Below are positions 1 to 64,000 of a stretch of DNA of 64,000 nt, piece after piece. The stretch spans positions 1-64,000 of the forward strand of contig JARKOY010000165.1 in NCBI GenBank assembly GCA_029975555.1. Direction: 5' to 3'. Below the pieces are notes generated by a model, which did not search any database, was not told the origin of the DNA, and saw only the letters and a program-made list of their open reading frames with translations. This stretch comes from Spirochaetia bacterium. GTDB lineage: Bacteria; Spirochaetota; Spirochaetia; Treponematales; Rectinemataceae. The position numbers were made by a program, and so were the translations under genes. Position 1 is the stretch's first letter. The number at the start of each line of letters is the position of its first letter.

Positions 1-96
1 CAAAGGCTGAGGTTGGGTGCGTTGTAGAAAGAAGAAAGTTCTGGAAACGCCGCTTCCCAACACCTTTAAAAACATCTCCCGAATACCTGCCTCGCT

Positions 97-279
97 ATGC
101 CCTCGCCTAACCCTCCCATCTGCAGGCTTCGGAACACTATAGAATTAATGCTGGAAAAAACAAAAAACATGGCCTGTATAGATCTTACCTGCGATAGAGA
201 GGTGCAAGCCTTCTACAGACAGTTCGGTATGACGGAATCATGTAGAATGACGATAAGAAGACACGAAAACACGAAATAA
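97..279 (+). pseudogene. C-terminal remnant of a GNAT acetyltransferase
   Basis: A 60-codon open frame whose last 40 codons read like the end of a GNAT-family N-acetyltransferase: the segment ACIDLTCDREVQAFYRQFGM followed by a short basic tail is the usual final beta-strand and alpha-helix block (D-L-x-C-D...FY..FGM). The acetyl-CoA binding loop (R/Q-x-x-G-x-G/A) is absent, and the first 17 codons do not resemble the family. An internal ATG at 148 is in frame but would give only 43 residues. I read it as a gene fragment left at the edge of the accessory region. The family assignment is by motif only. Confidence 0.5.
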
Positions 280-481
280 ATGCACGAGTCACTTGCATCC
301 CGCAGCTCGTGGTCGTGGCTAGGTGGACGCTTGCGCCGGTAATTTCATTGAATATTTACAGAGAATTAACATTTATGACTCATCAATAATCTATAAATTA
401 TTTAGTATTTATAGTATACGAGCGTCAGGAGAGGAATGACAAGACACCGATCAATAAGAAATGGAACTCAAGAGAGATTTC
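280..481. other. AT-rich intergenic region with no gene
   Basis: About 200 bases with no coding frame. The half nearest the next gene is very AT-rich (about 360-420) and contains TATAGT/TATAC-like hexamers that could form a -10 element for the exported protein that follows. No convincing -35 or terminator hairpin is seen. Confidence 0.35.
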
Positions 482-1063
482 ATGAGACGCAGAATTCTAC
501 TCTGTTTATTATGGGGATTACTATACATTCCTTCAATCTATGCTGACAAATTTGCCATAGGATTAAAATACTTTGGACTAAGCATTCATCCAAATGGAGC
601 GATAAACAGCAGTTTAATGCCCTTAAAGTTCGATGATAAAGGGGTATTTGTTTTAAACCTTGGAGTCAGTGTGGGTATAGAATATTTTTTACCGCTTGAC
701 TTTCTATCGATAAAATTCATTCAAGGTTTGTATTTTGATTGTATAGAAAAATTTGCAGGATTTAGTCACATTGGCCTGCGAGGCAGATTCCTAAAAATAG
801 GAACATTTTCTGTCAATGGCGGAATAGGGCCAACATTTATCTATCGAAGAAGTTGGTATGAGGTGCCGGGATATGATGACTCGTTCAGTTTTTTCAACGG
901 TACGAAAGATGATACATGGCAATGGCGGTTTATCTGGTACGGCGGAGAGATAGAATTCAACAATGAAATAAACAAATCATTGGAATTTTCAGTTACATTT
1001 ATACCAGGATACCCAGATTTGATGAATCTCAGCTTCGGAATAAAATATAAAATTGAAAATTAA
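482..1063 (+). CDS. Exported outer-membrane beta-barrel-like protein
   Basis: A 193-residue protein with a clear Sec signal peptide (MRRRILLCLLWGLLYIPSIYA, cleavage near A-D). The mature part has alternating hydrophobic/polar strands rich in Gly, Tyr, Phe and Trp and ends in a strand of the I-K-Y-K type. It has no enzymatic motif. I start it at ATG 482 because AGAGAG lies just upstream and the signal peptide then begins immediately; the ATG at 461 would add seven residues without a better ribosome site. The shape suggests a small outer-membrane barrel. The specific function is unknown. It is the first intact gene of the accessory block. Confidence 0.55.
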   Translation: MRRRILLCLLWGLLYIPSIYADKFAIGLKYFGLSIHPNGAINSSLMPLKFDDKGVFVLNLGVSVGIEYFLPLDFLSIKFIQGLYFDCIEKFAGFSHIGLRGRFLKIGTFSVNGGIGPTFIYRRSWYEVPGYDDSFSFFNGTKDDTWQWRFIWYGGEIEFNNEINKSLEFSVTFIPGYPDLMNLSFGIKYKIEN

Positions 1064-1110
1064 AGAAGCATTTGGTATGCTAATCAACGACGCATTGGTT
1101 CGGATATACT

Positions 1111-2079
1111 ATGAGAAGAACGATGCAAAAACGATTGGAAGCATTATTGAACTCGCCTGTTTCGTACGTCGCATACAATGCTGCTCTTCTACTGAACAGC
1201 GAAATCGACAGTTCCCTAAAAAGACGCATGGAGCACGATCCACTGGTCCTTGCCCTGATTGCAGAACTGCAGGGCTGGCCCGGGCCTCGGATCAGCAGTC
1301 ATAAAAGCGCGCGTCAGTTCTTTCACAAGCTGGCATTTCTTGCAGATATTGGAATCGACACTCACACAGAGGGAATACAGGAGATTGCTCAGAAGATACT
1401 TGCCTCCGTCGATAAGGACCAAATACCCTGTCTATATGCAATTGTCCACCACACAGCCGAAGACTCAGGGACGCTCGAACGGGCCTGGGCGCTGTGCGAT
1501 GCCCCCACGACGCTCTATGCATTGACAAAAATGGGGGTAAAGGACGAACGGATCGATGCTGCCGTCTCTAGATTGGCAGAGAAGATAGAGGCATTCGGAT
1601 ACAGTTGTCATGTATCAGAATCCTTAGGCAATTGGCGCGGGCCCGGGAAGAAAAACGAACCATGCCCTTATGCGACCCTCATCATGCTGAAACTACTGAA
1701 TCTGTATCCCGACAGATTCAACGAAGAAATAACCATCTGTTGTGACAGTTTGTTGAATGTATGGGAGCACAGTCAAACGAAACATCCGTATATGTTCTAT
1801 ATGGGGACGGATTTCAGAAAATTAAAAGTACCATATATATGGTATGATATAATGCATGTAGTAGAAGTGCTCAGTCAGGTAGGAAAATATAAGGATGACA
1901 GAAGGCTGAACGAAATGTATGAAATAATCAAAAAGAAGGAAACGGAGAATGGATTTATTCCCGAATCTGTCTATATGCCGTGGAAAGAATGGGATTTCGG
2001 GCAGAAGAAAGTTGTCTCGGACTGGTTAACGCTCTGTACATTGAAAATAGAAAGACGACGGACATCTGTCCTGACGTGA
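1111..2079 (+). CDS. Alpha/alpha-toroid (terpenoid cyclase-like) protein
   Basis: A 322-residue soluble protein made of repeated helical hairpins. The C-terminal block, with KVPYIWYDIMHVVEVLSQ, then a GFIPESVY segment and a WDFGQKK...DWLTL ending, matches my recollection of a conserved hypothetical family whose fold resembles prenyltransferase/squalene-cyclase toroids and which occurs mostly in Firmicutes. No DxDD or QW cyclase motif is visible, so cyclase activity is not implied. The start is uncertain: ATG 1111 or ATG 1123, neither with a strong ribosome site. It is part of the plus-strand accessory run. The fold-level call is tentative. Confidence 0.5.
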   Translation: MRRTMQKRLEALLNSPVSYVAYNAALLLNSEIDSSLKRRMEHDPLVLALIAELQGWPGPRISSHKSARQFFHKLAFLADIGIDTHTEGIQEIAQKILASVDKDQIPCLYAIVHHTAEDSGTLERAWALCDAPTTLYALTKMGVKDERIDAAVSRLAEKIEAFGYSCHVSESLGNWRGPGKKNEPCPYATLIMLKLLNLYPDRFNEEITICCDSLLNVWEHSQTKHPYMFYMGTDFRKLKVPYIWYDIMHVVEVLSQVGKYKDDRRLNEMYEIIKKKETENGFIPESVYMPWKEWDFGQKKVVSDWLTLCTLKIERRRTSVLT

Positions 2080-2189
2080 CGCAGCCTCGGCTCCCGCGTA
2101 TTGATTTGCCATTTGCGTTGATCTTAGTATTTGATCTGTCCACGCGATGTGCCTGGCAAGCTTCAGGCTCGTGCCGAAGGAGTTTTTAT

Positions 2190-2762
2190 ATGAAGAAGAA
2201 TGTGATAACGGCCTTGCTCTTTGTGCTATTGCTCGTCAGTCTCCATGCCCAGAATACCGCCGACAATGTGGCCGACTTTATTCTGTCAACCTACTCCACG
2301 AAAAGCTTCATCGATACGCCGATACAGGCTGCCGACCTGGAAAAGATACTCATGTGCGGCATAAGGGCTCCAAGCGCACGGAATACCCAGCTGTGGAAAT
2401 TCACCGTGGTAAGGGATATTGCGCTGGAAAGAAAGATCATTTCAAACATTACAGAGGGGAACATCCTCATCATCGTGTCCGGTTCAGAAAAAAGTGAGCC
2501 GGGGGTCGATATATCATTCGACTGTGCGTTGGCAACACAAAACATGTACCTGGCGGCGCAGGGCTTGGGATTAGGCGCACACATCTATACCGGCCCCGTA
2601 GAGAATATCAACAAAAACCTGAAAGCGACATTGAAGATTCCGGAAGGATATAAGGCAATAGCAGTCTTGAGGATAGGGAATAAAGACTCGCGCGTCGACG
2701 CCACGACGGCAGCGTCCAAGAGGAAAGGATACAGCGAGATAGTGAACGAAAGCACGAAATAG
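2190..2762 (+). CDS. Exported nitroreductase-family flavoprotein
   Basis: A 190-residue protein. Residues 1-19 are a Sec signal peptide ending L-H-A, and the rest is a short nitroreductase domain: GIRAPSARNTQLWKFTVVRD (the usual A-P-S-A-x-N-x-Q-x-W FMN-proximal motif), a central IVSGSEK strand, and a helix of the ATQNMYLAAQGLGLGAHIYTG type that ends the family's core. The N-terminal R-R-S-x-R motif that contacts FMN phosphate is degenerate here (STYSTKSF). Nitroreductases are normally cytoplasmic, so export is unusual. The start is set by GAAGGAG at 2176-2182, eight bases before the ATG. The natural substrate cannot be predicted. Confidence 0.75.
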   Translation: MKKNVITALLFVLLLVSLHAQNTADNVADFILSTYSTKSFIDTPIQAADLEKILMCGIRAPSARNTQLWKFTVVRDIALERKIISNITEGNILIIVSGSEKSEPGVDISFDCALATQNMYLAAQGLGLGAHIYTGPVENINKNLKATLKIPEGYKAIAVLRIGNKDSRVDATTAASKRKGYSEIVNESTK

Positions 2763-2782
2763 AGAACGGCAAGGAGTTGGCT

Positions 2783-3274
2783 ATGAAAATGGCGCTCATG
2801 GTCATTGACCTTCAAAAGGCGTACCTGAATGAGTACACCGAACGATATATGAAGTCGGCCTGCGAATGCATAAATGCCGTCATCCCCTTGTTCCGGAAAA
2901 ACAAATTGCCCATCATATGGGTCCAGCATAAAGATGAATATGACAGAGCCGTCCCCGGCAACAGGGAATTCGAATTTATAGACTACCTGAAGCCCGAAGA
3001 GGGCGATTTCCATATCGTCAAAGAGTACGGGAACACATTCAATAAGACGAACTGCTACGAAATAATAAAGGCACACGGCGTCGACACCATTCTCATCACC
3101 GGATTTTCCGCAGAGTACTGCGTGCTGTCCACCTATCGGGGCGCGAAGGACCTCGATCTGACTCCCGTCATTCTCAAGAATGGTATTGCGAGCGACAACA
3201 GAGAAGCGATCGACTTTGTAGAACGGATCAGCAGCACCATGAGCTATTCGGTTGTGGCAAAAATATTGAGCTAG
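2783..3274 (+). CDS. Isochorismatase-like cysteine hydrolase
   Basis: A 163-residue cytoplasmic hydrolase of the isochorismatase/nicotinamidase superfamily. The triad is recognisable: Asp in the first strand (MVIDLQKAY), a central Lys region, and the nucleophile Cys in FSAEYCVLSTYRGA. The segment VDTILITGFSAEYCV is the family hallmark. The length suits the single-domain family. The start is ATG 2783 with AAGGAG at 2771-2776; a TTG at 2777 would sit against the ribosome site. It lies 20 bases after the nitroreductase, probably in the same transcript. The substrate is not predictable from sequence. Confidence 0.85.
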   Translation: MKMALMVIDLQKAYLNEYTERYMKSACECINAVIPLFRKNKLPIIWVQHKDEYDRAVPGNREFEFIDYLKPEEGDFHIVKEYGNTFNKTNCYEIIKAHGVDTILITGFSAEYCVLSTYRGAKDLDLTPVILKNGIASDNREAIDFVERISSTMSYSVVAKILS

Positions 3275-3285
3275 GTACACTTGAC

Positions 3286-3438
3286 TTGAAAGATCCCGCA
3301 GGACAGGTGCATCAGAAAGAGCGTATAAAGCCCCTTATCGATGAATTTATCAGCGCAGAGTCCGATGAAAAGAATAAGAAGAAATACAGAAAAATGCTCG
3401 ACGGCGAAGAAAGAGCTAACTCCGAGGCGCATCCGTAA
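3286..3438 (+). CDS. Small hypothetical ORF, possibly a gene remnant
   Basis: A 50-codon open frame beginning with TTG that encodes a charged helical peptide rich in Lys and Glu (segment RIKPLIDEFISAESDEKNKK). Its composition looks coding, but the frame continues open into the preceding gene, so no true start is evident. It may be the C-terminal stump of a lost protein. No family is recognised. It sits between two genes of the accessory block, one of which is itself broken. Confidence 0.25.
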   Translation: MKDPAGQVHQKERIKPLIDEFISAESDEKNKKKYRKMLDGEERANSEAHP

Positions 3439-3448
3439 GGTGTGAGAC

Positions 3449-3834
3449 ATGATGAAGATTGCCCTCGTGAGGGAAAACGGCATCGATTACGTTGGTATAG
3501 ACTACAGATATTATGAAGATGACTATTTCAGGCAATTGAGTGATGCGGAGAAGAATAAGTGTTTCGAGGCAGACACCCGCATTGTCGTGAAGCGGAGCGA
3601 CTTCATTCCAGAGCTGTGCGCTCTCGACAATCCGACACTGGTGATCGCGAGCCTTGAAGATACATACTACAATGTGCGGAATCTAAGGAGATATACGAGA
3701 AGAAAAACGTAACGGTGTGTGAAATGAAGAGGGGAAATCATTCTCTCGAAGTGCATGACATTGAGGAAGACATCGAGAGGTTGAAAGACATACTAATAAA
3801 AGAAAGGAATTTTATAAGGAAATTCCTTGCATAG
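3449..3834 (+). pseudogene. Broken alpha/beta-hydrolase-like gene (deletion and frameshift)
   Basis: The first frame (3449-3712) encodes GIDYVGIDYRYYEDDYFRQL, resembling the N-terminus of a small alpha/beta hydrolase, then jumps to NPTLVIASLEDTYYNVRNL, which resembles the late beta-strand carrying the catalytic Asp. The segment that should hold the G-x-S-x-G nucleophile elbow is missing. After the stop, the neighbouring frame continues the homology (EKKNVTVCEMKRGNHSLEVH, the expected catalytic His region) to the TAG at 3832-3834. So there is an internal loss plus a frameshift near 3690. The product should be inactive. Confidence 0.6.
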
Positions 3835-3972
3835 GCCGGGGCAGAGGCCGCCACCACGATTCTTATATGAGTAAACACATACATATTCAGAAATTGCAGA
3901 AAGCAGACATCGGGGCGACAAAATGTATTTCGGCGACGGAGTGACAATTGTAATAAGGAGAGATGCTGATCT
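3835..3972. other. Short intergenic spacer with a ribosome site
   Basis: About 140 bases with no gene. It ends with AAGGAG (3955-3960), which serves the YbaK-type gene that starts at 3973. Confidence 0.3.
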
Positions 3973-4443
3973 ATGAGTTTGGAACGAGCGAGAGAACACC
4001 TGAAAAAATGGAACAAAGACAGACAAATAAAAGAGCTGGACGTATCGAGCGCAACGGTGGAACTGGCAGCGAAAGCGCTCGGCATTGAGGAAGCGAGAAT
4101 CGCCAAAACCTTGGCACTCATGGTCGACGAGAATGCCATATTGGTTGTCGCTGCGGGAGATACAAAAATCGACAATAAAAAATACCGACACCTGTTCGGT
4201 ACAAAGGCAAAGTTGATCGATAAGGACCTGGTCGAACACTATATCGGCCACGATATCGGAGGTGTATGTCCATTCGGAATCAATGAGAATGTACGTGTGT
4301 ATTTGGACGTCTCGCTGAAGAGATTTGCCACCGTGTATCCTGCTTGCGGGAGCAGCAACTCGGCGATAGAGATGACATGCCGGGAGCTGGAAGAGATTGG
4401 ATGCGCAGAACAATGGATCGATGTCTGTAAAACTGAAGGGTGA
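3973..4443 (+). CDS. YbaK/EbsC-family aminoacyl-tRNA deacylase
   Basis: A 156-residue single-domain protein of the YbaK/ProX/INS superfamily, which hydrolyses mischarged aminoacyl-tRNA in trans. Visible hallmarks are ARIAKTLALMVD (the conserved Lys strand), the loop IGGVCPFGI, and the C-terminal YPACGSSNSAIEMT segment that forms the substrate pocket. The length is that of a freestanding editing factor and there is no synthetase domain. Which tRNA it edits cannot be told from sequence. The neighbour downstream starts 34 bases after its stop. Confidence 0.85.
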   Translation: MSLERAREHLKKWNKDRQIKELDVSSATVELAAKALGIEEARIAKTLALMVDENAILVVAAGDTKIDNKKYRHLFGTKAKLIDKDLVEHYIGHDIGGVCPFGINENVRVYLDVSLKRFATVYPACGSSNSAIEMTCRELEEIGCAEQWIDVCKTEG

Positions 4444-4477
4444 TCCGGTTAAAAATATCAGAGCAGGGAGGCTCAAG

Positions 4478-4993
4478 ATGAAAGAAATCGTTCAATATTA
4501 TGCGCGGTGCAATCAAAAGATCAACAGCGACATGCTCAGCATAATCGCCGGCAAGGTCAAAGATCCAATGCAGCATCCACTGCAGGGCTACTTCTTCAAA
4601 ACGCTCGGCCAATTGCTCGAGCACATCTATATAGCCGACAGCGTGTGGCTTAAGGCCTTTACAGCCGTGGACAGCTATGGAATCGATGTGGAGAAAGAGA
4701 TGGGACCGACCCCAAGCTACGGACAAGAGGTCTTCAAGAATTTCGAAGACTACAGGGCAGCGCGGGAAAAACTTGACAGGCTGATCGTGGAGTATATGGG
4801 CAAGGTGCAGGACGACTTCTTTGCCAAGACGGTGGTGAGGGTGAACTCGCGGGGCGAGAAGATGGAAAAGAAGACATGGAAAGCGGTGCTGCACTTCTTC
4901 AACCACCAGACCCATCATCGGGGTCAGATAAGCAACATACTGGATGAGATGAACATCGAGAACGATTACTCGAACATGATCCGGATCGAGTAA
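4478..4993 (+). CDS. DinB-family four-helix protein
   Basis: A 171-residue DinB/YfiT-like four-helix bundle. The three metal-binding histidines are recognisable: one in LLEHIYIAD after the first helices, and an H-x3-H pair in FFNHQTHHRGQ. Some DinB-like proteins act as thiol-dependent S-transferases, others have no known activity. I start it at ATG 4478, preceded by GGGAGG (4466-4471), not at the upstream in-frame ATG 4397, which lies inside the previous gene. It is followed 14 bases later by a second DinB-like gene. Confidence 0.85.
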   Translation: MKEIVQYYARCNQKINSDMLSIIAGKVKDPMQHPLQGYFFKTLGQLLEHIYIADSVWLKAFTAVDSYGIDVEKEMGPTPSYGQEVFKNFEDYRAAREKLDRLIVEYMGKVQDDFFAKTVVRVNSRGEKMEKKTWKAVLHFFNHQTHHRGQISNILDEMNIENDYSNMIRIE

Positions 4994-5007
4994 GAGACTG
5001 CTGTACC

Positions 5008-5685
5008 ATGAGAATCATCTATGAGACGAATGGAAAGGGGTTCCTGGGCTGGCTGGTCGATCTGCCTGGTGCCTATATTCGCGGGAGCACCATCGAAGAG
5101 GCCAGATCAAAGATAGATCGGGAGATAATGGCCTACGAAAGTTGGCTGGGAATCAAAGAAGAGAGCGCGGAAGAATATACAGAGAGCATTCAAGAGTGCA
5201 AACTCCATGTCGAGGATGCGGACAGCGATATTCTGTTCGATACGGAACTCATCGATTTCGAGGGCCTGAAGGATTTCGAACATTGGTGTACCTTGATCTC
5301 CGCATCGGGGACTAAGGCCGATACCATATATAAAAGCTGCCAATATAAAGACTATGTCGATCCCCACATGGTAAGAAAGACTTTTTACGGCAACGTATAT
5401 TCGACGATAAACGGGCAGTTTGCACATATTATACAAGTTCAGAATTACTATCTGGCGCAGATTGGAACGGGCATAGAAATCGGGAACGATCTGGTATCCA
5501 GCCGACGTGACTTCGTAGAAAAATTGAAGGAAAAATATCTCAAAGAGGGAAATCGCCTGTACCAAGGCGAAGAAGAAGACTGGACGATAAAGAAAATAGT
5601 GAGAAGGATAATTTGGCACGACAGAATCCATGCGAAGGCGATAGAAAGAATAGAACAGCGAAGGAAGGCTGAGAAAAATGTTTGA
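5008..5685 (+). CDS. HicB-like N-terminus fused to a DinB-like domain
   Basis: A 225-residue protein in two parts. Residues 1-45 (GFLGWLVDLPGAYIRGSTIE followed by a helix) have the beta-beta-beta-alpha look of a HicB/DUF1902-type fold. Residues 100-225 look helical and end with RRIIWHDRIHAKAIERI, an H-x3-H pair placed as in DinB proteins. No HicA toxin is next to it, so a toxin-antitoxin role is unlikely. It sits between a DinB gene and the glycosylase gene, overlapping the latter by eight bases. The function is unknown. Confidence 0.5.
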   Translation: MRIIYETNGKGFLGWLVDLPGAYIRGSTIEEARSKIDREIMAYESWLGIKEESAEEYTESIQECKLHVEDADSDILFDTELIDFEGLKDFEHWCTLISASGTKADTIYKSCQYKDYVDPHMVRKTFYGNVYSTINGQFAHIIQVQNYYLAQIGTGIEIGNDLVSSRRDFVEKLKEKYLKEGNRLYQGEEEDWTIKKIVRRIIWHDRIHAKAIERIEQRRKAEKNV

Positions 5686-6505
5686 GCTTCCGGAATACAT
5701 CACGCTGGCGGATCAGATGAATATCACGCTCTACGGGAAAACAATAAAGGAAGGCTCGCTGGGCAACTCACCGCACAAGTTCGTCTGGTACAACCGCAGT
5801 CCCCAGGAATTCTCCGCACTGACGAGGGGAAAAACAATCGGCAAGGCCTATGTCAAAGGCAGATGGCTCTTCATACCACTGAATCCCGACTACGTACTGG
5901 TGTTCGGAGAATGCGGAGGCAAGATACTATTCCACAGCACATTGGACGGCATACCCCAAAAGTATCACCTGTTGGTCATCTTCGATGATGACACCGCCCT
6001 TTCGGCGATGACGCAGATGTGGGGGGCCATGGAGCTGTATAGGCGGGGAGATGAGTTACAGCGGCAGTATATACGGGGCATGAGGCTGACGCCGGTCGAG
6101 CCCGATTTCACCTACGAGTATTTCTCCAGCCTCATCGATGAGTGCAACAGGGCCGAGAAGCGGAGCGTAAAGGGGCTCCTCACACAGGACCAGCTCATTC
6201 CCGGCCTGGGCAACGCGATAGCCCAGGACATCATGTACAATGCCAGGCTGCACCCAAAACACTCCATCGGTGACCTGACAGAAGAAGAAAAGAGAAGGCT
6301 GTTCGATTCAATACAGAAAACACTGGACGACGTCGCCGGCAGAGGGGGAAGGGATGATGAATATGATCTATACGGGAAGAAGGGCGGCTATACACGGATA
6401 CTGAGTAAAGAGACTGAAAGTTGCATGGTCTGTGGTACTAAGGTGGAGAAGATGCAATACTTGGGGGGATCGACATACTATTGCCCAAAATGCCAACGCC
6501 AATAA
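5678..6505 (+). CDS. Fpg/Nei-family DNA glycosylase-like protein, Pro2 replaced by Phe
   Basis: A 275-residue protein with the full Fpg/Nei architecture: an N-terminal beta-sandwich starting MFELPEY, a helix-two-turn-helix region with IPGLGNAIAQDIMYNARLHP, and a C-terminal zinc finger (C-x2-C ... C-x2-C: CMVCG and YCPKC). In Fpg and Nei the mature N-terminal proline (M-P-E) is the Schiff-base nucleophile. Here residue 2 is Phe while the following Glu is kept. Related Firmicutes proteins also lack Pro2, as I recall. Base-excision activity is therefore uncertain; DNA binding is likely. The gene overlaps the preceding one by eight bases, with GGAAGG upstream. Confidence 0.8.
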   Translation: MFELPEYITLADQMNITLYGKTIKEGSLGNSPHKFVWYNRSPQEFSALTRGKTIGKAYVKGRWLFIPLNPDYVLVFGECGGKILFHSTLDGIPQKYHLLVIFDDDTALSAMTQMWGAMELYRRGDELQRQYIRGMRLTPVEPDFTYEYFSSLIDECNRAEKRSVKGLLTQDQLIPGLGNAIAQDIMYNARLHPKHSIGDLTEEEKRRLFDSIQKTLDDVAGRGGRDDEYDLYGKKGGYTRILSKETESCMVCGTKVEKMQYLGGSTYYCPKCQRQ

Positions 6506-6516
6506 GAGGGGGCTCG

Positions 6517-6825
6517 ATGGTCAAGAAATCCCGCCTGAAAAGGCCGATCCTGCAAATGCCTTCCGATATAAAAGAGCTGCTCACAAAAAATGAACTCTAC
6601 GCCTGCTATCTGAACAGGCCCGCGTATCAGCAGAATGAGTATATTGGATGGATACTCCAGGCGAAAAGAGAAGAGACACGACAAAAACGAATAGATCAGA
6701 TGATCGACGAACTAAAAGCAGGAAATGTCTACATGAAGATGGCATATGGAGAGAAAAATGCAAAGTCCGGCCCGCCCAAGGCCGCGCCGCAGGGTGTCGA
6801 CCCGATAGATGACTACAATAGATGA
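6517..6825 (+). CDS. YdeI/OmdA-family protein, short form
   Basis: A 102-residue protein. Residues 40-75 (IGWILQAKREETRQKRIDQM then IDELKAGN) are the conserved core of the OmdA/YdeI domain, first described as a bacteriocin-protection/osmolarity-related family with no defined biochemical activity. The start is ATG 6517 behind AGAGGGGG; the earlier in-frame ATG lies inside the glycosylase gene. The last residues (DPIDDYNR) are encoded inside a 13-bp tandem duplication (6805-6830) that also supplies the stop codon, so the C-terminus may be altered. Confidence 0.6.
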   Translation: MVKKSRLKRPILQMPSDIKELLTKNELYACYLNRPAYQQNEYIGWILQAKREETRQKRIDQMIDELKAGNVYMKMAYGEKNAKSGPPKAAPQGVDPIDDYNR

Positions 6826-6830
6826 CTACA
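6805..6830. repeat. Perfect 13-bp tandem duplication
   Basis: The unit ATAGATGACTACA occurs twice back to back (6805-6817 and 6818-6830). Both copies can be read as I-D-D-Y, the first in the OmdA frame and the second in the frame of the following DUF1801-like segment. Removing one copy would place the two in a single continuous frame. Confidence 0.9.
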
Positions 6831-6916
6831 TCGGGCAATTTCCGGAAGCGGTGAAAGAAAAGCTGACCAAGACGAAAAAATTGGGCAGAAGAAGATATGC
6901 AGAGGAGATATCCGAT
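6809..6916 (+). pseudogene. N-terminal stump of a DUF1801-like protein
   Basis: The 36 codons from ATG 6809 to 6916 encode IDDYIGQFPEAVKEKLTKTK, which matches the characteristic start of DUF1801/YdhG-type proteins (I-D-x-Y-I-x-x-F-P-x-x-V). The rest of that domain is missing, and the frame runs directly into the peptidase E sequence. I treat it as a truncated gene joined upstream of the peptidase rather than a functional extension, because a separate ribosome site and ATG serve the peptidase. Confidence 0.45.
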
Positions 6917-7633
6917 ATGCTGGTGCTGATAGGCGGCGGGGAAATCGCCAATGGCGAGACATTGGAGATAGACCGATACATTGTTGAGTCCTGCAAAAAA
7001 GAACGGCCGCACCACTTATTCATCCCGACCGCGAGCGGAGAACCGGAAGGATATATTGCTACTGTACAAAAAGTATACGAATCCCTCGGATGCAGGTGCG
7101 ACTCGCTGTGCATTCTGGACACCGGCATCACTCACGCTGAAATTGAGCGGAAGATTGACCAGGCGGATATCATCTATGTCGGCGGCGGCAATACAAAATT
7201 CATGCTACGCGAATGGGGAAAAGCGGGCGTGGACAAGCTTCTGACAGAGGCACTGCAGACGGACAAAGTGGTCAGCGGATTGAGCGCCGGATCGATCTGC
7301 TGGTTTGAATATGGCATCAGCGATTCCGAGAGTTTCGGAAACGATGAGGACTGGAACTATTCCTATGTGGGTGGTTTGGGCGCACTGCGGGGCTGCCTCT
7401 GCCCTCATTTTGATGACAGGGAAAAAGAGAGCCGATTTGACAGATTCCTTGCATTGAACAAGAAAAGCTTTCTGGCCATTGAGAACAACTGCGCAATCAG
7501 CATACAGAAGGACAGCTATAGAATAGTGCGCTCCGATAAAAATAAAAACGCTTATATTGTCATGCCAGCCGCGCATGGTATGATGAAGACGAAGGTAAAG
7601 GAAAGCGGCGACATACACGATATATATACTTGA
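6917..7633 (+). CDS. Peptidase E-like serine peptidase (family S51)
   Basis: A 238-residue cytoplasmic peptidase of the S51 family (dipeptidase E/cyanophycinase-like), which generally cleaves Asp- or Glu-proximal peptide bonds. The motifs are in order: GGGEI near the start, the IIYVGGGNT strand-loop, and the nucleophile elbow GLSAGSICW with Ser at about residue 123. The length is normal for the family when translation begins at ATG 6917, preceded by AGGAG (6903-6907). A longer in-frame form from 6809 would add a DUF1801-like stump. It belongs to the accessory block. Confidence 0.85.
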   Translation: MLVLIGGGEIANGETLEIDRYIVESCKKERPHHLFIPTASGEPEGYIATVQKVYESLGCRCDSLCILDTGITHAEIERKIDQADIIYVGGGNTKFMLREWGKAGVDKLLTEALQTDKVVSGLSAGSICWFEYGISDSESFGNDEDWNYSYVGGLGALRGCLCPHFDDREKESRFDRFLALNKKSFLAIENNCAISIQKDSYRIVRSDKNKNAYIVMPAAHGMMKTKVKESGDIHDIYT

Positions 7634-7726
7634 TTAAGCCGCGCTGGCCGCCCTCGTCCTCAGGCTTGACGGCTCGGCCGGGAAAGCCCGGGTAAGACAA
7701 TGCGTTGCTGCGCGCAAGAAGAGACG

Positions 7727-8245
7727 ATGAAAAAAAACATTCTTGTGTTGCTCATGATGAGCTTTGCGACGGTAGGGCCATTTGCGGAAGATGTGGCTCA
7801 TCCTCCGAAGGTCGCGTTAGGGACGAATCTGGCGTACTGGGGTCTTTCCGCGATCTCGACGAACGGCAGCAACATATTCCTCGTCGTGCCACTGGAGGCG
7901 CAGGTGATGATAGGCGGGACGCTGAGCGTGAATCCAGGACTGACGTTTCTATATTACGGCAACTCGACAAACAAATACGGCGGCTCGCTTATATTGGGTG
8001 AATGCGGAGTGGGATATCATTTCGGGAAAAGGAGTTTGTCCGGCTGGAGCCTGGGGCTGTCGCCGGGGCTCGCCTACTCCTTCGACTCCAAGCTCTTCGG
8101 CTTTGTACTGTCGGCCGAGGCCGGATATCAGTGGATCGTCGGCAGGGGCCTGTTCCTAGGGCTTTCTAGCGGGGGGAAATACATCTGGATGGACGGCTCC
8201 ATGATCATGCCGGATTTGAAGCTGCGTATAGGCTATGCCTTTTAG
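7727..8245 (+). CDS. Small exported outer-membrane beta-barrel-like protein
   Basis: A 172-residue protein with a Sec signal peptide (MKKNILVLLMMSFATVGPFA) followed by repeated amphipathic beta-strands rich in Gly/Tyr/Leu. It ends in ...KLRIGYAF; a terminal Phe after alternating residues is the typical outer-membrane barrel assembly signal. No catalytic motif is seen. The start is ATG 7727 with AAGAAGAGA upstream. The specific function is unknown. It is separated from the peptidase by about 90 GC-rich bases without a gene. Confidence 0.6.
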   Translation: MKKNILVLLMMSFATVGPFAEDVAHPPKVALGTNLAYWGLSAISTNGSNIFLVVPLEAQVMIGGTLSVNPGLTFLYYGNSTNKYGGSLILGECGVGYHFGKRSLSGWSLGLSPGLAYSFDSKLFGFVLSAEAGYQWIVGRGLFLGLSSGGKYIWMDGSMIMPDLKLRIGYAF

Positions 8246-8447
8246 GGCCGGGCGAGCGCTGGACGCATCGCGGATTCATCCCTGCCACTGCACAGACCTG
8301 AGGTCGAAAATAGCGCTGTCAAAAGTCGTCAGCATAGAAGAAGCGGGCGTCGGCATACCATTGCGGCATGCATGACAGGCCTTGAGCCTGATTTCACGGG
8401 CCGTCATTTCCCGGCGCCAAACTGGGCACGCCCAGAAGGAGGTCATC
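8246..8447. other. Intergenic region without a clear gene
   Basis: About 200 bases between the barrel-like gene and the GyrI-like gene. I see no convincing frame, hairpin terminator or promoter pair. It ends with AAGGAGG, the ribosome site of the next gene. Confidence 0.3.
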
Positions 8448-9089
8448 ATGAAGCTGGATTGGAAAAAAGAAGAGAAGATCTACTATCTTCCCAAGGGAAA
8501 ACCGGAACTGGTGGACGTGCCGGAATTCACATACTTCACCATCAGGGGGAAAGGAAACCCCAACGATCCACTCTTTGCGGAATACATTTCCGTGCTCTAT
8601 TCATTGTCGTATGCAATAAAGATGAGCCCCAAACAGAACTGCGCCCCTCCCGGTTATGTCGAGTATACGGTCTATCCTTTGGAAGGTGTCTGGGATCTGA
8701 CGGAAGAAGGAAAAAATGAATACGGGGGAACGCTGAACAAGAACGAGCTCGTCTTTACCCTGATGATACGGCAGCCCGACTTCGTCACAGAAGACTATGC
8801 AAGAGAGACAATAGAGAGGACAAAGAAGAAAAAGCCCAACAGGCTGCTCGAAGAAGTGAGGTTTGAAAGAATTCTGGAAGGTAAGTGCGTCCAGATGCTC
8901 CACGTGGGCAGCTATGATGACGAGCCGGCAAGCTTTAAACTGATGGAGGCGTATGCGCAGGGCCTTCACCTAGAAAGAACGGGCCGACAGCACAAGGAGA
9001 TATATTTGAGCGACCCCGGCAGGGTCGAGAAGGACAAACTGAAAACGGTCTTGAGGTTCAAGGTGCAACAACTCCACTCCACCCCGTAG
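8448..9089 (+). CDS. GyrI-like small-molecule-binding domain protein
   Basis: A 213-residue stand-alone GyrI-like (SOUL/AraC-effector type) protein. The start, with VDVPEFTYFTIRGKGNPND and the following YSLSYAIK helix, and the C-terminal HVGSYDDEPASFKLMEAYA and HKEIYLSDPGR, match the Firmicutes-type GyrI-like family used to bind small hydrophobic or toxic ligands. There is no DNA-binding domain. The start is ATG 8448, set by AAGGAGG just upstream. It is the last gene of the accessory block and is followed by a strong terminator. Confidence 0.85.
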   Translation: MKLDWKKEEKIYYLPKGKPELVDVPEFTYFTIRGKGNPNDPLFAEYISVLYSLSYAIKMSPKQNCAPPGYVEYTVYPLEGVWDLTEEGKNEYGGTLNKNELVFTLMIRQPDFVTEDYARETIERTKKKKPNRLLEEVRFERILEGKCVQMLHVGSYDDEPASFKLMEAYAQGLHLERTGRQHKEIYLSDPGRVEKDKLKTVLRFKVQQLHSTP

Positions 9090-9170
9090 AAGGGCACGCA
9101 CATCGAGCAATGCTTTTGCCACCATAAAAAAATTTCACACATGTAACACGTTATCCCGTCGATTGGAAAG

Positions 9171-9203
9171 GCCTTCGGCGCTACCGCCGAGGGCTTTTTT
9201 TTT
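9171..9203 (+). terminator. Rho-independent terminator after the accessory block
   Basis: The stem GCCTTCGGCG / CGCCGAGGGC with a CTAC loop (one mismatch or G-U pair) is followed by nine T residues (9195-9203). It lies about 80 bases after the GyrI-like gene and ends the plus-strand run before the convergent two-component genes. Confidence 0.9.
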
Positions 9204-9268
9204 GCACAAGCCCCTCGAATCCCTCGAAGGAGAGTCCTCCGAAAAGCTTCCTCGGCGCAGCGTGCTCC

Positions 9269-9961
9269 TCATGTTGGTTTCCGGGTCAACCTATTTCTGG
9301 CTGCAAAGAGCGCAGCCTGGATTCTGTCTCTGAAGCCGAGCGTCGTCAGGATGTTCGATATGTAATTTTTGACCGTGCCTTCGCTCAACGAGAGCGTCTC
9401 GGCGATCTCCGAATTTGTCAGCCCCTCCCCGACGAGAGCGAGAACGTGCCGCTCGCGCTCGGTGAGAAAGTTGTACTGCTCCAGCGCCGCCGCATCGGAT
9501 GAAAGCTCTTTGTCCGCATCCTGAAGCGACTGTAGGGAACCGAGGAGTTTATTCATGACTTCTCCGTTGGCCAGGAAAACGCCTTTGACAACCTGCTTGA
9601 TCGCCCTGACGAGGTCTTCGCTGGGCAGATCTTTGAGGAGATACCCTACGGCCCCCGAGCGGAGGGAGCGCACGATGTATTCCTTGTCGTCGAAGGTCGT
9701 GAGCATCACGATATAGGGGGATGTGCCTTCGGCGCGGATCTGCTCGAGGGCCGCAATGCCGTCCATGACCGGCATGCGGATGTCCAGAAGACAGACATCG
9801 GGCCTGCACTGACGGGCGAGGGCCACGGCTTCCTTTCCGTTTTCCACCGTCCCCACGACGAGTATTTCCTCGTCGAGCCCCAAAAGCGACGCGATGCCGT
9901 CCCGAACGAGCCGTTGGTCGTCTGCCACGAGGACTTTGATCTTTTTACTGACGGGCGACAT
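9269..9961 (-). CDS. NarL/FixJ-type response regulator
   Basis: A 230-residue two-domain regulator. The receiver domain (residues 8-125) has the acidic pair in VLVADDQ, phospho-acceptor Asp60 in LLDIRMP, and the Lys of YLLKDLP. The C-terminal LuxR-type helix-turn-helix reads LTERERHVLALVGEGLTNSE then EGTVKNYISNIL. The start is ATG 9961 with GGGGAG nearby; it overlaps the end of the kinase gene by 17 bases, so the pair is translationally coupled. The likely target is the divergent efflux operon, whose intergenic region carries overlapping palindromes; this is inference. Confidence 0.92.
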   Translation of the reverse strand: MSPVSKKIKVLVADDQRLVRDGIASLLGLDEEILVVGTVENGKEAVALARQCRPDVCLLDIRMPVMDGIAALEQIRAEGTSPYIVMLTTFDDKEYIVRSLRSGAVGYLLKDLPSEDLVRAIKQVVKGVFLANGEVMNKLLGSLQSLQDADKELSSDAAALEQYNFLTERERHVLALVGEGLTNSEIAETLSLSEGTVKNYISNILTTLGFRDRIQAALFAARNRLTRKPT

Positions 9962-11273
9962 TGTCACTCCCCTTTCCTATGAGGGCCACGGGGTCCTTCG
10001 GCATGCAAGTCTTTAGGGCCGTGCCGGTGCCGGGTGCCGACTCGATGGAAAAGGTCCCCCTCACGAGGCTGATCCTATCAGACAGCCCGGTGAGGCCATA
10101 GCCGGAAACATCCTTATTTTTCATGGCTCGAGGATCGAAGCCCCTGCCATCGTCTCTGAGCTCGGCACATGCCTGATCACCGTCCAGCCGGATTTTCAAC
10201 TTCACTTCGCGAGCCTCGGCGTGCTTGAGTATATTCGTCACTCCTTCCTGGACAAAACGGTACAGCGCAAGGAGCACGGATATATTGTAGCCTTCGGTGC
10301 TTCCCCGTATGTCTGCAGTTACGGATATCCCAGCCTGCCTGAGGCTCTCGAGCGGTTTCTGCACCTGCGAGAAAAGGTCGAAGCCTTCGGTTGGATTGTT
10401 GAGCGTGTCGAGGGTCGAACGGATATCGAGCATGGCTTCGTGCATGCTCGTCCGTGCATCGACGATCGCCTTTATTGAGACTTCCGGGTTTTTTCTGAAA
10501 AAGGCCTCCGCCTTGTTGAGCTGAATGGAGATGGCCGTGAGGGTGTGACCCAGGTTGTCGTGGATATCGCGGGCTATTCTTGTCCGCTCCTCGAGTGCCA
10601 CGACGCGGGACACTCTGGAGGCATAGCGCCTGAGCTCTTCCTGATTCGCCTGGATCTCCGCCATGAGGGCAGCCTGCCGTTCGCGGTTTTTTCCATCTTC
10701 CTTCCAGAACAGCCCAAAGAGAAACATCAATAGGATGCTCATGAGTTGGTAGAGGAGGATCACTATTCCATAGGAATTGTCGGATATTGGAGTGTCTGTA
10801 GGCACAGGGGCAGTAAAGAACAACAATAGCTGTACCAGCCAAAAAAAGGCCACCACGGCATAACTCCACGCCTGCCTGAACACCAAAGAGAGATAAAAGG
10901 TCAAAAGCGGGGCCATAAGCCTCATCATGCCGGGCATGAGTCCAGGGAAGAAAACGATGAGGACACAGACAGGAATGCAGCGCACCACCGTGATCGCCAC
11001 GCCATCCCGCAAGTTTTTCCACCTGTAGTTCCACGCCAAAAATTCGAATACCTCGAGGGCCAGCCAGAACCCTATGATGGCGACATTGAGCGCGCCCATA
11101 AGCGAGTAATCGGACGGAACTCGTCCCCCGTGCTCCCTCCTGAAAGGGGCCGGCTGCATTGTCAGCATGAAATGAAAGAGAAAAAAGAGCATCATGAGGA
11201 TGAGCCTGGTTACATCCCGCTCTTTGGATGGCTTCGAAAGAGGGTTCGCCATAGGTGCACTATACTTCAGCAC
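9945..11273 (-). CDS. NarX-type membrane sensor histidine kinase (HisKA_3)
   Basis: A 442-residue kinase. The first 190 residues contain about six membrane segments without a large periplasmic domain, so it may sense a signal in or near the membrane. A short coiled coil follows (residues 195-230), then the HisKA_3 box RIARDIHDNLGHTLTA with phospho-acceptor His238, and the ATPase domain with VQEGVTNILKHA (N box), DDGRGFDP and GYGLTGLSDR (G boxes). I use the GTG start at 11273 because AGGGA precedes it; ATG 11252 is an alternative. It forms an operon with the response regulator. Confidence 0.9.
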   Translation of the reverse strand: MLKYSAPMANPLSKPSKERDVTRLILMMLFFLFHFMLTMQPAPFRREHGGRVPSDYSLMGALNVAIIGFWLALEVFEFLAWNYRWKNLRDGVAITVVRCIPVCVLIVFFPGLMPGMMRLMAPLLTFYLSLVFRQAWSYAVVAFFWLVQLLLFFTAPVPTDTPISDNSYGIVILLYQLMSILLMFLFGLFWKEDGKNRERQAALMAEIQANQEELRRYASRVSRVVALEERTRIARDIHDNLGHTLTAISIQLNKAEAFFRKNPEVSIKAIVDARTSMHEAMLDIRSTLDTLNNPTEGFDLFSQVQKPLESLRQAGISVTADIRGSTEGYNISVLLALYRFVQEGVTNILKHAEAREVKLKIRLDGDQACAELRDDGRGFDPRAMKNKDVSGYGLTGLSDRISLVRGTFSIESAPGTGTALKTCMPKDPVALIGKGSDNVARQ

Positions 11274-11296
11274 GGTATCCCTGCAAAGTGCCGCAG

Positions 11297-11327
11297 GTCA
11301 TGCCGGACATGACAATAGTCACATGTC
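11297..11327. promoter_or_regulatory. Overlapping inverted repeats, candidate regulator operator
   Basis: GTCATG-5-CATGAC (11297-11313) overlaps a second imperfect palindrome, GACATGAC-5-TCACATGTC (11306-11327). All share a CATG core. They lie in the divergent space between the kinase gene and the efflux operon, where a NarL-type dimer would be expected to bind. This is sequence symmetry only; binding is inference. Confidence 0.4.
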
Positions 11328-11425
11328 TTTTATGAGCCACGTCACTGTTTACGCCCGCGCATCCAAGAGTATTTTTTGCTTCTCAAAAGCGATATTGCCT
11401 TGCAGCATCGAAGGAGTTCGAAAGT

Positions 11426-12463
11426 ATGAAAAAAGGGGATTCCCAGAATTTGGCACGAACCATAATCATCATAGCGATAACGGTGATAATGGTCGTGATT
11501 GTATTCAAGGCCCTTGGATTCAAAATTACGAGGGGCTCATCTGTGGCTCCGCCAGAAGCACCTCTTCCTGCGGCGGCCCCGTCCAAAGGAGCCGCGGTCC
11601 CCCTCCAATCCTCAAAAGGCGGGAACACGACCACAGAACCACAGAAAATTGCCGTCCGTGCCAGCACAATAACTATAGGTTCAATAAGCAATTATATAAA
11701 GACCCAGGGCGACGTCGTGGCCAACAGCGAGGTCAAAATCTATCCCAAAATGGAAGGCAAAATCCTTGAGAGGAAAGTTTCTGTCGGCGCTCAAGTCTCG
11801 GCTGGAGATGTGATCGCCCTTGTGGACCCATCGGAAGTGGGGAAAAAATATCTGCCCAATCCCGTTGAATCCACGGTCTCAGGAACGGTCCTTTCAATTC
11901 CTGTTCACGAAGGCGACAAAGTCACCACAACGACAGTCGTCGCCACCGTCGGAGACATCTCTCGGATAAAAATCGAAACCTATGTACCGGAAAAATATAT
12001 ATCCAATCTCAAAATCGGAACGGCGGCAGAAATAAGCTTCGACGCCATCCCCGGAACTGTATTCGACGCAAAGATATCAGAGATTAATCCAGTCGTCGAT
12101 GCGGAAAGCCGCACCATTAAAATATCCCTTAGGCTCAACAAGGCGGACTCGCGCGTCCTTGTAGGAATGTCGGCCACAGTGAGACTCGTCATCGAGCAGC
12201 GCAAAAACGTCATTGTAGCGCCGAGAGATGCCATTACACAGAATACTGAGGAAGAAGGTTATGTTTTCGTCATAAAAAATGACGATACCGTCGAACAGAG
12301 GACAGTATCCCTCGGCATGGAGGCAGAAAGTGCCTTTGAAATAAAGAAAGGACTCAGTGTTGGCGACAAGGTAGTCACTGAAGGTAAAAATTTACTTAAA
12401 GATGGCAGCAGTATAAAGATTATCAATGGTGGTGATGAAACAAAGGCAGGAGTAATACAATGA
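11426..12463 (+). CDS. RND efflux periplasmic adaptor (membrane fusion protein)
   Basis: A 345-residue adaptor subunit. It has one N-terminal membrane anchor (residues 9-30), a Pro/Ala-rich linker, then a barrel-sandwich (lipoyl-like) hybrid domain split around a very short hairpin (KMEGKILERKVSVGAQVSAG ... SGTVLSIPVHEGDKV), a beta-barrel domain (TYVPEKYISNLKIGTAAEIS), and a membrane-proximal domain. The long helical hairpin of AcrA-type adaptors is almost absent, as in some adaptors of spirochaetes and Bacteroidetes. The stop overlaps the start of the RND pump by four bases. The ribosome site GAAGGAG precedes the ATG. Confidence 0.92.
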   Translation: MKKGDSQNLARTIIIIAITVIMVVIVFKALGFKITRGSSVAPPEAPLPAAAPSKGAAVPLQSSKGGNTTTEPQKIAVRASTITIGSISNYIKTQGDVVANSEVKIYPKMEGKILERKVSVGAQVSAGDVIALVDPSEVGKKYLPNPVESTVSGTVLSIPVHEGDKVTTTTVVATVGDISRIKIETYVPEKYISNLKIGTAAEISFDAIPGTVFDAKISEINPVVDAESRTIKISLRLNKADSRVLVGMSATVRLVIEQRKNVIVAPRDAITQNTEEEGYVFVIKNDDTVEQRTVSLGMEAESAFEIKKGLSVGDKVVTEGKNLLKDGSSIKIINGGDETKAGVIQ

Positions 12464-15400
12464 GTGTCGTCCGCACATCGATTGATCACCCCGTCACCAC
12501 GTTGATGGTGTACATTCTTCTCTGTGGTCTAGCCGTCGTCTTCGTAACCCAGCTTCCTGTCGCTCTTTTCCCAGATACAGATATGCCCATAATTTCGGTG
12601 AGCACTACCTACTCCGGCGCCGGCCCTGAAGACGTCGAGCAGAATGTGACCAAGGTGCTTGAAGATGCTCTTTCCTCCGTCGAGGGACTCCACAAAATGA
12701 CATCGACATCAAAGCAGGGAGAAAGCACGATTTCTCTCGAATTTGAGTACGGTGTGAATCTCGATCACACTCAATATTTGGTCGATTCTGCGATTAACGG
12801 TGTCTTGGATAGTCTCCCAGAGGATGCAGACACGCCAAGAATACAGCGTTTTAGTGGCTCCTCCATGCCGATCATGACCCTCGCCGTGAAGGGGAACCGC
12901 CCTCTTAAAGAACTGCAGAAAATCGGAGAAGACACGATTGAACCGCAGCTGGAGCGGATCAATGGGGTGGCTTCGGCAAGGGTCATTGGAGGGAGCGACA
13001 GCATCATAGCGGTGAACGTGTCCCAGAGCAGGCTCGCCGCATACAACATGACCGTCACCGACGTGGCCAATGCCCTCGCCTCACAGAACATCCTCGTGTC
13101 GGGAGGGAACATCGTACGAGGCACTACGCAATATCAAATCAGCACCAACGAAACGCTCTCGAGCATCGATCAGGTCAAGCGTCTGGTGATAAAGACAGTG
13201 AAGGACGACGATGCATCGAGCAACCGAATCGTCTACCTTGAGGATATCGCCGAGGTAAAAGAATCTGAAGACGAGCCTGACAGAATCGTCTATGTGAATG
13301 GCCAGAGGGCGATCAATATTTCAATAGTGAAGGAAAGCGGGAGCAATGCGGTCCAGATATCCCGTCAGGTGCATGCTGCGCTCAAGAGCATCAACAAATC
13401 TCTGCCGAGCGGCGTGACGCTGGATGTACTCTCGGATGATACAACCCTCGTCGATTCTACGCTTCAAGAAGTCTACAGCTCGGCATGGCAGGGTATTGTG
13501 CTCGCAATGCTGGTGCTGCTTCTATATTTACGGAATTTAAAGGCAACATTCATCATAGGAGTATCGATACCTATTTCAATTCTCATAACTTTACTCTTGA
13601 TGTATTTCGCAGGTATCACGCTCAACACGATAAGCCTGACCGGCCTCATCATGGGACTCGGCATGGTGGTCGATGCGTCCATCGTCATTATCGACAACAC
13701 CTATCGCTACCGCGAACGGGGGACCAAGCCAAAGATTGCCGCAATTCTCGGAAGTCAAGAGATGGTCACCGCCATTACGGCATCGACGTTGACGACACTC
13801 TGCGTCTTCATTCCCATCATCCTTTTCAAAAACAAATTAGGAATGATGGGCCAGATGTTTACGGACCTCGTGTTCACTGTCTGTTTTTCCCTCGCCGCCT
13901 CGCTCTTTGTTGCTCTGACCATTGTCCCCGTGCTCAGCGGGCCCGTCATGCATCTCGACACTCGTGTGCAGAAGCCGCTTAGAAATCCTCTTCTGAAAAA
14001 GATAGATGCCGGCATGGAGCGCTTCTTTTCGGCTCAAGATCGCGTATATAAAAGAGCAATCGAGTTTTGCCTGCATAATCGCCTATTGGTGATCGGGCTC
14101 GCCGTAGGTCTTCTGGCTGTCTCTGTCTTGTCGTTGAGCTCTTTCGGCCTGAACCTCTTCCCGCAGTCTAGCGCCGACGACAACATCAGTATAAACCTCA
14201 CGCTCCCTCTTGGGGCCACGAAAGAATACACTCAAAAAGTCCTTGAGAGTTTACAATCCGAAGTACAGGCGAAAATAAAAGGCTACAAAACTCTCAATTT
14301 GGTCGTCGGAGGAAGCGGAAGCCCTCTCGGCGGGGATTACGACAATGAAGGGTATCTCAAGATCATGTTGCCCGATCCTAAGGATCAGATCGACACGCCG
14401 ACGACGATTAAAGAGAAGTTAAGGCCCTATCTCGATGCATTGCCTGGTATCTCGTACACCTTTTCCTCCGGACGGCAAATCTCGTCAAGCTCGGCCGTCG
14501 ATGTGGAAATACGTTCCAAAGACCAAGTGGCCTCCCTTGCGGCGGCACAAGAGATTAAACGCTTGATAGCCGCCAACCTACCAGAAGTTGAGAACCTCAG
14601 CATTTCCCTCGAGGAAGGCTCCCCGGAGCTCCTCGTTCAAATCGACCGCGAGAAGGCAGCCTCGTACGGATTCTCGGTATCGGAAGTCGCGAATGAAATA
14701 CGCAGCGCATTTTACGGGGTAACCGCCACTACGTACAATTCTTCCGGAGATTTAATCGATGTAGTCGTGAGGCTCAGGGAAGAAGACAGAAAGACACTCT
14801 CTGATATGAAATCCCTCTTTCTCATCAATTCCTCCGGCACGAAGATCCCTATATCCAATTTTGTCTCTATTGTGAACAGCACCGTACCCCAACAGATCAA
14901 CCGTGAGAACAAAGAGAGAATCATCCACGTGGAAGGAGATATTAAAGCCAGTGCCAAGATGACCGCCACCGAAATAAGTCAGAAAGTGCAGGCATTGATC
15001 GATGAAAAATATATTCCCCGCGAGAACGTCACGGTTTCTCTCGGCGGAGAAACCATGGATATCAAAACATATTTGCCTGTATTCATCACCATTATTTTCC
15101 TCGCCGTATTCCTCGTGTACGGCGTTATGGCGAGCCAATTCGAATCCTTCCTCGATCCTTTTATAATCTTTTTGACCATCCCCACTATGTTTACCGGCGT
15201 CGTGTTCATCTACAAGATTACGGGCGATACGATGTCGCTGTTCTCCCTCATCGGTGTCGTGACGCTCGCTGGCGTCGTCGTGAACAACAGCATTGTCCTC
15301 GTGGACTATACCAACACGCTGAGAGCCCGCGGCATGCCCCTGTTTGAAGCGTGCAGCGAAGCGGGACGCCACAGGCTCAGGGCCATCATGATGTCCACGC

Positions 15401-15645
15401 TCACGACGATCTTCGGCATCATGCCCCTTGCGCTTTTCCCTGGTGCGGGGACAGAGACCATACAGCCCATCGCCAAAACCATGTTCGGAGGGCTCATGGT
15501 GAACTTCATCATCACCCTCTTAGTCACACCGGTGCTCTACTATATGTTCAACAGTCGCAAGGAGAGGAAAAATCTCATCGAAGAAGCAGCGTCTATCATT
15601 CCAGACATTGGCAAAGACCAGGAGGTTCCACATGGTGCGAACTGA
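12460..15645 (+). CDS. RND multidrug/solute efflux pump, AcrB/HAE1 type
   Basis: A 1061-residue inner-membrane proton antiporter with the standard plan: TM1 (MVYILLCGLAVVFVTQLPVA), a first large periplasmic porter loop with GAGPEDVEQNVTKVLEDAL, a six-helix bundle containing LMGLGMVVDASIVIIDN (TM4, with the acidic proton-relay residue), a second porter loop, and the C-terminal bundle with GVVVNNSIVLVDY. The length is usual for the family. It is the energised component of the tripartite pump encoded by the operon. The substrate cannot be predicted. It is probably controlled by the divergent two-component system (inference). Confidence 0.95.
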   Translation: MSVVRTSIDHPVTTLMVYILLCGLAVVFVTQLPVALFPDTDMPIISVSTTYSGAGPEDVEQNVTKVLEDALSSVEGLHKMTSTSKQGESTISLEFEYGVNLDHTQYLVDSAINGVLDSLPEDADTPRIQRFSGSSMPIMTLAVKGNRPLKELQKIGEDTIEPQLERINGVASARVIGGSDSIIAVNVSQSRLAAYNMTVTDVANALASQNILVSGGNIVRGTTQYQISTNETLSSIDQVKRLVIKTVKDDDASSNRIVYLEDIAEVKESEDEPDRIVYVNGQRAINISIVKESGSNAVQISRQVHAALKSINKSLPSGVTLDVLSDDTTLVDSTLQEVYSSAWQGIVLAMLVLLLYLRNLKATFIIGVSIPISILITLLLMYFAGITLNTISLTGLIMGLGMVVDASIVIIDNTYRYRERGTKPKIAAILGSQEMVTAITASTLTTLCVFIPIILFKNKLGMMGQMFTDLVFTVCFSLAASLFVALTIVPVLSGPVMHLDTRVQKPLRNPLLKKIDAGMERFFSAQDRVYKRAIEFCLHNRLLVIGLAVGLLAVSVLSLSSFGLNLFPQSSADDNISINLTLPLGATKEYTQKVLESLQSEVQAKIKGYKTLNLVVGGSGSPLGGDYDNEGYLKIMLPDPKDQIDTPTTIKEKLRPYLDALPGISYTFSSGRQISSSSAVDVEIRSKDQVASLAAAQEIKRLIAANLPEVENLSISLEEGSPELLVQIDREKAASYGFSVSEVANEIRSAFYGVTATTYNSSGDLIDVVVRLREEDRKTLSDMKSLFLINSSGTKIPISNFVSIVNSTVPQQINRENKERIIHVEGDIKASAKMTATEISQKVQALIDEKYIPRENVTVSLGGETMDIKTYLPVFITIIFLAVFLVYGVMASQFESFLDPFIIFLTIPTMFTGVVFIYKITGDTMSLFSLIGVVTLAGVVVNNSIVLVDYTNTLRARGMPLFEACSEAGRHRLRAIMMSTLTTIFGIMPLALFPGAGTETIQPIAKTMFGGLMVNFIITLLVTPVLYYMFNSRKERKNLIEEAASIIPDIGKDQEVPHGAN

Positions 15646-15937
15646 AATTTATGCCAACCGTTCCGTTGAGGAAAACATTCTCGACGAGGTCGAAAAAAGA
15701 ATCCCCGATATATGCTATTCCCTCATCGAGAATGTGAAAGGAAAAGGGAAAACCGGTCCCCGTCAAGGCACGGCGATTTGGCCTGAACTCAACGTACTCT
15801 ATGTTTTTTACAGCGATAGTGCGCAGGCGCGCATAATTGCAGAGTCGGTCAAACAAGTGAAAAACGCCTTCCCCAATGAGGGGATCAAAGTATTTCAATA
15901 TGAATTAAACGCTTCCACTGAGGAGCAAAATCTATAA
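15632..15937 (+). CDS. Small transporter-associated protein (PG0541-like)
   Basis: A 101-residue cytoplasmic protein with no signal peptide: VRTEIYANRSVEENILDEVE at the start and LNVLYVFYSDSAQARIIAES centrally, suggesting a ferredoxin-like alpha/beta fold. Proteins of this size and pattern (PG0541 family) are encoded next to RND pumps; the assignment is from context and recollection. The start ATG 15632 follows AGGAGG (15620-15625) and lies within the last codons of the pump gene, so translation is coupled. A role as an accessory or regulatory factor for the pump is inference. Confidence 0.6.
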   Translation: MVRTEIYANRSVEENILDEVEKRIPDICYSLIENVKGKGKTGPRQGTAIWPELNVLYVFYSDSAQARIIAESVKQVKNAFPNEGIKVFQYELNASTEEQNL

Positions 15938-15952
15938 TACAAGGAGTTGTTC

Positions 15953-16972
15953 ATGAAATATCGAAGAAGTCTTTTTCTTGCACTGTGTGCCGTCTGTCTC
16001 GTGGTTGGAGCCTTGCCTGTGTCCGCAGGCACGCTCAAAGACCTATTTAACGCAGCGGTCAAATCGACACAGGATTATTCTGTCTACAAGCTGACCCTTG
16101 CACTCGCGGAGCTCAAAAAAACCAAGGGAGAAATCGAGGCAAAGGTCGAGCAAGATCGGGTGGAGGCTCAATATGACTATTCTGTCGCTGTCGCGGATTA
16201 CTGGACAAATGTGCTAAGTTACTACAACAAAGTCATCGAGGCGATATTCAACGCCGCGGTGGCTGACGCAGCCTACCAGTCGGCAAACCTCAGTTTCCAA
16301 AATGCTCAAGAAGATATGAAGTATGCTGAGGTACGATATAAAAACGGATTAATTTCTGAAGACACGTATAAAGAGATTGTGATCTCGTACAATACTGCAA
16401 AAACAGACCTCCAGCTGGCCGAATTCAAGTTGAGCGACGCTAAGTCCTATGTAAAATTTGTCACCGGCCTCGACTGGAGCCCAGATCTTCTGCCGGAAAC
16501 ACCTGCTTTCGAAGCGAACGCTACATTGGACGAGTGGGTGTCGAAAGACATCTCCCTGGAAAAAGCCAACCTTTATAAAAAACTGAATGATCTCAAGACT
16601 GCCGCCCTCGCGACTAACACCTCGATGTACGACAGACGCATTCAGGAGGCGGACAATGCCAAAGCCGCCGCCGAGGTCACCAACGCCGAAAACAGCGCCA
16701 AACGATCATACGAAGAGACCCTCTCCACGCTCGCAAACAACGCGGCAGTGCTCAAGATCAGGCAGGATGAATACGCCTTAAAACTCAGCCTTTATGAAGA
16801 AGCCAAAAAACAGTACGAAAAAGGCACCATTTCCTTGAGCAGCAAGAACGAAAAACAAATCGACGTATACACCGCCCAGCAGAATTTACTTTCCGCTCAG
16901 CAGAGTTACATCGAATCTGTGGCCTCATACCTTACTGGAATGAGAAAAAATCCAATAGGACTCGAAGAATAA
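15953..16972 (+). CDS. TolC-like coiled-coil protein lacking obvious barrel strands
   Basis: A 339-residue exported protein (signal peptide to about residue 25, ...PVSA). The rest is almost uninterrupted helix, with two TolC-type hairpin signatures: RYKNGLISEDTYKEIVISYN in the first half and QYEKGTISLSSKNEKQIDVY in the second, the typical y-x-x-G-x-I/L-s helix starts. The segments where TolC proteins have outer-membrane beta-strands are missing and the protein is about 100 residues shorter than usual. It therefore may be a periplasmic partner rather than a channel. AAGGAG precedes ATG 15953. Its stop overlaps the next TolC gene. Confidence 0.75.
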   Translation: MKYRRSLFLALCAVCLVVGALPVSAGTLKDLFNAAVKSTQDYSVYKLTLALAELKKTKGEIEAKVEQDRVEAQYDYSVAVADYWTNVLSYYNKVIEAIFNAAVADAAYQSANLSFQNAQEDMKYAEVRYKNGLISEDTYKEIVISYNTAKTDLQLAEFKLSDAKSYVKFVTGLDWSPDLLPETPAFEANATLDEWVSKDISLEKANLYKKLNDLKTAALATNTSMYDRRIQEADNAKAAAEVTNAENSAKRSYEETLSTLANNAAVLKIRQDEYALKLSLYEEAKKQYEKGTISLSSKNEKQIDVYTAQQNLLSAQQSYIESVASYLTGMRKNPIGLEE

Positions 16973-18273
16973 TGCGGCGACAATATATACTGATTTTGGC
17001 CATCGTCTCCGTTGCATCGCGGGGCTTCGCGGAAACTCTGTGGGACAAGGTTTATACCTCGCGACTCAACAGTTCATCCTCATATCTCGAAGCAAAACTC
17101 GAGCTGAAATCCGCCGAGGTGGACTACGATCAATACGTAAAACCGTACATTCCCTCTCTCTCCCTCTCTACGTACAGCAGCGCAGAAGGCGTTTATGAGT
17201 CAGGAATAACTATTGGAAGTGACACCGCGGCATCTGGGGGAGCATTGATCCCGACACTCACATTCGAAAATATTCTTGCAGGCACCGATCTGAGCTTGAA
17301 ATCACCGATCACCTTTTCTTCTGCGGGCAAAGTGAGCCTAACAAATCCGAGCGTAAGCCTCAGCCGCCAGCTTTTCCCGGAAACCGAGGCCAACCGTTTG
17401 GAGAAAGAGGCAAGCCTAGTGTCGGCGCAAGCTTCTGTTCAGAAAATTCAGAACGATCTTAAAATCGACCTCATCACGGACATCCTCAATACCATATATT
17501 ACCAGAAGCTGCTCAAGACGAACCAGGAAAATCTTGAGGTCCTAAAAAAGATAAGGGAGGCCACGGTCGATACCACCAAATTCCGTGATCTGGATAAAAA
17601 GATTCTCAATGCTCAAAAAGCAATCTTGGAAGCGACCAATTATCTTGCCGAAATCAAAGACGATGTCAAGAACAATGCGGAGGCACTCTATCAGGATGTC
17701 TTACGCCTTCAGGAAGGATGGCTCGGTTCAATCAAGGGCGACAACCCAACGACCTCCAAGACGATACGCTCCATCGAGCTTTCCCTGGCCGCCGCAGAAA
17801 AGAAAGAAACATTATCTATATTGCCCTATCTGCCCAACCCGACCATTACGGCTTCATTGTACTACGATACGGACAAAAGTAAGCTTGAATGGGGGCTGAC
17901 TTTCAAGCTGTCATACGACATGTTCAGTAAGGGTAAGAATTCCTTAAGCGCATTACAACGTCAAGAATATCCTAAGATATACAGAATCAAGCTCTCAGAT
18001 GCCCAAAGAGAACTAAAAGAGAATCTCCGGAAGATCAGCGAGACGCTCCAATCTTTGGAACTGGATAAAAAAATTAAGGAGATAGAGATCGCCGATTCTC
18101 AAGAGGAAGCCATACGGCAAGAGAACCTCTATAAAAACGGTTTTGTCTCAAAGGAGGATTACACCACGGCACAGATCGATCTTGAGACTCTTAAACTGGA
18201 TTTACAGAAAATAGACTTTGATATTCTCATTCAAAAGCTGACGCTTGCGCGGTATTATGAAGAGGCACAATGA
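16972..18273 (+). CDS. TolC-family outer-membrane efflux channel
   Basis: A 433-residue exported protein (signal peptide ending near F-A). Unlike its neighbour it has both expected strand-rich blocks, residues 45-130 (YIPSLSLSTYSSAEGVYESG onwards) and residues 285-320 (NPTITASLYYD then WGLTFKLSYDMFSKG), each followed by long helices; RQENLYKNGFVSKEDYTTAQ is the second TolC hairpin signature. It should form the outer-membrane exit of the pump. The ATG lies directly on the stop of the preceding TolC-like gene (TAATG overlap), so both are made together. Confidence 0.9.
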   Translation: MRRQYILILAIVSVASRGFAETLWDKVYTSRLNSSSSYLEAKLELKSAEVDYDQYVKPYIPSLSLSTYSSAEGVYESGITIGSDTAASGGALIPTLTFENILAGTDLSLKSPITFSSAGKVSLTNPSVSLSRQLFPETEANRLEKEASLVSAQASVQKIQNDLKIDLITDILNTIYYQKLLKTNQENLEVLKKIREATVDTTKFRDLDKKILNAQKAILEATNYLAEIKDDVKNNAEALYQDVLRLQEGWLGSIKGDNPTTSKTIRSIELSLAAAEKKETLSILPYLPNPTITASLYYDTDKSKLEWGLTFKLSYDMFSKGKNSLSALQRQEYPKIYRIKLSDAQRELKENLRKISETLQSLELDKKIKEIEIADSQEEAIRQENLYKNGFVSKEDYTTAQIDLETLKLDLQKIDFDILIQKLTLARYYEEAQ

Positions 18274-18314
18274 GGTGAGCGCTGATGTCCTTGGAGATCG
18301 TTCCACGCACCTGC

Positions 18315-18343
18315 TCGTCAGCATTGCATGTCCGATATATAAT
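18315..18343 (+). promoter_or_regulatory. Candidate sigma70-type promoter for the MTA phosphorylase gene
   Basis: A perfect TATAAT (18338-18343) sits 17 bases after TCGTCA (18315-18320, four of six matches to TTGACA). It is about 27 bases before the start codon region. It would separate this gene from the efflux operon. Confidence 0.45.
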
Positions 18344-18370
18344 AAAAAATATTGTGCACAGAGGTAAACT

Positions 18371-19231
18371 ATGGACAAGACCACTGTCGGCATTATAGGG
18401 GGATCAGGATTGTACGAGATCGAGGGCGTCGAAGTCCTCGAGGAGATCAGGATGGAGACGCCTTGGGGGGCGCCTTCCGACGCGATCACCATCGCCCAGA
18501 TAGGCGGCGTAAGGGCGGCATTTCTGCCGCGCCATGGCAGGGGCCACTTCATTCTTCCGACCGAGGTGAACTCGAGGGCGAACATCGCCGCCCTCAAGAT
18601 GCTTGGCGTCCGCGAGATCGTCGCCTTTTCGGCCGTCGGGAGCCTCAAGGAAGAGATTCGCCCCCGCGACTTTGTCATCCCGTCGCAGATCATCGATAGG
18701 ACGAAGGACAGACCCGGCTCGAGCTTCTTCGGCGAAGGCGTCGTCGCTCACATGAGTTTTGCGGACCCCTTCTGTGGCAGGCTCAGCAAGCTCATCGAGC
18801 CCTTCATCGCCGCACGCGGGCTGCGGCTCCACACGGACGAGACGCTCGTCTGCATGGAGGGCCCGGCCTTCTCCACGCGGGCGGAGAGCCGGCTCTACCG
18901 CTCGTGGGGCGCAGGCATCATCAACATGAGCGTGCTCCCAGAAGCGAAACTCGCGCGCGAGGCTGAAATCTGCTACGCCATGATCTGTATGGCAACCGAC
19001 TACGACTGCTGGAAGACGGACCACGCCGACGTGACCGTCGATATGGTCGTAGAAAACCTCAACGCCAACTCGGCCCACGCCAAGGCGCTGATCAAAGAGA
19101 TAGTCCCGGCGCTGGGCGGGGGCGAAGACTGTCCCTGTCGGAGCGCAATGCGCTACGCCGTCATGACGGCTCCGGCGAAACGCAATCCAGAGACCTGGGC
19201 GAAGATCAAGACGATACTTCCTGAACTGTGA
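18371..19231 (+). CDS. mtnP: S-methyl-5'-thioadenosine phosphorylase
   Basis: A 286-residue cytoplasmic phosphorylase of the PNP/MTAP family. It converts methylthioadenosine and phosphate to adenine and methylthioribose-1-phosphate in methionine salvage. Motifs: GIIGGSGLYEIEGV at the start, PRHGRGHFILPTEVNSRANI (phosphate and ribose contacts), and EGPAFSTRAESRLYRSWGA with INMSVLPEAKLAREAEICYA, ending in MATDYDCWK. This last block is very close to eukaryote-type MTAP, which favours methylthioadenosine over hypoxanthine/guanine nucleosides. The length is normal. A TATAAT-like promoter precedes it. Confidence 0.92.
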   Translation: MDKTTVGIIGGSGLYEIEGVEVLEEIRMETPWGAPSDAITIAQIGGVRAAFLPRHGRGHFILPTEVNSRANIAALKMLGVREIVAFSAVGSLKEEIRPRDFVIPSQIIDRTKDRPGSSFFGEGVVAHMSFADPFCGRLSKLIEPFIAARGLRLHTDETLVCMEGPAFSTRAESRLYRSWGAGIINMSVLPEAKLAREAEICYAMICMATDYDCWKTDHADVTVDMVVENLNANSAHAKALIKEIVPALGGGEDCPCRSAMRYAVMTAPAKRNPETWAKIKTILPEL

Positions 19232-19298
19232 GGGCGGGCTTGCAAAGCTCAGGTGAGCTTGGCTCATGTGAGCTTGGCGGCGCCAGCGTAGGTAAACC

Positions 19299-20168
19299 AT
19301 GAACGACAAGATCGCGATCGTCACGGGTGCGAACCGCGGCATCGGAAAAGAAACGGCGCGGGGCCTCGCCGCGGCGGGCATGACCGTGGTCATGGCCTGC
19401 AGGAACCTCGTAAGCGCCCGCACCGCCTGCGAAGAGATTATATCGCTCACGAGGAATCCGGACGTCGCCGTCATGAAACTTGACATCTCCTCTCGCGACT
19501 CCATACGGAATTTTGTGGAGGATTTCAAAAACAGATACGGAAGACTGAACATCCTGATCAACAATGCGGGCGTCTGCACCATGGACCACAGGCGCACCGT
19601 CGACAATTTCGAGCCCAACATCGGCACGAACTACGTCGGGACCTTCCTGCTGACCATGCAGCTCCTTCCCTTCTTCGAAAAGGACGCGGAGGGCAGGATC
19701 ATCAACCTCATCTCCAACATCTACAAAATCGGGTGGTTCCATTTCGATAAAATGCACGACTACCGGTGGTTCAGGGCCTACGCGGTCTCCAAATACATGG
19801 TACTTCTGTTCACGCTGGAGCTCGCCGAGCGCCTGCGGGACAGTGGCATCTCGGTGAACGCGGTGCATCCAGGCATCGTGAGGACTTCGATAATGTACAC
19901 GCACCGCTGGTTCGACCACATCATCAAACTCATTCTGTCACCGTTCTTTATCGACGTGGCGGAAGGGGCGAAGCAGATCATCCATCTGGCGACCGCAGGC
20001 GAGGCCACAAATGTGAGCGGCGTCTATTTCCACAAAACGCGGCGGAAGAGAATACCCACGTGCTACAACAGCCTGAAACTGCGCGCCGCGCTGTGGGAAT
20101 ACAGCAGTTCACTGTTGAAAGATCAGCCATTAATGGAGAGACTGCTTAAAGACAAGGCAAAACAGTAA
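19299..20168 (+). CDS. Short-chain dehydrogenase/reductase
   Basis: A 289-residue classical SDR. The NAD(P)-binding motif is TGANRGIG, followed by Arg (ACRN), which suggests NADP preference; NNAG is at about residue 90, the catalytic Ser lies in INLISN, and the catalytic pair is YAVSK. The C-terminal region (THRWFDHIIKLILSPFFIDV) is hydrophobic as in retinol-dehydrogenase-like members acting on lipophilic alcohols. It follows the MTA phosphorylase gene by 67 bases and may be cotranscribed. The substrate is unknown. Confidence 0.88.
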   Translation: MNDKIAIVTGANRGIGKETARGLAAAGMTVVMACRNLVSARTACEEIISLTRNPDVAVMKLDISSRDSIRNFVEDFKNRYGRLNILINNAGVCTMDHRRTVDNFEPNIGTNYVGTFLLTMQLLPFFEKDAEGRIINLISNIYKIGWFHFDKMHDYRWFRAYAVSKYMVLLFTLELAERLRDSGISVNAVHPGIVRTSIMYTHRWFDHIIKLILSPFFIDVAEGAKQIIHLATAGEATNVSGVYFHKTRRKRIPTCYNSLKLRAALWEYSSSLLKDQPLMERLLKDKAKQ

Positions 20169-20189
20169 GACCCGGGTGCCGTCCGGCTA

Positions 20190-21158
20190 TTATCGGATAT
20201 TGTCTTGCAGCCAGTCCCGGAGCGGAGTACTCATCGGAAATCGCCGCCAGTTCTCGTCATCGAGGACCGTATCGTAGCGGAGGCTCATGAGGTCATCGAG
20301 CGCGGCGGGCCTAGAGGCGTTCGGATCGTCCTCCCAGAAATTCAGAGGATACATGGCGAGAGCAGAAAGCTCCTGGCGCTCTTCAGCCCTGGTTTTGCCC
20401 GCGACGGCAAGGCTGAGCGCGGCCTGGTGGAGGAATATCCTATACAGAGCATGTTCCCAACAATACTGTCGCATACATCCGTCCTCGGCAAAGAGCCGCA
20501 CGAGCCTCTCCCATTCCCGAAATATTCCCAGTTGCGGTCTTGCGCCGACAAGACCCGCCGCGATATAGAAGCGCAAGACTTTCCGGTCTATGTAGCTCGT
20601 GGTGGTTCCGATGTCCCTGGAGCCGAGACTGGCGAGTTCGCGTGCGCGGCGCCAAAAGCCGTTATGGTCGTCTTCCTGCCCGGCGCCGGCATCCTCACCG
20701 ATATTCTGAACATTCACAGGTCTGAACGAGACTTTCTTTCCTATGGACAGCCGTAATGGCGAAATATCGTTGAGCACAAGGGAATCGCGGTCGAACCAGA
20801 GGAGTTCCTGCGCCTTTCCTTCTGCGAGGCGTTCCGCCTCGGCCGCCGCAAGTGCCTTCTCTGTAAAAGGAAAATCCGACAGGTCAGGCGCGGCAGTATA
20901 CGCATGTAAATCGACGTGCAGTGCCGCCGCCCTTTCAAGGACCTGCGCCTGTACCCTTCCGGTGTCGCGACACATGAGCCAGATCGGCACCGTCCAAAAG
21001 CTTCCCCCAAAACGCCGGATGCTCGCCGCAAGCAGGAGAGGATCCGTGTTGGGCGATCCTTTGTACGAGTCGTCGCAGTATGCGATGATGAGCGAAGCTG
21101 GAGCGCGCGTTGCATTGGTCTGGCCACCCGTCATGTCTGCCATGGTTTTATCCCCCAT
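20190..21158 (-). CDS. Uncharacterised protein, possibly glycosyltransferase-like
   Basis: A 322-residue soluble protein. An N-terminal alpha/beta region begins with IIAYCDDSY and contains LLWFDRDSLVLNDISPL, where the D-R-D triplet after a hydrophobic strand is placed like the DxD of GT-A glycosyltransferases. Later there is a helical part rich in Trp and Arg. No signal peptide or membrane segment. I do not recognise the family with confidence; the glycosyltransferase-like reading rests on one motif. It converges with the SDR gene (21 bases between stops) and is divergent from rpiB. Confidence 0.4.
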   Translation of the reverse strand: MGDKTMADMTGGQTNATRAPASLIIAYCDDSYKGSPNTDPLLLAASIRRFGGSFWTVPIWLMCRDTGRVQAQVLERAAALHVDLHAYTAAPDLSDFPFTEKALAAAEAERLAEGKAQELLWFDRDSLVLNDISPLRLSIGKKVSFRPVNVQNIGEDAGAGQEDDHNGFWRRARELASLGSRDIGTTTSYIDRKVLRFYIAAGLVGARPQLGIFREWERLVRLFAEDGCMRQYCWEHALYRIFLHQAALSLAVAGKTRAEERQELSALAMYPLNFWEDDPNASRPAALDDLMSLRYDTVLDDENWRRFPMSTPLRDWLQDNIR

Positions 21159-21258
21159 ACGAGAGAATGCCGACGTAAAGTCTACATTATTACATGTACA
21201 GGCCCGACAGGAAGGACCGATCCTTGACCATCGACGGATTCGTCGCTACGCTAGGCCC

Positions 21259-21693
21259 ATGAAGATTGTCATCGCAAACGATCACGGCGCGGTGGCGCTG
21301 AAATTTCGCCTTGTGAAGTGGCTGGAGAGCCAGGGACATCAGGTCGTCAACCTCGGCATCGACACAGAAGACCGGGTCGACTATCCGGATCAAGGAGAAC
21401 TGGCCGTACAGGAATATGTCAAGGGCGGCTACGACTTTGGCATCGTGTGCTGCGGTACAGGCATCGGCATCTCGATCGCGGCCAACAGGCACAAGGGAAT
21501 CCGCTGCGCACTCATTCACGACAGCTACACGGCGCGCATGGCAAAAGAGCACAACAACGCCAACTTCGTCGCCTTCGGCGGCAGGGTCGACTATGTGGAG
21601 CCCGTGGAGCAAATACTCAGTGTCTATATGAACGCGAAGTTCGAGGGTGGACGCCACGCGGTTCGTGTCGCCAAACTGGATACGATCTGTTGA
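21259..21693 (+). CDS. rpiB: Ribose-5-phosphate isomerase B / sugar isomerase
   Basis: A 144-residue RpiB/LacA/LacB-family isomerase, converting ribose-5-phosphate to ribulose-5-phosphate in the pentose phosphate pathway. Motifs: IANDHGAVALK at the start, the FGIVCCGTGIGISIAANR loop holding the catalytic Cys (CGTG), and EHNNANFVAFGGR. The length is standard. No strong ribosome site is visible before ATG 21259. Sequence alone cannot exclude allose- or galactose-6-phosphate isomerase activity. Confidence 0.9.
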   Translation: MKIVIANDHGAVALKFRLVKWLESQGHQVVNLGIDTEDRVDYPDQGELAVQEYVKGGYDFGIVCCGTGIGISIAANRHKGIRCALIHDSYTARMAKEHNNANFVAFGGRVDYVEPVEQILSVYMNAKFEGGRHAVRVAKLDTIC

Positions 21694-21698
21694 AGATT

Positions 21699-23120
21699 CT
21701 ACGCTATCGTATAGATTTCCCCCGCCTTTAAGATCTCGACATCGTGGGCGCCCGCGTCGAGCACATGCGCGCGCATCGCGGCGAGGGCTTCGCCTTCACC
21801 GTGCACGAGGTATACCTTCTTGAGGCGCGATTTGTCGATACAACCAAGCCATTCCACGGTCTCTTTCCAGTCCGCATGCGCGGAGAACGCGTCGATCTCC
21901 TGAATGTCGGCGCGCACCTGGTACCAGTCGCCGTGGATGCGCACTTCTTTTACCCCGTCCTTGAGGCGCCGGCCGAGGGTTCCTTCGGCCATATAGCCCA
22001 CGATGAGCACGGTATTTGCGGAGTCGCCCAGCCCGTGCATGAGGTGGTGCTGGATGCGCCCGAACTCGCACATGCCGTCGGCTGAGATGATGATCATGGG
22101 CCCTCTGGCCTGATTGAGCGCCTTCGAGTCTTCGACTGAGCGGGAAAAGTTGAGCGCGGCGAAGCCGAAGGGATTCTTTGCGTGCGTCGTGAAGAGGTCG
22201 TAGGTCTCTTTGTCGTAGCATTCGGGGTGAATCGCGAAGATGCTCGTCGCGTTGAGCGCCATCGGCGAATCGACCCAAATCGGCATCTGAGGGATTTTCC
22301 CCTCATCGTGCAGAAGGTGGAGGTAGAATATGAGTTCCTGCGTGCGCTCCACCGCGAAGGCGGGGATGATGAGTTTCCCCTTCGTCATTGCGGTCCGGTT
22401 GACGAGCCTTTCGAGCCTCGACAGCGCGTCGTCGGTCGATTCATGGAGGCGGTCGCCGTAGGTGCTTTCGAGCACCAGTACGTCGATGTCCTTAAGGCAC
22501 TCGGGGTCTTTGATGATGGGCTTTCCCTTGCGGCCTAGATCGCCGGAAAAACCGATGACGGCCGTATTCCCTGCCCTGTCCCTGGCCGTGACGCGCACGA
22601 AGGCCGAGCCGAGAATGTGGCCTGCGTCGAAGAATTCGACCTGCACGCCCTCGGCGACGAAGATCGGACGATGGTACCCGACCGTCACGAACTGATCCAT
22701 GGCTCGGATGACGTCGAATTCGTCGAACAGGGGCTTCCAGTCGAATGTCTCGTTCTTTTTTTGGGCCTGGCGCGAGAGGTAATCCGCGTCGCGCTCCTGG
22801 ATGTGCGCGGAATCGGTCATGATGAGGTTCGCAAGGTCCCTCGTCGCCGATGTGGCGTAGATCGAGCCAGCAAAGCCTTTCTTCGCAAGATAAGGCACAA
22901 GGCCGCAGTGGTCGTAGTGCGCGTGCGTGAGTACGAGCGCATCGACCGAGGCAGGATCGATGTCGTCGCCGAGCAAGGCCCTGTTCTTCCTATCCGCTTC
23001 CGCGCGCTTGCCCTGGAAGGCCCCGCAGTCGATGAGAATTCTTTGGGAGTCGACCTCGAGGAGATGCTTGGAACCGGTGACTTCTTCGGCCGCACCGAGA
23101 GAACGGATTGTGATGCTCAT
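21699..23120 (-). CDS. Metallo-beta-lactamase/beta-CASP RNA-processing nuclease
   Basis: A 473-residue beta-CASP metallo-hydrolase. The zinc motif THAHYDHCG (His66, His68, Asp70, His71) is followed by further metal ligands (DAGHILGSAF), the beta-CASP insertion (residues about 200-370) and the C-terminal RNA-specificity motif EIDAFSAHADW. Such proteins (CPSF/Ysh1-like, YhfI/RNase J relatives) act as endo- or exoribonucleases. It converges with rpiB with a five-base gap. The precise RNA substrate is unknown. Confidence 0.88.
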   Translation of the reverse strand: MSITIRSLGAAEEVTGSKHLLEVDSQRILIDCGAFQGKRAEADRKNRALLGDDIDPASVDALVLTHAHYDHCGLVPYLAKKGFAGSIYATSATRDLANLIMTDSAHIQERDADYLSRQAQKKNETFDWKPLFDEFDVIRAMDQFVTVGYHRPIFVAEGVQVEFFDAGHILGSAFVRVTARDRAGNTAVIGFSGDLGRKGKPIIKDPECLKDIDVLVLESTYGDRLHESTDDALSRLERLVNRTAMTKGKLIIPAFAVERTQELIFYLHLLHDEGKIPQMPIWVDSPMALNATSIFAIHPECYDKETYDLFTTHAKNPFGFAALNFSRSVEDSKALNQARGPMIIISADGMCEFGRIQHHLMHGLGDSANTVLIVGYMAEGTLGRRLKDGVKEVRIHGDWYQVRADIQEIDAFSAHADWKETVEWLGCIDKSRLKKVYLVHGEGEALAAMRAHVLDAGAHDVEILKAGEIYTIA

Positions 23121-23309
23121 GTTGGTAATATAACCTCATTTTCGCTACCGGAGCAACGTTGGGCCTGACAATGCCCGATATTCCATGCCTGTGCCGCGGC
23201 GGTCCCGTAACCTGTGTATCCGCCTGCACCTCTTTGGGCATGCGCCTCGCGTGCCCCTCCAATGACCTGTTGCGAAAAAAGCGGGAATCCATTACTGTAA
23301 GAATGCTCC

Positions 23310-24473
23310 ATGGCCGACGATCTGCTTACCCTCAGGGTTGAGAAACTCTCCTCACACGGCGAGGGTATTGCTTTTTCTGAAGGCAGAGCCGTCTTCATCC
23401 CCTACTCCATCCCCGGCGAACTTGTCACCTGCAAAACTGTTGAGGAGCACGCCAGCTTCTCGCGGGCGAAGCTCGTCGATGTACAAGAACCGTCGCCGCA
23501 GCGCGTAGAGCCGCCATGCCCCCTTTTCGGTCTATGCGGCGGCTGCGGCCTTCAACACATAGACTATCCCTACCAAACAAAGCTCAAACAGGACGCCGCA
23601 CGCGAGACTTTTCTGCGCGTCGGAGGCTTTGATGCAGGCGAGCTGGCAATAGTCACGGGGGAGAGCTATCACTACCGCAACCGAATCCAGGTTCACGCGT
23701 GCAGCGACGGTGGGCTGGGATTCACACAAGCCGGTTCGCACGAAACCGTACGCGTACGTCAGTGCCCCATCCTCGCGCCCGTTCTCGAACGCTGGCTCGT
23801 CGTCGAAAACCGGAAGGCCCACCCCTACCGCGCCCTCTCGGCGCTGATTGGCGAGCGCCCGCGATTTTCCGCCTTCGGACAGGACGAACGGATCTACATC
23901 GAGGGGAGAGATGCCTACGCGGGCGCGGAGGTACTCGGGAAACGCTTCCAATTCCCCGTGGCGCATTTTTTCCAGAGCAATATACACATGCTCGAAGAGC
24001 TCATATCGCGCTGTGTCGAGCCGCTCAAGGGCGGCCGGGCGCTCGATCTCTACAGCGGGGCGGGGCTGTTCTCGCTCTTCATGGCTGAACATTTTGAGTC
24101 GATCGAATGTGTCGAAAGCGACACTGCATCGATGGAAGCCGCGCGCCAGAATCTGAGCCAGGCGAGGGCCGAAGTCGGTTTTTCGGATATCCCCGTAGAA
24201 CGCTGGATAAAGACGCCCCACGCAAACCGCGCCTTCGACTGCATCGTCGCCGACCCTCCGCGCGCAGGCCTCTCGCCCGAGGTGCGCGCGTGGCTCGCTG
24301 ACGCCAAAACCAGCTCGCTCCTCTACGTGAGCTGTGACCATGCCAGCCTCGCGCGCGATCTGCGGGAGCTGATGCAGAAAGCTTGGACGATCGAATATAT
24401 CACGTTGTTCGATTTCTACCCTCAGACCGGACGGCTGGAGGCGGTTGCCCGACTTGCGAGGGTTGCTCGATAG
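23310..24473 (+). CDS. 23S rRNA (uracil-5-)-methyltransferase, RlmD/RumA type
   Basis: A 387-residue RNA m5U methyltransferase. The N-terminal TRAM domain (LRVEKLSSHGEGIAFSEGRA) is followed by the iron-sulfur cysteines Cys70, Cys76, Cys79 (CPLFGLCGGCG) and Cys152, then the SAM-binding motif LDLYSGAGLFSLFM, DPPRAGLSPEV, and the catalytic Cys342 in LYVSCDHASLARDL. The length is slightly below E. coli RlmD. It could equally be RlmCD-like or target another uridine; the family call is firm, the site is not. It is divergent from the beta-CASP gene. Confidence 0.9.
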   Translation: MADDLLTLRVEKLSSHGEGIAFSEGRAVFIPYSIPGELVTCKTVEEHASFSRAKLVDVQEPSPQRVEPPCPLFGLCGGCGLQHIDYPYQTKLKQDAARETFLRVGGFDAGELAIVTGESYHYRNRIQVHACSDGGLGFTQAGSHETVRVRQCPILAPVLERWLVVENRKAHPYRALSALIGERPRFSAFGQDERIYIEGRDAYAGAEVLGKRFQFPVAHFFQSNIHMLEELISRCVEPLKGGRALDLYSGAGLFSLFMAEHFESIECVESDTASMEAARQNLSQARAEVGFSDIPVERWIKTPHANRAFDCIVADPPRAGLSPEVRAWLADAKTSSLLYVSCDHASLARDLRELMQKAWTIEYITLFDFYPQTGRLEAVARLARVAR

Positions 24474-24516
24474 GTCCCGCGATGCGGGATCACCATTCGT
24501 TGTAAGGAGGAAAGGA

Positions 24517-26100
24517 ATGATGGCCCGCAATGGTCCTTTCAGAGGCAGATCGATTTCGGTCGTCAACGATCTATCGCTCGACGAACAGCGCTATCTCTAC
24601 CGCAAGGCCAGAGAACTTAAAGAAGCCGCAATCTCCGGCGGCGACGTATCGAAATTCCGCATCAATGACCTCGACTATCAGGTGTATTTGATTTTCATGG
24701 AGAACTCTACCAGAACTAGGGAGTCCTTCCGCAACGCCGGTAAGTTTCTCGGCGCCCGGGTCAACGTGTTCGACGCGGCGACGAGTTCGTTCAACAAAAA
24801 CGAATCCATCACCGATGCCATCAAGATGCTTTTCGGCTACGCAGGGGAGTCCTGCTTCGTCCTGCGGACCACGCTCGAAGGTGTGTGCACCTGGCTGGAT
24901 CAAGCCTTCTCCGAGTATTCGCGCATCACCGGCAAACCGAAGCCTTCGTTCATCAACGCAGGCGACGGCAAGCACGAGCACCCCACCCAGGAATTCCTCG
25001 ACGAGTTTTCATTCCTCGAGCAGCTCGGCTGGAACGATGATCACATCCACATCGCCATGGTGGGAGATCTGTACCACGGCCGCACCGTGCACTCCAAGGC
25101 CGACGGCCTGAAAGTCTTCCGCAACGTCGAGGTCGACCTCATCGCGCCCGAGCTGCTGTCCATGCCTCCATACTATGTCGAAAAAATGAAGGCGAACGGC
25201 TTCTCCGTGCGCATCTTCGAATCGATCGAAGAGTACCTCGCGCAGGCCAAGGTCTCCCCCATCTGGTACTTCACTCGCCTCCAGCTCGAGCGCATGGGCG
25301 AGTCGGTCCTCGAGCGCGCCCCCTACCTGCGCCAGGCCGTCACCTTCAGAAAAGACTTCCTAGGGCGGCTGCCGGAGGGGTGCCGTTTCTACCATCCCCT
25401 GCCGCGCGACCGAAACTCCCCAACCATACCCTTCTTTCTCGACGAGCTACCCCTCAACGGCTGGGACGGCCAGTCGATCAACGGATACTGGACGCGCATC
25501 GCGGAGATCGCCATGCTCTCGGGCCGCATCGGCGAGGACTTTGAAGGCGAGCACGCCCAGAAGCGCGAATTCGTCGACGATTTCGTGCACGAAGTCGAGG
25601 CTCAGGAAAAACGCAAACCCGAGTACAAGGTGGGCATCAAGCCTGTGGAGGAAGGCATCGTGATCGATCACATCGCCACCGGAGAGCCCATCGGCAAAAT
25701 TTGGGACAGCATCGATGCGGTGCGCAAGATACTCAAGCTCGATGTGCGGTCCAGCCACGGCGTCTACCACTCGAGCCGCGGACCGGAAACCTTCAAGGGC
25801 ATCATCTCCCTGCCGGACATCATCAGTTTCGGCGAAAAGGATTTAAAGAAGCTCGCCGCAATCGCGCCGGGCTGTACGCTCAACCTGATCCGGCACGCGC
25901 ACGTCGCGAAGAAATATCGCCTCTCGATGCCGCCCAGGATCTACGGCTTCGACGAGATCTCCTGCAAAAACGAGCACTGCATCTCGTATCCTGCGAACAA
26001 CGAGGGAGTACCTCCCGAATTCATCCGCAAGGGCGAGACGACCTTCGTCTGCAAGTACTGCGAGCGAGAGCACCAATTCCGCGAAATCTGGGACGTGTGA
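24517..26100 (+). CDS. pyrBI: Fused aspartate carbamoyltransferase (PyrB-PyrI)
   Basis: A 527-residue fusion. Residues 1-360 are the catalytic chain: MENSTRTRESF (carbamoyl-phosphate site, STRTR at 64-68), EHPTQEF (residues 154-160), the MVGDLYHGRTVHSK aspartate-domain start and the FYHPLPRD loop. Residues about 385-527 are a PyrI regulatory chain, with VIDHIATGEPIGKI, NLIRHAHVAKK and a zinc-binding Cys4 (CKNEHC ... CKYC). It catalyses the first committed step of pyrimidine synthesis. Fused PyrBI is known from spirochaetes and Thermotoga. The start is ATG 24517 behind AAGGAGG (24504-24510). Confidence 0.95.
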   Translation: MMARNGPFRGRSISVVNDLSLDEQRYLYRKARELKEAAISGGDVSKFRINDLDYQVYLIFMENSTRTRESFRNAGKFLGARVNVFDAATSSFNKNESITDAIKMLFGYAGESCFVLRTTLEGVCTWLDQAFSEYSRITGKPKPSFINAGDGKHEHPTQEFLDEFSFLEQLGWNDDHIHIAMVGDLYHGRTVHSKADGLKVFRNVEVDLIAPELLSMPPYYVEKMKANGFSVRIFESIEEYLAQAKVSPIWYFTRLQLERMGESVLERAPYLRQAVTFRKDFLGRLPEGCRFYHPLPRDRNSPTIPFFLDELPLNGWDGQSINGYWTRIAEIAMLSGRIGEDFEGEHAQKREFVDDFVHEVEAQEKRKPEYKVGIKPVEEGIVIDHIATGEPIGKIWDSIDAVRKILKLDVRSSHGVYHSSRGPETFKGIISLPDIISFGEKDLKKLAAIAPGCTLNLIRHAHVAKKYRLSMPPRIYGFDEISCKNEHCISYPANNEGVPPEFIRKGETTFVCKYCEREHQFREIWDV

Positions 26101-26152
26101 GGCGTTTAGGATGAAGGGGTGCGCGGACCGGTGCTGTGCGGTGCAATCCTCC

Positions 26153-26932
26153 TCATCCTGAGCGATGTTGAGCGCGCGGCACCTTCGCCGTGCATCCGCG
26201 CAACATCGAATGCGCTCGCCTGTACTCGTACATGAGGATGGCCGCCGACACCGACACATTGAGGGAATCGACGTGGCCGCGCATGGGTATCGAAATGCTC
26301 TCGTCAGCGGCTTCTTTCAGGATTCTGGAGGCGCCCTTGCCTTCATTGCCGAGAATGACGAGGGCCTTCTTCGACAGTGGACGCTCGCCAACGGGGTTGC
26401 CCGCCATGTCCGCCACATAGGCCCAGAAGCCGGCGCGCTTCAGCGCGTCGACCGCGGCCCTGAGGTTGTTCACCTGAATGACCGGCACCCACGCAATCGC
26501 TCCTGCCGAACTGCGGGCTGCAGCATCGGTGAGCGGAGAGGCGCGCCTTCCCGGAATGATCACGGCATCGACGCCGAAGGCGTCCGCCGAACGCAGGATC
26601 GCCCCGACGTTGTGTGGGTCTTCGATGTGGTCGAGCACGAATACGAGGCTGGCGTCGGCGTGGGACGCCCGTGCACACAACTCCTCGATGCCGAGGGGAT
26701 GCTCCGACGCCGACTCAAGCGCAAGCAGGACGCCGCGGTGCTCATGGCTCATCTGTACGAGCGTGGACTCGGGCACAAAAACGACAGCCCTGCCACGCCG
26801 TTCAGCCTCTTGCAGAATTTCACGTATACGAGGTCCCCTGCGGCGTTCATCTTCCGTGACATACAGGGTTCCCGACCATGAATCCGCCCTCAGCGTCTCC
26901 AAGATGGCATGAAACGAAGATAGGTATTTCAC
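26153..26932 (-). CDS. TrmH/SpoU-family 2'-O-ribose RNA methyltransferase, RlmB-like
   Basis: A 259-residue SPOUT methyltransferase. An N-terminal L30e-like substrate domain (residues 1-95) is followed by the knotted catalytic domain: FVLDHIEDPHNVGAILRSAD (motif 1), LVILGNEGKGASR (motif 2) and SIPMRGHVDSLNVSVSAAIL (motif 3). The arrangement is that of RlmB (23S rRNA Gm2251). It converges with pyrBI. The exact RNA site is inference from family resemblance. Confidence 0.9.
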   Translation of the reverse strand: MKYLSSFHAILETLRADSWSGTLYVTEDERRRGPRIREILQEAERRGRAVVFVPESTLVQMSHEHRGVLLALESASEHPLGIEELCARASHADASLVFVLDHIEDPHNVGAILRSADAFGVDAVIIPGRRASPLTDAAARSSAGAIAWVPVIQVNNLRAAVDALKRAGFWAYVADMAGNPVGERPLSKKALVILGNEGKGASRILKEAADESISIPMRGHVDSLNVSVSAAILMYEYRRAHSMLRGCTAKVPRAQHRSG

Positions 26933-26970
26933 GAGCTGCTTTCCGGTGAGTATGGAGTGGCTGCGCCGAT

Positions 26971-27792
26971 TCAGGGCACCACGGTGAATTCTTGCACGAG
27001 CTGGATCGCGCTCTCCACCTGCTTGACTCCCGGTATGAGGTTCGCCGCTGCAACGGCGCTATCCACCGCCGCATGCGTGTTCGCCACGCCGTGCAGCACC
27101 ACCACGCCGCGCTCTACGGCCGCTTCCAGGAAGTGGATCGGAATCTTGCGGTTGTAGGTGATCTCGGTGACGATCTTCGAGCCGAGCAGAAGGTCACGCA
27201 GCTTTGCGGTGGCGTCCTTCTCCTGCGTCTCGCCGATGAACGACTTGCGGAAGGCCTCGATCGCGGCCGCCGCATGGATCGGATCGAAGCGGTCGGTGGT
27301 GAGCGTCATATCGTACTCGGAAGGATTGTACCAATCCACGGAGAAGAAATATTTATGGAAGCCCGCGCGGTCGTGGTCGCTGCTCTCGATGATCTGGAGC
27401 GCGTGGCGCGAGTCGATGTTTTGGGCCTTGCGCACTCGCTCCACCCTTATGGACTTCGAGGCACCGATCCGGATGCTGATGAGGTTCGGAATACCCCGCA
27501 GAATGGCGTGGGCTCCCCTTCCAAGAATGATGCAGTTGTTTTCGAGCGCGGTTTCATAGATCACTTGAGTGAGGAAGTGCAGGTACTCGTCCCGCTGTTG
27601 AGAGAGAGACGCCCAGAATCCTGGGTTCTTCTCGTCGTATCGCGCCTGCTTCGCCACATCGATGCCGATGGCGGATAGCGCTGCCTCAATATGTTCCTTG
27701 TCGGCGATCTTGTATCCATTGAGCTTTGCAAGTTCCTGAGCCGTCTCTTCACCGTAGGATGCCAATTCTCGTGAAATACAAATCACTGCCAT
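26971..27792 (-). CDS. Cytidylate-kinase-like protein fused to a BON domain
   Basis: A 273-residue protein in two parts. Residues 1-190 resemble the cytidylate kinase-like family, whose start CISRELASYGEETAQELAKL replaces a classical P-loop, with IADKEHIE and the CIILGRGAHAIL strand. Residues 200-270 are a BON domain (HFLEAAVERGVVVLHGVANT then IPGVKQVESAIQLV), normally found in periplasmic or membrane-associated proteins. There is no signal peptide, so the protein should be cytoplasmic. The phosphoacceptor is unknown; the BON domain might regulate it or bind a ligand (inference). Confidence 0.7.
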   Translation of the reverse strand: MAVICISRELASYGEETAQELAKLNGYKIADKEHIEAALSAIGIDVAKQARYDEKNPGFWASLSQQRDEYLHFLTQVIYETALENNCIILGRGAHAILRGIPNLISIRIGASKSIRVERVRKAQNIDSRHALQIIESSDHDRAGFHKYFFSVDWYNPSEYDMTLTTDRFDPIHAAAAIEAFRKSFIGETQEKDATAKLRDLLLGSKIVTEITYNRKIPIHFLEAAVERGVVVLHGVANTHAAVDSAVAAANLIPGVKQVESAIQLVQEFTVVP

Positions 27793-27916
27793 ATTGAGCC
27801 TCCTATATTAAGGATATTCCAAGATTGAGCTTCGGTCAAATGAAAACGGAAAATAAAGATAGGGAAAAACCACCTCCCCTATCGCAAGCGACGAGCTTTC
27901 ACTAGAATAAGAGATC

Positions 27917-28816
27917 ATGGAAAAGCTGGCGTTGCTTGCCGCGTTTGGCACAGCTGTGTTTTGGTCCTTTTCGGCGATATTTTTTGAGACCGCTTCAAAA
28001 AAAGTCGGGGCTCTGGCGGTCAATTTCTGGAAGGTGGTCTTCGCCTTTTTCTTCCTCGCGATATCCGGAATCGTCGTGCGAGGGGTTCCCTTTCCCTACG
28101 ACGCGCCGCTTAGGACGTGGATATACCTATCACTCTCGGGGCTTGTCGGCTTTGTCGTCGCAGATTTTTTTCTCTTTAACGCATACGTACTCATAGGCTC
28201 AAGAATTACCGTAGTATTCCAGTCGCTCACGCCGGTGTTCACCGCGCTGTTTGCCTACATCTTTATTGCGGAACGCATGCAGCTGCACAGGCTCATCGGC
28301 ATGGCGGTCACCGTGGCCGGCATCCTCATCGTCGTGCTCGCGCGATCCCATCAGACCCGAAAGAACAACGAGGCCGCGCTCTCGGTAAAAGGGCTCGTCT
28401 ATGCCTTTTTGTCCGCGCTGTTCCAGGCAGGGGGGATGGTGCTCACAAAGGCCGGATTGGGGGATTACAGCCCCATCTCCGGCACCCAAATAAGGGTCTT
28501 TGTGGCGATCTTCGGATTCGCCCTCAACGCCCTCATCACTGGGCAGGGAACTCATGTCTTCCTCAGGGTGCCGAAGACGAGAGAAGCCTTCATCGCAACC
28601 ATCAGAGGCTCGGTGTTCGGGCCTTTCTTGGGCGTGGCCCTCTCTCTCTTCTCGATGCAGAACACCCAGGTGGGTGCAACGAGCACCCTCATGGCGCTCA
28701 CGCCTGTGGTGATCATCGTGCCCTCGGTGTTGGTGCTCAAGCAAAAAATTCATTACCTGGAAATCTTGGGAGCCGCCATTGCGGTCGGAGGGGCGGCGCT
28801 TTTCTTTTTGTTGTAG
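27917..28816 (+). CDS. DMT-superfamily transporter (EamA, two repeats)
   Basis: A 299-residue inner-membrane protein with ten predicted membrane segments in two EamA repeats (residues 5-140 and 155-298). The second repeat ends with ILGAAIAVGGAALFFLL. EamA proteins export metabolites such as amino acids or take up small solutes; the substrate is not predictable. It is divergent from the kinase-BON gene, with about 120 AT-rich bases between. No clear terminator follows. Confidence 0.88.
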   Translation: MEKLALLAAFGTAVFWSFSAIFFETASKKVGALAVNFWKVVFAFFFLAISGIVVRGVPFPYDAPLRTWIYLSLSGLVGFVVADFFLFNAYVLIGSRITVVFQSLTPVFTALFAYIFIAERMQLHRLIGMAVTVAGILIVVLARSHQTRKNNEAALSVKGLVYAFLSALFQAGGMVLTKAGLGDYSPISGTQIRVFVAIFGFALNALITGQGTHVFLRVPKTREAFIATIRGSVFGPFLGVALSLFSMQNTQVGATSTLMALTPVVIIVPSVLVLKQKIHYLEILGAAIAVGGAALFFLL

Positions 28817-28946
28817 GATTACGAAGCATGCCGTATTTCATTTTTTGCATTCCTCATTTCAACCACACGTAGTATACTGAGTGTTGATCTGCAGTGGTCC
28901 GCGCCGCCGCACTTCAAGGCGCCTCGCACGGGCCGAAAGGAGCATT

Positions 28947-29972
28947 ATGAAAGCGCTTGTAAAACGAAAAAATGAGCCTGGGCTCTGGATGGAAGATATT
29001 CCCATTCCTCAAATCGGAGACAACGATCTTCTCATAAAAGTCAAAAAAACAGCCATATGCGGCACGGATGTCCATATCTGGAAATGGGACAGCTGGGCAC
29101 AGCGCACCATTCGGCTCGGACAGACCATAGGGCACGAATTTGTGGGAGAAATCGTGGACATGGGGCGCTCGGTGCATGGGTACAAGATCGGCGAACGAGT
29201 GTCTGCAGAGGGCCACATCTGGTGCGGTGTCTGCAGGGCGTGCCGCGCAGGCAGGCGCCACCTGTGCCCCAACACGATAGGCATCGGCGTCAACCGCGAC
29301 GGATGCTTTGCCGAATATCTGTCCGTGCCTGCGCAGAATGCCTGGCACGTGCATGAAGCCATTTCCGACGAAATCGCCGCTATTTTCGACCCCTTCGGCA
29401 ATGCGACGCACACGGCCCTCTCCTTCGACATGGTGGGGGAAGACGTGCTCATCACGGGGGCGGGGCCAATCGGATGCATGGCAGGAGCGATCGCACGGCA
29501 CGTCGGGGCGCGCAACGTCGTCGTGACCGACGTAAATCCGTGGCGCCTCGAACTTGCAAAGAAACTCGGGGCGACGCGCGTCGTCAATGTCGCCCAGGAA
29601 GACCTCAAGGCGGTGCAGAAAGAACTGGGCATGGTGGGAGGATTCGATATCGGCATGGAGATGTCGGGGAGCCCCCAGGCCCTCGAACAGATGATCGAGA
29701 ACATGTACAACGGTGGCCGCATGGCCCTCCTCGGCCTTCTGCCGGACGGCGCGGGCATCGACTGGTCGCGCGTCATCTTCAAGGGGCTTTTCTTAAAAGG
29801 AGTCTACGGACGCGAAATATTCGAGACCTGGTACAAGATGCAGACGATGCTGCTCTCGGGCCTCGACATAAGCCCCGTCATTACCCACCGCTTCTCCTTC
29901 GACGAGTTCGAAAAGGGGTTTGCGGCGATGCTCTCCGGCGAAGCCGGCAAAGTGGTGCTCAGTATCGAATAA
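28947..29972 (+). CDS. tdh: L-threonine 3-dehydrogenase
   Basis: A 341-residue zinc-dependent medium-chain dehydrogenase, the same length as E. coli Tdh. It oxidises L-threonine to 2-amino-3-ketobutyrate with NAD. Motifs: catalytic zinc ligands in [12 protein letters not shown] and GHEFVGEIV, the structural zinc lobe ([18 protein letters not shown]), the typical [16 protein letters not shown], and the Rossmann motif [15 protein letters not shown]. The start is ATG 28947 with AAAGGAG upstream; a longer in-frame extension has no ribosome site. No glycine C-acetyltransferase (kbl) gene lies beside it. Confidence 0.92.
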
Positions 29973-29999
29973 CCCCGAGGAATATGCTAGAGTCGCTCC

Positions 30000-31331
30000 A
30001 TGGATAGTACGCTTCTCTACAGGTTTCACGTCAGTGAAGACGCTGCTTCGGCATTGCAGAAACTTCCTGCGTGCATCGACGAGGCGAATCCGATGCCGAG
30101 ACGCAAACGTGCGACCCTCCGCTACGACATTCGGGACCTTTGGCGTTCGCTCACGATGGAGAGATCGCAGCGAAGCGTCGATTATCTCAACAACCCGGCC
30201 TTCTTTTCTGCATATCTTCGCTATTTTATGCCGTGGAACCTCGTGCGGCTCGTCGCGCTGCTGACAGAGCTCCCCCTCAGACTCAACCCTGGAGCCACGA
30301 TCGTCGATATGGGCTCGGGCCCCCTCACCTTCCCGATTGCGCTTTACTGCGCAAAGCCTGAACTGAGGAAAGCACCGCTCACCTTCGTGTGTACTGACCG
30401 GGCGCCGCGCATCATGGAGGCTGGGAAGCTCATCCTCGAGCTCCTCGCCGCCAAACATGGATCGGAGCTTCCCGCATGGAACATTGAGTTACGGCACGCG
30501 CGATTCGGAGAGCCGCTGCACGAAAAGGCCGACCTCTTCTCTGCAGTCAACGTGTTCAACGAATTCTTCTGGCACCACGAGGGAACGCTCTCCGACGCTG
30601 CCGCCGAACTGTACCGGCGAATTACCCAATATTGCAGCCCTCAGGGCACGATGCTCATCGTCGAACCTGGGGAACCTCGTTCTGGCGGGCTTGTGAGCGC
30701 GCTGAGGGCTGCGGCCATTCTGGGCGGCGACGAGGTCCTGGCGCCATGCCCCCACCACCGTGCCTGTCCAATGCCCGGCATCTTCAGGAGCGGGCAAGAA
30801 CATATCTCCGGGCAGGTGGGGATCCTTTCGGCAGTCCGCATGCCTGCGCCGAGGACGAAATATCCCTGGTGCCATTTCTCGATACCTGCCGGATTCGCGC
30901 CGCGATGGCTCAGCGCGCTCTCGGAAGAAGCCGGGCTCTCAAAAGAAAGATTATCGTTCAGCTTTCTTTTTCTACAAAAACAGGAGTCCAGGCAAAAACC
31001 AGGCGATAGGAGACCCCAGCCACAGAAGCATGAGGCGCCCCTCATGCAAACGGCAGGAACGAGCGAAAAGAGCTCAGACGGACTCGACTGCCGCATAGTG
31101 TCGGAGTCCTTCGCCCTACCCAACAACAAAAGCGGCAAATACGCCTGCTCACCCTTGGGCTACACCTTGATTTCGACAGACAGGGGCAACACGCTGCCCG
31201 ACTCTGGCTCCCTTCTGAGGCTCATTCCACATTCTCCCAGAAGACCGACACTCCGGGGCGCCAGGCCGGAACTCGTCCAGGAATTCGATGCATTCGACCA
31301 GAAGACAGGCGCTATCCTGATATCCTATTGA
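30000..31331 (+). CDS. Rsm22/METTL17-like methyltransferase
   Basis: A 443-residue protein. A class I SAM domain (TIVDMGSGPLTFPIALYCAK, residues 100-119; NVFNEFFWHH) is followed by a cysteine motif: Cys250 and Cys256 (CPHHRACPM) and Cys291 (YPWCHFSIPAGF). This combination is the signature of Rsm22/METTL17, which assist mitochondrial small-subunit assembly and in METTL17 bind an iron-sulfur cluster. Residues 320-443 form a low-similarity tail. Its role is probably in ribosome assembly or rRNA methylation; this is by family. The stop codon lies on the -35 box of the tRNA promoter. Confidence 0.75.
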   Translation: MDSTLLYRFHVSEDAASALQKLPACIDEANPMPRRKRATLRYDIRDLWRSLTMERSQRSVDYLNNPAFFSAYLRYFMPWNLVRLVALLTELPLRLNPGATIVDMGSGPLTFPIALYCAKPELRKAPLTFVCTDRAPRIMEAGKLILELLAAKHGSELPAWNIELRHARFGEPLHEKADLFSAVNVFNEFFWHHEGTLSDAAAELYRRITQYCSPQGTMLIVEPGEPRSGGLVSALRAAAILGGDEVLAPCPHHRACPMPGIFRSGQEHISGQVGILSAVRMPAPRTKYPWCHFSIPAGFAPRWLSALSEEAGLSKERLSFSFLFLQKQESRQKPGDRRPQPQKHEAPLMQTAGTSEKSSDGLDCRIVSESFALPNNKSGKYACSPLGYTLISTDRGNTLPDSGSLLRLIPHSPRRPTLRGARPELVQEFDAFDQKTGAILISY

Positions 31332-31356
31332 CACAAAAAGGGGGTACCGGTATAGT
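31328..31356 (+). promoter_or_regulatory. Promoter of the tRNA-Asp gene
   Basis: A consensus TTGACA (31328-31333) is separated by exactly 17 bases from TATAGT (31351-31356), with the tRNA starting 24 bases downstream. The -35 box overlaps the stop codon of the preceding gene. It is among the best promoter matches in the window. Confidence 0.85.
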
Positions 31357-31379
31357 AGCATTCCGTCAGCAAATGATAC

Positions 31380-31453
31380 GGGGGCGTAGCGAAGCTGGTT
31401 ATCGCGCTGGCCTGTCAAGCCGGAGATCGCGGGTTCAAGCCCCGTCGCTCCCG
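31380..31453 (+). tRNA. tRNA-Asp (GTC)
   Basis: A 74-base cloverleaf: acceptor GGGGGCG/CGCTCCC (one G-T pair), anticodon stem CTGGC/GCCGG around loop CTGTCAA (anticodon GTC), and T-arm CGGGTTCAAGCCCCG. The 3' CCA is not encoded. A strong promoter precedes it and a terminator follows about 70 bases later. Confidence 0.95.
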
Positions 31454-31520
31454 ATCACCGCATGGTGCTCATGCGCATAAGGCGCGTCTCCGTGCGGTTC
31501 CGCGTTCCGCGGAAATGAGA

Positions 31521-31549
31521 CCCGTCCGCCGCGCGACGGGCTTTTTTTT
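31521..31549 (+). terminator. Rho-independent terminator between the two tRNA genes
   Basis: The stem CCCGTC / GACGGG with an eight-base loop is followed by C and eight T residues (31542-31549). It ends the tRNA-Asp transcript just before tRNA-Pro. Confidence 0.85.
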
Positions 31550-31558
31550 AAGGGCATT

Positions 31559-31631
31559 CGGGCTGTAGCGCAGGGGCTAGCGCGCTTGGTTCGGGACCAA
31601 GATGTCGGAGGTTCAAATCCTCTCAGCCCGA
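31559..31631 (+). tRNA. tRNA-Pro (CGG)
   Basis: A 73-base cloverleaf: acceptor CGGGCTG/CAGCCCG with the C1-G72 pair typical of bacterial tRNA-Pro, anticodon stem CTTGG/CCAAG around loop TTCGGGA (anticodon CGG), and T-arm GGAGGTTCAAATCCTCT. The CCA is not encoded. Because a terminator lies directly upstream, it either has its own promoter or depends on read-through; I see no clear promoter of its own. Confidence 0.93.
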
Positions 31632-31640
31632 CAACATAAA

Positions 31641-31664
31641 GCCGCTCCTAAAGAGCGGCTTTTT
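31641..31664 (+). terminator. Terminator after tRNA-Pro
   Basis: The perfect stem GCCGCTC / GAGCGGC (31641-31647 and 31653-31659) with a five-base loop is followed by five T residues. It begins nine bases after the tRNA. Confidence 0.85.
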
Positions 31665-31801
31665 AATTGCATCACAATAACTTAAAGGCATGTCTTGGCA
31701 CGCGCCTAGGGCTAGGGACGCCTCCTAACTTTTTTGGCGTGCGCTCTGGCACACCTCCATGTTCTCTCAGTGCCGCTCTGAGGCTCAAGGGTACTTCACA
31801 G

Positions 31802-33145
31802 TCATCCTTGTGTTCTTTCATGCCAAAGTTTATCCGCCCTCTCGGCCCAGGCTGTGGAGACATCCTTACACTTTGCCGTCAGCGAAACGACATCTTCCTC
31901 GTCGAGGAGCTGCGTCGACTTGGCCTTGCTCCGCAGCACCATGTCGCGGAGCTTCTCCGGATTGTCCAAGAGGGGACACGGTCTGAGGTGATTTTCGTTA
32001 AAGGGCTGGCCGGCGGCGTATTCCTTGAAAAGAGGTTGCTTGAGCGTCTCGAGGAGGCTCATCGTTTTGATGTTCGCCGTGGAGTAGTGGATGAAGGCGC
32101 AGGGCTCCACATCTCCGGCCGCGTTGATGTGCAAATAGTTTCTGCCACCTGCAATGCAGCCGTTCACGTATTCCCCATCGTTCCAAAAATCGAGGAGGAA
32201 AATGGGCTTAGTGTTCCGGTACTCGCGGACCTTTCGGTACATGTATTCGCGCTGGTCCGGCGTGGCGAGAAATGTAAGGTCTGCGTCACGCCCCAGGGGC
32301 ATATAGGTAAAGTACCAGCCGAATCTGCACCCTTTCTCGACCATGAAATCTACATAGTCGGAAGATCCGACGACCTCGGTGTTGTATCGGTGATAGCAGG
32401 TCGAAAAACCAAAGGGGACGCCGTGCGATTTGAGTATGTCCATGGCGTCGATGACCTTGCGGTACGTGCCTTTGCCCCGCCTGAGGTCTGTTTCTTCTTC
32501 AAAACCCTCGACGCTGAGGGCGAGCGTAAGGTTGCCCAGACGGCGGCTTTCTTCGGCAAAGCGCTCGTCCACCAAGGTACCATTGGAAAAAGCCAGAAAG
32601 TAGCAGTCCTGGTGTCGCTCGGCCAGGCGGAGTATGTCGTCCGTGCGGATGAGCGGCTCGCCGCCGGAATAGATGTACATGTAAATGCCGAGCTCCTTGC
32701 CTTCTCGTATGATGCGGTCGAGGAGAGCTTCGTCCAATCCATCCGTCTTGCGATACTCTGCGGCCCAGCAGCCGAGGCATCGGAGGTTGCAGCGTGCGGT
32801 AGGATCCATGAGGATGGCCCATGGGATATTGTGCGATTCCCGTCTCGTGAGCCGCTCCCGCTTCGGCGCAGAGGCGAGAAAAGAATTGACGGCGAGATTT
32901 GCGACCAGTTTGTCGAGGCAGGTCGGATCCAATTCGCTGATGAGAGATCGGGCCATGCGGTTCCAATTGTTCCGTTCATCTTTGACGAAGGGATCGAGCG
33001 TGTCGAATGCCTTCGCATATCGCCCTGCGAGATCGAACCGACGAGCCCACTCGATTACCTCAGGAAGGCGCTCGGCGGGGTCTTCCCTGATGTACATGAT
33101 CTTTTTCATGGCGAATCTCGAAAGCAGATTCCATGCCGTCAACAT
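31802..33145 (-). CDS. Radical SAM protein with SPASM-like C-terminal cysteines
   Basis: A 447-residue radical SAM enzyme. Residues 1-105 are a helical N-terminal domain. The cluster motif is C-x3-C-x2-C at Cys119, Cys123 and Cys126 (ARCNLRCLGCWAAEY), followed by IYSGGEPLIR and the barrel strands. The C-terminal part has further cysteines (VNGCIAGG, VEPCAFIHY, RPCPLLD) as in SPASM/twitch enzymes that hold an auxiliary cluster. The reaction is unknown. The start is ATG 33145 behind AGGAGGG. A longer in-frame reading to 33232 would run into a terminator hairpin and is not used. A yybP-ykoY-type leader precedes it, predicting manganese-dependent expression. Confidence 0.85.
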   Translation of the reverse strand: MLTAWNLLSRFAMKKIMYIREDPAERLPEVIEWARRFDLAGRYAKAFDTLDPFVKDERNNWNRMARSLISELDPTCLDKLVANLAVNSFLASAPKRERLTRRESHNIPWAILMDPTARCNLRCLGCWAAEYRKTDGLDEALLDRIIREGKELGIYMYIYSGGEPLIRTDDILRLAERHQDCYFLAFSNGTLVDERFAEESRRLGNLTLALSVEGFEEETDLRRGKGTYRKVIDAMDILKSHGVPFGFSTCYHRYNTEVVGSSDYVDFMVEKGCRFGWYFTYMPLGRDADLTFLATPDQREYMYRKVREYRNTKPIFLLDFWNDGEYVNGCIAGGRNYLHINAAGDVEPCAFIHYSTANIKTMSLLETLKQPLFKEYAAGQPFNENHLRPCPLLDNPEKLRDMVLRSKAKSTQLLDEEDVVSLTAKCKDVSTAWAERADKLWHERTQG

Positions 33146-33197
33146 TTTCTTTCCCTCCTGTAAGTCCGCCCATCGAGGCGCAGAATATCGCGCGTAT

Positions 33198-33240
33198 AAA
33201 AAAAGACCTTCACAGACGCCGACGGCATCCATGAAGGTCT
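33198..33240 (-). terminator. Leader terminator overlapping the riboswitch P1 stem
   Basis: On the minus strand AGACCTTCA (33240-33232) pairs perfectly with TGAAGGTCT (33212-33204) across a 19-base loop, followed by a T tract to 33198. The 5' arm contains CCTTC, which is also the 3' strand of aptamer stem P1, so aptamer and terminator are mutually exclusive. It lies 52 bases before the start codon of the radical SAM gene. Confidence 0.9.
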
Positions 33241-33349
33241 CGCATTCCCTACTAAGGGCGATCGATCCGGATCGTTCTCCGACCGTGCTGACGGACCGAT
33301 TCCTCCGGCCTCTGGGTTCTTCCCCAGACTGGATTAGCTACTCCCCTTC
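33232..33349 (-). promoter_or_regulatory. yybP-ykoY-type (manganese) riboswitch aptamer
   Basis: Minus-strand leader with the family's conserved blocks in order: GAAGGGGAGTAGC (from 33349), a G-rich stem, CCGTCAGCACGG (like the family's C-G-U-C-A-x-x-x-C-G element), a long stem GATCCGGATC/GCCC region, and CCCTTAGTAGGGAATGCGAGACCTTC. P1 is GAAGG (33349-33345) with CCTTC (33237-33233). The family binds Mn2+ and normally controls manganese exporters, P-type ATPases or TerC. Here the P1 3' strand is shared with the terminator, so ligand binding should switch transcription on. Identification is by eye against the remembered consensus. Confidence 0.8.
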
Positions 33350-33453
33350 TACGACGATTGACACCTATTTCCCCACTCGCCCCTCAGAAACTTGCTCCCT
33401 CGTGCACATCATGTTTGAGCCGAACAATGCTTCGGTCCAGCAGTTATTGTTCA

Positions 33454-33481
33454 AGTATACACCATAAAAAAGAAAGTACAA
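33454..33481 (-). promoter_or_regulatory. Promoter for the riboswitch leader
   Basis: On the minus strand TTGTAC (33481-33476) is followed after 16 bases by TATACT (33459-33454). Transcription would start near 33447 and run about 100 bases before the aptamer. The region between holds a small hairpin (CCGAA/TTCGG) and no gene. Confidence 0.5.
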
Positions 33482-33546
33482 GCAGTACCACGGCAAGCGC
33501 GCCGCGAAAGCCACTTCCTCAGTTATTTGACAGGCACAGCTAAAAA

Positions 33547-34062
33547 TTAAAAGGCGACAAAATTGATCGTCAGAGTGTCCGTGTAGGTGCCAGATTCCAC
33601 GTATTGCCCTGACGTCGCGTTGATTTTGACGCCCACGTAGAAGCGGATGCCAGCCTGCGGCGTTCTCCCAAAAAACCAGATGCTCTGAGTGCTCGTCAGC
33701 TGCACATAGCCATTCATGATCGGTGCCGAAAAGATGAAACCACTGTAGCCGCTCGGAATCTCCGTCACTTTTACATAGTAGGGAATTTGAAAGCTCCCCT
33801 GTGTGACATATCCAAGGTGCTCAGAAGTAAAATCGATGTGGAAAAGCCACGTGCTGCCGGACTTGACTGTCATGATGCCTTGCCGATCATTCTGATACGG
33901 CGTGGCGCCATCGTTCGAAAGCGCGATGTTCCATATATATGAGTCCATCGTGATGTTGGCGCCTACAGGAGCAACGATGGCCTTTATATTGATGCTCTGC
34001 TGGGAGAATACACAAAAAACCCCCAGAATCAGAAGCGACAATAAGGCTACATACTTTTTCAT
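33547..34062 (-). CDS. Small exported protein, pilin/coat-like, paralogue of its neighbour
   Basis: A 171-residue protein with a Sec signal peptide (MKKYVALLSLLILGVFCVFS) and an all-beta mature part. It ends ESGTYTDTLTINFVAF, matching the end of the neighbouring gene product (DGAYTDTITISIAAN) and the general G-x-Y-x-D-T-I/L-x-I pattern of SCPU/CS1-type secreted beta-sandwich subunits. Both also share a TWT/YIWNIAL...GA/GIMTVKSG pattern. No usher or chaperone gene is seen nearby. I choose ATG 34062 since the in-frame extension upstream encodes no signal. The function is unknown, perhaps a surface structural protein. Confidence 0.55.
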   Translation of the reverse strand: MKKYVALLSLLILGVFCVFSQQSINIKAIVAPVGANITMDSYIWNIALSNDGATPYQNDRQGIMTVKSGSTWLFHIDFTSEHLGYVTQGSFQIPYYVKVTEIPSGYSGFIFSAPIMNGYVQLTSTQSIWFFGRTPQAGIRFYVGVKINATSGQYVESGTYTDTLTINFVAF

Positions 34063-34076
34063 TCTATGCCCTTTTT

Positions 34077-34096
34077 CCCCAAACCAAGGTTTGGGG
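34077..34096. repeat. Perfect 9-bp inverted repeat between the two exported-protein genes
   Basis: CCCCAAACC-AA-GGTTTGGGG (34077-34096) lies in the 59-base gap between the two paralogous genes. On the minus strand it is not followed by a T tract, so it is more likely an intercistronic stem (processing, stability or partial termination) than a simple terminator. Confidence 0.7.
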
Positions 34097-34121
34097 AAGA
34101 GCATTGAAGCGGGCGCGAATC

Positions 34122-34613
34122 TCAGTTCGCCGCTATGGAGATGGTGATCGTGTCGGTATATGCCCCGTCGACGTAATTCTCGGTATAGGCAGGAATCTTG
34201 AACCCGATATTGAACGTCTTGCCGACCGTGGGCGTCCTCGACTGGAACACGATGGTCTTCGCGGCCGTGAGCTGGGTGTAGTCGCTGAGGTTGTTCGTCG
34301 CAACACCGCTGGACCAGTTGGAAGTATCCACCTTGATCTGATAGGGAATCGTGTTTGTTCCGTTGAGAAGCGTGCCGCTATTCGTCGACACAAACGTGAC
34401 GGTATACGCAGCCTTACTCGACTTGACGGTGAGGGCTCCCTGGGTTGCATTCTCTACCGCAGTACCAGTGTTGTCCAGCGCAATCGTCCATGTCGGTGAA
34501 TCTACCGTGACGTCGAGCTTCTGGGCGGCATTCACGGTGATGGCGATAGTTGCGCCCCACGCAGCGCTGCTTGCCAGCAGGCCGACGAGAAGGAATACAA
34601 AAAACTTTTTCAT
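34122..34613 (-). CDS. Small exported protein, pilin/coat-like
   Basis: A 163-residue protein with a clean signal peptide (MKKFFVFLLVGLLASSAAWG) and a Thr/Ser/Asn-rich beta-sandwich mature region containing TWTIALDNTGTAVENATQGA, IPYQIKVD and the C-terminal DGAYTDTITISIAAN. The architecture and ending resemble SCPU/CS1-type secreted subunits. It has no cysteines. GGAGG lies ten bases before ATG 34613. It precedes its paralogue by 59 bases with an inverted repeat between, so a two-gene operon is likely. The function is inferred only as a surface or periplasmic structural protein. Confidence 0.6.
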   Translation of the reverse strand: MKKFFVFLLVGLLASSAAWGATIAITVNAAQKLDVTVDSPTWTIALDNTGTAVENATQGALTVKSSKAAYTVTFVSTNSGTLLNGTNTIPYQIKVDTSNWSSGVATNNLSDYTQLTAAKTIVFQSRTPTVGKTFNIGFKIPAYTENYVDGAYTDTITISIAAN

Positions 34614-34791
34614 ACCAAACCTCCATGTATGGCCATGGTAATACTTAATTTGTATTAATCCTAATGAGATTTTTCTAAAATGTCAAGTATCTCTATTTAC
34701 TTCAGAAAAATCGATTCATTTCGAAGTATCGAACACTGAAGGCTTTCCCCTATTATTGTCGCGATTATTGTCGCGCTCTACCAAGAATAGA
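34614..34791. other. AT-rich intergenic region with a 12-bp tandem repeat
   Basis: About 180 bases without a gene, upstream of the exported-protein pair and downstream of lysA. It contains two adjacent copies of ATTATTGTCGCG (34752-34775). No convincing terminator for lysA is seen. Confidence 0.5.
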
Positions 34792-36135
34792 TCACTGCTC
34801 TCCCGAACACAGATCCTCGTATGTCTGGCGCCGAACGGACAGGCGCGCCGCACCATCCTTCAGCATCACGAGGGCGGGCCTTGGAACGCGGTTGTAGTTG
34901 CTCGCCATGGCAAAGCAATAGGCTCCGGTCGAAAAGAGCGCCAGGATGTCCCCTGGCTGAGGATCTGGCAGGGAAACATCGCGGACCAGAATGTCGCCAG
35001 ATTCGCAGTAGCGCCCCGCAATGGTCACGATCCTCGGCGAGCGCCCTGAAGCGACCGCCTCGTCGGACTCCACAGCGCAACGCTGTCCCCGAATCCGGCC
35101 CACGATCGCCGCATGGTAGTGAGCATCGTAGAGTGCCGGCCTGATGTTGTCGCCCATGCCGCCGTCCACGGCCACATAGGTCCGTATGCCAGGAATTTCT
35201 TTCACCGCGATGACTTGATACAGAGTGAGCCCCGCCTCTCCGACGATCCAGCGCCCGGGTTCAATCGCACATGCGGGTATGGGGAGACCTTCTTCCGCGC
35301 TCCAGGCGTGGACCATGGCCATCAGGGGTGCGACGAATTCGGACAGAGCAGGCGCCTTGTCCTCCGGCAGATAGCGGATGCCGTATCCACCCCCCATGTT
35401 CAGCTCCCGCACATCGAGGCCAAATTCCTTGGCCAGGCGCGCCGCAAACCGCAACACGATCCGAAGCGCCGCAAGGTGCGACGTATTTTCCAGAAGCTGC
35501 GATCCAATATGAAAGTGCAGTCCGGCAAACTCCACGTGGTGGCACGCGCGCAGAGCCTGGACATAGCGGGCTGTCTCTGCAGGCTCGAGGGGTATGCCGA
35601 ACTTCGAGTCGAGGCTTCCCGTGGAGATGAAGCGGTGCGTGTGGCTGTCGACGCCGGGCGTGACGCGGAAAAGAATCGTCTGCTTTGTGCCTACGCGGGC
35701 GGCTTCGCGCTCGATCCGGTAGACCTCTTCAAGGTTGTCCACCGCAATGCGCCCCACGCCGGCTTCCACCGCCATCTTGAGTTCATGGTCGGTCTTCGCA
35801 TTGCCATGGAAGATGATGGCGGAAGGGTCCACTCCTGCTCTGAGCGCTGCGTAGAGCTCTCCTCCCGAGACGACGTCGACCCCCAGCCCTTCATCTCGAA
35901 TGATCCGGAGCATGTCGAGAGTCTGGAAGGCCTTGCTCGCATAGTACGCGCGTGTCCCAGGATAGCGCTCCAAAAAGGACCGCCGCAGTTCCTCGCAACG
36001 TCTTCTGATGATCGTCTCCGACACCACATACAGCGGAGTGCCGTACTCATGGGCAAGTGTTTCCAGCTCCACGCCATCGAAATAGGAGTGCGAATCTTCG
36101 ACGGTAAGGCCCTCGGGGAAGAGTGCGCTTTCCAT
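34792..36135 (-). CDS. lysA: Diaminopimelate decarboxylase
   Basis: A 447-residue PLP enzyme of fold III that decarboxylates meso-diaminopimelate to L-lysine. PLP Lys68 lies in YYASKAFQTLD; other landmarks are FHGNAKTDHEL, the DSKFGIPL and HFHIGSQLL strands, the MGGGYGIRY loop, IEPGRWIVGEAG and the dimer-interface motif RYCESGDIL followed by GAYCFAMASNYN. The length and motif set are typical. The start is ATG 36135 behind GGGAG. An ornithine/arginine decarboxylase identity is unlikely, given the CESGD motif. Confidence 0.93.
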   Translation of the reverse strand: MESALFPEGLTVEDSHSYFDGVELETLAHEYGTPLYVVSETIIRRRCEELRRSFLERYPGTRAYYASKAFQTLDMLRIIRDEGLGVDVVSGGELYAALRAGVDPSAIIFHGNAKTDHELKMAVEAGVGRIAVDNLEEVYRIEREAARVGTKQTILFRVTPGVDSHTHRFISTGSLDSKFGIPLEPAETARYVQALRACHHVEFAGLHFHIGSQLLENTSHLAALRIVLRFAARLAKEFGLDVRELNMGGGYGIRYLPEDKAPALSEFVAPLMAMVHAWSAEEGLPIPACAIEPGRWIVGEAGLTLYQVIAVKEIPGIRTYVAVDGGMGDNIRPALYDAHYHAAIVGRIRGQRCAVESDEAVASGRSPRIVTIAGRYCESGDILVRDVSLPDPQPGDILALFSTGAYCFAMASNYNRVPRPALVMLKDGAARLSVRRQTYEDLCSGEQ

Positions 36136-36233
36136 AGAATCTCCCAAAAACCACGGTAAAATTTGCACGTTCTCTTATCGACGCACTATTCGATGCACTA
36201 TACCTTGCGCCCGGCATTGGCTACAATACCCGC

Positions 36234-36956
36234 ATGACAGCACCGCTCATCGGCATCACAAGCTTTGAGGACCGTTCCCGCCAGCCAGCGCCATACGTTT
36301 CGCTCAAAAATTCCTATGTGCGCGCGGTGGAGGCGGCGGGGGGCATCCCGGTGGTCCTGCCCGTCGCCGACAAACGACAGGCCCGGCTCCTCATCCCTCG
36401 TCTCGACGGCATCCTCTTTTCAGGCGGCAACGACGTGGCTCCATGGTTGTTCGGGCAGGAACCTCTTCCCGGCATGGGCTCGTGGGATACGCTTCGCGAT
36501 GAGTGGGAGATAGAACTCTGTAACCGGGCCTGGGATGCTAGGCTCCCGATGCTCGGCATCTGCAGGGGCTGCCAGCTTATGAACGTCGCGCGCGGGGGGA
36601 CGCTCATTCAGGACATAGCGCAGAGCAACCCAAAGGCCATGCTCCACAACCCCACGATTCCTCACGACGAGCTCTGCCATCACATCGAAATCGAGAAAGG
36701 GAGCATGCTCTCCACGCTCTTTGGGCAGGGGGCTCTTCTCGTGAACAGCCTTCATCATCAGGCCGTGGGAGAGCCCGCAGAAGACTTCACGGTGACGGCC
36801 CGCAGCCAGGATGGCATCGTCGAGGCCCTCGAGGCGAAGGACGGGCGCTTTGCCCTTGCCTTACAGTTTCACCCTGAAGGCCTCTTCCTGCGATACCCTG
36901 CCTTTCTCGCCCCTTTCAAGGCCCTGGTGGATGCGGCATCCCGCCGCGCCGATTAA
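36234..36956 (+). CDS. Peptidase C26 / gamma-glutamyl-GABA hydrolase-like
   Basis: A 240-residue class I glutamine amidotransferase-like hydrolase (PuuD-type family). The nucleophile Cys110 is in MLGICRGCQLMNVARGG, with LFSGGNDVAPWLF upstream and the His/Glu of LALQFHPEGL downstream. Such enzymes cleave gamma-glutamyl amides, for example gamma-glutamyl-GABA in putrescine use. No other putrescine genes are near, so the substrate is open. It is divergent from lysA by about 100 bases. Confidence 0.88.
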   Translation: MTAPLIGITSFEDRSRQPAPYVSLKNSYVRAVEAAGGIPVVLPVADKRQARLLIPRLDGILFSGGNDVAPWLFGQEPLPGMGSWDTLRDEWEIELCNRAWDARLPMLGICRGCQLMNVARGGTLIQDIAQSNPKAMLHNPTIPHDELCHHIEIEKGSMLSTLFGQGALLVNSLHHQAVGEPAEDFTVTARSQDGIVEALEAKDGRFALALQFHPEGLFLRYPAFLAPFKALVDAASRRAD

Positions 36957-37034
36957 AGCCGAGGGGCTGGGGCGAGCGTGTATGGGTATCTACAAAACGG
37001 CTTGAATGCATATTCAAGCCCAAAATACATTCCG

Positions 37035-38222
37035 TCATGAGGCCCTCTGAAGATATCGGAGCGCCGAGGCAACCTGCACTGCCACGCCGACAGCCAGACA
37101 GCCCTCATCGATGTCGAACTCGGGTGAATGCAGAGGCGGGGAGGCGCGCCCTGGCTTTCCACATCCGAGGTGCCAGAACGTCCCCGGTCTCTCCCGCAGA
37201 TAATAGGCAAAGTCCTCAACCCCGAGAACGGGCTTCGGGCGGAGATGCACCATGGACGCTCCGAGGATATCTGTGGCCGTATCCCTGACGAGTTCCGTCG
37301 CCTGCTCATCGTTGACCAGCACTGGGTAGCTTGGAATAGTTTGCACTTCGCAGGAGGCTCCAAAGGCGGCAGCGATCTGCGTGCATGTCTCGACGGTCTT
37401 AGAACATAAAAAGCGACGGACGTCCTCCGACAGCGTGCGGATAGTGCCGGTCAGCGTCACCTCATCGGCGACGATGTTGCTTCGTTTTCCCCCTTGAATT
37501 TTTCCAATGGTGATGACCGCGCTGTCGAGCGCCGAGATCGAGCGCGACACGAGGGTCTGCAGCGCCTGGATAACTGCCGCGGAGACGACGATGGCGTCGA
37601 TTCCCTGTTCAGGATATGCCGCGTGGGAGCTCTTGCCGCGTATGACGATGTGGAGATTATCGGAGGCGCCGTAGAATGAACCTGGCTTGACCTCGATGTG
37701 ACCTGCGGGCATGTCGGGGGCGACGTGGAGCCCGAGCACAAGGTCCACATGGGGGTCCTCGAGGCACCCCGCCTCGATCATAGGCCTGGCACCGCCCGTC
37801 GTCTCTTCGGCGGGCTGAAAGAGAAACTTCACCGCCCCGGCGAAATCCTGACGGTGCGCCGAAAGCAGTCTCGCTGCGCCGAGGGCCACTGCCATATGCG
37901 CATCGTGCCCGCACGCGTGCATATACCCGCTATGGAGCGAGGCATAGGGGCGGTCCGCAGGCTCGTCGATGGGCAGCGCGTCCATGTCTGCCCGGAGCGC
38001 CACGCACCGGCCGGGACGGCTGCCCTCAAGCAACCCCACCACCGCCGTCCCGATCTGCCTGTATGGGATGTGGAGCTCGTCGAGCTCCGCGCGGATCGCC
38101 GCCGACGTTTCATGCTCTTCATTGCCAGGCTCGGGAACGCGGTGAAGGGAGCGCCGCATGTCGACGAGCCATCCCTCAAGAGAACGAGCTTCGGAGAGTA
38201 TTGTGTGGAACAAATCGCTCAT
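37035..38222 (-). CDS. M20-family amidohydrolase (N-acyl amino acid deacylase type)
   Basis: A 395-residue cytoplasmic metallopeptidase-like amidohydrolase (IAA-amino-acid hydrolase/hippuricase/N-acetyl-DAP deacetylase branch). Metal motifs: MHACGHDAHMAVALG (Cys and His), FLFQPAEETTGG (catalytic Glu), LGLHVAPDMPAGHI and the late FAYYLRERPG. It removes acyl groups from N-acylated amino acids. Its start overlaps the dapF stop (ATGA), so it is coupled to that gene. In this operon, deacylation of an acetylated amino acid or DAP derivative is plausible but unproven. Confidence 0.88.
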   Translation of the reverse strand: MSDLFHTILSEARSLEGWLVDMRRSLHRVPEPGNEEHETSAAIRAELDELHIPYRQIGTAVVGLLEGSRPGRCVALRADMDALPIDEPADRPYASLHSGYMHACGHDAHMAVALGAARLLSAHRQDFAGAVKFLFQPAEETTGGARPMIEAGCLEDPHVDLVLGLHVAPDMPAGHIEVKPGSFYGASDNLHIVIRGKSSHAAYPEQGIDAIVVSAAVIQALQTLVSRSISALDSAVITIGKIQGGKRSNIVADEVTLTGTIRTLSEDVRRFLCSKTVETCTQIAAAFGASCEVQTIPSYPVLVNDEQATELVRDTATDILGASMVHLRPKPVLGVEDFAYYLRERPGTFWHLGCGKPGRASPPLHSPEFDIDEGCLAVGVAVQVASALRYLQRAS

Positions 38223-39118
38223 GGCATTTCCTTTCCCTGGCCTTCCTCATTCACTGCGCGCGCCAGGCTGATGATGTGAGGAGAAAACCGCGCGTCGAAC
38301 GTGCGCACCGCAGGGCCTGTCATCTTGATGTTCTCTTCGCTCATGTCAATTTCCAGCGAGCCCCCCGGCATGTGGACCGTGACGACATCGCCGACGAGGC
38401 TGAGATGCTTCGCTGCGGCAGCGGCAGCGCAGGATGAAGTGCCGCTTGCGAGCGTGTACCCCGCCCCCCGTTCCCATATCTCGATGCGTATGTTGCTTCG
38501 ATCGAGCACCTCGAGAAACTGCACGTTGGTCCGATTCGGAAAATCCGGATGCCGTTCCACCAAGGGGCCGATGCGCTTCGCCAGCTCTGCCGAAGGGGAC
38601 ATGCCCAAGAGCACACAGTGAGGATTCCCCATCGAGACCCGAACGGCGCGATATTCGGCCCCATCGAAGGACAGAGAAGGGCTCCCCGGCAAAAATTGTG
38701 CCTTGCCCATGGCCACGATGATCGAACGCTCTCTTCCATCTCCCGGAAGGATACGGCATTCGACCAGGCCACCCTTCGTCATGACATGGAAAGGGGCCTC
38801 GTCGACGCGGCCGCTCTCGTACAAGTAAAGGGCAAAAATCCTAAGGCCATTGCCCGACTTTTCTGCCTCAGAGCCGTCAGGATTGAAAATACGCAGCAAA
38901 AAGGCCCCAGATGCTGCAAAAGTAAGATTGTCCGCCGGCGGAAGGGGGCCATACAGTATGCCGTCGGAGCCAATGCCGCGGTTCCTGTCGCAGAGCGCGG
39001 CAATCGCATCCGCCGAGAGCGAAAGCTTGAACTCTTCCGGATCGACGACCAGGTAATCGTTGCCGAGCGCGTGGTATTTATGGGCGTGAAAGCCTTCCGG
39101 TATGCTGCGAATCGCCAT
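38219..39118 (-). CDS. Diaminopimelate epimerase-like protein with both catalytic Cys replaced by Ser
   Basis: A 299-residue protein with the two-lobed DapF fold: HKYHALGNDYLVVD start, FNPDGSEAEKSGNGLRIFA, VSMGNPHCVL, and ERGAGYTLASGTSSCAAA. DapF uses two cysteines, in CGNG and in ACGSG/ACGTG. Here both positions are serine (Ser88 in KSGNG, Ser225 in LASGT). The rest of the pocket motifs are kept. It may epimerise with serines, act on another amino acid, or have lost activity. The start is ATG 39118 with AGGAGG upstream. It is coupled to alr upstream and the M20 gene downstream. Confidence 0.85.
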   Translation of the reverse strand: MAIRSIPEGFHAHKYHALGNDYLVVDPEEFKLSLSADAIAALCDRNRGIGSDGILYGPLPPADNLTFAASGAFLLRIFNPDGSEAEKSGNGLRIFALYLYESGRVDEAPFHVMTKGGLVECRILPGDGRERSIIVAMGKAQFLPGSPSLSFDGAEYRAVRVSMGNPHCVLLGMSPSAELAKRIGPLVERHPDFPNRTNVQFLEVLDRSNIRIEIWERGAGYTLASGTSSCAAAAAAKHLSLVGDVVTVHMPGGSLEIDMSEENIKMTGPAVRTFDARFSPHIISLARAVNEEGQGKEMP

Positions 39119-39123
39119 GTGTT

Positions 39124-40248
39124 TCAATCCTCCTGAGAGCTCTCGTCGATGTGGACGCGGGGCACGCGCTTTGAGATCATGCAGACGACCTCGTAATCGA
39201 TCGTGGAAAGCAGGTCCGCGATTTCCGAAACGGGAAGATTCTTCCCTCCGAAGACGACGACTTCATCGCCTGCCCTGGCCCCGGGTATGCCGGTGAGGTC
39301 CACCATCGTCATGTCCATGCACACGCGGCCCACCACAGGAGCCCGCATGCCGCGGATCAGCACGGTGGCCCGATTCGAAAGCGCGCGCGGATAGCCGTCG
39401 GCGTACCCGATGGGCAAAAGGCCTATCCTGCTGCGTCGCTTCGTCGTGAAGATGCGACCGTAGCTGATGCTCTCTCCTGCAGGCACTTCCTTGATGTGCA
39501 CGATGCTCGTGGTGAGCGTCAGCGCAGGCTCGAATCCGTCGGGGAGCCCGAGCCCTGGCGCCGGGCTGAGCCCGTACAGCAGAATGCCAGGCCTCACCAT
39601 GTCGAGCCTGCTGTCCGGATGAAAGAGAAGGCCCGCGCTGTTCGCGATGTGACGGTACTTCGGCACGATGCCCGCCTGCATGAACTCGGCGAGCGCGGCG
39701 GTGAACCGCTCTATCTGAAGGTTTGTAAACGTTGGATCGGGGCTGTCCGCATCGGCAAAATGTGAGTAGATGCCCTCCACCACGATCTCCGGATAGTCGG
39801 CCAGAAGTCCTGCAAAGGCTCTCGCCTTCGTCGGAGAAAGTCCCTGGCGGTTCATGCCCGTGTCGACTTTTATGTGCGCTTTCGCGCGCTTGCCCACGCT
39901 TTTGGCGGCAGAGGCGAGGATGCGCACGTGCTCTTCGGTATAGATTGTCTGTGCACAGCCGAGCCTTATGGCGAGAGAAGACCAGGAATGCTCGGGCACG
40001 CCGAACACGAGGATGGGCATGTGGACACCCGACTCCCTCAGCTCGAGCGCCTCCTTGGCCAGCGCGACCGCGCAGTAAGGCGCGCCCTCCCGCTCGAGGG
40101 CGTGCGCGACCGCGAGCGCCCCGTGGCCGTACGCGTCCGCCTTTATCACGGGACAGACGGCGCTTCCCTTGGCCAACTCGGCGAGGCGGCGGTAATTTGA
40201 GCGGATCGCAGAGAGATTGACCCATGCTGTCGTACCACGATGATCCAT
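39124..40248 (-). CDS. alr: Alanine racemase
   Basis: A 374-residue fold-III PLP racemase that makes D-alanine for the cell wall. The PLP Lys36 is in VIKADAYGHG; other motifs are HIKVDTGMNRQGL, YSHFADAD, the ANSAGLL segment, RPGILLYGL, the catalytic Tyr in ESISYGRIF and the C-terminal GRVCMDMTMVDL. The length is standard. It is the second gene of the nagA-alr-dapF-M20 operon, three bases after the nagA stop and five before dapF. Confidence 0.94.
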   Translation of the reverse strand: MDHRGTTAWVNLSAIRSNYRRLAELAKGSAVCPVIKADAYGHGALAVAHALEREGAPYCAVALAKEALELRESGVHMPILVFGVPEHSWSSLAIRLGCAQTIYTEEHVRILASAAKSVGKRAKAHIKVDTGMNRQGLSPTKARAFAGLLADYPEIVVEGIYSHFADADSPDPTFTNLQIERFTAALAEFMQAGIVPKYRHIANSAGLLFHPDSRLDMVRPGILLYGLSPAPGLGLPDGFEPALTLTTSIVHIKEVPAGESISYGRIFTTKRRSRIGLLPIGYADGYPRALSNRATVLIRGMRAPVVGRVCMDMTMVDLTGIPGARAGDEVVVFGGKNLPVSEIADLLSTIDYEVVCMISKRVPRVHIDESSQED

Positions 40249-40251
40249 AAG

Positions 40252-41487
40252 CTATTTCCTCTTTTGCACTTTTGATCCCCGATGCGCCATGCCCTGAAGC
40301 AGAGCAGAAGGCCGCGCTGCACTTTTCATCTCTTTTTCCCATATAAATATATCTGCAACTTTTCCGATTTCGACAGAGCCTAAATCCTTCGCCATCCCCA
40401 GTGCCCTGCGCGGAACCAAGGACATCGCGCGCACTGCCTGCCACAGCGGAACTCCAGCCAGAGATGTAAAACTCCGCACAATATCCATGCCCAGCCTGTT
40501 CGAGCCCATGAGGACGTCTGTGTCGGCATATCGTACCCCGCGCTCCGTCGAGACCACATCGCGCTCGAAGTAGCGATAGGTCCCCCGCGGCAGGCCGGCT
40601 CCGACCACTGCGTCGGAAATAAGGATGAGCGAATCACTCGGAACGGCGCGGGCGCTGAGTCGAAGGCAGGTCTCGTTCACGTGAACGCCGTCCCCGTTCA
40701 CTTCCACATAGTCCGGAGACCGTGAGAAGGCGAGGTTTGCGAGGCCGCCCTCTTTGTGGTCGATCCCTCTCATCGCGTTGAAGAGGTGGGTCATCGAGTA
40801 CGGGTGTTCCGGAAGGGCGAGGGACTGCAGCGTCGCATCCGAATGGCCGAGCGAAACGAGCACGCCTGCATCTTGGAATATCCGGTACATCGGCCCGATG
40901 CCCTCCAGTTCCGGCGCGAGCGTGACGATTTTCAAAAGCCCCTGCGCAGCATCGAGAATCTTCCGGGCAAGCGAAAAGTCCACCGGCCTGATGTTTTCTG
41001 GCTGAATGCCACCTCGCTTCGCAGGGTTGACGAAGGGCCCTTCTAGGTAGATGCCCGGCACGGTCTCTCGGGGAAGACCAGAGGCTAAGATCGCGCTGGC
41101 GAGCGAAGCGAGGGCCCGCTCATTCCAGAGAATGGTAGGGACAAAGCACCCTACTCCCTTCCGCTCCAGGAATGCCGCAGCCTCCAGGAGGTCCTCTGGT
41201 CCTGCAACTCGCTCGAACCCCCACCTGCCGCAGCCATGCACGTGCACTTCGACGAGCGAAGGTGCCACGAAGGTATCTGCAGCGTGGATGAGCGGCGCCC
41301 CGTCGAACGACGGATCAATCTTCGCAAGCTCAGAGGGAGAAGATAATTCGTGCCAATCCTGCTCCGCGAGAATATGCGCAATCCTCCCTCCGCGGACTGC
41401 AAGGGTTGCGCGAGGCAAGATCGCATCCGGAAGAATGAGATCGGCACCTTCGATGATATAGGTGCCCGCACGGTCGTTCCAAGTCAT
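40252..41487 (-). CDS. nagA: N-acetylglucosamine-6-phosphate deacetylase
   Basis: A 411-residue amidohydrolase that deacetylates GlcNAc-6-P in amino-sugar and peptidoglycan recycling. Motifs: VEVHVHGCGRWGFE (metal site), YLEGPFVNPAKRGG (catalytic/metal Glu), LGHSDATLQS and MTHLFNAMRG (His ligands), and LILISDAVVGAG (catalytic Asp). I use ATG 41487; a longer frame upstream has no ribosome site. It heads an operon with alr, dapF-like and M20 genes. No nagB is nearby. Confidence 0.9.
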   Translation of the reverse strand: MTWNDRAGTYIIEGADLILPDAILPRATLAVRGGRIAHILAEQDWHELSSPSELAKIDPSFDGAPLIHAADTFVAPSLVEVHVHGCGRWGFERVAGPEDLLEAAAFLERKGVGCFVPTILWNERALASLASAILASGLPRETVPGIYLEGPFVNPAKRGGIQPENIRPVDFSLARKILDAAQGLLKIVTLAPELEGIGPMYRIFQDAGVLVSLGHSDATLQSLALPEHPYSMTHLFNAMRGIDHKEGGLANLAFSRSPDYVEVNGDGVHVNETCLRLSARAVPSDSLILISDAVVGAGLPRGTYRYFERDVVSTERGVRYADTDVLMGSNRLGMDIVRSFTSLAGVPLWQAVRAMSLVPRRALGMAKDLGSVEIGKVADIFIWEKEMKSAARPSALLQGMAHRGSKVQKRK

Positions 41488-41570
41488 GTACACGTATTGT
41501 GCCGGGTTGAGGCGAGTGTGTAAACCCTCGCCATAATGACCATTTTTCGGCTTTGGTATATCATCGCCCC

Positions 41571-42398
41571 ATGACAGACCTCGCAACACTTGACACTTCG
41601 AGACTTCGATTCATCGCAATGGACATGGACGGGACCATTCTCGATGGAAAGTATCGGCTTTCGCCCCTTGTGGTGCAGACACTGAATCGACTGCAGCGGC
41701 GGGGAAAGAAACTCATCATTGCGACTGGCCGCATCTATGCGTCGGCGCAGGGCTTTCTCAGGGACGCCTTTGAGCCCGATGCGTTCGTGTGCACCAACGG
41801 GGCGGACATCTATGGCCCGGGAGGCGAGAGAATCGCCGTCCACCCCATCCCGAGGCAGGCGCTCTCCGCACTCGCCGCCGCAGGCCGACACCACGCGAGC
41901 CACGAGCTCCTCTTCTGCTGTTATGTCGGCGACCAGTGGATATACGAACAGCCCTCGGCCATGGTGGATTTCTACGAACAGCGGTCGGGCATCAAAGGCC
42001 TGAGGCAGAGCTTCGATTCGCTTGCAGGAGAGGACATCCTGAAATTCCTGGCGATCGGTCCTCACGAGACGCTGCTCCACATCCGCGACGAAATCGCAGA
42101 GAGCGCGGAGGGCCTCCTCGAAACAGCCTTCTCGCACGAGACCATGCTCGAAATTATGGCGAGCGGCGTCAGCAAATGCCGCGGGCTCGAGGAGTGCCTC
42201 CGAAGCCTGGGCGGCAGCCTCGAAGAGACCATCGCCTTCGGCGACGAAGAGAACGACCTTGAGATGCTCAAGGCGGTGAAGGTCGGCGTGGCGATGGGCA
42301 ACGCGCACGCGTCGATTCAGGCCGGGGTGCCCTTCGTCACCGACTCGGTCGATGAAGACGGCGTGGCGCGCTTCCTCGAGCGCCTGTTCGGGCTTTGA
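41571..42398 (+). CDS. HAD hydrolase, Cof/IIB sugar-phosphatase type
   Basis: A 275-residue HAD-IIB phosphatase. Motif I is FIAMDMDGTILDG (nucleophile Asp), motif II IIATGRIY, motif III Lys lies in the GVSKCRGLEECL stretch, and motif IV is IAFGDEENDLEML. The C2B cap lies between residues about 85 and 195. Members dephosphorylate sugar phosphates, FMN or PLP, and the substrate is not predictable. I start it at ATG 41571; an in-frame ATG at 41553 is possible. It is divergent from nagA. Confidence 0.9.
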   Translation: MTDLATLDTSRLRFIAMDMDGTILDGKYRLSPLVVQTLNRLQRRGKKLIIATGRIYASAQGFLRDAFEPDAFVCTNGADIYGPGGERIAVHPIPRQALSALAAAGRHHASHELLFCCYVGDQWIYEQPSAMVDFYEQRSGIKGLRQSFDSLAGEDILKFLAIGPHETLLHIRDEIAESAEGLLETAFSHETMLEIMASGVSKCRGLEECLRSLGGSLEETIAFGDEENDLEMLKAVKVGVAMGNAHASIQAGVPFVTDSVDEDGVARFLERLFGL

Positions 42399-42435
42399 AC
42401 CCGTAGGCCGCCGCGCCGCAACACGTCGGCCATTC

Positions 42436-42464
42436 TTGACGGCCCTGCACGCCTCGACTAAAAT
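42436..42464 (+). promoter_or_regulatory. Promoter of the tRNA-Leu gene
   Basis: TTGACG (42436-42441) and TAAAAT (42459-42464) are separated by exactly 17 bases, and the tRNA begins 15 bases further on. Confidence 0.75.
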
Positions 42465-42478
42465 TTGACTTCATCAGC

Positions 42479-42564
42479 GCCGGGGTGGTGGAATTGGTAG
42501 ACACCGGGGACTTAAAATCCCTTGCTGCGCGAGCGGCGTGCGGGTTCGATGCCCGTCTCCGGCA
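42479..42564 (+). tRNA. tRNA-Leu (TAA)
   Basis: An 86-base class II tRNA: acceptor GCCGGGG/CTCCGGC, anticodon loop CTTAAAA (anticodon TAA), a variable arm of about 14 bases (TTGCTGCGCGAGCGGC region) and T-arm CGGGTTCGATGCCCG. The CCA is not encoded. A good promoter precedes it. The sequence after it is T-rich but has no clear hairpin. Confidence 0.94.
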
Positions 42565-42652
42565 TATTTTATTATGTTTTATAACAATATCTGATAAAAC
42601 TAACTTTACAAGATTTGTTACAGAGTCACCTAGGCGAATGCGTCGGAAGCAC

Positions 42653-43093
42653 TCAACTCCCCTTCGTCTCCTCGCAGACGAGCTCGTCCATGCGGCGCAG
42701 GCGCCGGGAGAGGTCCCGGGCGAGGTTCATGATCATCATGGAAAAGGTCTTGAGGTCGAGCTTGGAGATATCATAGAGGGCCCGATTGGAGATCATCACC
42801 ACGTCGAGAGCCGTCGCTGCCCGAACCGTCGCGATGCTCGGCATAATGTCGAGGAGCTCCATCTCGCCGAAGGTCTCGCCCTCCCTGAGACGAGCGATCA
42901 CCACCCCCTGTTTGATGACATCAACTTCGCCGCTGAGAATGAAGTAAATTTTGTCGTTGGGTTGGCCTTCGACCTGCGGGCACTCGCCGGCCTCGAAGTG
43001 TCCTGTTTCCAAAAGAGGCTTGATCTTCTCGATTTGTTCGGGCGAAACGCCCCCAAAGAGCGAATACTTTTGAAGTGCGTTCACATCGATCAT
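42653..43093 (-). CDS. Cyclic-nucleotide-binding-fold protein (Crp/Fnr-type N-domain only)
   Basis: A 146-residue protein that is essentially one cNMP-binding beta-roll (residues 5-115) plus a C-terminal helix. The phosphate-binding cassette reads GETFGEMELLDIMPSIATVR: the FGE is present, but the usual P-R-A-T arginine is Ser (PSIAT), so nucleotide binding is doubtful. There is no DNA-binding domain. I start it at ATG 43093 behind GGGGGAT. It lies just downstream of the diguanylate cyclase gene (46 bases) and may be cotranscribed with it. Confidence 0.8.
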   Translation of the reverse strand: MIDVNALQKYSLFGGVSPEQIEKIKPLLETGHFEAGECPQVEGQPNDKIYFILSGEVDVIKQGVVIARLREGETFGEMELLDIMPSIATVRAATALDVVMISNRALYDISKLDLKTFSMMIMNLARDLSRRLRRMDELVCEETKGS

Positions 43094-43139
43094 TTTCTGC
43101 GATCCCCCAACGAATGCTAAGACTTTTATAGTATAAATA

Positions 43140-44492
43140 TTATAGAATAGCAACTCTGTTCCTTCCGCCTTCTTTTGCGGCGTAGAGCGATTCATCGGCG
43201 CGCTTTACCAAGATTTCTGCGGATGTAGCATCAAAATCTGGCCAGGAGGTAGCCCCTCCTGAAATTGTCAGCCTGATCCGCTGTGAACCATACTGGAACT
43301 CCGATTCTTCGACCATGTGACGAATGCGCTCTGCAATTTGGTAGGTATCGATCATCGATGCTCCCGGAAGAATAGTCATGAATTCTTCCCCGCCGTACCG
43401 CATTGCAATATCGCCTTCTCGAAGTGCACTTCGTATTATCTTGGAAAGGAACACCAGCACCTTGTCCCCAACTTGATGGCCATATGTGTCGTTTACGAGC
43501 TTGAAATGATCGAGATCAAATATGCAGACGCCAATCGGCGCGCTGTTACGGACAGCCCGGCCAAATTCTTCCTGAAGACGAGCCATGCCGAAACGTCTGT
43601 TGAAAAGACCGGTGAGCGAATCATTTGCGGCTAACCGTTGCAGCTGGTCATAAGAGAGCGAGTTGCGGATTGCCACAGAAAGGTTCGGAGACAGAAGATC
43701 GAGCGTGTGCTGTGCTTCTTCGCTTGGTTTACGGACAAATGCGAGCAGCATAATTGCCAGCACCACATCGTGATACACAACTGGCTCGAGAATTATCGAA
43801 GCAGGCCTAAATGTCAGCAATACTCCTTCTACCGCGATATTCTCGGGCAGCTCGATCGTAATTCGCTTTTTCCCCTGGGCTGCTCGTTTGATGAAATCCT
43901 TGTCCTTCAAGGTTTCGACTCCGTCGAGGCGAAAGGAGGCTGCTGGTCGAAGCTCATCATTCTCTTCGATCAAAAGTGCCCCTGCTTCGGCGCCTGTGTA
44001 CTCAAGCATCACTGGAAGCATGCTCTCGGCAAGATCTTCCAGTTCCAGGCGAGACGACAAAAGTTTTGAGAACGATTTGACCATTGTTTCTCGTTGAAAT
44101 GAGGCGTATAGATCACTGATGAGCTGATTGTACGATTCAGCACACTCTCCGAGCTCGTCATCGGAATCTTTCTTCACCATGCATTCCTGGGGGCTGCACG
44201 TCGCGATGATCTCCTCGTGTGTTTTGCTCGAAATGTAGCCGCTGATCCGCTTCATTTTATCGGCAATAAGGTGAAGCCGCGAGCCGACCACTGACTTGGC
44301 AAGAAGAATATTCACTGCACCGACAATCAAGCCGGCGATAATGCAGACAAGAAAAAACCAAGGCTGCATCGTATAAGAAGTCGGCATGCCGAGCAGCATC
44401 ATGAAGAATGGAAACACCACTCCAATGGCAAAGCCGAAGCCCATCATATAGATCGCAAGATCTGTAAAAATGCGCCGAGAAAACCTGACCAT
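43140..44492 (-). CDS. Membrane diguanylate cyclase with GAF-like sensor (GGDEF)
   Basis: A 450-residue protein: two membrane helices (about residues 10-70), a HAMP-like helical stretch, a GAF-like domain (about residues 120-270), and a GGDEF domain. The active site is GGEEF (RYGGEEFMTIL), a functional variant, preceded by ANDSLTGLFNRR and FDLDHFKLVNDTYGH. It should make cyclic di-GMP. No inhibitory-site RxxD is seen directly before GGEEF (SALREGDIAMR), although ALREGD lies close to it. The start is ATG 44492 with GGAGGGG upstream. Confidence 0.9.
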   Translation of the reverse strand: MVRFSRRIFTDLAIYMMGFGFAIGVVFPFFMMLLGMPTSYTMQPWFFLVCIIAGLIVGAVNILLAKSVVGSRLHLIADKMKRISGYISSKTHEEIIATCSPQECMVKKDSDDELGECAESYNQLISDLYASFQRETMVKSFSKLLSSRLELEDLAESMLPVMLEYTGAEAGALLIEENDELRPAASFRLDGVETLKDKDFIKRAAQGKKRITIELPENIAVEGVLLTFRPASIILEPVVYHDVVLAIMLLAFVRKPSEEAQHTLDLLSPNLSVAIRNSLSYDQLQRLAANDSLTGLFNRRFGMARLQEEFGRAVRNSAPIGVCIFDLDHFKLVNDTYGHQVGDKVLVFLSKIIRSALREGDIAMRYGGEEFMTILPGASMIDTYQIAERIRHMVEESEFQYGSQRIRLTISGGATSWPDFDATSAEILVKRADESLYAAKEGGRNRVAIL

Positions 44493-44613
44493 CAACCGCC
44501 CCTCCGGATTAGGCAATAGTAGTCGGAGAAAGAGGTAAAATCAAGCAAAAAAAGCATCCGCCTTCTATACGCAGGCCGTTTCAGGTTAGTAAAGGGCCTT
44601 CAGCGCCAAAGTG

Positions 44614-45567
44614 TCAGCGTTTGCCCGAATCGTAAATCTCGCCTGCAGCCTTCGGCCCGACGGATTTGCCCGCAAAGAAGAGGAGCGCGATGATGGTGAG
44701 CAGATAGGGCAGAATATAGAAAAATTCACCCGGCAGTCCAGCGAGGAATGGTATATCCTTCGCATAGAACGAGAGCGCAGTAGAAAAGCCGAAGAAGAGC
44801 CCCGCCCCGAGCACGCCAAAGGGGTTCCATTTCCCGAAGACCAGCGACGCGAGCGATATGAAGCCCGTGCCGTGGATCGACACGAGGGTGTACTGGATGT
44901 CAGCCGTCAGCACCATGACCGCCCCGCCGAGCCCGCCGAGCGCCCCCGACACGAGCACGCCGAAATAGCGCATCTTCGCCACATTGATGCCCATGCTGGC
45001 CGCCGCTTGAGGATGCTCGCCACAGGCTCTCATGCGCAGACCGAGCGGCGTCTTGTACACGACGAACCACGTGAGGAGCACCATCGCAATCGCGATGTAG
45101 AAGGTCGGGTACACCTGATCGAAGAACATGCGGCCGAGTACGGGTATCTTGCTCAGGCCTGGCACGCTGAATTTCTGAATGCCGTTGGAAAAGGCGCGTG
45201 TCCTCTGCTGATGGAAGATGATCTGACAGAGATACACGGTGAGTCCGCTGGCGAGAATGTTGAGGGCAGTGCCCGAGATCACCTGGTCGGCCTTGAGGTT
45301 GATGCTCGCGACCGCGTGGAGAACGCTGAACACGACACCCGAAAGCAGCCCGGCCAGTAGACCATACCACGCCGCCGCAGGCGTCGTGTTCTCCAGCAGC
45401 ACCGTCACCGTGGCTCCCGTGAAGGCTCCGACCATCATGATGCCCTCGAGTGCGATATTGACGATGCCGGAGCGCTCGCTGAAGAGCCCGCCGAGCGCGG
45501 TCAAAATGATGGGCGCCGAAAACATGAGCGCGATGGGAAACATCTGCAGAAAAAGCTCGAAAGTCAT
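44614..45567 (-). CDS. BMP/nucleoside-type ABC transporter permease 2
   Basis: A 317-residue permease of the branched-chain/ribose superfamily, in the subgroup paired with BMP-family binding proteins (NupQ/YufQ-like). About eight to nine membrane segments; SERSGIVNIALEGIMMVGAF and LRMRACGEHPQAAASMGINV are its conserved cytoplasmic loop motifs. It forms the inner-membrane channel with the upstream permease. Its start overlaps the stop of that permease (ATGA). Likely substrates are purine nucleosides or related compounds, by family. Confidence 0.9.
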   Translation of the reverse strand: MTFELFLQMFPIALMFSAPIILTALGGLFSERSGIVNIALEGIMMVGAFTGATVTVLLENTTPAAAWYGLLAGLLSGVVFSVLHAVASINLKADQVISGTALNILASGLTVYLCQIIFHQQRTRAFSNGIQKFSVPGLSKIPVLGRMFFDQVYPTFYIAIAMVLLTWFVVYKTPLGLRMRACGEHPQAAASMGINVAKMRYFGVLVSGALGGLGGAVMVLTADIQYTLVSIHGTGFISLASLVFGKWNPFGVLGAGLFFGFSTALSFYAKDIPFLAGLPGEFFYILPYLLTIIALLFFAGKSVGPKAAGEIYDSGKR

Positions 45568-46658
45568 ACGCGATCCCCTTCCGTACTGGGTGCCTGTCTG
45601 CGTTCGAATTTGTCGAGGACCATCTTGATGCCGAACTTCATCGCGACGAAGAGCACGATGGAAGCCTGAATGATGCCCGCGATCTCGCGAGGAATCCCCT
45701 GGGACTGCATGAGCGGCTGGGCTGCCTTAAGGCCTCCGAAGAGCAGGCCGGCCAAAAGGATGCCCGTAGCCTCGTTGCCGCCGACGAGGGCAACCGCGAT
45801 GCCGTCGAAGCCGTAGCCTTCGGCGGCCTGGATGACGCGTCCGAAGTTGAAGGTGCCCACGGTGATCACGGCGCCCGCAAGCCCCGCGAAGGCGCCCGCG
45901 ATCGCCATGGACGCGATGATGTTGCGGCTGACCTTCATGCCGGCGTAGCGGGCCGCATCTTTGTTGTAGCCGACGGCGCGCAGCGAATATCCGAAGGTCG
46001 TTTTATTGATGATAAAAGAAAATAGCACGACGGCGACGATGACCGGAATAAAGCCCCAGTTGAGGCGCGACTGCCGCGTGATGTTTTCTAAAAAAGGAGA
46101 TTTGAGCAGGGCGCTCATCGGGAAGGGCGCCGTCTTGACCCTGTCGACGCTCCCGAAGATGTGCAGAATGACGAAGTTGTTGAAGTGTAAGGCGATGTAG
46201 TTCATCATAATAGTGACGACGACTTCGTGCACATTGTAGCGGGCCTTCAGAAAGCCCGGAATGGCGCCCCAGAGGGCCCCGCCCAGAATCCCGGCGATCA
46301 GGACGAGGGGCAGGTGGACCGCCCGAGGCGCGTCCACGAGGAGCGCCACGGCCGTCGCCGAAATCGAGCCGATCATAAGCTGACCCTCTGCGCCAATGCT
46401 AAAGAGCCCAGTCCGCGACGCAAACGCAAACGAGAGCCCCGTGAGGATGATCGGCATGGCCTGAATGATGAATTCGCCGATGTACCGGGTATTGATGGGT
46501 TGCCCGTTCACGATGTCGATACCTGAAAAGCCTTTGACGATCGCAGCGAACATCGACAGCGGCGAACGGCCGGTGAGGATCACGATGAGGGAACCCAACA
46601 CGAATCCCAAGAGCACCGCGATGAGCGGAAGCACGATCTTTTCTTTTCTTGCTGTCAT
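45564..46658 (-). CDS. BMP/nucleoside-type ABC transporter permease 1
   Basis: A 364-residue membrane permease (NupP/YufP-like) with about nine membrane segments. Family motifs are FAFASRTGLFSIGAEGQLMI and YSLRAVGYNKDAARYAGMKV, the latter being the coupling-helix region that docks on the ATPase. It lies 15 bases after the ATPase gene and overlaps the second permease. The substrate specificity (nucleoside or similar) is by family and by proximity to deoC. Confidence 0.9.
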   Translation of the reverse strand: MTARKEKIVLPLIAVLLGFVLGSLIVILTGRSPLSMFAAIVKGFSGIDIVNGQPINTRYIGEFIIQAMPIILTGLSFAFASRTGLFSIGAEGQLMIGSISATAVALLVDAPRAVHLPLVLIAGILGGALWGAIPGFLKARYNVHEVVVTIMMNYIALHFNNFVILHIFGSVDRVKTAPFPMSALLKSPFLENITRQSRLNWGFIPVIVAVVLFSFIINKTTFGYSLRAVGYNKDAARYAGMKVSRNIIASMAIAGAFAGLAGAVITVGTFNFGRVIQAAEGYGFDGIAVALVGGNEATGILLAGLLFGGLKAAQPLMQSQGIPREIAGIIQASIVLFVAMKFGIKMVLDKFERRQAPSTEGDRV

Positions 46659-46673
46659 CGATTCTCCCTCCGT

Positions 46674-48230
46674 TCAGGCGCGAGCCGCTTCGTGGACAAG
46701 ACGCGAAGCGCCGCCGCTTTTTCGGAGCGCTCCGGACATCATGAGGCCGAGCTCGTTCTCGTTGGTCGACGCCGCATCCACGATGCCCACGATTTCACCG
46801 TTGTAGATCACCGCGATCCGATCGGAAACATCCATGATCTCGTCGAGCTCCAGAGAGACGAGCAGTATCGCCTTGTTCTTGTCGCGTTCTTCGATGATCC
46901 GCCTGTGGATGTATTCGATGGCACCGACGTCCAGGCCGCGGGTGGGCTGAACCACGACGAAGACTTCGGGCGAGCGGTCGATCTCGCGCGCGACGATCGC
47001 CTTCTGCTGATTGCCGCCGGACATGGCGCGCGCCGGCGTCATGGCGCCCTGACCGGAGCGCACGTCGAATTCACGGATGAGCCTCTGCGCGTTCTCGAGA
47101 ATCGCTTTTCTCCTCAAAATGCCGCGGCTTGCAAAGGGCCTTTCGTAGTAATTGTGGATGATGAAGTTTTCTCCCAGCGTGAAATCGAGCACAAGGCCGT
47201 ATTTCTGACGGTCCTCGGGGATGTGCCCGAGGCCGAGGTCTATCCTCTCTTTGATCGAGAGGTTCGTTATCTCTTTATCCTTCAAAAAAATCTTACCGGA
47301 TTCCACCTTGGTCAGCCCTGTGATCGCGTACACCAGCTCTGCCTGCCCATTGCCGTCGATGCCACAGAGGCCTAAGACTTCGCCCGCGCGCACCGAGAGC
47401 GACAGATTCTTGACGCCAAGCACTCCCTTGACGTTCTTCACATTGAGCTGCTCGATGCGCAGAAGCTCATCGCCCGGCTTTGCGGGCCCCTTGTCGACAT
47501 GAAAACTGACCTGGCGACCGACCATCATCTCGGCCATCCTCTGTTCGTCGGTATCTGCGACAGGCACTGTGCTGACGAGTTTGCCCCGACGCAGCACCGT
47601 ACAGGTGTCCGCAACTTCCTTAATTTCTTTGAGCTTGTGCGTGATGAGCAAGATAGTCTTGCCCTCCTCCACCAGCCTCCTCATGATCTGCATGAGCTCG
47701 TGTATCTCTTGGGGCGTGAGGACCGCCGTGGGCTCGTCGAAGATGAGGATCTCCGCGTCGCGGTAGAGCATCTTGAGTATCTCGACGCGCTGCTGCATGC
47801 TGACCGAAATATCCTCGATCTTCGCGCGCGGATCCACCGCAAGCCCATAGAGTTTCGAGAGATCCTCGACCTTTTGTTCTGCGGCGCGGATGTCGATGAC
47901 CGGCCCTTTTCGAGGTTCCATGCCGAGGATGATGTTCTCGGTCACCGTAAAGTTGTGGACGAGCTTGAAGTGCTGATGCACCATGCCTATACCGAGCGAC
48001 GTCGCGACATTGGGGTCGCTGATCTTGACCTCTTTGCCTCGTACGCGGATCGAGCCACTGTCTGGCTGATACAGGCCGAACAGAATGCTCATCAGTGTGG
48101 ATTTTCCGGCACCATTTTCGCCCAAAAGAGCGTGGATCGACCGTTCTTCGATCTGAAGCGTGATGTCGTCGTTTGCTCTGATTCCGGGGAAATCCTTCGT
48201 GATGTGAAGCATCTCTACGATGTACGACAC
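46674..48230 (-). CDS. ABC ATPase of the BMP/nucleoside transporter (two ATPase domains)
   Basis: A 518-residue fused double ATPase (NupO/YufO-like). Domain 1 has Walker A GENGAGKST and Walker B ILIFDEPTAVL with a diverged signature (SMQQRVEILK). Domain 2 has a degenerate Walker A (GIDGNGQAEL) but the strong signature SGGNQQKAIVARE. One functional and one degenerate site is the rule in this subfamily. A TATACT-like -10 (minus strand, 48282-48277) upstream suggests its own promoter. The pstSCA genes lie just before it; this is not a PstB. Confidence 0.92.
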   Translation of the reverse strand: MSYIVEMLHITKDFPGIRANDDITLQIEERSIHALLGENGAGKSTLMSILFGLYQPDSGSIRVRGKEVKISDPNVATSLGIGMVHQHFKLVHNFTVTENIILGMEPRKGPVIDIRAAEQKVEDLSKLYGLAVDPRAKIEDISVSMQQRVEILKMLYRDAEILIFDEPTAVLTPQEIHELMQIMRRLVEEGKTILLITHKLKEIKEVADTCTVLRRGKLVSTVPVADTDEQRMAEMMVGRQVSFHVDKGPAKPGDELLRIEQLNVKNVKGVLGVKNLSLSVRAGEVLGLCGIDGNGQAELVYAITGLTKVESGKIFLKDKEITNLSIKERIDLGLGHIPEDRQKYGLVLDFTLGENFIIHNYYERPFASRGILRRKAILENAQRLIREFDVRSGQGAMTPARAMSGGNQQKAIVAREIDRSPEVFVVVQPTRGLDVGAIEYIHRRIIEERDKNKAILLVSLELDEIMDVSDRIAVIYNGEIVGIVDAASTNENELGLMMSGALRKSGGASRLVHEAARA

Positions 48231-48317
48231 CTACAACCCCCTGGATTAAGATAGGACTAGGTTACGATGAAGAATGAGTATATCACACTGCGGGTCTTTT
48301 CGCCAGACAGGAAATGG

Positions 48318-49163
48318 TTATCGCTTTTTTCTTGTCCCAATGAAGAGATTGAGGCTCAGCACGAAGATCACGAGGAGCAAGGCCGCCCCCCAGGCCTTCT
48401 GGTGCCAGTCGTCGTAGGGGCTTTTGATGTACTCATAGATCACTAAGGGCAGCGCCGAGACAGGCGCCTTGAAATTCAGGCTGAGGAAGGGGTTGCCAAA
48501 GGCAGTGAAGATGAGGGGCGCGGTCTCCCCACCAGCCCGGGCGATCCCAAGGCCGGCAGCTTCCAGAATGCCGGAAGCCGCCGCGGGCACGACGATCTCG
48601 ACCACCGCGCGCCAGCGGGGCACGCCAAGCGCGAGCGCAGCCTCCAGATACGAGGCCGGCACCATGTCCAGCGATTCCTTTATCATGCTGATCATGAGCG
48701 GCAGCATGACGATCGAAAGCGCAATGCCGCCCGCAAACGCCGAGAACGTCTTGAGGGGTACGACGACCCAGGTGTAGATCACGACGCCTATGACGATGGA
48801 AGGGATGCCCTGAAGGGTGTTGACCACGTTGAGGAGCGCGTCGGCCCTCTTCGAACCTTTGTGTTCGTACAGATAAAGCGCCGTGAGCAGCGAAAGGGGC
48901 AACGCTATGACAATGGCGACAACCAGCACCATGAGCGTGCCGACGATCGCCTGCACGATGCCGCCGCCCACCTCGCCGAAGGGTTTTTGTTGCTGAAAAA
49001 AGAAATCCAGATTGAGTGCCCTGCCGCCATTCACCACGACCTGTGCCAGGATGAGGAGCAAGAGGGCGACCACAACGCCGGCGGGCACCAGCACCGCGAT
49101 TCGAAAGCCTATGTCCCTTCTTTTTCGGCGCTTGTATTCGCCGGCAAAAATATTATTCCCCAT
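48318..49163 (-). CDS. pstA: Phosphate ABC transporter permease PstA
   Basis: A 281-residue inner-membrane permease of the phosphate-specific transporter. Six membrane segments; the coupling motif ASYLEAALALGVPRWRAVVE (EAA loop) and GIARAGGETAPLIFTAFGNP are typical of PstA. I start it at ATG 49163, just inside the pstC end (11-base overlap), with GAGG upstream; a GTG at 49169 is the alternative. pstB does not follow; the next gene belongs to a different ABC family. Confidence 0.92.
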   Translation of the reverse strand: MGNNIFAGEYKRRKRRDIGFRIAVLVPAGVVVALLLLILAQVVVNGGRALNLDFFFQQQKPFGEVGGGIVQAIVGTLMVLVVAIVIALPLSLLTALYLYEHKGSKRADALLNVVNTLQGIPSIVIGVVIYTWVVVPLKTFSAFAGGIALSIVMLPLMISMIKESLDMVPASYLEAALALGVPRWRAVVEIVVPAAASGILEAAGLGIARAGGETAPLIFTAFGNPFLSLNFKAPVSALPLVIYEYIKSPYDDWHQKAWGAALLLVIFVLSLNLFIGTRKKR

Positions 49164-50025
49164 ATGCACCCATCCTCTTGCGCATCAGTGTTCTTCCGAA
49201 CCACCCTGCGATCATCGTGATGATGAAAAGAATTAGGGCGAGCCCCATCATGGCCGAGCGGTGGACGTCGCTTGCAGCCTCGTTGAACTGTGAGGCGATG
49301 ACGCTCGCCAGCGTATTGCCGAGTGAAAACAGCGACGTTGGAATCCGCGTCGCATTCCCGATCAGCATGGTCACCGCCATGGTCTCGCCGAGCGCTCGTC
49401 CGAGCGAGAGCAGAATTCCTGCGAATATGCTTTTCTTCGCAAAAGGCAGCGCGATGCCCGTGATGACTTCTTGCTTCGTAAGGCCGAGAGCGAAGGCGCC
49501 TTCTCGCAAGCCCGCAGGGACATTGACGAGCGCCTCGCGGGTCATCGAGGACATGTAAGGGATGATCATGATCGCGAGCACAAGCGAAGCCGAGAGAATG
49601 CCGGCTCCGTACGGAGGCGCGCCAACCGACGTCGCGAGGCTTCTTACCAACGGAATCACGACCTCGATCCCCCACAGACCGAACACGACCGACGGAATCG
49701 AGGCCAGCACATTGATGAGCGTATTCAGTACCGAGCGGCCCCAGCCAGAACCGACGTACTCGCCCATCACGATCCCTGCGCTGAGTGACAGGGGAATCGC
49801 GATGATAAGGGCGATGGCCGAGGTCATCAGCGTGCCGATTATGAAAGGCAGGGCGCCGAAGCGGGTGGTGACGGGGTTCCACTCGGCGCCATACAAGAAT
49901 GCAACCCCTTCCTGCTTTGCCGCTGGAAGAGATTGCACTACAAGGGTAAACAAAAATCCTGCGAAGATAAAAACGACGACCATCGCTGCAAAACCGAGCA
50001 GGACATTAAACCTTCTGTCATTCAT
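49153..50025 (-). CDS. pstC: Phosphate ABC transporter permease PstC
   Basis: A 290-residue permease with six membrane segments. PstC landmarks are FLYGAEWNPVTTRFGALPFI after the first helix, ASIPSVVFGLWG, the EAA loop PAGLREGAFALGLTKQEVIT and LGRALGETMAVTMLIGN. It pairs with PstA to form the channel. It lies about 110 bases after pstS and overlaps pstA. Confidence 0.93.
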   Translation of the reverse strand: MNDRRFNVLLGFAAMVVVFIFAGFLFTLVVQSLPAAKQEGVAFLYGAEWNPVTTRFGALPFIIGTLMTSAIALIIAIPLSLSAGIVMGEYVGSGWGRSVLNTLINVLASIPSVVFGLWGIEVVIPLVRSLATSVGAPPYGAGILSASLVLAIMIIPYMSSMTREALVNVPAGLREGAFALGLTKQEVITGIALPFAKKSIFAGILLSLGRALGETMAVTMLIGNATRIPTSLFSLGNTLASVIASQFNEAASDVHRSAMMGLALILFIITMIAGWFGRTLMRKRMGAYGE

Positions 50026-50132
50026 GTTCCAAAAACCACATATAGAAAATTTTATTCAACGTCACCCCAATGTCAACGCGGGCCATCCCTGCGGCATCGC
50101 CAGAGCCGGCCCGCGCCACACCGGAACGTGCT

Positions 50133-51179
50133 TTACTTTATCAGCGCCTGGCCATTGTAGGTGATGCTCTTGACGATGGCTTCGGCCGCCTTCACGGCAG
50201 GCGGAGGAAGGGGCGCATAGTCGAGGGCGGTCACATACTGCTGACCGTCGTGGATCATCCACCAGAGAAGCTTCGCAAGCTGCTCAGCCTGCTCTCGGGA
50301 TCGGTTGCCATAGTTCTGCTCGCGGTAGACGACGAGCCAGGTCAGGGAGCTGATAGGATAGCCCTCTTTTGCGTCGGTGTTGACGAGGACGATGCGCGTG
50401 TCCGCGGGGATGGCCCCCGCTGCCGCCGCCGACGTCGATGCGAGAGTCGGATCAATCCAGTTTCCGCTCGAATTCTTGATCGAGGCGACTGCCATGTTGT
50501 TCTGGTTGGCATAGGCCAGTTCGACATAGCCGATTGTGCCCTGCGCCTGCTTGACCACACCCGCGACCCCGGCATTCTGCGCGGCGCCCTGTCCTGCCGG
50601 CCAGCTCACGGAGTTCGCGTTGCCCACCTTGGACTTCCATTCGGCGCTCACTGCGCTCAGGTAGGCGGTGAAATTGAAGGTCGTCCCCGAACCGTCAGAT
50701 CGGTACACAGGCATGATCGCGAGGTTGGGAAGCTTGACGCCGGGGTTGAGGTCGGCGATGGCCTTATCGTTCCACTTCGTGATCTTGCCAAGGTAGATGT
50801 CGGCAACCACCTCTCCGGTGAGCCTGAGCTTCGGGTTGCCGGGGAGGTTGTAGGTGACGACGATTGCGCCGATCACCGTAGGGATGTGGACAACCTGGCC
50901 GGGATACTTGCTGAAGTCAGCATCTTTGATGAACGAATCGGTTCCGCCGAAATCGACGACGCGGTCCTGAATATTTTTGAGGCCGCCCGAGGATCCGATA
51001 CCCTGGTAATTCACCTTGACGCCGGTCAGTTTGTAGTATTCATCGAACATTTTGGTGTAGGCCGGAGCGGGGAACGTCGCGCCTGCGCCCAAGAGCGTCT
51101 GCGCACCGAGTGCGCTTGTCATTCCGACGACAAACAGAGCCAGCAGCACCAGATTCTTCGAAACTACATTTCGTTTCAT
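50133..51179 (-). CDS. pstS: Periplasmic phosphate-binding protein PstS
   Basis: A 348-residue exported binding protein with a signal peptide ending S-A-L-G-A and no lipobox Cys. Phosphate-site motifs are visible: LLGAGATFPAPAY at the mature start, GIGSSGGLKNI, VDFGGTDSF, VYRSDGSGTTFNF and the QGTIGYVELAYA strand. It delivers phosphate to PstCA. The start is ATG 51179 behind GGAGGG. Induction by phosphate limitation is expected for the family but no Pho box is identified. Confidence 0.94.
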   Translation of the reverse strand: MKRNVVSKNLVLLALFVVGMTSALGAQTLLGAGATFPAPAYTKMFDEYYKLTGVKVNYQGIGSSGGLKNIQDRVVDFGGTDSFIKDADFSKYPGQVVHIPTVIGAIVVTYNLPGNPKLRLTGEVVADIYLGKITKWNDKAIADLNPGVKLPNLAIMPVYRSDGSGTTFNFTAYLSAVSAEWKSKVGNANSVSWPAGQGAAQNAGVAGVVKQAQGTIGYVELAYANQNNMAVASIKNSSGNWIDPTLASTSAAAAGAIPADTRIVLVNTDAKEGYPISSLTWLVVYREQNYGNRSREQAEQLAKLLWWMIHDGQQYVTALDYAPLPPPAVKAAEAIVKSITYNGQALIK

Positions 51180-51296
51180 CGCATTTCCCTCCACATCGTT
51201 TTTTAACCGTGTGCGCCCGTACGCCTTTCACGATCTACGACGAGAGGATATTCGGGACACATTAATAGAATTTCTGATTTATGTTAAGAAACAATT

Positions 51297-51331
51297 AAAA
51301 ACGTGGGGCTGCCCAGATGGGCAGCCCCACG
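51297..51331 (-). terminator. Strong terminator after the BMP-family gene
   Basis: A perfect 13-bp stem (CGTGGGGCTGCCC with its complement, 51302-51331) and a four-base loop, followed on the minus strand by five T residues (51301-51297). It should insulate the BMP-protein gene from pstS. Confidence 0.93.
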
Positions 51332-51369
51332 TCGAGCACTGAAATTTAAGCGTTCATGCGCTTATTCGC

Positions 51370-52374
51370 TTATTTTGCCGGGGTCTCCGAGACCTTGAGC
51401 TTGCCGGAAGCGATCAGCGCCTCGTACTCCTTGACCTTCGCCACGATGTCGGCGGAGAGGTTGGGGTTCTTCTCGGGGATGCCGACGCCCTTGTTCGCCA
51501 CGGTGAAGGTCAGGACCTTGCCGCCCGGGAACTTTCCTTCCATGGTCATCTTGCAGACTTCGTAGGCAGCCACATCGACGCGCTTCATCATCGAGGTGAG
51601 GACAGCCGACTTGTTGCCGCTGTAGATGCCATCGTTGTACTGATCCTTGTCGACGCCGATCGCCCAGCGGATATCACCCTTCTGGGAGCGCTCTTTGGCT
51701 TCCTTGATGAGGCCGTTGCCCGTGCCGCCCGCGGCGTGGTAGATGATGTACGCACCCTGGTTGTACTGCTTCTGCGCGAGGGCCTGGCCTTTATCCGGGG
51801 CCGCAAAGTCGCCCGCATAGTCGACGAGTATCTTGCACTCAGGATAGACGGCCTTGACGCCCTGCTCGAAACCAGCCTGGAACTTCTCGATGAGCGGGAA
51901 CTGCATGCCGCCGAGGAAGCCGACGATGTTCTTTCCATCGGCCTTGGCCTTGAGGCCTGCCGCAACGCCGACGAGGAAGGAGCCTTCATGCTCGGCGAAT
52001 CCGGCCGAGACCACGTTCGGCAGATTCACGACGGTGTCGATGATGAGGAACTTGCGGGTGGGGTAGTTCTTCGCGACCTGGGTCATTGCCTGCTCGAAGA
52101 GGAATCCGGGGGCGATGATGAGGCTCAAGCCCTCATCCGCAAACGTCGAGAGGTTCGGGACATAATCGGCCTCTGCACTGGACTGCAGATACTTGTAATT
52201 GCCTTTCGCAAGCTTGAAATCCTGCGCGAAGCGGACGATGCCTTCCCAGGTGCCCTGGTTGAAGGACTTGTCGTCGATACCACCAACGTCAGTGACAAGT
52301 CCGACCTTGAACTGGGCAAACACTGGTGCCGCGATGAGCGCAGCGACGACAAGCACTAATAGCGCTTTTTTCAT
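51370..52374 (-). CDS. BMP-family periplasmic substrate-binding protein
   Basis: A 334-residue member of the basic membrane protein (BMP/PnrA/NupN) family, the binding protein for purine nucleoside-type ABC importers. The signal peptide is MKKALLVLVVAALIAAPVFA with no Cys at the cleavage site, so it is a soluble periplasmic protein rather than the usual lipoprotein. Motifs: KVGLVTDVGGIDDKSFNQGT, LIIAPGFLFEQAM, VGFLGGMQFPLIEKFQAGFE, and YHAAGGTGNGLIKEA. Its ABC partners lie about 3 kb downstream, beyond pstSCA. A TTGACA-17-TACCAT promoter precedes it. Confidence 0.92.
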   Translation of the reverse strand: MKKALLVLVVAALIAAPVFAQFKVGLVTDVGGIDDKSFNQGTWEGIVRFAQDFKLAKGNYKYLQSSAEADYVPNLSTFADEGLSLIIAPGFLFEQAMTQVAKNYPTRKFLIIDTVVNLPNVVSAGFAEHEGSFLVGVAAGLKAKADGKNIVGFLGGMQFPLIEKFQAGFEQGVKAVYPECKILVDYAGDFAAPDKGQALAQKQYNQGAYIIYHAAGGTGNGLIKEAKERSQKGDIRWAIGVDKDQYNDGIYSGNKSAVLTSMMKRVDVAAYEVCKMTMEGKFPGGKVLTFTVANKGVGIPEKNPNLSADIVAKVKEYEALIASGKLKVSETPAK

Positions 52375-52450
52375 GCTTCTTCCTCCTTTTAAGGATTGCT
52401 CTCACCATGATACGCGAAGATTGTGCCAATCTATCGCACTAAGTAGGTAA

Positions 52451-52479
52451 ATGGTAAAGCGGCGGCCGCAGATTGTCAA
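52451..52479 (-). promoter_or_regulatory. Promoter for the BMP-family gene
   Basis: On the minus strand a perfect TTGACA (52479-52474) is separated by 17 bases from TACCAT (52456-52451, four of six consensus bases). It lies about 80 bases before the start codon. Confidence 0.7.
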
Positions 52480-52520
52480 TAAGAATTTTGCAACCGAAAG
52501 AACTATCTGGGCACTATTTT

Positions 52521-53192
52521 TCAGCCCAATAATTCGGCCTCGTGCATAATCGCGACACCCGCCGAGGCCCCGATGCGCGACGCGCCCGCCTCGAGCATGG
52601 CGACGGCGTCCTCATAGGTCTTGATGCCGCCGGAGGCCTTCACATTGGCGGCGTCGCCCACAGCCTCCTTCATGAGCCGAACATCCTCGACCGTGGCGCC
52701 GCCGGTGCCGAAGCCTGTACTCGTCTTCACAAAGGCCGCCCCCGCCGCCACCGCCGCCCTGCAGGCCGCGATCTTTTCTTCCTGCGTGAGATAGCAGGTT
52801 TCGATAATCGCCTTGACGATGGCAGGCTTCGAAGCCTTCACCACTGCGGCGATATCTTCGCGGACGGCATCCCAGTCTCCCGCCTTCGCCTCTCCGATGT
52901 TGATCACCATGTCGACCTCGCGGGCTCCTTCCGCGACGGCGCGGCGCGCCTCCTCTGCTTTCACGGCCGTGCTGTTCGCACCGAGAGGAAAACCGACGAC
53001 GGTCGCGATCAGCACTTCGGAGCCGGCGAGCTCCCTCGCACAGGTGGAAACCCAGTACGGATTGACGCAGACTGCCTTGAATTTATACTGTTTGGCTTCC
53101 GCACAGAGGGCCTTTATCTGATCTTCCGTCGCAGTGGCCTTCAGCAGCGTGTGATCGATGCTCGCAGCGACCATCTCCTTGGTCCATTTCAT
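52521..53192 (-). CDS. deoC: Deoxyribose-phosphate aldolase
   Basis: A 223-residue class I aldolase that cleaves 2-deoxyribose-5-phosphate to glyceraldehyde-3-phosphate and acetaldehyde in deoxynucleoside catabolism. The Schiff-base Lys156 lies in AAFVKTSTGFG; further motifs are IDHTLLKA, VVGFPLGANST, VDMVINIG and VKASGGIKTYEDA. The start is ATG 53192 behind AGGGAGG. It is the last gene of the valS-HD-deoC operon and lies next to a nucleoside-type importer, a sensible functional pairing. Confidence 0.95.
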   Translation of the reverse strand: MKWTKEMVAASIDHTLLKATATEDQIKALCAEAKQYKFKAVCVNPYWVSTCARELAGSEVLIATVVGFPLGANSTAVKAEEARRAVAEGAREVDMVINIGEAKAGDWDAVREDIAAVVKASKPAIVKAIIETCYLTQEEKIAACRAAVAAGAAFVKTSTGFGTGGATVEDVRLMKEAVGDAANVKASGGIKTYEDAVAMLEAGASRIGASAGVAIMHEAELLG

Positions 53193-53209
53193 GGTTTTTT
53201 CCTCCCTAT

Positions 53210-53817
53210 TCATATCTCGATTCTATTCCGCAGATATTCGCGCCTCGTGGCGACCAGCTCCTTCAGCTCTGCAAGCATGCGCTCGTCGGCCCTTTCGGCA
53301 ATCGGAAACACGAACTGTTCCGTCTCCTCGACGTAGCGATGAACGAAGACGTCATCGGTCACGTAGCCGAGGCTGATCATGTTCGAGATGCGGTCTGCGC
53401 TCTTGAGCACCTTCGCGCGCAACGACCCGTAATCGCGGATGCGCGTGAGGAATTCAGCCTTGTTCTCGACCGGCCGCCTGGTTACCTCGAGCACGAGTTT
53501 ATAGACATCCACGGACTCGTCGTCGATCGAGAGGATGCTGTCGGGATCCGTCTCGGGCGCGTCTTCGAGCAGGTCGTGGATGAGCGAGGCCTTGAGCAGC
53601 ACGGAATCGATGTAGCCATAGTCCATGAGAATGGCCATGGTGTCGAGCTGGTGTCGAAACATGTTGCCACCACTCCGCCTCGGCTTGCCGATGAGGCAGG
53701 TCGCAAGCTGAATGTAAGGCGCAAGGTGCATGCGTTTGAGCCGCAGCATGGCAGCCTTGTCCATGACGAGACGGTCGGAACGCAGCACCGCGCTTTGGGG
53801 GCCACTCTCTCCCGCAT

Positions 53818-53821
<4 letters not shown>
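53210..53821 (-). CDS. HD-domain (p)ppGpp-hydrolase-like protein
   Basis: A 203-residue single-domain protein with the RelA/SpoT-type HD signature in full: His57 (MFRHQLDTMAIL), His82-Asp83 and Glu86-Asp87 (IHDLLEDAPE), and a late Asp143 (LKSADRISNM). No synthetase, TGS or ACT domain is present, so it resembles small alarmone hydrolases. It could hydrolyse (p)ppGpp or another pyrophosphorylated nucleotide; this is by motif only. It starts on the valS stop (ATGA overlap) and is followed by deoC after 17 bases. Confidence 0.75.
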
Positions 53822-56487
<2,666 letters not shown>

Positions 56488-56634
56488 AGGCTCCTCCAGC
56501 ATGAACAAAAAGTGCACAAAAGAATAGCGCAAAAACGCACATGCCGGGAAGGGGGCGATGATTCAAGAGAATAATTCAAGGACATCGCTCATCCCACTTT
56601 TCATCGCCCTTGCTCTTACAGCATAATAGTGGCC

Positions 56635-58338
56635 ATGAGAGAGACAGAACCTTGGAAATTTCTCGACGCGTATCGAGATCGCGTGTTTTCAGGCAAATGG
56701 CCGACGCTTCCCCAGCTCTTCGACATCACGACGGACCGGTTCCCCGAGAGGCCCTGTTTTACGGTGTACAGCCCTCAGCGAGTGAGCCTGACCTATCGAG
56801 AGGCCCGCTCCATCATCGTCAAGGTGGCGACCCATCTGAACGCCATCGGCGTGAAGCAAGGGACCCACGTCGCGCTGACGGGAAAGAATTCGCCGGAGTG
56901 GGCAATCGCATTCCTCGCCATTCTGTACGCGGGGGCCGTGGTCGTCCCCATCGACTACCAGCTTCAGGTACAGGAGATCATCACCCTGATCAGGGCCGGC
57001 GATGCCACGGCAGCCTTCGTCGACGAAGAAAAATTCGCGGAGATTCGGAAAGAATTCCACGACATGCCCTGCTTTTCCCTTGCAAAGGGCGTCGGAGAAT
57101 ATATCTACGACGTGGCCCCACCTCAGGGCTTTACATTCGAGCAGCCAAAGATAGATGCAAAACACAACGCCGCCATTCTCTTCACCTCGGGCACCACGGG
57201 CGTTCCCAAGGGCGTGGTGCTGAGCCACGAGAATTTCGTGTCGGACTGTTTTCTCGCACAGGCCAACCTCAACATCTCGCACGAGGACGTGTTCTACGCA
57301 CTCTTGCCGATCCACCATTCCTACACGATGCTCGCGGTGTTCATCGAATCGTTCTCGGTGGGGGCCGAGCTGGTCTTCGGCAAGCGCATGGTCGTCAAGC
57401 AGATACTCTCGGACTTGAAAGAGGCAAAGGTGACGATGTTCCTCGGCGTGCCCATGCTGTTCAACAAGCTCCTCGCCGGCATCATGAAGGGCGTGAAGGA
57501 AAAAGGCTTGTTTGCCTACGCCATGATCAGAACACTGATGGCGATCTCGGGAGCTATCAAGAAGGTGACGGGCATCAATCCCGGCAAAAAACTGTTCCGC
57601 TCGCTGCTGGAAAAGGCGAGCCTCTCCTCGATCCGAATCTGCATTTCGGGCGGTGGTCCCCTCGACCCCAAGGTGTTCCGACAGTACAACGAACTCGGCA
57701 TCGACTTCGTCCAGGGCTACGGGCTCACAGAGACATCGCCGATACTCACGCTGAATCCTGTCGAGCACTACAAAGAGACCTCCGTCGGCAAGACGATCCC
57801 AGAAGTCGAAATGCGCATCGAAGAACCAAACGAAGACGGCATCGGAGAGATCGTGGTCCGAGGTCCCATGGTGATGCAGGGCTATTACAAGATGCCCGAA
57901 GAGACGGCCCAGGTGCTCTCTCAAGACGGCTGGCTCAGGACAGGCGATTTGGGGAAGCTGGACAGTGAAAATTATCTCTACCTCGCGGGGCGAATCAAGA
58001 ATCTCATCGTCACCGAGGGCGGCAAGAACGTCTATCCCGAAGAGATAGAGAACGAGTTCCAGCTCTACGACGAGATCGAGCAGATCCTCGTGCGCGGGTA
58101 CAACCCTCAGGGGAAATCGGTGGCGGAAGAGATCGAAGCCCTCGTCTACCCGAATCAGGACTGGATATCTCAAAACCACCTGGAGACGCGCCAGATCGAG
58201 GCGCGCATCCACGACATCATCACCGAGGTGAACCAGAAGCTGCGGCCCTATCAGAAGATCACCCGCACGCACATCTTGCACGAGCCGCTCGAGATGACGA
58301 CCACTAAGAAAGTCAAGCGTCAGAGCGCCAAGATATAG
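56635..58338 (+). CDS. AMP-binding acyl-CoA ligase (long-chain fatty-acid type)
   Basis: A 567-residue adenylate-forming ligase that activates a carboxylic acid to acyl-CoA. Motifs: AAILFTSGTTGVPKGVVLSH (P-loop), QGYGLTETSPI (A5), GWLRTGDLG and the GRIKNLIVTEGGKNVYPEEI stretch, with the catalytic Lys expected near the C-terminal TTTKKVKRQ. N-terminal FPERPCFTVYSPQR is typical of FadD-like members. It starts at ATG 56635 (a GTG two codons earlier is possible). It converges with the thiolase gene. The substrate is not predictable. Confidence 0.9.
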   Translation: MRETEPWKFLDAYRDRVFSGKWPTLPQLFDITTDRFPERPCFTVYSPQRVSLTYREARSIIVKVATHLNAIGVKQGTHVALTGKNSPEWAIAFLAILYAGAVVVPIDYQLQVQEIITLIRAGDATAAFVDEEKFAEIRKEFHDMPCFSLAKGVGEYIYDVAPPQGFTFEQPKIDAKHNAAILFTSGTTGVPKGVVLSHENFVSDCFLAQANLNISHEDVFYALLPIHHSYTMLAVFIESFSVGAELVFGKRMVVKQILSDLKEAKVTMFLGVPMLFNKLLAGIMKGVKEKGLFAYAMIRTLMAISGAIKKVTGINPGKKLFRSLLEKASLSSIRICISGGGPLDPKVFRQYNELGIDFVQGYGLTETSPILTLNPVEHYKETSVGKTIPEVEMRIEEPNEDGIGEIVVRGPMVMQGYYKMPEETAQVLSQDGWLRTGDLGKLDSENYLYLAGRIKNLIVTEGGKNVYPEEIENEFQLYDEIEQILVRGYNPQGKSVAEEIEALVYPNQDWISQNHLETRQIEARIHDIITEVNQKLRPYQKITRTHILHEPLEMTTTKKVKRQSAKI

Positions 58339-58454
58339 CTAGTGTTCTCAACCTTGTGCAAGGCAGAGGAAGAAGAAAATGAGGAGCCGCACGCCACAGG
58401 GGCCGAAGAAGGAGGGCACCTCCATTGCGCCCCGTCAGGCGACTTTTGTCCACC

Positions 58455-59714
58455 TTATTCTTTTCTCAACACCGTGACGCAGTTCGTGACGCTCGAGCCG
58501 CCGACATTGAAGGTGACGCCGACGGTTGGGCGCTTTTTCGTCGGGGCGGCGCCGATGGGCTGTCCGATGAGCTGCTTGTAGACGAGAGCGTGCATCGAGA
58601 CGCCCGTAGCGCCCACGGGGTGTCCCTTCGCCTTAAGGCCCCCGGAGAGGTTGATCGGGCAGTGCTCGTCCTCGCGGGTGAATCGTCCTTCCATGTAGTC
58701 GTAGCCAGCGCGGCCGTCGGCGGATAGGCCGAGCGCCTCGGTGCAGAGGAGCTGATTGATCGTAAAGCAGTCGTGCACTTCGGCCAGGTCCACATCCGCG
58801 ATCGTGATGCCTGCCTCGGAAAAGGCCTGCTGGACCGCCCGCTTGCCGGCTATGAGTTCGTGCATGTTCGGGCGCACCGAGAGAGGCAGGCGCTCGTTGA
58901 CTTGTGAGATGCCCGCCACCTTGACCGCCTTTTCGGATTTTGCGAGCGAAAGATCGTCGCGGACCAGAACGAGTGCGGCGGCGCCGTCGCTGACGAGCGA
59001 GCAGTCGTGCAGCCGCAGAGGCTCGGCGATGAGAGGATTCTTCTCTTCGGGAAGCGCGAGGATAGCCTCCGCGGTCACAAGGCCGAGGCGGTCTGCGACG
59101 CCGCCCTTGCCGAAGTGCGCGAGGGGATTGTCGATGCCGTTTCGGTAGTTGAGCGCCGACACCGCAGCGAGCATCTTCGCGAGGACTCCCCGGTCAAGGC
59201 CGTACCTGACCGCGTAGCCCTTGGCGTATTCCGCGAACAGGCCTGGGAAGGTGTAACCTACTGCGCCCTCCTCTGGCCAGTACGAACAAGTTGCGAGCGC
59301 GTGCGTGACCCCCTTCGTGTCGAGGAGATTCATCTTTTCGACGCCGAGAACGAGGGCGATGCGCGCCCGGCCTGACTCGAGGGCGTAGATTGCGTTGTAG
59401 ATCGCCACTGAGCCCGATGAGCAGGCGTCCTCGACGCGGTTCATCGGTTTAAAGCGGAGCGCTTCTGGAGCGATCTCGGGCGCATAGGCCGCGATGTGCT
59501 CTTGGTTTGCGAACATGCCGGGTGCGCAGGAACCGACCCACACGCCATCGATGTCGGATGCGTCGATGCCCGCGTCGTGGATCGCGCCTCTCCCTGCCTC
59601 GAGCATGAGATCGTAGATCGAGCGGAGGTCGGCGACTTCGCCGGTTTCCTTGTTTTTCTTGACAAAATTGCCGAACTGGGTGTTGTAGGCTCCCACGATG
59701 CTGACGTTTGTCAC
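58455..59714 (-). CDS. Thiolase-family acyltransferase (SCP2/SCP-x type)
   Basis: A 419-residue thiolase-superfamily enzyme. The nucleophile Cys98 is in VEDACSSGSVAIYNA; the HDCFTINQLL motif replaces NEAF of classical thiolases and marks the SCP2-thiolase branch; the GHPVGATG loop holds the second catalytic His, and the end reads NVGGSSVTNCVTVL. The start is a GTG at 59714 with AAGGAG seven bases upstream; translation then begins MTNVSIVGAYN. Likely thiolytic cleavage or acyl transfer on a 3-ketoacyl-CoA, fitting the acyl-CoA ligase nearby (inference). Confidence 0.88.
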   Translation of the reverse strand: MTNVSIVGAYNTQFGNFVKKNKETGEVADLRSIYDLMLEAGRGAIHDAGIDASDIDGVWVGSCAPGMFANQEHIAAYAPEIAPEALRFKPMNRVEDACSSGSVAIYNAIYALESGRARIALVLGVEKMNLLDTKGVTHALATCSYWPEEGAVGYTFPGLFAEYAKGYAVRYGLDRGVLAKMLAAVSALNYRNGIDNPLAHFGKGGVADRLGLVTAEAILALPEEKNPLIAEPLRLHDCSLVSDGAAALVLVRDDLSLAKSEKAVKVAGISQVNERLPLSVRPNMHELIAGKRAVQQAFSEAGITIADVDLAEVHDCFTINQLLCTEALGLSADGRAGYDYMEGRFTREDEHCPINLSGGLKAKGHPVGATGVSMHALVYKQLIGQPIGAAPTKKRPTVGVTFNVGGSSVTNCVTVLRKE

Positions 59715-59789
59715 GATGGTTCTCCTTAATTTACAACTTCGCGCCGATAAGGCGGCATCGATCAATTCGCGACATTGAGGCCGCACCAA

Positions 59790-60644
59790 TCATTTTACGC
59801 TGATTTCAGCTATGAATTCATTCAAAAGCTTGAGGAAGAGCGACGGGTTCTCGACGATGACTGAGTGCCCTACGCCTTCGAGCAGCTTGAGGCGCGCGTT
59901 GGGGTAGGCGGTGGCTGTGGCCCTCGCCATCTCTTCGGTGATGATGGGATCGATGTTTCCGCGCAAAACAAGCACGGGCCCAGCGTAGGACGCACACTTC
60001 GAAGTGATGTCGAAATGGGAGAGCGCCTCGGCATTGCCGACCCATGCGGGGGCGGCCATCCTCTGCGCATCGTCGACGAGCTCCTGAAAGAGAACTTCAT
60101 CCTTTAGGGTAGGCACAACAGCTCTCAGCGCCTGCTCGAGGATCGCACGATTCGTCCGCATCATTTCGATGAGATGGTGTCGATCCACTGGTGTCACAAG
60201 GCCATTCGGCGCACCGGAATCAACCAGCACCATGGCGCGCACGAGGTCCGGTCGCGACAGCGCGAGCGCCTGCACGACGCAGCCGCCGAGCGAGTGCCCT
60301 ACCACGACCGCATTCCGAATACCCCGCGCATCTAAAAAGCCCGCGACGCTCTCGGCGTAGCGCTCGATGCTGATATTCCCGGAGAGCGCTGAGGACCGAC
60401 CGAAATTCGGCATATCAAGCGCCACCGTGTAAAATCCCTGCACATCCATCACTCGCGTGAACCATCTTGAAGAACCAGTATTTCCATGCACGTACACGAG
60501 CGGAACACCCACCCCCATTTCAACGAAAAACATCGAAACCGCGCCTACCGCGACGACACCGCTCTCCATACTTCCTCCGAAGCGCTCATACGCGAGCTTC
60601 ACGCCACGCACTAGCTTTACGCTATTCACTTGCATGTCAGCCAT
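59790..60644 (-). CDS. Alpha/beta-hydrolase
   Basis: A 284-residue soluble hydrolase. The oxyanion segment is VYVHGNTGSSRWF, the nucleophile elbow is VVVGHSLGGCVVQAL (Ser), the acid is expected in VLRGNIDPIITEE (Asp), and the catalytic His is in LEGVGHSVIVENP. The arrangement is typical of ester or C-C bond hydrolases such as those in aromatic-ring-cleavage or lactone pathways. It lies between livF (18-base gap) and the thiolase gene, probably in the same operon. The substrate is unknown. Confidence 0.85.
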   Translation of the reverse strand: MADMQVNSVKLVRGVKLAYERFGGSMESGVVAVGAVSMFFVEMGVGVPLVYVHGNTGSSRWFTRVMDVQGFYTVALDMPNFGRSSALSGNISIERYAESVAGFLDARGIRNAVVVGHSLGGCVVQALALSRPDLVRAMVLVDSGAPNGLVTPVDRHHLIEMMRTNRAILEQALRAVVPTLKDEVLFQELVDDAQRMAAPAWVGNAEALSHFDITSKCASYAGPVLVLRGNIDPIITEEMARATATAYPNARLKLLEGVGHSVIVENPSLFLKLLNEFIAEISVK

Positions 60645-60662
60645 CTCTGCGCCTCCCCGCTC

Positions 60663-61364
60663 CTAAATCCCAAGGTACGATTTAATCACATAGGGGTTCG
60701 TCTGGAGCCCCTCGGCGCTGTCCTTTAGCACGATGCGGCCGTTCTCGAGCACATATCCGCGGTCGATGGCCTTCAGGCTTTCGCGCACGTTCTGCTCCGT
60801 GACCAGGATCGAGACCGAGCTCTTCAGCCTTTTCAGCACCTCGAACACCTCCGCCACTATCGAGGGCTGAAGGCCGAGCGAAGGTTCATCGAGGATGAGG
60901 AGCCTGGGCTTCGACATGAGGGCTCGGCCTATGGCCAACATCCGCTGCTGGCCGCCGGACATGGTGCCGGCACACTGGGTGCGCCTCTCTTTCAGAATGG
61001 GGAAGAGTGTGAACACTTTTTCCAGCTGGGTGGGGATGTCGTCCTTTGCATGGGGAATGTAGGCGGCGCCCAGCACGAGGTTGTCATACACAGACATCCC
61101 AGGAAAGAGTTCCCTTTCTTGCGGCACGAGGGCTACCCCCATCCTCGCGATGGCGTAGGTCTCAGCGCCATCTATCCTTTGGCCGTCGAGTTCGATGCTG
61201 CCCTTCCATGGCTTCACCATGCCCATGACGGCGCCGATCAAAGTCGACTTTCCTGCGCCGTTGGGGCCGAACAGCCCTACCGATTCGGCGCCGACCTCAA
61301 AGTCCACCCCATCGATGACCTTCATCCTGCCATAACCGCAATCCAGATTCTGTATTCTGAGCAT
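60663..61364 (-). CDS. livF: Branched-chain amino acid-type ABC ATPase LivF
   Basis: A 233-residue ATPase of the HAAT importer family. Walker A is GPNGAGKST, signature MSGGQQRMLAIGRAL, Walker B LLILDEPSLGL. The short length and GERELFPGMSV-like loop (ERELFPGMSVYDNLV) are typical of LivF. It shares its first base with the livG stop (61364). It powers uptake with LivG. The transported ligand may be a branched-chain amino acid, amide or aromatic acid, as the family is broad. Confidence 0.93.
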   Translation of the reverse strand: MLRIQNLDCGYGRMKVIDGVDFEVGAESVGLFGPNGAGKSTLIGAVMGMVKPWKGSIELDGQRIDGAETYAIARMGVALVPQERELFPGMSVYDNLVLGAAYIPHAKDDIPTQLEKVFTLFPILKERRTQCAGTMSGGQQRMLAIGRALMSKPRLLILDEPSLGLQPSIVAEVFEVLKRLKSSVSILVTEQNVRESLKAIDRGYVLENGRIVLKDSAEGLQTNPYVIKSYLGI

Positions 61365-62086
61365 CAGACGGTCCCTCCCCCAAGGTAGGCTTCGACGACG
61401 CGAGGATTTTTCGATACTTCCTCGTACTTGCCCTCCGCGATCAGTTCGCCGGCCTCGAGCACGATCACCCGGTGCGTCAGTTCTCGGATGACACCCATGA
61501 CATGCTCGATCACGCCCACCGCGAGATGCCGTTCCAGAGCTATTCTCTGCACCATTGCGATGAGGTCTTTCGTCTCGTCACTGTTGAGCCCGGCCATGAC
61601 TTCATCCAGGAACAGCACCTCCGGTTCATTGGCGAGCGCCCTCGCGATTTCCATCTTTTTTATTTCGAAGATGCTGAGGCGGCTCGTGTCCCTGTCCAGG
61701 CCCGTAAGTCCAAGCTCATGGCACAGCGCCTCGGCCTTTGTGCGGGCCTCTCTCAGTCCATGGCCCTTCGCAAAGATGGATCCCACCATGACGTTCTCTA
61801 TCAGCGTGAGATTTTCCAGAGGGTGAATCAGCTGGTAGGTCCGCGCGATGCCCCGTCTGGCGCGCTCGTGCGCCGGCATGTAAGTGATATCCGTGCCTTT
61901 GTATTCGATGAGTCCCTCGCTTGGCATAATGATTCCCGATATGAGGTTGATGAAGGTCGTCTTTCCGGCGCCGTTCGGGCCAATAATGCCGAGGATTTCT
62001 CCTTCTTCCATCGAGAATGAAACCTTGTTCACCGCGACAAGGCCCAAAAAGCGCTTCGTGAGGTTTTCGGTCTTCAGCTTGATCAT
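61364..62086 (-). CDS. livG: Branched-chain amino acid-type ABC ATPase LivG
   Basis: A 240-residue ATPase. Walker A GPNGAGKTT, the LivG-specific GIARTYQLIHPLENLTLIEN, and Walker B VLFLDEVMAGLNSDE are present; the signature is diverged (LSIFEIKKMEIARAL). The start is ATG 62086 behind GGGAGGAG, overlapping the livM stop by four bases. A longer frame upstream lies inside livM and is not used. Confidence 0.92.
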   Translation of the reverse strand: MIKLKTENLTKRFLGLVAVNKVSFSMEEGEILGIIGPNGAGKTTFINLISGIIMPSEGLIEYKGTDITYMPAHERARRGIARTYQLIHPLENLTLIENVMVGSIFAKGHGLREARTKAEALCHELGLTGLDRDTSRLSIFEIKKMEIARALANEPEVLFLDEVMAGLNSDETKDLIAMVQRIALERHLAVGVIEHVMGVIRELTHRVIVLEAGELIAEGKYEEVSKNPRVVEAYLGGGTV

Positions 62087-63021
62087 GCGCTCCTCCCGTC
62101 GGCCCCGTGCGGGGTTCGGCGCACAAGCTGCCGCAACCCTTGCGGCATGAAGAGTATGACGACGACGATGATGATGCCGTACACCACGAGGTGGCCATAC
62201 GGAATTTTCAACTTGAGCCACTCGGAGACCAGACCGAGGAGGACTGCGCCGAAGATCGGCCCCGTCGTGCTGTACACGCCGCCCAAGAGGGCCATCGCCA
62301 GAGGCAGAAGGGTAAAGTCCGCGCTGAACACCGCATCCGGGGTGGCAAATCCGTACGACTGGACAAAAATGCCGCCCAGTAGTCCTTGAATGGCGGAGGT
62401 GACGACAAAGGCTAGAAGCAGCCAGCGGAATATGTCGATCCCTGACGATTTGGCCGAAACCTCATTGTTGCGGATTGCGGTGAGGGCGAAGTGGATCTTG
62501 CTCTTCTCAAACCACGTGGAAGCCGCCACAGCCACCGCCAACCCTGCGAGGACAAGCCAGTACAGGCTGTTGGCCTTGCCCCCGAAGACGACACCCTTCT
62601 GAATGACCACTCCCTCAGGACCTCCCGTAAAATCGTGGAGATTGTGGATGATGATCCTGAAAATTTCTCCGAGGGCGAGCGTCACGATCGAAAAATACAT
62701 CGCCCGCAAACGCAAGATGAGGAACCCAATGACAAAAGCGACGCCCCCTGCAAAAATCGCCGCGAACAGTATCGAAAACCATGCGGGCATCCCCGCACGG
62801 ACGACACTGAGGATAGCCGCGTAAGCCCCAATGCCGAAAAGGCCAGCTATGCCAAAGGAGATCTGTCCTGAGCGGAGCAGCATGTCCCAGGTGATCGCCA
62901 GCGCCATGTACATCATGATGTTGCGCGCGACCTGCAGCGGATAATCGCCCGCAAAGAACGGCAAGGTCACTGCGAGCACTCCAAAGAGCAGGGCGAAAAT
63001 TCGGGATGCGGTGCGGTTCAT
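62083..63021 (-). CDS. livM: Branched-chain amino acid-type ABC permease LivM
   Basis: A 312-residue permease with about nine to ten membrane segments. Conserved LivM motifs are ISFGIAGLFGIGAYAAILSV and ALTAIRNNEVSAKSSGIDIF (the ATPase-coupling loop), plus LPLAMALLGGVYSTTGPIFGA. The start is ATG 63021 with AAGGAAG upstream. It overlaps livH at its 5' end and livG at its 3' end, so the operon is tightly coupled. Confidence 0.92.
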   Translation of the reverse strand: MNRTASRIFALLFGVLAVTLPFFAGDYPLQVARNIMMYMALAITWDMLLRSGQISFGIAGLFGIGAYAAILSVVRAGMPAWFSILFAAIFAGGVAFVIGFLILRLRAMYFSIVTLALGEIFRIIIHNLHDFTGGPEGVVIQKGVVFGGKANSLYWLVLAGLAVAVAASTWFEKSKIHFALTAIRNNEVSAKSSGIDIFRWLLLAFVVTSAIQGLLGGIFVQSYGFATPDAVFSADFTLLPLAMALLGGVYSTTGPIFGAVLLGLVSEWLKLKIPYGHLVVYGIIIVVVILFMPQGLRQLVRRTPHGADGRSA

Positions 63022-63941
63022 GACTTTCTTCCTTTTAAGGAGCGTGCCAGTATCACGACGATGATCAGAACAAAGAACACGATCTCTGCCCAATCCCGAG
63101 TAGGGCGGAATGCGCGCAAGAAATTTTCCGCAACTCCCAGGAGTACGCTCGCGCCGAGTATGCCAGGTATATTGCCGATGCCTGCCATTGCGATGAGACA
63201 AAAACTCTTCATGGTGAAGGGAGAGCCCACGCCGGGGAAAATGGCCGACTTGGTGAGGAAAAGCGCCCCCATGGCGCCGACGAGCGCAAGCGCAAGCGCA
63301 AACACAAGGCCATAGGTTCGATAGACATCGATCCCGACAATCGCGGCCCCCCGCGGATTCTGGCCGACCGCGACCGCCGCCTTGCCGGTCATCGTTTTCG
63401 TAAGAAAAAATGTAAGGCCGTACGCGAATATGATCGCGACGGCTACAAAGACGAAGGACCAGACACCAAACGAGATGTCTCCGATGTCCATGGACGCGGA
63501 GACATACTCGAGCGGCATCTTGTATGTCTGAGAAGTGAAGATGAGGTTTATGGCCTGACTGAATGCGATGGCAAGTCCGAACGTGAGGATGAGCTGATTC
63601 AGTTCAGGAGCCTTGAGAGCCCGCCGAATCGTCAGTTGGAACACGACCCAGCCGAAGATCGCAGTGACGATCGCCGTGGGGAGGATCGCCACAAGCGGAT
63701 CCATGCCTAAAGCCTTGCATCCGAAATACGCGGCGTAGGCGGCAAGCATCATACATTCGCCGTGGGCGAGATTTACGATATGGACAATGCCGAGCACCAG
63801 CCCCATCGGGATGGCGACCGCTGCATAGAGGCCAGCGGCCTGCAATCCATAGATGAGAACCGTCGGCTTCCACACAATGAGTGCCGTCATCGCGGCAATG
63901 CTCAGCGCAGCGATGATCGCCACACGTCGTTTCACTATCAT
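63018..63941 (-). CDS. livH: Branched-chain amino acid-type ABC permease LivH
   Basis: A 307-residue permease with about eight to nine membrane segments. Landmarks: LGIVHIVNLAHGECMMLAAY, LNQLILTFGLAIAFSQAINL, AAVAVGQNPRGAAIVGIDVY (coupling loop) and MAGIGNIPGILGASVLLGVAENF. It pairs with LivM. The periplasmic binding protein (LivK type) is not in the window; it would be expected immediately upstream, beyond base 64000. Confidence 0.92.
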   Translation of the reverse strand: MIVKRRVAIIAALSIAAMTALIVWKPTVLIYGLQAAGLYAAVAIPMGLVLGIVHIVNLAHGECMMLAAYAAYFGCKALGMDPLVAILPTAIVTAIFGWVVFQLTIRRALKAPELNQLILTFGLAIAFSQAINLIFTSQTYKMPLEYVSASMDIGDISFGVWSFVFVAVAIIFAYGLTFFLTKTMTGKAAVAVGQNPRGAAIVGIDVYRTYGLVFALALALVGAMGALFLTKSAIFPGVGSPFTMKSFCLIAMAGIGNIPGILGASVLLGVAENFLRAFRPTRDWAEIVFFVLIIVVILARSLKGRKS

Positions 63942-64000
63942 TTGGTTGCCTGTATGTTTCTTGTGTCATCTCGAACTATCGCCGCAGCTCGAGGCATACA
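63942..64000. other. Upstream edge of the liv operon
   Basis: The last 59 bases lie upstream of livH. No promoter or ribosome site stronger than background is recognisable, and the window ends before any upstream gene can be identified. Confidence 0.2.

Follow-up and report, generated by a model that had tools for sequence, protein, structure and literature searches.

A candidate two-gene outer-membrane factor in spirochaete RND efflux operons: a TolC-family protein predicted to lack barrel strands, and its tandem partner

Described systems and the operon of the window

In the outer-membrane factors (OMFs) known so far, three protomers assemble and each supplies four strands to a 12-stranded barrel (passages of PMC8407342 and PMC8277102). 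The two tandem proteins considered here, which we call SHORT and LONG, resemble the TolC/OprM/CusC family (PF02321) in the fold of the helical body, the two internal repeats, the Gly motif at the tip and their place in an operon with an MFP and an RND gene. They differ from that family in the strands predicted for them, none in SHORT and six in LONG, and in being found only together.

Among spirochaetes, Treponema pallidum likewise carries several tandem OMF genes in an efflux operon (TP0966-TP0969), and PMC8407342 models each of them with four strands and as a homotrimer of its own. The Borrelia BesABC pump is closer in another respect, being a spirochaete RND system with a hairpin-less adaptor, BesA, which is the closest solved structure by sequence to the adaptor described below; unlike the present pump, it has one OMF, BesC. 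In the genomes (0.9-1.8 Mb) of family f7, which we take to be Borrelia and its kin, the matching OMF frames are 419-479 amino acids long. Heteromeric parts of RND pumps are also known, namely the MdtB2C permease and the TriAB adaptor (in a passage of PMC4338810); they share hetero-oligomeric construction with the arrangement proposed here, but are inner-membrane permeases and adaptors, not OMFs. No description of a heteromeric or barrel-less OMF was found in the open-licence literature searched.

The window, by which we mean the whole stretch of 64,000 nucleotides that was analysed, lies within contig C23 of a 3.27 Mb genome in 179 contigs, reported as 99% complete. On its plus strand runs an operon in the order MFP-RND-PG0541-SHORT-LONG, flanked by a divergent two-component system:

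9269 to 9967, minus strand: LuxR-type response regulator pairing with the HisKA_3 kinase
9945 to 11273, minus strand: sensor kinase (HisKA_3), divergent from the operon
11426 to 12463, plus strand: periplasmic adaptor (MFP/HlyD) without alpha-hairpin; closest PDB sequence BesA (4kks)
12460 to 15645, plus strand: RND permease (ACR_tran), 1061 amino acids
15632 to 15937, plus strand: PG0541-family transporter-associated protein (NF045581, E 2e-20), its gene starting within the 3' end of the RND gene
15953 to 16972, plus strand: SHORT, putatively barrel-less TolC/OMF-family protein, 339 amino acids (OEP match, model, alignments)
16972 to 18273, plus strand: LONG, OMF-family protein, 433 amino acids, predicted to carry six strands, of which four fall in repeat 1 and two in repeat 2

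Permease, adaptor and OMF genes thus lie together, as in a tripartite RND pump. The preliminary description of this DNA had reported two tandem TolC-family genes overlapping by one base, and their coordinates, lengths and overlap (TAATG at 16970-16974) were all verified. The start of the PG0541-family gene at 15632 was picked from its relatives, the open reading frame list having a TTG at 15608. A whole-genome OEP search (E <= 0.001) found no OEP protein besides SHORT and LONG, so neither has another known partner in this genome, of which they seem to be the sole OMF pair. The HisKA_3 kinase is, from its position, a probable regulator of the operon. The two-component system (9269-11273, minus strand) adjoins the operon in five of the nine genome-collection loci (L035, L036, L038, L039 and L040), and for this reason it may control the pump.

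Other adaptors carry an alpha-hairpin between the lipoyl halves. The first PDB match of the window's adaptor is Borrelia BesA (4kks, E 5e-39), aligned gaplessly across the lipoyl halves, and the insertion between them is absent in all 16 adaptors examined beside the SHORT-LONG pair. The window's adaptor has no OMF-docking alpha-hairpin; since BesABC pumps nonetheless, such a hairpin characterises the typical form only. The idea that SHORT is a general substitute for the adaptor hairpin is weakened by locus L130, in which, read from the sequence, a single ordinary OMF gene stands beside a hairpin-less adaptor.

Fold of SHORT and LONG

SHORT is best described as a TolC-family protein minus both beta-segments, a fold well supported by its predicted structure and by alignment. 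It begins with a signal-like segment (by eye), no lipobox pattern was found in it, and it matches the Pfam OEP profile (PF02321) above cut-off at E 7.7e-11. The best stretch covers profile positions 86-179 and the second, from the genome search, positions 82-181; both correspond to the helical second half of a repeat. The same family is matched by 19 of 21 SHORT proteins at E <= 0.01, and SHORT belongs with the OMFs by its OEP match and its helical hairpin arms, the barrel strands being the part that is missing.

The AlphaFold2 model of SHORT, built from a 9-row alignment, is all-helical and without a strand (mean pLDDT 82.5, with 182 of the 339 residues scoring at least 90 and residues 13-39 below 50). 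Its helix 28-123 is modelled straight, with block means below 60 up to residue 60, and the turn that a TolC-like fold requires near residue 64 is absent from the model. A Foldseek search with this model gave TolC as the best match (E 3.1e-7, TM 0.57), and the 43 matches at E <= 0.001 bear TolC/OprM/CusC-type titles bar six rows (5azo, 5azp, 5azs), which are titled just 'membrane protein from Pseudomonas aeruginosa'. VIA aligned 285 residues of SHORT with TolC 9tg4_A (Z 18.9, rmsd 5.2 Å), the best non-OMF row reaching Z 10.9. A PDB sequence search with SHORT alone gave chance-level matches only (best E 0.057).

Alignment leads to the same picture. Profile-profile comparison with 15 non-redundant spirochaete OMFs, our set of ordinary OMFs, aligned 338 of 341 SHORT columns, the largest gaps being the two beta segments; both helical hairpins are kept, and tight turns stand in place of both beta segments. 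The base-to-tip span of SHORT is 71 residues for the first repeat and 72 for the second, in 21 of 21 proteins down to 18% identity, while the medians in the ordinary OMFs (n=15) are 110 (103-142) and 114 (105-125). A TolC arm is about 66 residues long, and the SHORT spans fit such an arm plus a tight turn. All 21 proteins share an Asn in the second turn (N222), and Gly occupies both tips in 18 of 21 and tip 1 in 19 of 21. A by-eye estimate that the first hairpin exceeds the usual length by about 14 residues did not hold when residues were counted on the alignments.

It had been proposed from the letters alone that the 339-residue protein has the hairpin signatures of TolC without the barrel strands, and that a structure prediction with normal strands, or homologues of ordinary length, would speak against this. 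The proposal is borne out by the strandless model and the spans of 71 and 72, no normal barrel strands being seen, and the homologues retain both its length and its architecture down to 18% identity, which argues against a sequencing or deletion artefact. Ordinary-length OMFs do match the SHORT profile, but weakly and partially.

LONG belongs to the OMFs both by an OEP match above cut-off, with profile positions 2-184 as its best stretch and PF02321 matched by 19 of 19 LONG proteins at E <= 0.01, and by TolC fold (Foldseek, model against TolC, E 6.5e-11); a PDB sequence search with LONG alone was at chance level (best E 0.71). Strands are modelled at 60-68, 91-101, 105-110 with 113-115, 121-123 with 127-133, 291-299 and 304-312, which makes six when short strands are joined, with block mean pLDDT of 35-69 over residues 51-140. 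Six strands, against four in known OMFs, is therefore a low-confidence prediction, and the true number may be four, the remainder forming a surface hairpin, given the low confidence and the equally long first segment of some ordinary OMFs. A Gly in the turn that joins the two extra strands is invariant in 19 of 19.

The spans of LONG are also peculiar. Between the first base Pro and tip 1 lie 132 residues (125-140) against 110 (103-142) in ordinary OMFs, ranges that overlap, and between the second Pro and tip 2 lie 100 in 19 of 19 against 114 (105-125). The distances from F135 to tip 1 (62) and from P290 to tip 2 (100) are unchanged in 19 of 19. The beta part of repeat 1 (P61 to F135) comprises 70 residues (63-78); that of ordinary OMFs comes to about 44 (37-76) if an assumed arm of 66 is subtracted. 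LONG had been called a complete TolC, a wording that needs revision in view of the six predicted strands and the unusual spans. These six strands, the lack of a hairpin in the adaptor and the movement of the pair from one RND type to another, described below, had no place in the preliminary description.

Pairing, co-inheritance and exchange of the two genes

SHORT is known from 23 loci in at least nine families, including one single-contig genome, and the first eight relatives aligned are 43-66% identical at 337-339 amino acids. LONG lies directly 3' of SHORT in 22 of the 23 loci, and the 23rd ends, at a contig end, inside SHORT. Junctions were measured in 18 pairs, with start codons chosen by position. 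In 17 of them LONG starts at -4 to +2 nucleotides relative to the end of SHORT, and in the 18th at -32; ten of the 18 junctions are 4-nt overlaps.

Genome sampling gave the same association. Within the window's family, nine of 30 sampled genomes have SHORT and eight of the same nine have LONG; in the ninth (G003) the contig ends inside SHORT. Across the class, the SHORT profile matches 23 of 394 sampled genomes at E <= 1e-6, of which 14, in nine families, hold a true SHORT; the other nine matches are partial and fall on other OMFs in frames of 349-477 amino acids, one at a contig start. The LONG profile matches 16 of the 394 at E <= 1e-10, the same 14 and two weak ones. SHORT and LONG thus occur in the same 14 of 394 genomes, a count that takes no account of shared ancestry; most of the 14 are in hundreds of contigs, G538 having only the end of SHORT at a contig edge and G446 having LONG as two contig-end pieces. 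A solitary LONG in G549 and G571 (family f22) was considered and set aside, the weak matches being OMF pieces that contig ends have cut too short for a full judgement. The co-occurrence of short and long forms that had been suggested as a check is strongly positive, and the pair is found and inherited together.

No SHORT was found outside the class among 392 phylum genomes, class members included, with a wider profile at E <= 1e-10 and thin sampling; two non-SHORT matches in that search were partial and to ordinary-length OMFs. A search of viral contigs with P0001 found no relative. The nine genome-collection loci with a close SHORT relative are titled as seven spirochaete MAGs, one Lentisphaerae and one 'bacterium'. 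The locus titled Lentisphaerae bacterium (L040) has the whole window-type operon and the same two-component system, and is probably a misbinned contig. At L042:2268-7794 (G017) the RND gene is split into three parts and some 28 residues at and near the first tip are missing from LONG, so that the locus is either a decaying pump or an assembly error; at L041:1165-2423 (G028) LONG reads in two frames.

The pair is found in three gene neighbourhoods. The first, adaptor-RND-PG0541-SHORT-LONG, is that of the window, the family f1 loci, L098 and L102. The second, SHORT-LONG-adaptor-RND, has another RND type (L074, L097, L099, L101, L103, L104) and no PG0541 gene was found in it. The third, SHORT-LONG-RND, has a third RND type (L107, L108), and in these two stretches neither PG0541 nor an adaptor was found; the pairs at L107:4501-6836 and L108:6865-9176 (family f74) are the most divergent, with a SHORT without Gly at both tips. 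Of the 23 SHORT loci, 12 have a PG0541-family protein together with an RND of the window's type, one of these proteins being a fragment; none was found beside the other two types.

Distances between proteins separate an outer from an inner module. Over 13 loci they correlate at 0.94 for SHORT-LONG and 0.99 for RND-MFP, against 0.70 for SHORT-RND and 0.66 for LONG-RND, all cross-module correlations being 0.66-0.72, uncorrected for kinship. When the window's family was thinned (10 loci), the corresponding values were 0.89, 0.99, 0.33 and 0.32, with cross-module correlations of 0.32-0.36. In a bootstrap over loci, the SHORT-LONG minus SHORT-RND difference had a median of 0.23 (95% range 0.03 to 0.79; <= 0 in 0.6%). 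The clearest single case is L099 against L098, with SHORT 58% and LONG 60% identical, RND 23% and adaptor 20%. From the correlations and this case it follows, as far as sequence comparison can trace it, that the outer pair has been inherited as one unit and exchanged between different RND/adaptor modules. This exchange is the strongest indication in the sequences that SHORT and LONG work together.

A proposed two-gene duct and its alternatives

The explanation to which we lean, with somewhat more belief than doubt, is that SHORT and LONG are two obligate subunits of one OMF, LONG making the barrel and SHORT contributing hairpins. The preliminary description had suggested a hetero-oligomeric or periplasm-only helical partner in the exit duct, and this suggestion is partly supported. 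The physical complex, its lateral arrangement and its ratio are what we infer here. SHORT would be a TolC-fold protomer with both beta-hairpins cut out and periplasmic helical arms of normal length; LONG would carry all the membrane strands, two of them gained in repeat 1, and would close the barrel alone. The most likely arrangement would be a single helical tube of pseudo-sixfold symmetry in which the two lie next to each other, with SHORT occupying hairpin positions that stop at the plane of the membrane; this tube would dock on the hairpin-less BesA-type adaptor. The constant arm lengths in both proteins fit such side-by-side packing. The normal arm length of SHORT could also be mere inheritance.

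A more specific version, which we put forward tentatively and rather doubt, has two LONG and one SHORT restoring, by arithmetic, the 12 strands and six hairpins of TolC, in a duct of broken symmetry encoded by a two-gene cassette that moves between RND pumps whose adaptors lack the hairpin. That the strands lost by SHORT are made up in LONG belongs to this 2:1 reading and is equally doubtful. The 4+2 split of the LONG strands has no simple mapping onto the sectors that SHORT would leave open.

Placing SHORT elsewhere in the duct is unlikely in our estimation, though it has points to commend it. SHORT may form a homo-oligomeric periplasmic tube of its own, inserted end to end between the ring of adaptors and a homotrimer of LONG and bridging for the missing hairpin; the LONG homotrimer may then be 18-stranded, with the SHORT tube separate from it. 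The absence of the hairpin from all 16 adaptors beside the pair suits such a bridge, as does the Gly at both SHORT tips in 18 of 21, by which the lower end could dock in the manner of TolC, and the BesA paper leaves room, in the part concerned, for an as yet unnamed factor compensating for the hairpin (PMC3807786). Yet hairpin-less adaptors exist with a single ordinary OMF, in L130 and in Borrelia BesABC, so in principle a bridge is unneeded, and a stacked tube leaves unexplained why LONG was not found without SHORT among the 394 class genomes and why it has extra strands. Removing SHORT from the duct altogether, and making it a helper that chaperones the folding of LONG, plugs or gates it, or stabilises it from the side, rather like YbjP on TolC, seems to us quite unlikely. 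Tight translational coupling and strict pairing would suit a dedicated chaperone too, and the titles of TolC-YbjP structure entries indicate that TolC can carry an accessory protein (see also PMC13082787); a chaperone or plug, however, would hardly need the whole TolC helical body, which SHORT keeps with constant spans of 71/72 in 21 proteins and a Gly at tip 1 in 19 of 21.

It is extremely improbable that SHORT is a duplicate in decay, or an artefact of sequencing or assembly. Tandem OMF genes do occur in spirochaetes, as the four of T. pallidum (in the part of PMC8407342 concerned) and the tandem of G549 illustrate. Against this stand the 43-66% identity at constant size among the first eight relatives, the spread over at least nine families including a single-contig genome, and the constant base-to-tip length in 21 relatives; conservation and constant length refute artefact or truncation.

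For the pair read as two subunits of one OMF, a plausible origin would be two full OMFs in tandem, one of which then shed its barrel while its neighbour acquired additional strands. G549 (family f22; L127:1-7116) has, as read from its sequences, a contig-cut OMF, a full-length OMF, a hairpin-less adaptor, an RND gene and a PG0541-like gene, an arrangement that is possibly the ancestral form of the SHORT-LONG pair.

If the two-subunit reading is true, the pair would break the rule of a homotrimeric OMF whose protomers have four strands each, and the helical tube and the membrane barrel would be divisible between different genes. The Pfam label of SHORT, 'Outer membrane efflux protein', could then mislead, as SHORT alone would form no channel. 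The pair would also serve as a natural experiment on the parts of TolC that are enough to make a tube, and would help to explain how hairpin-less adaptors hold the exit duct.
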